DNA from: a virus
Length of the DNA stretch: 20,977 nt
IMG/VR virus record: IMGVR_UViG_3300032086_002109
Span: 1 to 20,977 of that record
Direction: 5' to 3' (one strand)
Numbering within the stretch: position 1 is the first letter of the stretch; the number at the start of each line of letters is the position of its first letter. Of this stretch, positions 1-20,977 are shown piece after piece. Made by a program: the position numbers and the translations under genes. The notes beneath the pieces were generated by a model. That model was given only the letters and a program-made list of their open reading frames with translations, searched no databases and had not been told where the DNA came from.

Positions 1-37
1 GCTATCTTTGGAGGTATCTGTATAAAACCCCCCTATT

Positions 38-67
38 TGCACTATCGACATGACTGTCGATGTTGCA
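38..67 (+). other. Compound stem-loop
   Basis: ATCGACA (44-50) and TGTCGAT (55-61) form a perfect 7-bp stem around the loop TGAC. Outside it, TGCA (38-41) can pair with TGCA (64-67), and a C-run at 28-33 faces GGGG at 68-71, so the whole 28-71 segment can fold into one long interrupted stem. There is no T-tract straight after it, so it is not a canonical intrinsic terminator. Confidence 0.6.
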
Positions 68-88
68 GGGGTGATCTTAAAACCCTGT

Positions 89-169
89 CAAATCGCTGTT
101 GCGATTTGTCTTTTTGTCGTTGTTGCTGTCGCAACATTTTACAATGTAAAAACAATTGTTATTGTTTTT
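89..169 (+). repeat. Three hairpins at 30-nt pitch with TGTY loops
   Basis: Three perfect hairpins follow each other. CAAATCGC-TGTT-GCGATTTG lies at 89-108, TGTTGC-TGTC-GCAACA at 121-136 and AAAAACAAT-TGTT-ATTGTTTTT at 148-169. The loops start at 97, 127 and 157, exactly 30 nt apart. Stem sequences are unrelated, while loop and spacing are kept. A fourth small dyad, TTTTACA-A-TGTAAAA (137-151), lies between the last two. T-rich stretches follow the first two stems, so terminator function is possible. A repeated protein- or RNA-binding element is the other reading. Confidence 0.7.
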
Positions 170-172
170 GTT

Positions 173-284
173 AATTTATTATCGCTTCGCTTCAGCTTCG
201 TCACTAGTTTTAGTTATCAATCATTATCGTTTTCGTTGTATGTTGTGACTACGCTTCGCGTACTAGTAACAGCGATAATAAATT
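173..284. repeat. 14-bp inverted repeat with nested dyads
   Basis: AATTTATTATCGCT (173-186) is the exact reverse complement of 271-284, with an 84-nt interior. Inside, GTCAC (200-204) can pair with GTGAC (245-249), ACTAGT occurs at 203-208 and 262-267, and TACGC-TTC-GCGTA (250-262) is a compact hairpin. GCTTC is iterated at 184-198 and again near 253. The arrangement could extrude as a branched cruciform or fold as a multi-branched RNA. Its function is unknown; origin-like or terminus-like roles are possible. Confidence 0.65.
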
Positions 285-302
285 GTTGTTTATTAAATAC
301 TT

Positions 303-348
303 GGTAGTCGGTATACTTTGGGCTAAATCCATTGATATACTGATTACC
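303..348 (+). other. 13-bp G.U-containing stem-loop
   Basis: The segment 303-315 pairs with 336-348 in 13 consecutive pairs, two of them G.U (307:344 and 310:341), leaving a 20-nt loop. Wobble pairs fit an RNA structure better than a DNA palindrome. It lies 115 nt before the start codon at 463 and is probably part of that gene's 5' leader. It is not a tRNA: there is no T-loop signature and no cloverleaf. Confidence 0.55.
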
Positions 349-372
349 GATTATGATTTATACCATTGATAT

Positions 373-450
373 TATAGGTCAATATGATTGTCCTATATTA
401 GAGATGGACGTAAATAAGTGCAATAATCAACAGACATTCATGGAGATGTC
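373..450 (+). promoter_or_regulatory. Leader hairpins before the 463 gene
   Basis: Two further hairpins precede the first gene. TATAGG-T-CAAT (373-383) pairs with ATTG-T-CCTATA (387-397), with one T-T mismatch and an ATG loop. GACAT (433-437) pairs with ATGTC (446-450), and that stem directly abuts the Shine-Dalgarno-like AGAAAGG (451-457). The second hairpin could affect ribosome access. No clear promoter was found. Confidence 0.45.
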
Positions 451-462
451 AGAAAGGATAAT

Positions 463-585
463 ATGTTAAGTACTATTGTATTAAGTCTACTAGCTTTATT
501 GTTAGTCTTAATAATAACTGGGTATATCGCAGGTGGTATATTTAGTTATAAAATGTGGAAATCAATTATTTCCGAGGATAAGTAA
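463..585 (+). CDS. Small single-pass membrane protein (40 aa)
   Basis: This 40-residue protein is mostly one hydrophobic helix (about residues 4-27, including LLALLLVLIITG) followed by a short basic then acidic tail. ATG at 463 follows AGAAAGG (451-457) with 5-nt spacing, which fixes the start. Its stop overlaps the next start by one base (TAATG), the usual mark of coupled genes. It is an inner-membrane peptide of unknown role. Its position as the first gene after the structured leader suggests expression from the same transcript as the downstream cluster. A host-membrane effector is possible but only inferred. Confidence 0.6.
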   Translation: MLSTIVLSLLALLLVLIITGYIAGGIFSYKMWKSIISEDK

Positions 586-743
586 TGAGGTTGTTTGGTA
601 TATTACTAGGATTTGTATTGGCTATGTTAGGTTTAATTGTAGCCATACATTCTGATCATACAACTGTTGGTTTATTAATATCAGGTGGTGGTACATTACA
701 ATGTTTATACTCACTACAAGAATGGAGAGATGATGAACTATAA
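585..743 (+). CDS. Small two-helix membrane protein (52 aa)
   Basis: A 52-residue protein with a strongly hydrophobic N-terminal helix (about residues 3-21, LFGILLGFVLAMLGLIVA), a short linker (HSDHT), a second apolar Gly-rich segment (about 27-42) and a charged tail ending EWRDDEL. ATG at 585 overlaps the TAA of the preceding gene by one base, so it is probably translationally coupled. It resembles small phage membrane proteins in layout only. A holin-like activity cannot be argued, because lysis genes appear to sit in the late operon on the other strand. Confidence 0.6.
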   Translation: MRLFGILLGFVLAMLGLIVAIHSDHTTVGLLISGGGTLQCLYSLQEWRDDEL

Positions 744-927
744 TACACATAAGATGATAGAAGAAGATACTGATAAGCATACTAACTATGAGCTTGTTCA
801 GTATGAGTTTCCTTTCCCAGAATTAGCTGTGGAAAGAATGAGACAGCAAGAGATGATGAGGTTTCAAATGAAGAAACCAATTATCGCTATTGCAAGTAAT
901 ATCAATAATTGTCAGAAAGGAGACTAA
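733..927 (+). CDS. Hypothetical protein (64 aa)
   Basis: An unrecognised soluble protein of 64 residues, acidic near the N-terminus (MIEEDTDKH) with a Met/Gln/Arg-rich middle (ERMRQQEMMRFQMKK). Two adjacent ATGs occur at 730 and 733. GGAG at 724-727 lies 5 nt from the second, so 733 is preferred. It overlaps the end of the previous gene by 11 nt. No domain is recognisable. Confidence 0.6.
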   Translation: MNYNTHKMIEEDTDKHTNYELVQYEFPFPELAVERMRQQEMMRFQMKKPIIAIASNINNCQKGD

Positions 928-928
928 T

Positions 929-1111
929 ATGACAGATCAACCTATGTATGCTGAAAAATCAGCAGAAGAAAAGAAAGCACATGTTGCTAGTAAGACTATG
1001 TATCTAAACAAGACAACGTATGCTGACCTAATGTTTATTAAACGTTTGGTTATAAAATTAGCTGAAAATCAAAAGTTAGATATTGAGGCTATTAAAAAAG
1101 ACATATCATAA
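929..1111 (+). CDS. Hypothetical protein (60 aa)
   Basis: A 60-residue charged, mostly helical protein. ATG at 929 is chosen because AAGGAG (917-922) lies just upstream; an in-frame ATG at 890 lacks such a site and would overlap the previous gene. The N-terminal third is Lys/Glu/Ala-rich. The rest alternates hydrophobic and basic residues (about 30-58), suggesting a two-helix bundle. No family is recognised. The gene is followed by the structured leader at 1119-1160. Confidence 0.6.
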   Translation: MTDQPMYAEKSAEEKKAHVASKTMYLNKTTYADLMFIKRLVIKLAENQKLDIEAIKKDIS

Positions 1112-1118
1112 AATATGT

Positions 1119-1163
1119 GGCTAACGCCTGGTCGCTTTGGCTAGGCGTTGCCTACAGAAAGGA
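1119..1163 (+). promoter_or_regulatory. Structured leader A (hairpin plus SD)
   Basis: AACGCCT (1123-1129) pairs perfectly with AGGCGTT (1143-1149) around a 13-nt loop. An outer GGC (1119-1121) / GCC (1150-1152) clamp is separated by a bulge. AGAAAGG (1156-1162) follows, then ATG at 1168. The element at 3436-3480 has the same plan with two compensatory base-pair changes, so this is probably a conserved RNA structure acting on translation or processing. Confidence 0.65.
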
Positions 1164-1167
1164 TATT

Positions 1168-1413
1168 ATGAGAACATATGTAGTACAAACAAGTCATCAA
1201 TTTCAAAATGGTGATGAAAGAGCAGTGCATAAACATAGAGTGTCTATGCCTGATGAAGTATATAAAAAACTCCAAAAGAAATGGGGTACATCTAGATGGG
1301 CATACCATAATTGGGTAGAAAAACAATTAAAGAAACGTTTAGGATATGATAATGGTTGGTCTCTAGATAGAAATAAATATTATTATATAATATCATGCAA
1401 ATTGGAGAGTTAA
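1168..1413 (+). CDS. Hypothetical protein, possibly ribbon-helix-helix-like (81 aa)
   Basis: This 81-residue basic protein has a stretch at about residues 23-55 (HRVSMPDEVYKKLQKKWG..., then VEKQLKKRLG) that reads like a beta strand followed by two amphipathic helices. That order resembles ribbon-helix-helix DNA-binding proteins, but no diagnostic motif is present. The C-terminus is Tyr-rich (NKYYYIISCK). The start at 1168 has AGAAAGG upstream with 5-nt spacing and lies directly below leader A. A small regulator is the best guess; the function is not established. Confidence 0.6.
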   Translation: MRTYVVQTSHQFQNGDERAVHKHRVSMPDEVYKKLQKKWGTSRWAYHNWVEKQLKKRLGYDNGWSLDRNKYYYIISCKLES

Positions 1414-1414
1414 T

Positions 1415-1591
1415 ATGAAAACACCAAAAGGATTTACAGCAAAAGAGTACGCAGAACATTTGATATGGTTATCAACGTTTACTGACTGCAAGGAGGTTAA
1501 GAGTGTACCGAGTAAGAATAAAAGGAAAGTTCAAAGAAAGACCAATAAATTTAGGCAGAGCAATAAATCTAATGTTCAAGCAAAAGTTTAG
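1415..1591 (+). CDS. Hypothetical protein overlapping the next gene (58 aa)
   Basis: ATG at 1415 has GGAGAG (1404-1409) at good spacing. The first 28 residues look like a folded helical segment (YAEHLIWLSTF). The remaining 30 codons run out of frame into the following gene and give a Lys/Arg/Asn-rich tail that is probably disordered. The overlap with the 1503 gene is 89 nt. Either the tail is a tolerated read-on, or the two frames are linked by frameshifting. The first is simpler because the second gene has its own strong ribosome site. Confidence 0.5.
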   Translation: MKTPKGFTAKEYAEHLIWLSTFTDCKEVKSVPSKNKRKVQRKTNKFRQSNKSNVQAKV

Positions 1592-1805
1592 TGGGAGTAT
1601 ACAACAAGAACATATAACATGGTGGAAGCCCTATTGGATTAAATCCATTAATCTAGAAATACTAGAACCAAAACAAGGTTGGATACAACTTGTTAAAGTA
1701 TTTAGAGAGGGGAAACCATCTGTTAGAGTAGTGACTATACCAATCAGCTCCGACAAGCGAGAGCTGCTTGTTCTTAAAAATAATTATGGAGGTAACAATG
1801 GGTAA
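1503..1805 (+). CDS. Hypothetical protein, GTG start (100 aa)
   Basis: A 100-residue basic, beta-rich-looking protein (alternating VRIKGKFKERP, then GWIQLVKVFREGKPSVRVVT). The start is GTG at 1503, supported by AAGGAGG (1490-1496). The stop overlaps the start of the XRE-like gene by 8 nt. No family is recognised. The strongly basic N-terminus would suit nucleic-acid binding, but this is inference. Confidence 0.6.
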   Translation: MYRVRIKGKFKERPINLGRAINLMFKQKFSGSIQQEHITWWKPYWIKSINLEILEPKQGWIQLVKVFREGKPSVRVVTIPISSDKRELLVLKNNYGGNNG

Positions 1806-2217
1806 ATGTACTCGAACAGAACATAAAAGTAATATTAATACTAATATAGCTAAAACATTAGTATTACATAGAATATGGAATGGATATACACAAAGTAAAA
1901 TAGCAGAGTGTATACACGTAACGTTCCAACAAATTCAGAAATATGAGAAATGTATCAATAGAATACCTGCTGATCATCTTATAGATATATGTAAACAAAA
2001 ACGATGGGATATAAGTTTATTTATAAACGATCATCCTGAAATAGTATTTGGTGAATGGATAAATAATGTGGATCAAATGACAGAAGATAGTCCTTATCCA
2101 CTACGTATTGATCAAATAAATAGAGCTTGGGAAAAGATAGATAATGTAGGTAAACATAACTATTTATCTAGAGAAGTAAATCCAAGATATAAACAAATAA
2201 TGCAAGAAGGAGTATAA
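1798..2217 (+). CDS. XRE-family helix-turn-helix regulator
   Basis: A 139-residue protein with an N-terminal Cro/CI-type helix-turn-helix. Residues about 16-66 contain AKTLVLHRIWNGYTQSKIAE, then VTFQQIQKYEKCINRIPADH and a closing helix. The GYTQ...IA...V.F.QIQKYE pattern is the family signature of the recognition helix. The C-terminal half (70-139) is unrecognised and may handle dimerisation or partners. ATG 1798 is chosen because GGAGG (1788-1792) precedes it. It sits mid-operon with no visible operator beside it, so it may act elsewhere, for example on the divergent 7467/7480 region. Lack of a C-terminal peptidase domain means it is not a LexA/CI-type autocleaving repressor. Confidence 0.85.
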   Translation: MGKCTRTEHKSNINTNIAKTLVLHRIWNGYTQSKIAECIHVTFQQIQKYEKCINRIPADHLIDICKQKRWDISLFINDHPEIVFGEWINNVDQMTEDSPYPLRIDQINRAWEKIDNVGKHNYLSREVNPRYKQIMQEGV

Positions 2218-2423
2218 TGAATGGACTTTATTCTTTGGCTAGATTTCTTACTTATAGTCTCGCAGGGACTGTGGTGAGAAAAGGTTGGAATTGGCTCACT
2301 GAAGACGTTGACCCAATTCCTGGGACTAAAGAATTTGATAGTGAATACTATCAAGTTAAACAAAAATATATACGATTAACTAAGAAAAAGGAGGAATATG
2401 AAGCGTATAGAAAAAGTAGGTAA
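2217..2423 (+). CDS. Hypothetical protein (68 aa)
   Basis: ATG at 2217 overlaps the stop of the XRE-like gene by one base. The N-terminal 25 residues are moderately apolar (LARFLTYSLAGTVV) and could be membrane-associated. The middle is acidic (TEDVDPIPGTKEFD) and the tail is a Lys/Tyr/Glu helix. Unrecognised. It overlaps the following gene by 26 nt. Confidence 0.55.
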   Translation: MNGLYSLARFLTYSLAGTVVRKGWNWLTEDVDPIPGTKEFDSEYYQVKQKYIRLTKKKEEYEAYRKSR

Positions 2424-2565
2424 TATATTATTTTCAACAATAACTTACCCAGTACGATTTGTTATCGGTGCATACAAAGCTATAGATAATTATATGCCTG
2501 AACAGATTGAATTACCAATTACAATAAAAGTAAAGGAGAAGAAAAATGACAAAGCTACCAATTAA
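2398..2565 (+). CDS. Hypothetical protein (55 aa)
   Basis: ATG at 2398 follows AGGAGG inside the end of the preceding gene (2389-2394), with close spacing. The protein has an N-terminal region with mixed apolar and aromatic residues (ILFSTITYPVRFVIGAY, about 10-26) that might lie on a membrane, and a Lys-rich tail that overlaps the next gene by 20 nt. It resembles the preceding gene product in layout, an apolar N-terminus with a charged tail. No family is recognised. Confidence 0.55.
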   Translation: MKRIEKVGNILFSTITYPVRFVIGAYKAIDNYMPEQIELPITIKVKEKKNDKATN

Positions 2566-2815
2566 AGACAGAGTTGAAAAGCAAGTAATGCCGATGACTA
2601 AATGGTTTGCAGAACAATACTTTCAAACAGTAGAGCTTATGCAAAAAGATCCAAGGTTTAAGACATTACCTAATTATAATCAAACTTCATGTGTTGCAAC
2701 TGTTATCATAGCAACTAATAATGCGTTAGATAAAGTTAGATCTGCTAGAGATAAAGCTGAAGCACTAGAAGATATAAGTTCAACAATAAAAACAGATGAG
2801 GTTGTTAATGGTTAG
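2546..2815 (+). CDS. Hypothetical protein (89 aa)
   Basis: A soluble 89-residue helical protein. The start at 2546 is supported by AAAGGAG (2531-2537). It contains a short Cys-containing segment (NYNQTSCVATVIIATNNALD) followed by an Arg/Lys/Glu helix (about 63-80). It overlaps the next gene by 8 nt. No family is recognised. Confidence 0.6.
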   Translation: MTKLPIKDRVEKQVMPMTKWFAEQYFQTVELMQKDPRFKTLPNYNQTSCVATVIIATNNALDKVRSARDKAEALEDISSTIKTDEVVNG

Positions 2816-3428
2816 AGATAAAACAATAATGAGACCTATTAGAAATGTAGAGTATGATCATTGGAATTATACTATAGATGAAACATATGATGATAGAAAG
2901 TCATCTCTTAAAACAGAAATGATTGATGAGATTGACGATTTGTCAGAAGAAAACTATGGAGCATTTAAAGCTAAATTAAAATTAGATAAAGTTATGGACG
3001 ATATAGCAAAAAAGTATAAAGATTATACTGATTTTGTTAAAAACAAAAGAGCTATAGAAGAACAAAAATCTAATGATTTAACTAGAGCTATTGATCAAAT
3101 GTATGACATTTTACAAAAGTTCAATAAAGAACGTAAATGGAATACAGATGTAGAACATAGTATGTTAAAAGATCCAAAAGATCATGATATTCTTTTAAAG
3201 AAATTATGTAGAGAAGAAACAGAAAAAGCATATTATGCAGGACCAAAAGGTAGAGCATTACAAATGCTTGAAATTTCTAAAAAGAAAGCAAAACATGTTC
3301 TTAACTCTGGTTTACCTTTAGATCTAGCAGTCAAATCAATAAGTATGGAAATGTCTAGTCAAAAGATAAATTTAGATTTACCTGAAAATATGTTTAATCC
3401 TTCAATTGCACTTGAACATAAAAAGTAA
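2808..3428 (+). CDS. Hypothetical helical protein (206 aa)
   Basis: The largest protein of the small-gene cluster. ATG at 2808 is preferred over the in-frame ATG at 2796 because GAGG (2798-2801) then lies 6 nt upstream. The protein is highly charged, with long Lys/Glu/Asp helices (about residues 30-125) likely to form coiled coils, and a less charged C-terminal part with a short apolar stretch (VLNSGLPLDLAVKSISM). No catalytic motif is visible. A scaffold or protein-protein interaction role is a guess. The gene is followed by leader B. Confidence 0.6.
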   Translation: MVRDKTIMRPIRNVEYDHWNYTIDETYDDRKSSLKTEMIDEIDDLSEENYGAFKAKLKLDKVMDDIAKKYKDYTDFVKNKRAIEEQKSNDLTRAIDQMYDILQKFNKERKWNTDVEHSMLKDPKDHDILLKKLCREETEKAYYAGPKGRALQMLEISKKKAKHVLNSGLPLDLAVKSISMEMSSQKINLDLPENMFNPSIALEHKK

Positions 3429-3435
3429 ATAATAT

Positions 3436-3481
3436 GGCAAATGCCCGGCACATTGTGACTGGGCATTATGCCCAAGAAAGG
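3436..3481 (+). promoter_or_regulatory. Structured leader B (hairpin plus SD)
   Basis: AATGCCC (3440-3446) pairs with GGGCATT (3461-3467) around a 14-nt loop, clamped by GGC (3436-3438) / GCC (3470-3472) with small bulges. AGAAAGG (3475-3481) and ATG 3487 follow. Relative to leader A, C:G becomes T:A and T:A becomes C:G at two stem positions with pairing kept, which supports a selected RNA structure. Confidence 0.65.
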
Positions 3482-3486
3482 TAATT

Positions 3487-3771
3487 ATGGTAGATAAAAA
3501 TCTAATGTATTCTACAGATGATGTAGGTAAAAAAGTTTATGAAATAGAAAATGAAACTACATATGTAAGTAAATGGCAAGTAATTGCTAAAGACAAAGAC
3601 GAAGCATTTGATATTTGGTTAGCAGAACATAAACAAGAACTTAAAACTGAAGATAGTGCAGCAAGTAATTGTGTATGTACCTATGTTAAAGATTATTCAG
3701 AAATGGGTAATACTAAAGAAATTGCTAAAATTAAACATGACGAAGAACTAAACGAGGTAATTGCAGAATGA
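3487..3771 (+). CDS. Small acidic protein with A-x-D-x-D-E-A motif (94 aa)
   Basis: A 94-residue acidic protein. Residues about 18-45 (KVYEIENETTYVSKWQVIAK, then DKDEAFDIW) form two beta strands followed by an acidic turn and helix, a pattern shared with the products at 4278, 9605 and 9763. Two Cys lie at about 58 and 60. The start at 3487 follows leader B and AGAAAGG at good spacing. It overlaps the next gene by 4 nt (ATGA). Function unknown. Confidence 0.6.
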   Translation: MVDKNLMYSTDDVGKKVYEIENETTYVSKWQVIAKDKDEAFDIWLAEHKQELKTEDSAASNCVCTYVKDYSEMGNTKEIAKIKHDEELNEVIAE

Positions 3772-3926
3772 AATTAGAAGATCAATTAAAACATATAGAT
3801 AAAATTACTAGCAAAGCTATTGAACAAGTAGAAAAAGAAAGAGTAAACAAACGTAGAAACTATTTCGTTGAAATGCTTAGATATTGTGAGTTAGTAATAC
3901 AACAAGTTAAAAAATATTTAAACTAG
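3768..3926 (+). CDS. Hypothetical helical protein (52 aa)
   Basis: A 52-residue, nearly all-helical, highly charged protein (residues about 3-30 Lys/Glu/Gln-rich, then FVEMLRYCELVIQQV). It starts in an ATGA overlap with the preceding stop, so it is probably coupled. No family is recognised. The length and heptad-like spacing of hydrophobic residues suggest a short coiled coil. Confidence 0.5.
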   Translation: MKLEDQLKHIDKITSKAIEQVEKERVNKRRNYFVEMLRYCELVIQQVKKYLN

Positions 3927-3933
3927 GATTGTT

Positions 3934-4107
3934 ATGGATAAATTTAAAGAAATATTTGAAATACGTAATGCTATACGTAATTTTTTAGAAAAAGAATTAC
4001 AAGCTAACGTACATAGTGCTGGAATGTCTATTACAGATCCAGCAGAAGCTGACATATCATTTAAAATAGATAATATTGATTATTCATTAACTATAAAGGA
4101 GGAGTAA
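3934..4107 (+). CDS. Hypothetical protein (57 aa)
   Basis: ATG at 3934 has AGGA (3925-3928) upstream. The first 22 residues form an amphipathic helix (FKEIFEIRNAIRNFLEKEL) and the second half looks beta-rich (ADISFKIDNIDYSLTI). The stop shares a base with the next start (TAATG), and its last codons encode the next gene's GGAGGAG ribosome site. Unrecognised. Confidence 0.5.
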   Translation: MDKFKEIFEIRNAIRNFLEKELQANVHSAGMSITDPAEADISFKIDNIDYSLTIKEE

Positions 4108-4277
4108 TGAAAAAAATAAATAAAAAAAAAGATCCAGTTAAAGCATGGAATAATTGGTTTGATGAACACGTAATAGTTGATGGATTTGGTAGAGGTACAG
4201 CTAATAAAAAAGCTAAATCAATTATTAAAAATAAAGTTCAAGAACAATTAATGAAAGAATATAACAAAGGACAATAA
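4107..4277 (+). CDS. Small very basic protein (56 aa)
   Basis: A Lys-rich 56-residue protein with a KKINKKKDP start, a short aromatic stretch (AWNNWFDEHVIVDGFGRG) and a basic helix at the end. The AAAGGAGGAG just upstream is the strongest ribosome site nearby. The basic character suggests nucleic-acid contact, but no motif identifies it. Confidence 0.5.
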   Translation: MKKINKKKDPVKAWNNWFDEHVIVDGFGRGTANKKAKSIIKNKVQEQLMKEYNKGQ

Positions 4278-4481
4278 ATGAAAAAATCAAAAATAGTAAA
4301 TATAGCTCCAGAAGCTACACATAATAGTGTTTATATATTTCATAATACAGAACTTAATATAAACTTATTTGTTAATGCTTGTGGTGCAGATGAAGCAATG
4401 CAAATATTTGATGCTTGTGGATTTTTAGAAAGATCACAATGGAAAATATTTTTAGAGTTAGGAAACCAACCAGCAGGATAA
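4278..4481 (+). CDS. Hypothetical protein with A-D-E-A motif (67 aa)
   Basis: ATG at 4278 directly abuts the preceding TAA. Residues about 16-45 give two beta strands (SVYIFHNTELNINLFVNACG) followed by ADEAMQIFDACGF, the same strand-strand-(D/E)-A-helix pattern seen at 3487, 9605 and 9763. Function unknown. Two Cys (about 36 and 44) flank the motif. Confidence 0.55.
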   Translation: MKKSKIVNIAPEATHNSVYIFHNTELNINLFVNACGADEAMQIFDACGFLERSQWKIFLELGNQPAG

Positions 4482-4484
4482 ATT

Positions 4485-4850
4485 ATGTATAAATTAATAA
4501 TATGGAAAGCAATAATGGGTGATAGAGGACCAGTAACAGGTCAAAATTCATATATATTGAATTATAAACCAACATTTGAAGAAATGTATACACATTTAGA
4601 TTGTAATATGATAGAAATAATACAAGGATATGATAAAGATATATCTAATAGATCTTTTGATATGTATATTGACGAAGAAAGTAAATTAAAAAGTACTATT
4701 ATTAAAAATAGACGTGCTACAGAAGCATGGTATGCTTGGCAAGAAAGAACAGGCAGACAATGTTTACCTGGAGACTTTATTGCAGGTAATGTAGCTATAA
4801 TTAAAAAGGTAAATAAAAATGACAGACCAGGAAGCCTTAAAGCTGCGTGA
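4485..4850 (+). CDS. Hypothetical protein (121 aa)
   Basis: An unrecognised 121-residue protein with an N-terminal mixed segment (YKLIIWKAIMGDRGP), an acidic middle and a conserved-looking C-terminal part (TEAWYAWQERTGRQCLPGDF). The start at 4485 has AGGA eight bases upstream. Its 3' end overlaps the following gene by 32 nt. No catalytic motif is evident. Confidence 0.55.
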   Translation: MYKLIIWKAIMGDRGPVTGQNSYILNYKPTFEEMYTHLDCNMIEIIQGYDKDISNRSFDMYIDEESKLKSTIIKNRRATEAWYAWQERTGRQCLPGDFIAGNVAIIKKVNKNDRPGSLKAA

Positions 4851-5037
4851 GCTCATTGAAGAACTTAAATTACGTTTAGGTAAAAAAGCTAAGAGAATAC
4901 TTGATTTAGAAAAACAAGTAGATTATTATAAAGAAGAAGCTCAATTAGCTGAATTAAAATATGATAGTTTAAAAAAAACTGTTGAAGAACAAGCTAATGA
5001 TCGTTTAAATAAACTAAGAGGAGACTTAAATGACTGA
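4819..5037 (+). CDS. Coiled-coil protein (72 aa)
   Basis: A 72-residue, highly charged protein with Leu/Ile/Ala at heptad spacing through nearly its whole length (LRELIEELKLRLGKKAKRIL, then LEKQVDYYKEEAQLAEL), strongly predicting a coiled coil. It starts inside the end of the previous gene and overlaps the next by 8 nt. Function unknown; oligomerisation with neighbouring coiled-coil products is plausible. Confidence 0.6.
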   Translation: MTDQEALKLRELIEELKLRLGKKAKRILDLEKQVDYYKEEAQLAELKYDSLKKTVEEQANDRLNKLRGDLND

Positions 5038-5284
5038 AATAAAAGATGATATAAAATCTGTTATTGATGAGAATAAAGCAAGAACATATGAAAAAAAAAA
5101 ACAAGAATGGGAAAAACTAGAAAATGATAAAAGCGATTGTTTAGAAGCTGTATCAGTTCTTGGTGGAGCTATTGCTTGTGGTTTTTTAGATGATAAACAT
5201 TCTTTAATATTACAAGAATGGATAAAAGAATATCAGCACAAAGCTGATTCAATTGATAACTACCTTGATGGAGCAAGAAAATGA
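5030..5284 (+). CDS. Hypothetical protein (84 aa)
   Basis: A Lys/Glu-rich N-terminal helix (residues 1-34) is followed by a less polar segment (CLEAVSVLGGAIACGFLDD, about 38-56) and a final helix with a Tyr-His pair. The ribosome site AGAGGAG is inside the preceding gene (5018-5024). Unrecognised. Confidence 0.55.
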   Translation: MTEIKDDIKSVIDENKARTYEKKKQEWEKLENDKSDCLEAVSVLGGAIACGFLDDKHSLILQEWIKEYQHKADSIDNYLDGARK

Positions 5285-5451
5285 GTAATAATGAAAATGC
5301 TTTACGTGCAATGTTAGCAAGTAAACAATTAGAAATAGATAAACTTAAACGTAAAATAAAGGAGATGGAAGATAATGATAATTCCAGACAGCGAGATACT
5401 CAGACTAGAAAAACGTCAAAGAGGTTTGCAAAGAGTAGCGACAGCAATTAA
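5281..5451 (+). CDS. Hypothetical protein overlapping the next gene (56 aa)
   Basis: It starts in an ATGA overlap at 5281 with GGAG about 9 nt upstream. Residues 1-30 form a helix (ALRAMLASKQLEIDKLKRKI). The last 26 codons run 77 nt out of frame into the following gene and give a Ser/Arg/Lys/Asp-rich tail likely to be disordered. This is the same arrangement as 1415/1503 and 9176/9282. Confidence 0.45.
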   Translation: MSNNENALRAMLASKQLEIDKLKRKIKEMEDNDNSRQRDTQTRKTSKRFAKSSDSN

Positions 5452-5674
5452 TGATTTAAGTATTTATGGTATTTACCATACTAACTTTCCTAAATTAATC
5501 CAAGTATTAGAACATGCTAAAGATCATGTTAAAGCTGAAATAACAGCTACTAGAAAACGTATAATAGAACAATCTACAATTAAAGTAGAAGAAGTATATA
5601 CAGATCCATTAAAATCTGAAACTCAGCAAGAAGCTGATAAAGTAAATGATATGTATACTACAAAAGGTATTTAA
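5375..5674 (+). CDS. Hypothetical protein (99 aa)
   Basis: The last gene of the plus-strand cluster. The 99-residue product is helical, with an Arg/Leu-rich start (ILRLEKRQRGLQRVATAIND) and a charged middle. The start is supported by AAAGGAG (5358-5364) and GGAA closer in. An in-frame TAA at 5672 ends it, followed by the hairpin at 5734-5759. No family is recognised. Confidence 0.6.
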   Translation: MIIPDSEILRLEKRQRGLQRVATAINDLSIYGIYHTNFPKLIQVLEHAKDHVKAEITATRKRIIEQSTIKVEEVYTDPLKSETQQEADKVNDMYTTKGI

Positions 5675-5733
5675 GAATTCTGTAGAGTGAGTATGTGGTA
5701 CCTATTCAAAACAAGTTATCTCACATATAGATA

Positions 5734-5759
5734 GAGCTACCTGGGAGACTGGGTAGCTT
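5734..5759. terminator. Terminator-like hairpin between convergent operons
   Basis: AGCTACC (5735-5741) pairs with GGTAGCT (5752-5758) around a 10-nt loop, with a G.T extension on the outside. It lies between the plus-strand cluster, which ends at 5674, and the minus-strand operon, which ends at 5761. Only a weak T-tract follows on either strand, so it may block both transcripts without being a textbook intrinsic terminator. Confidence 0.45.
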
Positions 5760-5760
5760 G

Positions 5761-6063
5761 TTAAATTTCTGTAATTTTTACTATCCAAGATTTAGGTATC
5801 ATAGTACGATCACCAAAGGTTATTGTACCATCATCTTCTTTATCGTAACTTGCAAATAACTTTATTGACTTACGATCTTTAGAGAAGATCCAACCTTCAT
5901 TAACTGGTGTAGCCAGTTTCATATTTTTAAATTCTTTATCTGATGCCCAAGCACTATCACTAACACAATCTACCCATTCAACACGTACTTTAGTATAGGG
6001 TATGTTGTTAGAGTCTTTGTCTTTTACTGATTTCTTTTTTTTAGTGTAACGTCTTTTTGTCAT
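5761..6063 (-). CDS. Conserved-type small phage protein (100 aa)
   Basis: A 100-residue protein with a very basic N-terminal arm (TKRRYTKKKKS) followed by a compact alpha/beta-looking body (VRVEWVDCVSDSAWASDKEF, then GWIFSKDRKSIKLFASYDKE) and a C-terminal IPKSWIVKI strand. The W-D...W...GW...SYD...IPKSW pattern resembles a small uncharacterised family met in many phages; this is from memory. ATG at 6063 is chosen, since the upstream TTG (6087) would overlap the preceding gene more. The start codon lies in a 13-bp palindrome and has no clear Shine-Dalgarno. Confidence 0.65.
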   Translation of the reverse strand: MTKRRYTKKKKSVKDKDSNNIPYTKVRVEWVDCVSDSAWASDKEFKNMKLATPVNEGWIFSKDRKSIKLFASYDKEDDGTITFGDRTMIPKSWIVKITEI

Positions 6064-6304
6064 GGGCTGCCCATATATATTGTTCAAAATTTTCTAAAGG
6101 TACTAGTTCACTACCTTCTTCTTCAAATACTAATTGAAGATATGTACTATAGATTATTGCTAAAGCCATAGCATCTGCAGCCTTAATAGATAAATGAGGA
6201 TTTTGTTCTTTTATAAAATCTCCAATGACATCAGCTTTTACTTTATGTAAAAACTTGTCAGAATATTGTTTTTTAGATTTAGGAAACTTTAATATTTTGC
6301 TCAT
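6041..6304 (-). CDS. Hypothetical protein (87 aa)
   Basis: An 87-residue protein with a basic start (SKILKFPKSKKQYSDKFLHK) and a helical remainder containing AADAMALAIIYSTYLQLVFE and an acidic end. It overlaps the following gene by 23 nt. A possible Shine-Dalgarno (AGAGG) lies in the stem of the hairpin at 6312-6330, about 10 nt upstream. No family is recognised. Confidence 0.6.
   Translation of the reverse strand: MSKILKFPKSKKQYSDKFLHKVKADVIGDFIKEQNPHLSIKAADAMALAIIYSTYLQLVFEEEGSELVPLENFEQYIWAAHDKKTLH
6062..6074. promoter_or_regulatory. 13-bp palindrome over a start codon
   Basis: ATGGGC-T-GCCCAT is a perfect inverted repeat with a one-base centre, and the minus-strand start codon of the 100-aa gene (6061-6063) overlaps its edge. 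It could be a protein-binding operator or an RNA element that hides the start. Confidence 0.4.
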
Positions 6305-6311
6305 AATTAAC

Positions 6312-6330
6312 GTACCTCTGGCGAGGATAC
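6312..6330 (-). promoter_or_regulatory. Hairpin sequestering a Shine-Dalgarno
   Basis: Read on the minus strand, CCTC pairs with GAGG around GCCA, extended by GTA/TAC with one bulged base. The GAGG arm is the only Shine-Dalgarno-like sequence upstream of the start at 6304. The fold would therefore hide the ribosome site of the 87-aa gene. Confidence 0.4.
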
Positions 6331-6339
6331 TTATATTAC

Positions 6340-6762
6340 TTATTTGGGTTGCAGTAAAAAATCAATGTTATTTTGTATTTTAGGTACAAGTTCATCATAA
6401 ACAGTACGCCAAAGCAAAGAGTCATCGTAAAAAAAGTTCTTATTTTTCCACATATTGTGGTAATGATTGTAAAATTTACCACATATATCTACAGCATCTA
6501 TATCTAATTTAGCCCAAAAATCACGTTCATTCATACCATTTGTATGCAATTGATGATGATGTTTGTAGCATAAAGGTACAGTATATTGATCTCCTACCTT
6601 TTGAGATATACCTCTAGGCATAGCAAAAGTAATATGATGAGCCTGACATTTATTGTCTTGGCATAAAATACAAGGATTAGAAGCTACCCATTTAAGGTAT
6701 TCTTTATCCTTTATTCTTTGTACCTTGTCCTCTGATTGTATTGTGCACTTTGGTGTAGCCAT
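6340..6762 (-). CDS. HNH endonuclease, Ref/DUF968-like
   Basis: A 140-residue protein with a zinc-binding HNH-type core. CILC (31-34) is followed by AHH (41-43), then VPLCYKHHHQLH (62-73). The EYLKWVASNPCILC ... AHHI ... VPLC..HHH..H ... FW layout is that of the Ref-like (RecA-dependent) and DUF968 nucleases carried by many phages. Such enzymes cut DNA and are often tied to recombination. The start at 6762 overlaps the preceding gene by 59 nt. A HNH homing endonuclease is less likely, because the protein sits in an operon and lacks an extra DNA-binding domain. Biochemical specificity is unknown. Confidence 0.8.
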   Translation of the reverse strand: MATPKCTIQSEDKVQRIKDKEYLKWVASNPCILCQDNKCQAHHITFAMPRGISQKVGDQYTVPLCYKHHHQLHTNGMNERDFWAKLDIDAVDICGKFYNHYHNMWKNKNFFYDDSLLWRTVYDELVPKIQNNIDFLLQPK

Positions 6763-7180
6763 AATAAATACTTAATCTTGATAAACCTTCGTGAACTCTA
6801 TTCGATGCTTTACGTTCTGTCAAACCTAATTGATGAGCTATTTCAATAATACCAAAATTAAACCAACAAAATAACTTCATACATTCAGCAAATGGAGAAC
6901 CAATTTGATCATCAGCATCTTTGACTCCAAGAGCTGCACCTAGTGCTGAAGTAATAAAATCTGGGTTAGATCCATCAACACGTTCTTTAAGAGTGCTTTT
7001 AGATCCACCACCCATAAGTTCACACATAAGTCTATATCTAGATCCTGCTTCATATTCTTCAATAGATATAAGTTTACGATGAAACATATACATAAGTCTA
7101 GATTCTCTTATATTGAGCCATACTTTTTTTTTATCTCTAATTGTAGAAATTAATTCTGGTTTTTCAATTTGTCTACGCAT
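6704..7180 (-). CDS. DUF6456-like helix-turn-helix protein
   Basis: A 158-residue protein. The middle (LISIEEYEAGSRYRLMCELM, residues 38-57, then KERVDGS) and the C-terminal HTH-like part (FGIIEIAHQLGLTERKASNR, about 109-128, continuing to RVHEGLSRL) match my recollection of the DUF6456 pattern: residue-rich Y-x-AG-x-R-Y segment, VDG, then a sigma-region-4-like HTH. It is probably a DNA-binding regulator, perhaps controlling late or divergent genes. A TATAAT box 9-14 nt upstream suggests near-leaderless translation. It overlaps both neighbours (59 and 31 nt). Confidence 0.65.
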   Translation of the reverse strand: MRRQIEKPELISTIRDKKKVWLNIRESRLMYMFHRKLISIEEYEAGSRYRLMCELMGGGSKSTLKERVDGSNPDFITSALGAALGVKDADDQIGSPFAECMKLFCWFNFGIIEIAHQLGLTERKASNRVHEGLSRLSIYYGYTKVHNTIRGQGTKNKG

Positions 7181-7467
7181 TTATGTATATTATAAGTTTC
7201 TATTGCAGAATCAACAAAACTCTTAAATTTAAGATTTCTGTTATATAATTGGAAAAGACGAAATACTCTATTCTTATTACAAGAATGGAGTCTAGCGATT
7301 AAGCTCTTGCTCCCATACTTACGTGTAGGGTGCAATAGCCAACAAAGAATGATAGATAAATTATAAATTTTATAATAATCACTATTCTTTATTAAAACTT
7401 TACCTTTGAGCATATCAATAGGTATGTTATAAGTAACACTAATATATTTTTGTATATCATTAACCAT
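7150..7467 (-). CDS. DnaA domain IV-like DNA-binding protein
   Basis: A 105-residue basic protein from ATG 7467. IQKYISVTYNIPIDMLKGK (residues 5-23), then a helix with LSIILCWLL, PTRKYGSKSLIARLHSCNKN and RVFRLFQLY, follow the order of the DnaA C-terminal DNA-binding domain: V..fnv....lkgk, a helix, ..s...ig..f...n.tv. The domain stands alone without an AAA+ module, as in phage initiator-like or DnaA-mimic proteins. This assignment rests on pattern only. No Shine-Dalgarno is visible. The start lies 12 bp from the divergent nuclease start, so each promoter must sit in the other gene. Replication control is the likely role. Confidence 0.5.
   Translation of the reverse strand: MVNDIQKYISVTYNIPIDMLKGKVLIKNSDYYKIYNLSIILCWLLHPTRKYGSKSLIARLHSCNKNRVFRLFQLYNRNLKFKSFVDSAIETYNIHKCVDKLKNQN
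7189..7217 (-). promoter_or_regulatory. Candidate promoter for the DUF6456-like gene
   Basis: Minus strand: TTGTTG (7212-7217) and a perfect TATAAT (7189-7194) are separated by 17 bp. The expected start of transcription falls at about 7182, two to three bases before the ATG at 7180, so the message would be leaderless or nearly so. No Shine-Dalgarno is seen, which fits. Confidence 0.45.
7406..7433 (+). promoter_or_regulatory. Candidate promoter for the nuclease-SSB operon
   Basis: Plus strand: TTGAGC (7406-7411), 16 bp, then an extended -10 (TGT-TATAAG, 7425-7433). It would start transcription near 7440, about 40 nt before the ATG at 7480. It lies inside the opposing DnaA-like gene. Confidence 0.4.
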
Positions 7468-7479
7468 AAGGAGAAAATT

Positions 7480-8235
7480 ATGAATATTAAATATCGTCAT
7501 TCAGCGTCCAAAACTAATACCTTTATTGATAGTCCAGCTTTCTGGGTTATCAATGAATTGTTTGATTTTGAATCTGATCCCAATGCAAGAATGGTCATGG
7601 GTTTAACAGCAGAAGATGCTGCTAATCATGCATTAGAAAATCAAATCACTGATGAAGATACTATCACAGATTATAGTACAAAGAAATACCTAGAACATGG
7701 TTTAGAAACCACAGAAGAATGTGAATGGTCAGGTATTATTGCTAATAAATTTGTACAAAATTTACGTGAATTTGGTGATGTAGTATCTTTTCAAAATGAA
7801 ATTCAAGTACCAGGTAAAAAATATGGATTAAAATATGATATTATTGGTAAAACTGACTTTGAGTTTAAAGATGTAATTATAGATACTAAAGCTACAGCTT
7901 ATATTAGAAGATTAAAAGCAGGTAATGTGGATCCTAAATGGTATCCAAAAGCTGCTGATGTACGTCAACAATGTTTATATAGAGAACTATTTGGCAAAGA
8001 AACTATGCTTATGTATTGTTCTCCAAAAGATGAATATTGTGTAGATATGACTGAAAGAGATGAGCTTAAAGTCTTATTAGATGCTATGAAACACATAGAA
8101 GCTATACTAGATATATGTAAAACTAAAGAAGATGTTGTTCGCATAACCCCTTTGGTATGCGACAACTTCAGATGGAAAGGTACGCCTACATCTGTAGATT
8201 TTGCAAAAGAAATTTGGACAAAAGTGATGAAATAG
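7480..8235 (+). CDS. PD-(D/E)XK nuclease (RecB/Cas4-like exonuclease family)
   Basis: A 251-residue nuclease. Core features in order: H50 in AANHALE (RecB-type motif I His), E107 in a beta strand (NEIQV), G123-K-T-D126, D135-T-K137 (the D/E-x-K catalytic strand), then Q163-x3-Y167 (VRQQCLYREL), the QxxxY signature of RecB/AddB/Cas4-like and viral exonucleases. It likely resects or processes DNA ends in phage recombination or replication. Cas4-type Fe-S cysteines are not organised as expected (C81, C165, C180, C187), so Cas4 itself is not claimed. ATG 7480 has AAGGAG (7468-7473). It is followed by the SSB-like gene, the usual partner in phage recombination modules. Confidence 0.85.
   Translation: MNIKYRHSASKTNTFIDSPAFWVINELFDFESDPNARMVMGLTAEDAANHALENQITDEDTITDYSTKKYLEHGLETTEECEWSGIIANKFVQNLREFGDVVSFQNEIQVPGKKYGLKYDIIGKTDFEFKDVIIDTKATAYIRRLKAGNVDPKWYPKAADVRQQCLYRELFGKETMLMYCSPKDEYCVDMTERDELKVLLDAMKHIEAILDICKTKEDVVRITPLVCDNFRWKGTPTSVDFAKEIWTKVMK
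7525..7554. promoter_or_regulatory. Dyad/hairpin near the start of the nuclease gene
   Basis: ATTGATA-GT-CCAG (7525-7537) and CTGG-GT-TATCAAT (7542-7554) form a 13-position dyad around CTTT, with two central G.T wobble positions and 11 Watson-Crick pairs. It falls about 45-75 nt inside the nuclease gene, where the divergent leftward promoter must lie. It may be an operator or an RNA hairpin. Confidence 0.45.
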
Positions 8236-8296
8236 ACTATAAAAAACTATGCAACGATTTGGACAAATAATAAAACAAATAAATAGGAGACAGAAA

Positions 8297-8758
8297 ATGG
8301 AAACTGAAACCTTTGAATGCTCGTTTAAAAGAGCTTTCGAAAAAGATAATGGTGGCGTAACAGTATACGTTACTAAAGATGATGGTACAGATATGACCAT
8401 CTATGGTGAAGCATTAGGTGCATCACGATGGCAAAAAGGTGCTAGATTAAAAATAGCAGCTATGCCAGTAAGAACAAGTAAAACAGGTAAACAATACCAA
8501 ACTGCTAATTCAATAGAATTATTAGATGGTGAAGTAGCTGTTCCAGGTAATACTATGGTGAGTAATACTGGAGTAAAAACAGTTAAAGATATGAGTGCTC
8601 AATGGAAAGAAAAGTATAGACTTACTATGAGTAACTTATTATCTGCTGCATTACAATCTGGCAAAGAAGTAAACTATGATCAGATTGATGGATATGTACG
8701 TAAGATTTTAGATGCTAAAATGGATAGTACTACAGATCTTGAAGATGCACCATTTTAA
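8297..8758 (+). CDS. Single-stranded DNA-binding-like protein
   Basis: A 153-residue protein whose N-terminal half looks like an OB-type beta barrel (VTVYVTKDDGTDMTIYGEAL, GARLKIAAMPVRTSKTGKQY, TANSIELLDGEV) and whose C-terminus ends DLEDAPF (147-153), the acidic aromatic tail by which SSB proteins recruit partners. The middle-to-end region is helical. ATG 8297 is chosen for AGGAGA upstream (8285-8290). It follows the nuclease gene after a 61-nt gap, so it probably coats ssDNA made by resection and replication. Pattern-level call: the barrel is not proven. Confidence 0.7.
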   Translation: METETFECSFKRAFEKDNGGVTVYVTKDDGTDMTIYGEALGASRWQKGARLKIAAMPVRTSKTGKQYQTANSIELLDGEVAVPGNTMVSNTGVKTVKDMSAQWKEKYRLTMSNLLSAALQSGKEVNYDQIDGYVRKILDAKMDSTTDLEDAPF

Positions 8759-8760
8759 CG

Positions 8761-8788
8761 ATTTCCTTATCTCTCTTAGTTAGGAAAT
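8761..8788 (+). terminator. Hairpin after the SSB-like gene
   Basis: ATTTCCT (8761-8767) pairs perfectly with AGGAAAT (8782-8788) around a 14-nt loop, three bases after the stop. There is no T-tract, so it may be a processing or mRNA-stability element rather than a strong terminator. A second possible stem, CTGGGTAG (8790-8797) / CTGCCCAG (8828-8835), would place the next start codon beside its 3' arm. Confidence 0.4.
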
Positions 8789-8823
8789 GCTGGGTAGTCT
8801 AATGAATAGCTCTTTGGATTGAT

Positions 8824-8982
8824 ATGGCTGCCCAGTGTAAACTTTGTAATAAAAATGCAGTTATTATTGAAAATAAAATTTATTATTGTGCTACTTGTTA
8901 TGTCAATAAGTTTGTTAAGTTGCACAAAAGATTATCAATTAAACCCTTGGACAACAGTATTAAATCAATTAATAAAGGTTAA
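8824..8982 (+). CDS. Zinc-ribbon mini-protein (52 aa)
   Basis: A 52-residue protein with C5-x2-C8 and C22-x2-C25 (AAQCKLCNK ... YYCATCYV), spaced like a four-cysteine zinc ribbon, then a basic helix (KFVKLHKRLSIK). Small phage zinc ribbons bind nucleic acid or host RNA polymerase/ribosome components; which applies here is unknown. The start lies within a possible long-range stem. A different frame over the same bases (about 8855-9004) mimics a lipoprotein, discussed under rejected items. It ends 2 nt before the next gene. Confidence 0.65.
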   Translation: MAAQCKLCNKNAVIIENKIYYCATCYVNKFVKLHKRLSIKPLDNSIKSINKG

Positions 8983-8984
8983 TT

Positions 8985-9197
8985 ATGGAACTAATAATAG
9001 GTAGTGATGGAGTGTATCATTTAATAGAAGTAACAAAAGATATGACAGCTCAATTAAAAATATTCAGTACAGCAGATTGTTTTAATTTGTGTGATGTATT
9101 AAGATTACATTTAAGTACATATTCTGATTCTATTAATGCTCACCTCATGAATAATGGTAGTGGAGATTTTATTGGATGTATATGCAATTCAAATTAG
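8985..9197 (+). CDS. Hypothetical protein (70 aa)
   Basis: A 70-residue protein with a beta-like start (MELIIGSDGVYHLIEVTKD) and several cysteines (C32, C36, C65, C67). It begins 2 nt after the zinc-ribbon gene with AAAGG upstream, and ends 22 nt inside the next. The cysteine pairs are not in a standard zinc arrangement. Unrecognised. Confidence 0.55.
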   Translation: MELIIGSDGVYHLIEVTKDMTAQLKIFSTADCFNLCDVLRLHLSTYSDSINAHLMNNGSGDFIGCICNSN

Positions 9198-9361
9198 AAC
9201 TTGAGATGATGGGATTAAATACATATAATAATAAAGAGTTAGTAGATAAATTATATAAATTATATTTAAAGGAGGATAAAAGTGATTACAGAGAAGCGAT
9301 TGGAAGAAGCATTGAAGTTTCTTGCAGAAACAGACGAACAACAAGCAAAAGGGAGTGCTAA
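9176..9361 (+). CDS. Hypothetical protein overlapping the next gene (61 aa)
   Basis: The start may be ATG 9176 (GTGGAG 10 nt upstream) or 9182 (TTGGA closer). Residues 1-35 form an acidic helix (LELEMMGLNTYNNKELVDKL). The last 26 codons overlap the following gene by 80 nt out of frame and give an Arg/Ser/Thr-rich tail. This parallels 1415/1503 and 5281/5375. Confidence 0.45.
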   Translation: MYMQFKLELEMMGLNTYNNKELVDKLYKLYLKEDKSDYREAIGRSIEVSCRNRRTTSKREC

Positions 9362-9608
9362 TGTTAAATACCTTGATAGATTACTTAAAAGAAAAAAAGC
9401 GTTATTTATTACTGGTGATAAAGATAACAAAAGCATTTCTGCCAAAGAACAAGCGTTCTACGCATCTGATACTTATAAAGCTGCTATTGATGAATTATTT
9501 GAAGCAGAAGTCTCGTCAAGTACTCTTGACAACAAAAGAGACAAAGAAGCGTTAGTAATAGATTTGTTTAGAACACTAGAAGCAAGTAGGAGAAAAAATA
9601 ATATATGA
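9282..9608 (+). CDS. Conserved-type phage helical protein (108 aa)
   Basis: A 108-residue all-helical protein. GTG at 9282 is the start, with a strong AAAGGAGG (9268-9275). The layout EEALKFLAETDEQQAKGSAN, then YLDRLLKRKKALFIT, a short Lys/Asp/Ser loop, KEQAFYASDTYKAAIDELFE and a last helix resembles a recurrent phage family of three-helix proteins of unknown function, often found near recombination genes; this is from memory. Its position downstream of the nuclease and SSB-like genes agrees with that. Confidence 0.7.
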   Translation: MITEKRLEEALKFLAETDEQQAKGSANVKYLDRLLKRKKALFITGDKDNKSISAKEQAFYASDTYKAAIDELFEAEVSSSTLDNKRDKEALVIDLFRTLEASRRKNNI

Positions 9609-9766
9609 AAAATTATGAAGTAAAAATACCAATGTGTTTAGTTGGTATAGTAAAAGCTAAAGATGAAAGTGAAGCAATAGAAATAGCAACTGAATCTTTT
9701 TGTATAGATAATACACCATGTGAATGGTGGAATATTGTTGAACCAAATGTAAAAGAAGTTGAATGA
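9605..9766 (+). CDS. Small protein with A-x-D-E-x-E-A motif (53 aa)
   Basis: A 53-residue acidic protein. KNYEVKIPMCLVGIVKAKDE (residues 2-21) is two beta strands, then SEAIEIA begins a helix, followed by an acidic Trp-containing tail (CEWWNIVEPN). The pattern repeats in the next gene (9763) and at 3487 and 4278. It overlaps the previous gene by 4 nt and the next by 4 nt (ATGA). Possible tandem paralogue of the 9763 product; function unknown. Confidence 0.55.
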   Translation: MKNYEVKIPMCLVGIVKAKDESEAIEIATESFCIDNTPCEWWNIVEPNVKEVE

Positions 9767-9951
9767 TTTATAAGTTTAAGAATTGGGTATATTTACCTGT
9801 AGTATCTGAAGTTTATATAGAAGCTGAATCTGATGAAAAAGCTTTAAAGATACTTAAAGGTTTAGATCCCAAAACTTTTAACTGGGAAGAATGTCAAATG
9901 GAACATATTAAGACATTTTATGAAGTTATAAATCAAAATGAAAAGTCCTGA
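9763..9951 (+). CDS. Small protein, likely paralogue of the 9605 product (62 aa)
   Basis: A 62-residue protein. YKFKNWVYLPVVSEVYIEAE (residues 3-22) gives two beta strands, then SDEKALKILKG a helix, then an acidic WEECQMEHIK segment that matches the CEWWNI position of its neighbour. Start and stop overlap both neighbours by a few bases, so translation is probably coupled. Duplicate-then-diverge is a reasonable reading; function unknown. Confidence 0.55.
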   Translation: MIYKFKNWVYLPVVSEVYIEAESDEKALKILKGLDPKTFNWEECQMEHIKTFYEVINQNEKS

Positions 9952-10246
9952 AAGAAAGCTTTTTAGAGCTATACTTACACAGGCAATAGAAGATGCTATG
10001 TATAATGGTTTGAATAAATATGAAATTATAGCTAAAAGAGAAGCTATAAATTGGCTTACTTCAAACTCTTATGACTTTAAATTTATTTGTCATTATTCAG
10101 ATATAGATTATGAATATGCTTCTATGAAATTTGTTAAAGCTATGAAATTAAATACATATAAATTAAAAGATAAACAAATAAATATAATACAAAAAAAACC
10201 AGTACGTTCTGTTAAAACGTCTGGTCAATTTAGATTAAATTTTTAA
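9938..10246 (+). CDS. Hypothetical phage protein (102 aa)
   Basis: A basic, helical 102-residue protein (FRAILTQAIEDAMYNG, then REAINWLTSNSYDFKFICHY). The pattern 'ILTQAIEDA...AINWL.S...FKFIC...DIDY' resembles small proteins found in alphaproteobacterial prophages, from memory only. The C-terminus is basic (KPVRSVKTSGQFRLNF) and could bind nucleic acid. It starts inside the preceding gene and its last base is the first base of the next (TAATG). Confidence 0.6.
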   Translation: MKSPERKLFRAILTQAIEDAMYNGLNKYEIIAKREAINWLTSNSYDFKFICHYSDIDYEYASMKFVKAMKLNTYKLKDKQINIIQKKPVRSVKTSGQFRLNF

Positions 10247-10485
10247 TGACACACAAGGATATATTTAAAGATATGACATACGATACATTAAATAAACAGG
10301 TAGATGGTGATCACTATAAATCAATGAGCATTCAACCTGCACATTTTATAAATGAAAATAAATTACAATACGCTGAAGGCAATGCTATTAAATATATATG
10401 TAGACACCAAAAGAAAGGTAAGCGTAAGGATATAGAAAAAGCTATCCATTATTTAGAAATGATTATAGAGAGAGATTATAGTTAA
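10246..10485 (+). CDS. DUF3310 protein (T7 gp1.7-related nucleotide kinase family)
   Basis: A 79-residue protein with both signature blocks of DUF3310: VDGDHYKSMSIQPAHFI (residues 19-35) and GNAIKYICRHQKKGKRKDIE (45-64), then the AIHYLEMII helix. The family includes the C-terminal part of phage T7 gp1.7, a nucleotide kinase, but this short form may lack full catalysis. It suggests a role in phage nucleotide metabolism. It is the last plus-strand gene and overlaps the convergent late operon by 4 nt; an 8-T run (10496-10503) lies just beyond without a clear stem. Confidence 0.9.
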   Translation: MTHKDIFKDMTYDTLNKQVDGDHYKSMSIQPAHFINENKLQYAEGNAIKYICRHQKKGKRKDIEKAIHYLEMIIERDYS

Positions 10486-10694
10486 TTTAATATAATTTTT
10501 TTTATTGATTTAGAACCATCTATATTTGTCTCAAGTTCTGCTGAACCAGTATAACATTTATAAGATACACTTTCTGAATATTGTCTTTCCGCCTGGCGTT
10601 TACCACGTAAACACGTAGCCATTGATTCTTGAATACGTGCTTCATTAATACTTCCATTAACAAACATAAGTAAAGCTACCACAGACTCTATCAT
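10482..10694 (-). CDS. Small exported-type protein (70 aa)
   Basis: The last gene of the late operon. The N-terminal ~19 residues (MIESVVALLMFVNGSINEA) look like a short signal peptide. The mature part holds two cysteines (28 and 47), fit for one periplasmic disulfide, and is basic in the middle (RGKRQAERQYSES). It shares one base with the preceding stop (TAATG). It may be a lysis-related periplasmic protein such as an outer spanin, but no lipobox is present, so this remains speculative. Confidence 0.6.
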   Translation of the reverse strand: MIESVVALLMFVNGSINEARIQESMATCLRGKRQAERQYSESVSYKCYTGSAELETNIDGSKSIKKIILN

Positions 10695-11104
10695 TAATGA
10701 TTACCATTACCATTAGAGAATTTAATTTCTCTATTACTATCTTTTAATTTTTCTACATCATTTAAAAGTTTTTCTACTTGTTTTTGTAAAAATTCTATAT
10801 TAACTTTATTAGTCATATTCATTTCTTGAGTAGCTTGTAATTTTTCAACTTGTTTGTATAAATCCTCAATTAACATAAATTGTTCACTATCAGCAGGTAA
10901 TGAACCTAATTGTCCACGTGGCCACTTTATTCTAAAATCTGTATTCTTTTCAAGATCAGACTCCATTAATTTAAGTGTTGTACTATGACTGTTAAGTTCT
11001 TCTATAATACCAAAGTATGCCCATACACCCATAGCAACTGCTGCAACAATTGCTAGTAAGTTTCTAATAGGTAATGCAACATTAGTATTTTCGTTTATTT
11101 TCAT
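10694..11104 (-). CDS. Membrane-anchored coiled-coil protein (spanin-like layout)
   Basis: 136 residues: a 12-residue cytoplasmic start, a transmembrane helix (about 13-33, LPIRNLLAIVAAVAMGVWAY), a conserved-looking segment (FRIKWPRGQLGSLPADSEQF, about 57-76) and two heptad-rich helices (80-92 and 101-126). This one-TM plus periplasmic coiled-coil plan matches inner spanins and other envelope proteins. Together with the nearby holin-like and lysozyme-like genes, a lysis role is plausible. It overlaps the preceding zinc-ribbon gene by 23 nt. No direct family match is known to me. Confidence 0.65.
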   Translation of the reverse strand: MKINENTNVALPIRNLLAIVAAVAMGVWAYFGIIEELNSHSTTLKLMESDLEKNTDFRIKWPRGQLGSLPADSEQFMLIEDLYKQVEKLQATQEMNMTNKVNIEFLQKQVEKLLNDVEKLKDSNREIKFSNGNGNH

Positions 11105-11246
11105 AAAATATTGGTAATGATTTTCCTGATATATAGAAACATTTTAAACAATATTTATCTTTGTCAAACATAACATATCTATCTATTAACTTGTTTTTAC
11201 AAGTAACGCATTTAGAGTGTTTTGGTTTGCCAATAATTGCTGTCAT
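11082..11246 (-). CDS. Zinc-ribbon mini-protein (54 aa)
   Basis: A 54-residue basic protein read on the minus strand. C13-x2-C16 and C33-x2-C36 (SKCVTCKNK ... KYCLKCFY) form a four-cysteine zinc ribbon with the same 16-residue separation order as the 8824 product. Its ATG overlaps the preceding stop by 3 bases (ATGA, 11243-11246), which strongly supports it being a real gene. The rest (SLPIFYENKRKY) is basic. A second copy of the same fold in the late operon is notable; function unknown. Confidence 0.7.
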   Translation of the reverse strand: MTAIIGKPKHSKCVTCKNKLIDRYVMFDKDKYCLKCFYISGKSLPIFYENKRKY

Positions 11247-11620
11247 TTCTTTCTCATAATATCAGCACCTTTAAGACCATAAATGGCACTAACTATTCCT
11301 ATGAATATTGCTTGATACCAATAGGGTAAGTTCTTAAAGTATTCAAAAAACAAATCTAATCTATTACGAATCTCAGGATCGTCAGTGAAGATAGAATACA
11401 CCAGTACAAGAATAGGCAAAGATACGAGAACAAGGACAAATTCGTCCTTGTAACCTTGATCATTACTCTCAATAACTTTCGCTTTATATTCAATTTCACC
11501 TCTTGCCATTTTTTCGGCATGAACTGCCTGTGCGTCTGACATCAAACGCTTTGTTTTTTGTTTATTCTGATATATATGAGAGGCTGTTTTAACGCCCATA
11601 CTTAATAAATTCAACCACAT
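11243..11620 (-). CDS. Probable holin-like membrane protein (125 aa)
   Basis: A 125-residue protein with a soluble, helical N-terminal half (residues 1-58; GVKTASHIYQNKQKTKRLMS), then two transmembrane helices: about 60-80 (DEFVLVLVSLPILVLVYSIF) and about 97-119 (NLPYWYQAIFIGIVSAIYGL). The pattern VLVSLP.L.LVYSIF...YW..AI..I.AIYG.K resembles the GTA/3TM holin type, from memory. Holins permeabilise the inner membrane to time lysis. The neighbouring lysozyme-like and spanin-like genes support this. A simple structural membrane protein is the alternative. Confidence 0.6.
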   Translation of the reverse strand: MWLNLLSMGVKTASHIYQNKQKTKRLMSDAQAVHAEKMARGEIEYKAKVIESNDQGYKDEFVLVLVSLPILVLVYSIFTDDPEIRNRLDLFFEYFKNLPYWYQAIFIGIVSAIYGLKGADIMRKK

Positions 11621-11621
11621 A

Positions 11622-11720
11622 TCATTTTTTCTTTACATTGTAAAACTTTCCTGTTCGATTACCTCGAACAAGAATATGTTTTCGTTTACTGTATTTTTTG
11701 TTCCACGCATACACATGCAT
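11622..11720 (-). CDS. Possible tiny basic protein (32 aa)
   Basis: A 32-codon open frame, MHVYAWNKKYSKRKHILVRG then NRTGKFYNVKKK, fits exactly between the lysozyme-like gene and the holin-like gene start (1 nt gap). It is extremely basic. A Shine-Dalgarno is weak (TTGGGG at modest distance). The exact fit between neighbours favours a real gene, but chance cannot be excluded. Confidence 0.4.
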   Translation of the reverse strand: MHVYAWNKKYSKRKHILVRGNRTGKFYNVKKK

Positions 11721-11737
11721 TTTAGAACCCCAATGCT

Positions 11738-12184
11738 CTAAGAAGCTGTAGAACCAGTTGGATAACCTTCCCATGCTTTATACATTCCTTCCACTATCAG
11801 CTCATCATCATATGGCTGTTGACCATTTTCCATTTGGATAATTGATTTAACAAGTGGTAAGTAATGTTCAATACTATTGTCTAATTTATCCAAAGGTTTG
11901 ACATTCATACGTTTACATACAAAATCTATGTAAGCATTTGTATCATTTTCAGAGGGTGGAGCCCATCTGCTAATGATTTCATCTACTGTTGTTTTTTTAT
12001 GCGTAAATCTATACGTTAAAAGTATTTTCATTAAAGCTCTAATACCCATTACAGCTTCACCAAAAACACAAAAAACTGGATCAGATTGTTCATCTGCCAG
12101 TCCATCCCAGTCAGTACCAAGTTTGATATTGCCTGGATTTTTATTTCTTATACCTCTAGGTAATTTTTCTATTCCATCTGCCAT
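11738..12184 (-). CDS. Lysozyme-like / virion murein-type protein (148 aa)
   Basis: A 148-residue protein beginning near RGIRNKNPGNIKLGTDWDGL (residues 10-29), followed by DPVFCVFGEAVMGIRALMKIL (approx.), ISRWAPPSENDTNAYIDFV (71-89) and a C-terminal ENGQQPYDDELI. The RGIRN-NPGNI ... WAPP.END..AYI order is shared by a phage family annotated as structural protein or muramidase-like transglycosylase; the catalytic residue is not certain from sequence alone. Probably cuts peptidoglycan at entry or lysis. It starts inside the phosphoesterase gene (29-nt overlap). Confidence 0.65.
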   Translation of the reverse strand: MADGIEKLPRGIRNKNPGNIKLGTDWDGLADEQSDPVFCVFGEAVMGIRALMKILLTYRFTHKKTTVDEIISRWAPPSENDTNAYIDFVCKRMNVKPLDKLDNSIEHYLPLVKSIIQMENGQQPYDDELIVEGMYKAWEGYPTGSTAS

Positions 12185-12860
12185 TGTTTTTTAAAACCAT
12201 TGGGATTAACTTTGGTAATCCATCAATGATAACTCCTGTTCCTATTACTGGTCTAGACTTTTGTAATTTATTATATTCAAAAGCTAAACTTTTCATGTTA
12301 ATTAAACACCCAACTTGCATTCCCCAAAGTAGTTCATTTGGATTACTCCAATAATCTATTTTGAATGAGGTATGATAATGTCCTTGAACTGTGCACATAC
12401 CATACTGTTGAGCAACTTTTAAAACGTCCTTATATTTACCATGGCAGAAGTAAATATTTTGTCCATTAGATGCTTTTAATATTAGATCTTCGTGCCATGT
12501 CCAACCTTTACCTACACCAAGCATCTTATTATAAGATTTAAAAACTTCGTGAGGTAAACCATATCTTGTTGCTTTTCTAAAAACTAAACTACCATGGTTA
12601 CTATCCATGACATATTGTTTAGGAAAAAGCTTTTCTAAATTTTTAAAAAACTTTCTCGCAACTTGTAGTTCATGACTTGCAGAGTATAATCCAGGATGTG
12701 AATCATGGAATGATATACTGTGCCAATCCATTTCATCACCTATATTAACTACTGTATCTGGTTTGTATTTAGCTTTTATAGCAGCTAAAAAATCCAGAGT
12801 GTCAATATGATGATAAGGAGCATGTTGATCACTTATTACTAATATTGATTTGCTCAGCAT
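12156..12860 (-). CDS. Calcineurin-like metallophosphoesterase
   Basis: A 234-residue protein with all five metal-binding blocks: D11-Q-H13, G41-D42-E-M-D45, S87-N88-H89-G90 (the usual GNHE/D position), C139-H140-G141, and G160-H161-Y-H163. These bind two metal ions in calcineurin-type phosphoesterases, which act on nucleotides, nucleic acids, phosphoproteins or phospholipids. The start at 12860 is an ATG with no tight overlap upstream. The gene sits beside the lysozyme-like and lysis-like genes in the late operon, so its substrate could be virion-related, a nucleotide signal, or a phosphate source. Which is not decidable here. Confidence 0.9.
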   Translation of the reverse strand: MLSKSILVISDQHAPYHHIDTLDFLAAIKAKYKPDTVVNIGDEMDWHSISFHDSHPGLYSASHELQVARKFFKNLEKLFPKQYVMDSNHGSLVFRKATRYGLPHEVFKSYNKMLGVGKGWTWHEDLILKASNGQNIYFCHGKYKDVLKVAQQYGMCTVQGHYHTSFKIDYWSNPNELLWGMQVGCLINMKSLAFEYNKLQKSRPVIGTGVIIDGLPKLIPMVLKNNGRWNRKIT

Positions 12861-12911
12861 TTAAACTTTATATAGATTTCTAATAAATCTGTCTACCAAA
12901 TAGGTACAACT

Positions 12912-13145
12912 TTAAACTGGTTTTTCTGGTGGAATAATAACTTCTTCTTCTATACAAACAAACTTCATATATATATGAAATTCATTTATATCGCTTTTAC
13001 CTATTTCTTTAGTTTTATTTAATGATTCTTCATAACCTGCATTTAAACAATTATATATATCATTATAATACATATCCATTTTATGAGGTGTTGTACATTC
13101 TCCAGCAATTAGAGAACATATAATCATATATAAACTAAATTTCAT
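12912..13145 (-). CDS. Small exported cysteine-containing protein (77 aa)
   Basis: A 77-residue protein with a probable signal peptide (MKFSLYMIICSLIAGEC), then a Tyr/Asn/Cys-containing mature part (YYNDIYNCLNAGYEESLNKT; FHIYMKFVCIEEEVI) with three Cys (17, 33, 64). It is not a lipoprotein: the residues before Cys17 do not form a lipobox. It shares one base with the preceding stop (TAATG). A periplasmic protein of the lysis or virion module; family unknown. Confidence 0.6.
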   Translation of the reverse strand: MKFSLYMIICSLIAGECTTPHKMDMYYNDIYNCLNAGYEESLNKTKEIGKSDINEFHIYMKFVCIEEEVIIPPEKPV

Positions 13146-13348
13146 TAACCAATTAAATTAGTAACTAATACTAACACTTGTGCACCAACCCCTAATCCAA
13201 TAGCTACTAAAACATATTGTATTCTATCAATATCTTTTTGCATATGTGCTAGGTGGTTATTTTCTATAGTATCAATTCTTTGATTAATAAGATCAATAGC
13301 ACCATGTATTTTAAGAATTTCTTCTCTATTTTCTGTGTTTCTACTCAT
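13145..13348 (-). CDS. XhlA-like membrane protein (67 aa)
   Basis: A 67-residue protein: a coiled-coil N-terminal two-thirds (ILKIHGAIDLINQRIDTIEN, NHLAHMQKDIDRIQ) followed by one transmembrane helix (about 46-65, VLVAIGLGVGAQVLVLVTNL). This matches the hemolysin/XhlA type of accessory lysis protein. It starts one base after the 1069-aa gene, so is translated with it. A structural membrane adaptor is possible. Confidence 0.6.
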   Translation of the reverse strand: MSRNTENREEILKIHGAIDLINQRIDTIENNHLAHMQKDIDRIQYVLVAIGLGVGAQVLVLVTNLIG

Positions 13349-13349
13349 A

Positions 13350-16300
13350 TTAAAATAATGTTTCGTAAGGAGACCTTACTAACCCTTTCGTTTTATATTG
13401 CGTATAACGTGGTCCTTGGTATCTAGGATGACCACTTTGTCCTAATACAAAATCAACTGCTACATCAGAAGCAAGATCTAGACTTAATCCATCTCTTTGT
13501 AATCCTTCTGAAATATCTCTTGATGCTGATTGTAGCCAAATTGGCAAGAATCTCATACCAACATGACCACCTATTTTTAAACCTTTCTCAATAGCTTCAT
13601 CATCTTTTTTAGTGATGTTTGGACTCCATTTAGTAGTCAAGTATTGTTTATTAGTTAATACTTCTATTGTTGTTCTTGGTAAAGACCCAATCTTTTTAAG
13701 ACCTGTAGATTGTGGATCTGTTATCCAATGAAAAGGTTCCATTAACTGTTTAGAGAAAGTTAGTACTTGTCCATTCCCTAAGTTAATTCTTGTAGGATCT
13801 GTATTCTCTAAAAGAGATTGTCCACTAAATGCATAGTTTAGTGCAGTTCCTGCAGCAGCATATATTAAAGCTGCTCTTAAAAAATAATATTGATATAGTC
13901 TACGTAGGTTTGGATCTTTCTCAAACGCAGGTAATGACTTAGCAATAATTCTTACATTAGATATAGTCCAATCAGGTGCAAACATAAGTAGCTGCATGTA
14001 TCCTCTTGAACCAGGATTAAATGTAGTTTGCATCATGCTCTTTAACCAAGGTGTTTGTATAGAGTTAGCAACTTTAGCCCAGTTTTGACCACCAAAAGCA
14101 TCATTAGAAAACTGAGCTGCAGCTTGAGCTTTTCTATATATAGCTGATTTACTGTCGCCTGGCTGTACAGTTTTATCTAATGCTTGTAAGAATGTTGTTA
14201 GTTTAGCATGAGTAAATACTCTATCCCATGTAATTTTATCAAACCATCTAAATACTTTTTCTATTTTTTCAGAAGGTGAAATACCAAAATGTCTTTTCCA
14301 CATTTGGTCTATATTTGTTTTTTGTAATCCTCTAAGGTTATAGTAAAATATATCAAAACCTACATCTTCAGGTGTACTAATTTGTAGTCCAGATCCTTTA
14401 GCAAATTGTATTACATCTCTAAAACCATTTTGTTGTAATTGGTTTACAGCATGTGGAAAATCTTCTATGTATTTTGCAGGATTATCTATAAGTTCTTGTA
14501 ATTCTTTTTTAGAATTAGGTTTAATTATTTTACCTACTGTTCTCATTTTATGACCAGCAAAAATCATACTTTCTACTAATGCACCAGCATGAAAAAAAGA
14601 AAAACCAACAGCTAATCTTTTCATCATAAGGTTAGTAGTAAATATAGCACCTAATAAAGCATTTTCATCTTTAGCATCAAAAACCATTTTTAATGATTTT
14701 TCCATACCCTTATGAATATAGGGTGTGCCTAATTTAGAATCTTCAAAATAAGGATGTTTAAATTGAGTGTAGTTTTCATCTAATGGTGTAAGCTTTGCAC
14801 TTCTAACAAGTAAAGGTTTACCACCAATATTAGATCTTTCTAGATTAGTTATTAATGCTCTAGTAGCCATAGCTTTACCAGCAGCATGAGTGTATATTTT
14901 AATTAGTTCTACTGGATCATCATATCCAGGTTTAATTTTATATCTTTTTTGTAGACCTGCATTTATATCACCAAATACACCACGTTTAGAAAACTGAAAC
15001 TTACCTGATGGTCCAGTTACAGGAGCAGTATCAAAATCTTTTACAAATTTAAAAGGTTGTTGTTGTGGATTATAATGATCCCATAATAAAGGTAGATAGT
15101 TAGATCTTTTATTATTAAATAAAGCACTACCTTCTTTACCAAAAATTTGTTCAAATTCATTAAATGATTTTTCTATTACTTTAGCAGCGTTTTGTTCTAC
15201 ATCTGATAGTTCAGATAATGCTATAGGTTTAACTTTAGGATCATAAAGAAATGTTTTTCTATCTACTTTAGCTTTAGTAAGATGATAAAAAATTTTACGT
15301 CTAGAGTCTATAGCATCTGGAACCATCATCTTAACTTTATTAGCTAGTTCATAACCTGCTGAGTTTAATTTAACTTGACTCATAGTCATAGTATCTAAAC
15401 CAGCTTCACCAGCTAATGCTGCTTCATTAAATTCTTTAGAAGTATTTTTAAATGTTTTGCCTAACAGTTTTGCTGCAGCATAAACACCAACACCAGCAGC
15501 AGCTCCTTTAGCAGTCGCTAATAATTTCTCATCATCTGCTGTAAGAAATTGTGCTGTACCACCTATAGCTGCTAATGATCCTGCAATTTTAAGAGAGTTA
15601 GCTAAAGCCATATCTTTAGCGTTTTCATTAACAGATCTAATAGCAGCAGTTATATCTGCTTTCATTACTTCAAACTTTTGTGGATCTGCTATTTCTTTTG
15701 TAGATGTTTTAATTTCGTTTATAATATCATCAACACTACGATATATACCTTGTTCATTTGTTTCTAATATTCTTTCAGGTTTAACCTTATACTTTTCGTA
15801 TATTTTATTTTGTATATTATGAATATTAGTTTTAGGTAAGTTAGTTACTTTTTGTAATAAATGACTTGTTCCTGCAAAGCCTACAGATATTAATGCACCT
15901 GCAGAAGCTCCAATAGTAGTTTCTATTGTAGTTCTTTTAGGATCTAATGTTCTATCTTCAGATAGTTGCCATACAGATGAAAATGTAAGTGGTGTAGCAA
16001 GAGTAGCAAAAGCACCTACTTTAATATCAGACATTGCTTTAGCTTTTGATTTAGATACTTTAGATAGAGTGAGTACTTTTTGATTTCTTAGTTTAACAGC
16101 ATTAACAACACCTCTACCTAACTTGTGCCAACCAAGTGGCATAAATAATAAGTAAGGATCTGCCATAAGCATATTAACTAGCTCTGCACCAAATAGACCT
16201 GGATTGGATTTAACCATATTACCAACCTCTTTCATGTCTATAGTTTGTGGTCCATCTTCTAATAGATAGCCAAACCTTTGAAGTTTACGTTCAGCTTCTT

Positions 16301-16559
16301 TATAAATTTTAGAACCTTGTTCTTGTGGATTATTACGTAAATACTCAAGAGCTTCTTGAGCTTGTTTCTTTTTAGTATTACCTGTAATCCATTGATAGAA
16401 TGATGCTGGTAAAGATTCTTCCAGCATAAGGTCATAGGGATTTCTTAAAGATTGAAAAAAACCAGGTGTTTTATCTTTTATAGGTTCTTGTAAACCATCT
16501 GGTATTTGTCTAATGGGATCTCTAAGTTTTGGTTCGTTAAGATCAAAATCATTAGCCAT
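13350..16559 (-). CDS. Giant internal virion / ejection-type protein (1069 aa)
   Basis: A 1069-residue protein, by far the largest here. Early residues are soluble and charged. Several Gly/Ala-rich apolar stretches then occur, for example VGAFATLATPLTFSSVWQLS (about 185), TTIGASAGALISVGFAGTSH (about 212), SLKIAGSLAAIGGTAQFL (about 320), a strongly apolar MMKRLAVGFSFFHAGALVES (about 650), and ALIYAAAGTALNYAFSGQSL (late). Such segments fit proteins that are ejected and form a membrane-spanning channel during DNA entry, as in podoviral internal core proteins. I cannot name the family. It lies between a basic protein and XhlA-like/lysis genes. Confidence 0.65.
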   Translation of the reverse strand: MANDFDLNEPKLRDPIRQIPDGLQEPIKDKTPGFFQSLRNPYDLMLEESLPASFYQWITGNTKKKQAQEALEYLRNNPQEQGSKIYKEAERKLQRFGYLLEDGPQTIDMKEVGNMVKSNPGLFGAELVNMLMADPYLLFMPLGWHKLGRGVVNAVKLRNQKVLTLSKVSKSKAKAMSDIKVGAFATLATPLTFSSVWQLSEDRTLDPKRTTIETTIGASAGALISVGFAGTSHLLQKVTNLPKTNIHNIQNKIYEKYKVKPERILETNEQGIYRSVDDIINEIKTSTKEIADPQKFEVMKADITAAIRSVNENAKDMALANSLKIAGSLAAIGGTAQFLTADDEKLLATAKGAAAGVGVYAAAKLLGKTFKNTSKEFNEAALAGEAGLDTMTMSQVKLNSAGYELANKVKMMVPDAIDSRRKIFYHLTKAKVDRKTFLYDPKVKPIALSELSDVEQNAAKVIEKSFNEFEQIFGKEGSALFNNKRSNYLPLLWDHYNPQQQPFKFVKDFDTAPVTGPSGKFQFSKRGVFGDINAGLQKRYKIKPGYDDPVELIKIYTHAAGKAMATRALITNLERSNIGGKPLLVRSAKLTPLDENYTQFKHPYFEDSKLGTPYIHKGMEKSLKMVFDAKDENALLGAIFTTNLMMKRLAVGFSFFHAGALVESMIFAGHKMRTVGKIIKPNSKKELQELIDNPAKYIEDFPHAVNQLQQNGFRDVIQFAKGSGLQISTPEDVGFDIFYYNLRGLQKTNIDQMWKRHFGISPSEKIEKVFRWFDKITWDRVFTHAKLTTFLQALDKTVQPGDSKSAIYRKAQAAAQFSNDAFGGQNWAKVANSIQTPWLKSMMQTTFNPGSRGYMQLLMFAPDWTISNVRIIAKSLPAFEKDPNLRRLYQYYFLRAALIYAAAGTALNYAFSGQSLLENTDPTRINLGNGQVLTFSKQLMEPFHWITDPQSTGLKKIGSLPRTTIEVLTNKQYLTTKWSPNITKKDDEAIEKGLKIGGHVGMRFLPIWLQSASRDISEGLQRDGLSLDLASDVAVDFVLGQSGHPRYQGPRYTQYKTKGLVRSPYETLF

Positions 16560-17162
16560 TTATCTTTTCTTTTTTTTATATATATTAAATTTAGGTGTTT
16601 CTGTGTATGTTTTATAAGTTCTACCTTGCATAGCACTTACTTCTCTTACATCTAATCCCATTGTTTTTAATGAATCATTATCAAATGTAGATTTTTTTAC
16701 TTTAGATGATTTCATAAACATTGGATCTGACTTACTTCTATTAGTAAGTTTTTCCATGCTTTTTTTAAATACATTTGCAGATTTAACATTAGCTGCTCTA
16801 TATGCTTTCATAGCACCTTTAGATTTAGCTTTAAATACTGCTATTTTAGGTACTTTTTTAGTTTGTCTAATAGTTCTTAAACCAGTAGCTGTTTTAGCTC
16901 TAGATCTTTTAAGACCTTTAGATAATGAACTAAAGAATTTTTTATTAGCTGTTCTTATTGCTAAACTTTCAGCAGCTAAATCACCTATAGCTCTAGATGA
17001 CATACCCATATATTCAGGTACATCTCCAAGTATAGCTCTTTGTGATTCTTTAACTTTTTCAGCATCTAATACTTTAACAAAACTACCAGGAGATTTTTGT
17101 GCTGGTAATTTTTTAATACCTTTAAACTTGGGACTTTTTCTAATAATAAATTTTTTAATCAT
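16560..17162 (-). CDS. Highly basic virion-module protein (200 aa)
   Basis: A 200-residue protein extremely rich in Lys, Arg, Ser and Ala throughout (FIIRKSPKFKGIKKLPAQKS at the start, LSKGLKRSRAKTATGLRTIR in the middle, FNIYKKKKR at the end), with few apolar clusters. It is likely to bind DNA or the neighbouring acidic virion proteins in the head. Its stop lies next to the 1069-aa gene start. Not assignable to a family; a DNA-condensing or core protein is inference. Confidence 0.55.
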   Translation of the reverse strand: MIKKFIIRKSPKFKGIKKLPAQKSPGSFVKVLDAEKVKESQRAILGDVPEYMGMSSRAIGDLAAESLAIRTANKKFFSSLSKGLKRSRAKTATGLRTIRQTKKVPKIAVFKAKSKGAMKAYRAANVKSANVFKKSMEKLTNRSKSDPMFMKSSKVKKSTFDNDSLKTMGLDVREVSAMQGRTYKTYTETPKFNIYKKKKR

Positions 17163-17170
17163 TTTATTTC

Positions 17171-18268
17171 CTATTCAAAATATTCAGGGAATCTAGCTCT
17201 AAGTATTCTTTCAGCTCTTTGCTTTGATACCTTCTGTAATTGTGGGTTAGATGCTAATAACATAGCAAAAATTTGTGAGTCATCATTAGATAATACATTG
17301 CCATCTGATGTAGGTATTACAACTTCAGGTCCTGCTTCTCCAACAACATAAGGCTTACCTTGTTGTACTGGACCACCATGTTCTCTATTTCCAGCTATAG
17401 GTTTAGCTTCTAATGTGTAATCTATTAATTGTATATTACCAATTTTTAATCCACCTTTTCTATCTATTTCATTATTATTAATCATTTCATTAACAATTTC
17501 TTTATACAATCTATCACCAACTTTTATTTTTTTACCAGATTTTTGAGCTTCTTTAATTCTAGCATTTACTTTTTCCTGAACTTTCATTGCTATATCTTCA
17601 ACAGCTTGTTCATACATTTCACTTTGATTACCAGGTAATGCTTTTCTTAAAGCAGGAGCTGATATATTTAAAGTGCTAAGAACATTTTTAATTTTATTCA
17701 TTTGTCCTTCAGTAACTTCAATTACACTTGATTTATCTGCAAGTTTCTTTTTAAAAGTTTCTGATATTCCAGCTGCTTGAACAAAATTATCTAATAATTT
17801 TTCATCAATTCTTTTACCTTGTGCAGATGATTGCATAATAGCTAGTCCTAATGTAAATGCAGGATTAGCCATAAGACCATCGAATCCACCTTTGTCTTTA
17901 TAATTAGATTTAATTTCATCTAATGTCATTCCAAAAAATCTTTTAGATTGTTCTTCGTTAATACCTAATTTACTTTCACCTTCATTTTTTAAAGGGAATC
18001 CTGGTCTATCACTATTCATTGCTGCTGAAACATTTGCAGGATCAGACATAGCTACACTTTTAGGAATAGGAAAATTAGTAGTATTTCTACCAATTGTTCT
18101 ACCAGAATAACCATAATTTCTAGGATCTAATATATTAGATGATTGAGTATTAGGTACTCCACCTGCAGTATCTAATCTACTTCCATATTGTGAATTTCTA
18201 GCTACATCTTCTATAGGTTGACCTATATTATCATTTTTCCAATCTTGCCAAATGTCTAACAATCCCAT
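17171..18268 (-). CDS. Virion protein with tape-measure-type GGP...GExGPE motif (365 aa)
   Basis: A 365-residue protein. It opens as a short soluble helix (MGLLDIWQDWKND), passes through a Asn/Ser/Pro-rich low-complexity section, a long helical middle (about 110-280) and ends with HGGPVQQGKPYVVGEAGPEV (about 296-315) followed by VIPTSDG. The GGP..xGxPYxVGExGPExxxP motif is widespread at the C-terminal end of tape measure and other tail/virion proteins. It stands in the ejection cassette, so an internal tail-core role is likely. Its stop shares a neighbour junction with the following basic gene (8-nt gap). The preceding gene ends exactly at its start. Confidence 0.65.
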   Translation of the reverse strand: MGLLDIWQDWKNDNIGQPIEDVARNSQYGSRLDTAGGVPNTQSSNILDPRNYGYSGRTIGRNTTNFPIPKSVAMSDPANVSAAMNSDRPGFPLKNEGESKLGINEEQSKRFFGMTLDEIKSNYKDKGGFDGLMANPAFTLGLAIMQSSAQGKRIDEKLLDNFVQAAGISETFKKKLADKSSVIEVTEGQMNKIKNVLSTLNISAPALRKALPGNQSEMYEQAVEDIAMKVQEKVNARIKEAQKSGKKIKVGDRLYKEIVNEMINNNEIDRKGGLKIGNIQLIDYTLEAKPIAGNREHGGPVQQGKPYVVGEAGPEVVIPTSDGNVLSNDDSQIFAMLLASNPQLQKVSKQRAERILRARFPEYFE

Positions 18269-18996
18269 TATAATATTCCTTTATTTATGCTGTTATCTTT
18301 TAGAAAGTTAAAAAATGGACTTTCATTAACAGCTATTTGTCCTATTCCAGTTGCTGTACCTAGAATAGATTTTTGTTTTGCTCTTGCATCTGCAAAAAGC
18401 GAATTAGTACTAAAAGGATCCCATCCTGATGTAGTACCTAAATTTTTATACCATGCTGCAGCAACAGATGGTTGTTGTGTATTACCTTGAATAATAGAAG
18501 GTGCAGAAGCAATAGCTTCACTTATGTTAAAGTTATTTCCATCTCCACGTTCAATAGCTTCATTTACTTTATCTAAAGTAATTTCACCACCACCAAGTAA
18601 ACCTTCAAATGGATTTTGTATACTATAACCCATTGCAGTAGCATTTTTATATGCACCATAAAGACTACCAGCACCAGGAATTAAAAAACTTAAACCCATA
18701 GCAATAGCTCTATTTTTGGGATCAGTCATAGGACTAATCTCATATTGAGCTTTTTGTCTTTGTGCTTTTAATGCTTTATAAGCATCTGGATTATCTCTTT
18801 CTAAATTATAATCTTTTGGTAAATTTTGATATTGTACTGTAGGATCTCTACCACGATCATTAGAAGGTGATGAACTTGGTGCTGATGGAGCTGAATATTG
18901 ACCTCCACCTCCATAAGATTCTCTACCTCCTCCAGATGATGATGAACTTGATGATCCACCAAAATCAGATTGTGAAGCGTCTCTCCCACCTGCCAT
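18268..18996 (-). CDS. Ser/Gly-rich virion protein (242 aa)
   Basis: A 242-residue protein with a repetitive Ser/Gly N-terminal arm (GGSSSSSSSGGGRESYGGGG, residues about 13-32), a Pro/Ser stretch (APSAPSSSPS), then a mixed domain with a Gly/Ala-rich segment (AIAMGLSFLIPGAGSLYGAY, about 97-116). A low-complexity arm plus apolar segment is common in ejected podoviral proteins. The base sequence of the arm is tandem GAT/TCC-like triplets, an expansion-prone tract. It is preceded by a 31-aa membrane peptide gene and ends where the next gene starts. Confidence 0.6.
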   Translation of the reverse strand: MAGGRDASQSDFGGSSSSSSSGGGRESYGGGGQYSAPSAPSSSPSNDRGRDPTVQYQNLPKDYNLERDNPDAYKALKAQRQKAQYEISPMTDPKNRAIAMGLSFLIPGAGSLYGAYKNATAMGYSIQNPFEGLLGGGEITLDKVNEAIERGDGNNFNISEAIASAPSIIQGNTQQPSVAAAWYKNLGTTSGWDPFSTNSLFADARAKQKSILGTATGIGQIAVNESPFFNFLKDNSINKGIL

Positions 18997-19005
18997 AAAT
19001 AATCC

Positions 19006-19101
19006 TTATAATATTGCTAAAACAATAATGATAACAGCTATTACTGCACAAGTTGTTTTATGTTCTTTTACTATATGTGGTATATGTTCTTTAAGTTTCA
19101 T
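19006..19101 (-). CDS. Tiny single-pass membrane protein (31 aa)
   Basis: Minus strand: MKLKEHIPHIVKEHKTTCAV followed by IAVIIIVLAIL, a 31-codon frame ending TAA at 19006. It starts with TAATG overlap of the stop of the 251-aa gene and ends just before the AAGGA ribosome site of the next gene. The tight junction on both sides and one clear hydrophobic helix make it more than a chance frame. Role unknown; a small virion or membrane peptide. Confidence 0.55.
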   Translation of the reverse strand: MKLKEHIPHIVKEHKTTCAVIAVIIIVLAIL

Positions 19102-19856
19102 TATAATAGTCCTCCTAATAATCCCATACCACCACCAAGTGCAGCTCCAAGACCACCTTGTGATAATCCACCCATTGCAAAACTTGAAGGCATCATATTA
19201 CCAAAAGCAGCTCCCATCATAGCTCCACCTGCAGCTGTTCCTAATGGATTAGCTCTAGGTGCTTGAGATATTGATTGTTGTGTAGGCAATCCAAATGCTA
19301 TAGGTGCAGCAGTATTGTAATATTGTTGCAATGCCATTTGAGGTGCCATTTGTTGTTGTCTTTGAATATCTTCTAAAGCTCCACCAACTGCAGTTAAACT
19401 AGGTACTTGTTGAGCTGTAGATAATTGTCTAGCTCTTTCTCTTTCTAATTGTCCAAATGCATAAGGTAATGCTTTTTCTGCAACTTGAGCAGTTACAGCT
19501 TGTTGTGCCATAGGACTAGTAGGTGTTCTACCAGCACCAGAAAATTGACCTGCAACATTAGAATATACGTCAGAAGCAGCTTGACTAATCAAAGGAGATA
19601 AAAAAGGATTAGAGTATTGTCCTTGTATAGTTCCTAATATTTGTTGGTTAGCAGCTTGAGCTATTTGCTCTTGTGCTGATAAACCTTGCATTGTTTGTGT
19701 TGTTGGTGCTACATATCCTGCAGCACCTGGACCTTGTCCATAAATAGTACTTGCCTCAGATAAAATCTGACCTAAAGCTGGTTCAGCTGGGGCATATGGT
19801 TGTGTAGTAGTAGTTGCAGTTCCTGAATTACCACCACCTCCTCCTCCAAATGACAT
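19101..19856 (-). CDS. Gly/Gln/Ala-rich podoviral virion protein (251 aa)
   Basis: A 251-residue protein: a Gly-rich start, then AEPALGQILSEASTIYGQGP (about 24-43), GLSAQEQIAQAANQQI, FLSPLISQAASDVYSNVAGQ, FSGAGRTPTSP, and ALPYAFGQLERERARQLSTA, ending in a Gly/Ala/Met-rich tail (GGAMMGAAFGNMMPSS). The order 'ILxxA...Y...G.., GxGRxxS, Y..ER..QL..A' resembles a common podoviral internal-virion family, from memory. Likely part of the ejected DNA-transfer machinery. It starts 3 nt after the preceding gene's stop. Confidence 0.65.
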   Translation of the reverse strand: MSFGGGGGGNSGTATTTTQPYAPAEPALGQILSEASTIYGQGPGAAGYVAPTTQTMQGLSAQEQIAQAANQQILGTIQGQYSNPFLSPLISQAASDVYSNVAGQFSGAGRTPTSPMAQQAVTAQVAEKALPYAFGQLERERARQLSTAQQVPSLTAVGGALEDIQRQQQMAPQMALQQYYNTAAPIAFGLPTQQSISQAPRANPLGTAAGGAMMGAAFGNMMPSSFAMGGLSQGGLGAALGGGMGLLGGLL

Positions 19857-19859
19857 ATG

Positions 19860-20294
19860 TTATTTCTCCTTTTTATGTTTTTCTAATAATACATGGCTTT
19901 CTTTGTAACCATATGGTTTAAGTACACGTTTCCATCCTGGTCTTGCAACAAGCTCTAATAAATCACATTTGTTATGCCATGCAAATTCTTCAATGTTTTT
20001 TATTAAATGCTGCCATTTATCACGATATTTACCTGTCATAATTTTAATATTAAGACATCGTTGTAATGGTCTTTGTATAACTTCAGTAACAACTACACCA
20101 TACATTCTATCTTGAACATCTAGTTCGCTATCCCAAAGAAACCAAAGTTGCATTTTATCATCTTTAATCCATTTTTTAAAATGGCTTTCAGATGCATATC
20201 CATTTGATTTTGCTAAAGCATTAGCTATTAAACCTTTGCAATGTAACCAAACAGATTCAATATTTTCTTTTGGTATTTTAACCAATTCAATCAT
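19860..20294 (-). CDS. GNAT-like protein in the virion cassette (144 aa)
   Basis: A 144-residue alpha/beta protein: an N-terminal helix-rich part, beta strands (MQLWFLWDSE; MYGVVVTEVIQRPLQRCLNI), a helix (WQHLIKNIEEFAWHNKCDLL), and an arginine-containing turn (LVARPGWKRVLKPYGYKES). This layout resembles the GNAT acetyltransferase-like proteins of podoviral virion modules (for example T7 gp13), where enzyme activity is not needed. The usual acetyl-CoA motif (Q/RxxGxG/A) is not convincing, so catalysis is doubtful. Overlaps the preceding gene by 4 nt (ATGA). Confidence 0.6.
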   Translation of the reverse strand: MIELVKIPKENIESVWLHCKGLIANALAKSNGYASESHFKKWIKDDKMQLWFLWDSELDVQDRMYGVVVTEVIQRPLQRCLNIKIMTGKYRDKWQHLIKNIEEFAWHNKCDLLELVARPGWKRVLKPYGYKESHVLLEKHKKEK

Positions 20295-20629
20295 GCACTC
20301 TTTTCGTCAAATATTTCTAAAATTGAACAACTACCACTTATAGCATTAGCAGATGCTGATTCTAATCTAAAAATATCTCCTGATTCTAATACTAAAATTC
20401 CATCTGATAAGTCTTGTGAATTACCAGCACTTAAAGTGTGTTGATCTACTTGATAGTTTGTTGTTGCAGAACTATCATATAAATAACCTTTGACCACAAC
20501 ATTACCTGCTCCATAATTTGCTACATGAACATTTTTCATTAAAGCTGTTCTATTTGTAGGACAGGTATAAATATCTGTTATAGCAGTAGTAGTTAAATTA
20601 AATTGTGCGTTTTTATATATATTAGCCAT
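20291..20629 (-). CDS. Small beta-rich virion protein (112 aa)
   Basis: A 112-residue beta-sandwich-like protein: MANIYKNAQFNLTTTAITDI (1-20), YTCPTNRTALMKNVHVANYG, then alternating strands to ILVLESGDIFRLESASANAI. The pattern 'YKNA.F.LTTT..T..YTCP....ALxKxVxxxN' is typical of a small virion accessory protein in marine phages, from memory. It may decorate the head or tail. It overlaps the previous gene by 8 nt and the following one by 4 nt. Confidence 0.6.
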   Translation of the reverse strand: MANIYKNAQFNLTTTAITDIYTCPTNRTALMKNVHVANYGAGNVVVKGYLYDSSATTNYQVDQHTLSAGNSQDLSDGILVLESGDIFRLESASANAISGSCSILEIFDEKSA

Positions 20630-20927
20630 TAGGTGTATTAGGGAATACTACTGAATTAACATCTTCTATTGTAGATAATCCTTCAGTTATGTTTCTTAAT
20701 TCAGTTCTATAATTCATCCAAGAAGTTCTTTGAACATTAGTTAATGTATTATCAGACAATACTGTCCAATCAGATTCTTGTAATAATTTATTTCTTCTTT
20801 GTCTTAAATCTGCTATAGCTCTATCAAAAGCACCAACATTCCAAGCTGCTTCTTCAGCATCTCTAGCTGCTTCTTCTTCTGCTGTAAAAGGAACTATGTT
20901 CCCATTTATATTGTGATGTCTTGCCAT
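20622..20927 (-). CDS. Tail assembly chaperone-like protein (101 aa)
   Basis: A 101-residue helical, acidic protein. Residues about 35-85 read FDRAIADLRQRRNKLLQESD, WTVLSDNTLT, then WMNYRTELRNIT: the 'RRN.LL..SDWT...D..L......W..YR..LR.I' pattern known from phage tail assembly chaperone-type and tail-fibre-associated small proteins. The start at 20927 has GGAG (minus strand) about 10 nt upstream. It is the first complete gene of the late operon seen here. Confidence 0.65.
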   Translation of the reverse strand: MARHHNINGNIVPFTAEEEAARDAEEAAWNVGAFDRAIADLRQRRNKLLQESDWTVLSDNTLTNVQRTSWMNYRTELRNITEGLSTIEDVNSVVFPNTPNG

Positions 20928-20977
20928 AATTATCTATACTCCTTTGTTAAAATTTATGCAATACCATAAAGGCAAAT
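20928..20977 (-). other. Upstream spacer, end of another late gene possible
   Basis: The minus-strand spacer carries AAGGAG for the 20927 start. A frame ending in TAA at 20954-20956 (codons Gly-Ile-Ala-stop) could be the last few codons of another late gene lying beyond the window edge. Too little is present to decide. Confidence 0.3.

Follow-up and report, generated by a model that had tools for sequence, protein, structure and literature searches.

Terminator-like hairpins in a fast-changing structured leader of an uncultivated, pelagiphage-related phage lineage

In lambdoid phages, terminators are located before the early genes and are relieved by N or, in HK022, by put, an RNA with two stems in its ~70 nt that lies close to the start, as outlined in PMC9378689. 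Conjugation operons of the pLS20 type are described as carrying a related kind of control, conAn, in which an RNA is combined with a protein where an operon containing numerous terminators begins (PMC8955417). Clusters of hairpins are also reported to act jointly as intrinsic terminators (PMC8355165). A literature search found no published description of the leader region considered here.

The window analyzed is a complete IMG/VR virus record (IMGVR_UViG_3300032086_002109; 20,977 bases), whose DNA matches consisted of small patches only, in one marine fosmid and in four Pelagibacter phage records, two of these being of a single phage. In L027, a close relative (L numbers denote the loci and contigs compared), the terminase part reaches 49% identity to the best isolates; the lineage is an uncultivated one that is related to pelagiphages and resembles the phages infecting the ocean bacterium SAR11. 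The start of the window is non-coding, with genes running rightward from 463. As the window begins within this non-coding region, its left neighbor lies outside; in L027 and L138 the left neighbor of the leader is a leftward run of small genes including the terminase large subunit. Across 54 distinct sequences, the non-coding region (∼440 nt) between the leftward terminase operon and the rightward small-gene block keeps its architecture while its sequence changes fast, and the order of parts is hairpin A, hairpin B, a zone of hairpin gain and loss, a long stem C and hairpin D (Table 1). An ORF at 50–307 (85 aa) was rejected as a coding explanation, since its L027 counterpart has 57 aa and diverges after the shared start. 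A tRNA scan found nothing, and Rfam returned 0 matches at gathering score in the window and only sub-threshold ones in 1–480 (best E 0.28). A DNA search of 50,697 phage records gave only two weak Vibrio phage matches (E = 0.04) for the window leader and none for the L088 leader. Inside the small-gene block, positions 751–900 have an unusually strong + strand RNA fold (z = −6.4).

Table 1. Positions of the leader elements, the individual hairpins and the first gene in the window.
Feature	Position	Strand	Description
Element A	28..72		fixed 45-nt hairpin, C6TAT ... GGGT, two-tier stem
Element B	89..117	+	hairpin 1 with T-rich tail 109–117, terminator-like
Hairpin 1 (= element B)	89..108	+	8 bp, loop TGTT at 97–100
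Hairpin 2	121..136	+	module of variable zone; 6 bp, loop TGTC at 127–130; found in L138 but in no other relative
Overlapping hairpin	137..151		loop AAT; overlaps and excludes hairpin 3; broken in L138
Hairpin 3	148..169	+	module of variable zone; 9 bp, loop TGTT at 157–160; found in L138 but in no other relative
Element C	173..284		long stem; arms 173–186 and 271–284, 14/14 complementary
Element D	301..350	+	covarying RNA hairpin of rightward transcript
Element E	363..407	+	imperfect hairpin upstream of first gene; arms 363–383 and 387–407, 76% complementary
First small gene of rightward block	463..585	+	40 aa

Relatives were collected using the HTH gene at 1768–2214, which produced 80 loci, 24 of them (L005–L028) at no less than 52% identity, and using motif scans, which produced 26 and 68 contig stretches. 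The motif was also present in L149, a contig of 88,284 bases and far longer than the others. There were 30 distinct leaders with the end motif (14 exact duplicates were dropped) and 33 places without it; the latter supplied another 24 distinct sequences, each 150 nt or longer, for the total of 54. Most leaders were found by the C6TAT motif, and conservation of that motif is therefore partly a matter of sample choice; it occurs in 11 of the 24 close HTH-search loci, which were not selected for it. Nine of the 68 motif-scan contigs (L093, L101, L108, L111, L115, L121, L129, L134 and L147) end at most 303 nt right of the start of GTAYAAAAC, and the window begins 19 nt to the left of this motif. 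Because these ends are scattered and do not fall at one point, a physical end is less likely than assembly breaks in the variable zone.

An earlier note on this DNA, made from the letters of the window alone, had pointed to three hairpins with TGTY loops at an exact 30-nt pitch and had suggested a selected array. All three hairpins are real, with perfect stems at the places given (Table 1), but the list was incomplete, as perfect hairpins also occur at 44–61 (loop TGAC), 137–151 and 276–295; the hairpin at 137–151 is probably incidental. Counting stems of 6 bp or more with a loop of 3–6, window 1–300 contains six perfect hairpins, a number reached by none of 5000 dinucleotide-preserving shuffles (mean 0.33); hairpins with a TGTY loop averaged 0.0018 per shuffle of the same stretch (again 5000 dinucleotide-preserving shuffles). 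The comparison of RNA 28–300 with shuffles, which had been proposed at the same time, also came out in favor of structure (z = −6.2; 0 of 200 shuffles as stable). The loop centers of hairpins 1–3 are exactly 30 nt apart in the window; however, this pitch is weak evidence because three hairpins packed randomly into 85–174 are equally spaced in 4.3% of trials, and an equally spaced triple among all six hairpins arises in 8.8%. Given this chance frequency of 4–9% of placements, and centers 29 and 30 nt apart in L138, the 30-nt pitch was rejected as a signal of selection.

Among 30 complete leaders, hairpin B has a TGTY loop in 16, another loop in 7 (TATC, TATAG, TAAA and, four times, TATTG) and no perfect equivalent in 7. 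The latter are the L005/L009/L016 group, for which inspection by eye allows an interrupted stem, CAGCTCRC-TGTT-GYTCGCTG. The TGTY loop of B is preferred and not fixed; these loops, together with the TATA of hairpin 2 in L138, argue against TGTY as a strict loop rule, and its recurrence above the shuffle level stands. All three hairpins occur in just one relative, L138, where hairpin 2 is TGTCGC-TATA-GCGACA (the TGTY loop is lost) and hairpin 3 is CAAAACAAT-TGTT-ATTGTTTTG; hairpins 2 and 3 each have one compensatory pair change relative to the window. Compensatory changes across relatives are likewise found in the stems of B, C and A. A scan with hairpin 1 returned L138 only, a scan with hairpin 3 returned L138 and three unrelated places (L153–L155) and nothing else, and an exact scan with part of the variable zone of the window gave no match. 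L027 and L015, the two relatives nearest in DNA sequence, match window 1–120 (or 127) and 280–480 at 87–94% identity and have no match at 121–279; hairpin 1 lies within the conserved part and hairpins 2 and 3 within the replaced part, where both are absent in these relatives and other hairpins occupy the zone. Different modules are found in the zone of other relatives, for example two TGTT hairpins 46 nt apart (L006, L140 and L146) or a module with a classical terminator look, GTCAGC-aga-GCTGAC-TTTTTTT (L120 and L127). With only hairpin 1 widely shared, the three hairpins do not hold as a unit. Stems vary while hairpins stay, in agreement with the earlier view that simple repeat expansion is not the explanation; neither stems nor spacing are kept across the lineage, the outcome that the earlier note had named as refuting its selected array, and what is kept is the hairpin-bearing zone. 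The variable zone repeatedly contains TTC-triloop hairpins, GCTTCGC on the + strand and GCGAAGC on the − strand (window 231–270; L015, L024, L027, L086 and L148); GCGAAGC is an unusually stable DNA mini-hairpin.

To the left of this zone, the size of element A is fixed: in 81 of 93 anchors (places, with duplicates counted), C6TAT opens a stretch of exactly 45 nt that GGGT closes. The other 12 anchors comprise 8 with a second CCCCCCTAT copy further upstream, 2 unrelated places (L035 and L121), one at a contig start (L125) and one with a different hairpin (L115). Element A exists in 34 distinct versions, in groups with unrelated inner stems, and has a mean MFE of −19.4 vs −6.9 in mononucleotide shuffles. 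It folds equally well on either strand, and its G.U pairs (25 on +, 16 on −) do not settle the strand. In L112, L118, L127 and L128 the loop of A is TGTT between arms TATCGAC / GTCGATA, which is another independent use of this loop. The use of G.U pairs leaves the strand of B and C unfixed as well, and windows within 1–300 had better z-scores on the − strand. The arms of element C differ between relatives, yet are complementary; its loop of ~84 nt in the window compares with a compact stem in relatives. Since MAFFT did not align B and C in structural columns, the consensus fold recovered D well and C in part, and missed B. In 21 sequences, element D comprised 329 Watson-Crick, 63 G.T, 0 A.C and 4 other cells, with 3 gaps; the 63 G.U cells vs 0 A.C show that D is conserved as an RNA hairpin in the rightward transcript. 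Element E also appears in the folds of relatives.

Statistically, hairpins between A and C tend to T-rich 3′ tails on the + strand, as in intrinsic terminators, often with more than one in a row. The T-tail score right of A was 2.20 on + vs 0.45 on − over 58 distinct hairpins (6 bp or more) and was higher on + in 51 of them, though these counts, like those of terminator sites below, come from related leaders and are not independent. Random places in the same zone scored 1.32 (+) vs 0.65 (−); the zone is T-rich on the + strand, and composition thus accounts for part of the T-tails. A simple rule was applied to 52 leaders, the remaining 2 of the 54 having been dropped for insufficient length. 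A rightward terminator-like site, i.e. a G+C-containing stem-loop with a T-run following at once on the strand read, was present in 36 of the 52, at least two such sites in 14, and a leftward site in one, vs 0.08 rightward and 0.02 leftward per shuffled sequence. No site was found in 16 leaders, among which are L138 and the L005/L009/L016 group. Of the hairpins in the window, hairpin 1 alone passes the rule; hairpins 2 and 3 fail. Of the roles proposed earlier, a stacked terminator fits the T-tail polarity on the + strand. The tests run supported neither an origin nor a ladder in which a single protein binds site after site, and repeated operators for one protein were rejected on the unrelated hairpin stems within the window genome.

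The explanation we favor, with about even confidence, is that these are terminator-like hairpins in a structured leader serving attenuation or antitermination of the rightward operon. A rightward transcript would start left of hairpin B, and the polymerase would then meet B and the modules and mostly stop, leaving the operon off or low. Relief would come either from an RNA polymerase made resistant (antitermination) or from an alternative fold that abolishes the terminator; transcription would then continue through a structured 5′ UTR (D and E) to the first gene at 463. Selection would act on the presence of such hairpins and not on their sequence, number or pitch, and the modules would turn over for this reason. 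A purely mutational origin is unlikely. Under it, polymerase template switching within a hypervariable non-coding spacer would have created and perfected A to C and the modules as quasi-palindromes, themselves of little function. This origin agrees with the almost purely Watson-Crick stems of B and the modules and with the module gain and loss by which close relatives differ; however, by itself it would predict neither the T-tail polarity, nor a fixed 45-nt A with unrelated stems, nor the strand-specific G.U pairs of D.

Where the transcript starts bears directly on the attenuation reading. A simple promoter scan gave 9 vs 8.8 in shuffles, and no conserved promoter box was found left of B. A TATAAA left of A was rejected as a kept promoter box, as L008, L011 and L026 have other letters there. 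There is a T/A-rich stretch immediately before D, and the rightward transcript could equally start between C and D, leaving B and C upstream, which would weaken the reading of the region as a terminator leader. Stem-loop, linker and terminator-like hairpin is the order found in many bacterial small RNAs. We regard it as rather unlikely that the order of A, a single-stranded linker and the terminator-like B, which resembles this arrangement, marks a short trans-acting regulatory RNA of ~80–100 nt that starts near A and ends after B, given that a conserved promoter box was not found and that further modules, C, D and E continue in the same direction to the gene at 463. It is quite improbable that the palindromes act as double- or single-stranded DNA, e.g. 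as a replication origin, packaging site or operators: the leader does adjoin the terminase operon, A folds equally on both strands and nine contigs end within 303 nt right of the start of GTAYAAAAC, yet stems that differ within one genome are not repeated operators for one protein, D is a strand-specific RNA, and the contig ends mark no single point.

By eye, the GGGG of element A has two possible partners, CCCCCC upstream and AAAACCC downstream, so that an alternative fold may form. We give very little credence to an undescribed phage RNA switch, in which A would act on RNA polymerase in cis, much as put or EAR does, or via the alternative GGGG pairing and so license passage of B and the modules; free stems would then permit the array to be rebuilt without losing control. 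On the other side of the leader, left of the position of the window's start, the − strand of L027:3227–3268 reads toward the terminase operon with a CCCCC that can pair with an upstream or a downstream GGGGG, followed by TTTAT; judging from these letters, L027 may have a leftward leader with its own alternative-pairing terminator. In L120 a leftward terminator-like site is present at 3197–3183.

If attenuation or antitermination is correct, an uncultivated phage lineage would control a terminase-adjacent gene block by a leader whose hairpins are freely replaced under constant polarity and architecture, and a natural series of terminator arrays would be available for testing. Hairpin A would be an element of fixed size and free sequence. 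The exact pitch in one genome may be incidental while the larger structure is real.

Among known systems, HTVC010P-type pelagiphages such as Skadi-2 also separate a block of small genes from the terminase genes by non-coding DNA; in contrast to the present leader, this region of Skadi-2 (512 nt) has no more structure than its shuffles (z = +1.0), and the DNA searches of phage records found no similarity to the leader in this group. Several close hairpins as one termination unit are shared with the hairpin-cluster terminators, although those are described (PMC8355165) as lying downstream of stop codons, whereas here the hairpins stand before an operon. As in lambdoid phages and HK022, terminator-like hairpins precede a phage operon, here as predicted from sequence. 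A and B together form two stem-loops in ~80 nt (window 28–108), where put, which suppresses termination in cis by contacting RNA polymerase, has two in ~70 nt near its promoter; the leader differs in that A is one 45-nt hairpin and, judging from how put is described, in having no put sequence. With conAn, as far as its account goes, the leader shares terminators joined to control at the start of an operon, with the difference that in conAn the terminators are internal to a long operon and that the protein ConAn1 takes part there. The logic of the leader would be similar to that of lambdoid phages and conAn, a likeness offered by analogy and not as a claim of membership.

Follow-up and report, generated by a model that had tools for sequence, protein, structure and literature searches.

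The question raised by this locus is what two strong hairpins, A and B, do in the early operon of a phage, and whether they serve the gene in front of them or the gene behind. The window, a 20,977-base IMG/VR virus record, is from an uncultivated marine phage. Small genes forming an early operon open its + strand, and hairpins A and B are located in two of the gaps between them, as follows.

929..1111 (+): A60, a 60-aa early gene (ORF), the TAA stop of which (1109-1111) precedes hairpin A
1119..1152 (+): hairpin A, 7 nt past the A60 stop, with a 3-bp clamp, a bulged T and an upper stem of 7-11 bp (GGC 1119-1121, bulge T, AACGCCT 1123-1129, AGGCGTT 1143-1149, GCC 1150-1152)
1156..1162 (+): Shine-Dalgarno AGAAAGG after A, outside the stem, serving the next gene (ATG 1168)
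1168..1413 (+): downstream gene of A (ORF), 81 aa, with other genes in its place in relatives
2546..2815 (+): C90, an 89-aa gene, overlapping the start of B205 in the window
2811..3428 (+): B205, a 205-aa gene (ORF), the TAA stop of which (3426-3428) precedes hairpin B
3436..3472 (+): hairpin B, 7 nt past the B205 stop (GGC 3436-3438, A, AATGCCC 3440-3446, GGGCATT 3461-3467, AT, GCC 3470-3472)
3475..3481 (+): Shine-Dalgarno AGAAAGG after B, outside the stem, serving the gene after B (ATG 3487)
3487..3771 (+): downstream gene of B (ORF), 94 aa, with other genes in its place in relatives

No match was obtained for A60 by PHROG and Pfam searches, for B205 by PHROG search, or for the 1069-aa protein in the phage collection. 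Isolates were reached through the terminase and the capsid of a relative (L116), for which the nearest isolate was Pelagibacter phage HTVC106P (terminase 50.5%, capsid 54.9%); a SAR11-like host is only a lead, the terminase and capsid genes being those of L116 and not in the window. The single match among genome contigs was a contig binned as Flavobacteriales, which does not fix the host.

Several other elements of the window were recorded. A palindromic CCCTATTTGCACTATCGACATGACTGTCGATGTTGCAGGGG at 31-71, close to the left end, is present in several relatives. The non-coding stretch ahead of the first early gene (300-465), with repeated TTGAT/TGATT motifs and AGAAAGGATAATATG at its end, is conserved in many relatives and looks like a promoter/operator region; the early leader at 300-470 was also considered as a structured RNA and rejected, the DNA being conserved but without a consensus fold. 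At 7302-7340, an inverted repeat (GGCTATTGCACCCTAC...GTATGGGAGCAAGAGCT), both arms of which are kept in relatives, lies within a - strand ORF with a DnaA-like stretch (SLIARLH). The gene MDLILLNDG is preceded in relatives by a strong hairpin and AGAAAG (L085:6348-6378, L119:10321-10351, L134:2665-2695); the counterpart of this hairpin in the window (8786-8836) has arms GCTGGGTAG and CTGCCCAG about 35 nt apart, the second of which is overlain by the start of a small gene (8824-8982).

On re-reading of the sequence, the coordinates, letters and common layout of A and B given by the first-pass annotation were exact, and both of its double changes (C1125:G1147 vs T3442:A3465 and T1129:A1143 vs C3446:G3461) are present. 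Much of the loop drawn as 13-14 nt pairs further in the minimum-energy fold. The folding energies were -25.1 kcal/mol (z -4.2) and -22.8 kcal/mol (z -3.2) for hairpins A and B, respectively. When both strands of the window were scanned, A (-24.4) and B (-22.8 kcal/mol) were the two strongest 42-nt folds, the best 42-nt fold in 12 dinucleotide shuffles of the + strand being -20.2 kcal/mol. The Shine-Dalgarno downstream of each hairpin is predicted by folding to be left unpaired.

Relatives were scanned for AGAAAGG-ATG with a strong fold upstream, by which clear hairpin homologs with different stem sequences were obtained. A covariance model (R1) was built from hairpins A and B plus six relatives, and the search of relatives that had been proposed as a check gave matches at E <= 0.1 in 22 of 42 related IMG/VR whole records. 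Two or three copies were found in several of these records, and the weakest matches may have arisen by chance. For 22 hairpins, the stem arms were aligned manually into a table, which therefore leans towards structure (bulges had been misplaced in MAFFT alignments); standard pairs were found in 212 of 220 stem cells (shuffled mean 176.9, maximum 188), which are not independent events since many of the contigs are close relatives. Eight of the 10 pairs were changed on both sides in the same table, and the loops were not conserved. This result agrees with the MAFFT-only alignment of ten A orthologs (A6), in which 91.3% of cells were paired with 5 double-change pairs, neither the paired percentage nor the covariation score was reached in any of 500 shuffles, and pairing fell below 48% when the partner was shifted by 1-3 columns. 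By these compensatory changes, the view that A and B represent an RNA structure kept by selection across dozens of relatives is supported, and the earlier claim of a selected structure occurring more than once per genome stands; B may plausibly have arisen by a true duplication of A. No Rfam match was obtained at gathering score for the window and 11 relatives, and a permissive Rfam search of the leader region gave only weak matches far below the cut-off, mostly to eukaryotic small RNAs. The isolates HTVC106P, Venkman, HTVC010P and HTVC024P are without the early hairpins, the one model match in HTVC106P being weak and only 19 nt long.

The gene to which the hairpins are tied was determined from the homologs of the flanking genes. 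A hairpin of -15 to -26 kcal/mol is located a few bases past the stop in all 18 distinct A60 homologs, which are followed by many different downstream genes and, in several cases, by no start at all within 130 nt. Among 32 distinct B205 homologs from a wider search, a strong fold past the stop was found in 31; in the sole exception (L180), a type Y block (see below) lies directly past the stop and the hairpin follows that block on the same contig (L152). As a control, 287 further stops of these loci were assessed, of which only 6 reached -14 kcal/mol: hairpin A and five hairpins lying immediately ahead of B205. No hairpin follows C90 when it overlaps B205 (the arrangement in the window), the hairpin being placed after B205 instead, whereas most C90 homologs followed by a gap carry their own post-stop hairpin directly. 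Across 43 hairpins, the gap from stop to hairpin was 7.7 +/- 2.3 nt (very constant, 4-10 nt in most cases), compared with 27.9 +/- 17.5 nt from hairpin to start. The downstream gene, the spacer length and the Shine-Dalgarno motif vary among relatives, the last being absent or moved in some. In L140, the A60 of which is 98% identical to that of the window, a structured RNA of about 255 nt is interposed between hairpin A and CAGAAAGGATAATATG. The AGAAAGG-ATG module, which had been included in the common plan, is present after A and B but also occurs at 451-465 of the window without a strong hairpin. Since the upstream gene is fixed while the downstream gene, spacer and Shine-Dalgarno vary, the apparent leader plan is best explained as a short gap plus the common Shine-Dalgarno motif of the group. 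Judged from this comparison of sequences, hairpins A and B belong to the end of the preceding gene and are not start signals of the following one.

The same post-stop position was found on the capsid side, where hairpins in relatives are located behind the major capsid gene and the one following it (MRTLNDYF...), and likewise in the isolate HTVC106P.

L116:4701-4739(-): capsid-side hairpin
L116:4252-4289(-): capsid-side hairpin
L136:29264-29287(-): capsid-side hairpin
L136:28806-28836(-): capsid-side hairpin

In some relatives, the post-stop hairpins are adjoined by undescribed structured RNAs. Type X (236-297 nt) lies within about 10 nt behind hairpin A in 11 contigs (several of them near-duplicates), and does so even behind hairpins of entirely different sequence. 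Type X is closed by a stem (AUAUAUAUCUC/GAGAUAUAUAU) and has conserved stretches (UGACUGAAKAAUC and UAAGGUA). RNAalifold predicted 29 pairs on a nine-sequence alignment, among them a long-range GGUUAAC/GUUAACC helix; 15 of the 29 show double changes, and single folds of two stretches holding type X (hairpin A included) gave z values of -4.4 and -5.2. No match was found in Rfam or in the phage collection for type X, a previously undescribed covarying RNA. Type Y (73-77 nt, GAGTTAGATATRATGGTCTAATGTATYATAACAA...CATAGTYATATCCTACTC) has two helices, three pairs of which are changed on both sides across five sequences, and gave no match in a permissive Rfam search. The type Z block (about 90 nt, ATGAATATGTGGTTTGTT...CACYTACAGATAAAAATGGT...GTATTCA) is shared by four contigs, in which it separates the next gene from hairpin A or X, and its single fold was no better than shuffles. 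The permissive Rfam search of the X, Y and Z blocks gave nothing, no tRNA fits the non-coding islands, and in the window none of the three is present downstream of hairpins A and B.

Type X: L153:1308-1573(-), L161:1244-1508(-), L162:1484-1740(+), L164:7479-7714(+), L160:4380-4633(+), L158:3325-3621(+), L147:2391-2679(-)
Type Y: L148, L149, L150 and L151, after hairpin A; L147 and L152, directly after the stop codon and before the hairpin
Type Z: L153, L154, L155 and L156

A possible though doubtful reading is that a modular island of non-coding RNA (X, or the smaller Y or Z) has the post-stop hairpin as its constant 5' border or as its processing signal, the island having been lost or never gained behind hairpin A of the window.

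Two further readings concern translation. The first-pass annotation had taken A and B as a duplicated leader controlling translation of the downstream gene, as would fit the layout common to A, B and several relatives, in which AGAAAGG and ATG follow at a constant distance, and the hairpin found in front of all seven homologs of the gene after B. These homologs, however, sit behind a B205 homolog in the cases read, and across A60 homologs the hairpin stays with the same upstream family while the downstream gene and its Shine-Dalgarno change, AGAAAGG lying about 255 nt from hairpin A in L140. A translational leader or operator was rejected as a class: the element is not kept with the downstream gene and its Shine-Dalgarno, and there is neither a conserved protein-binding loop nor a Shine-Dalgarno paired in the stem. 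Control of the downstream gene by such a leader has accordingly very little probability left. It is rather unlikely that the hairpins are translational insulators, by which a stem just behind the terminating ribosome would stop sliding to the next start or keep upstream sequence off the next Shine-Dalgarno; the hairpin base close to the stop and the unpaired Shine-Dalgarno agree with this, but several relatives have no start within 130 nt, or a non-coding RNA of about 255 nt next, and so no start to insulate.

The fate of the transcript is the subject of the others. A partial transcription terminator (attenuator) reducing expression of the following genes would be in keeping with a GC-rich stem right behind the stop in an AT-rich genome. 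It is very unlikely, as the 9 nt past the stem hold a mean of 2 T (T 23% vs 34% in the window; at least 5 T in three of the counted hairpins), canonical hairpin-plus-U terminators are found elsewhere in relatives at the ends of non-coding islands (L158, L147), and the next start is often less than 20 nt off; with T depleted directly past the stem, an intrinsic terminator was also rejected. A processing role, which had been suggested for A and B, is possible. As a specific form of it, an endonuclease site (RNase III or similar) would split the operon into separate units, in the manner of T7 early mRNA, or free the non-coding RNAs behind hairpin A. Phage T7 has RNase III processing sites between cistrons. 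Hairpins A and B also sit between cistrons, and hairpin A is directly ahead of a structured RNA in the 11 contigs with type X, but the stems are only 10-15 bp long and bulged, which is at the lower end of the range for RNase III, and such a site is unlikely.

The best reading is that A and B are stem-loops of the malE-malF/puf kind, located between cistrons and serving as 3' protection or as insulation. That the hairpin protects the upstream mRNA is regarded as the best explanation from the lack of a U-tract, the open Shine-Dalgarno, the unconserved loop, the hairpins of the capsid genes and the precedent in E. coli, and is held at about even confidence. In the mRNA, each hairpin would form about 8 nt past the stop codon of its own early gene, whether a gene or a non-coding RNA follows. 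An endonuclease would cut the polycistronic transcript further downstream, and the hairpin would then block 3'-to-5' exonucleases, so that the upstream cistron would retain a protected 3' end and reach a higher steady-state level, with the downstream Shine-Dalgarno remaining in open RNA. The stable hairpin directly behind the stop of the upstream cistron is as expected of such stem-loops. The closeness of the hairpins to the stops could come from compact gene packing alone, and a role connected with the terminating ribosome would likewise agree with the rather uniform gap. The retention of RNA hairpins in constant positions downstream of certain early genes and of the capsid gene in small uncultivated marine phages gives a clear comparative prediction, by which differential mRNA decay in phage operons can be tested.

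Among known systems, the T7 RNase III sites are similar in that they are hairpins between early phage genes; the stems of A and B are shorter, and cleavage here is putative. Rho-independent terminators share the GC-rich hairpin after the stop codon but have the U-tract that A and B lack. The translational operator of T4/RB69 gene 43, like A and B, is a phage mRNA hairpin upstream of a start codon, but its conserved loop is bound by its protein (PMC3014915), whereas the loops of A and B vary and the element goes with the upstream gene. In E. coli operons, stable hairpins without a uridine tract are found at the 3' ends of stabilised upstream cistrons, and also in malE-malF (PMC5927463). Hairpins A and B are like those of malE-malF, Rhodobacter puf and E. 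coli differential decay (PMC5927463) in being stable, located between co-transcribed genes, without a uridine tract, associated with the upstream gene and kept in relatives; they differ in occurring in a phage, in the very constant gap of mostly 4-10 nt to the stop, and in that protection here is a proposed role.
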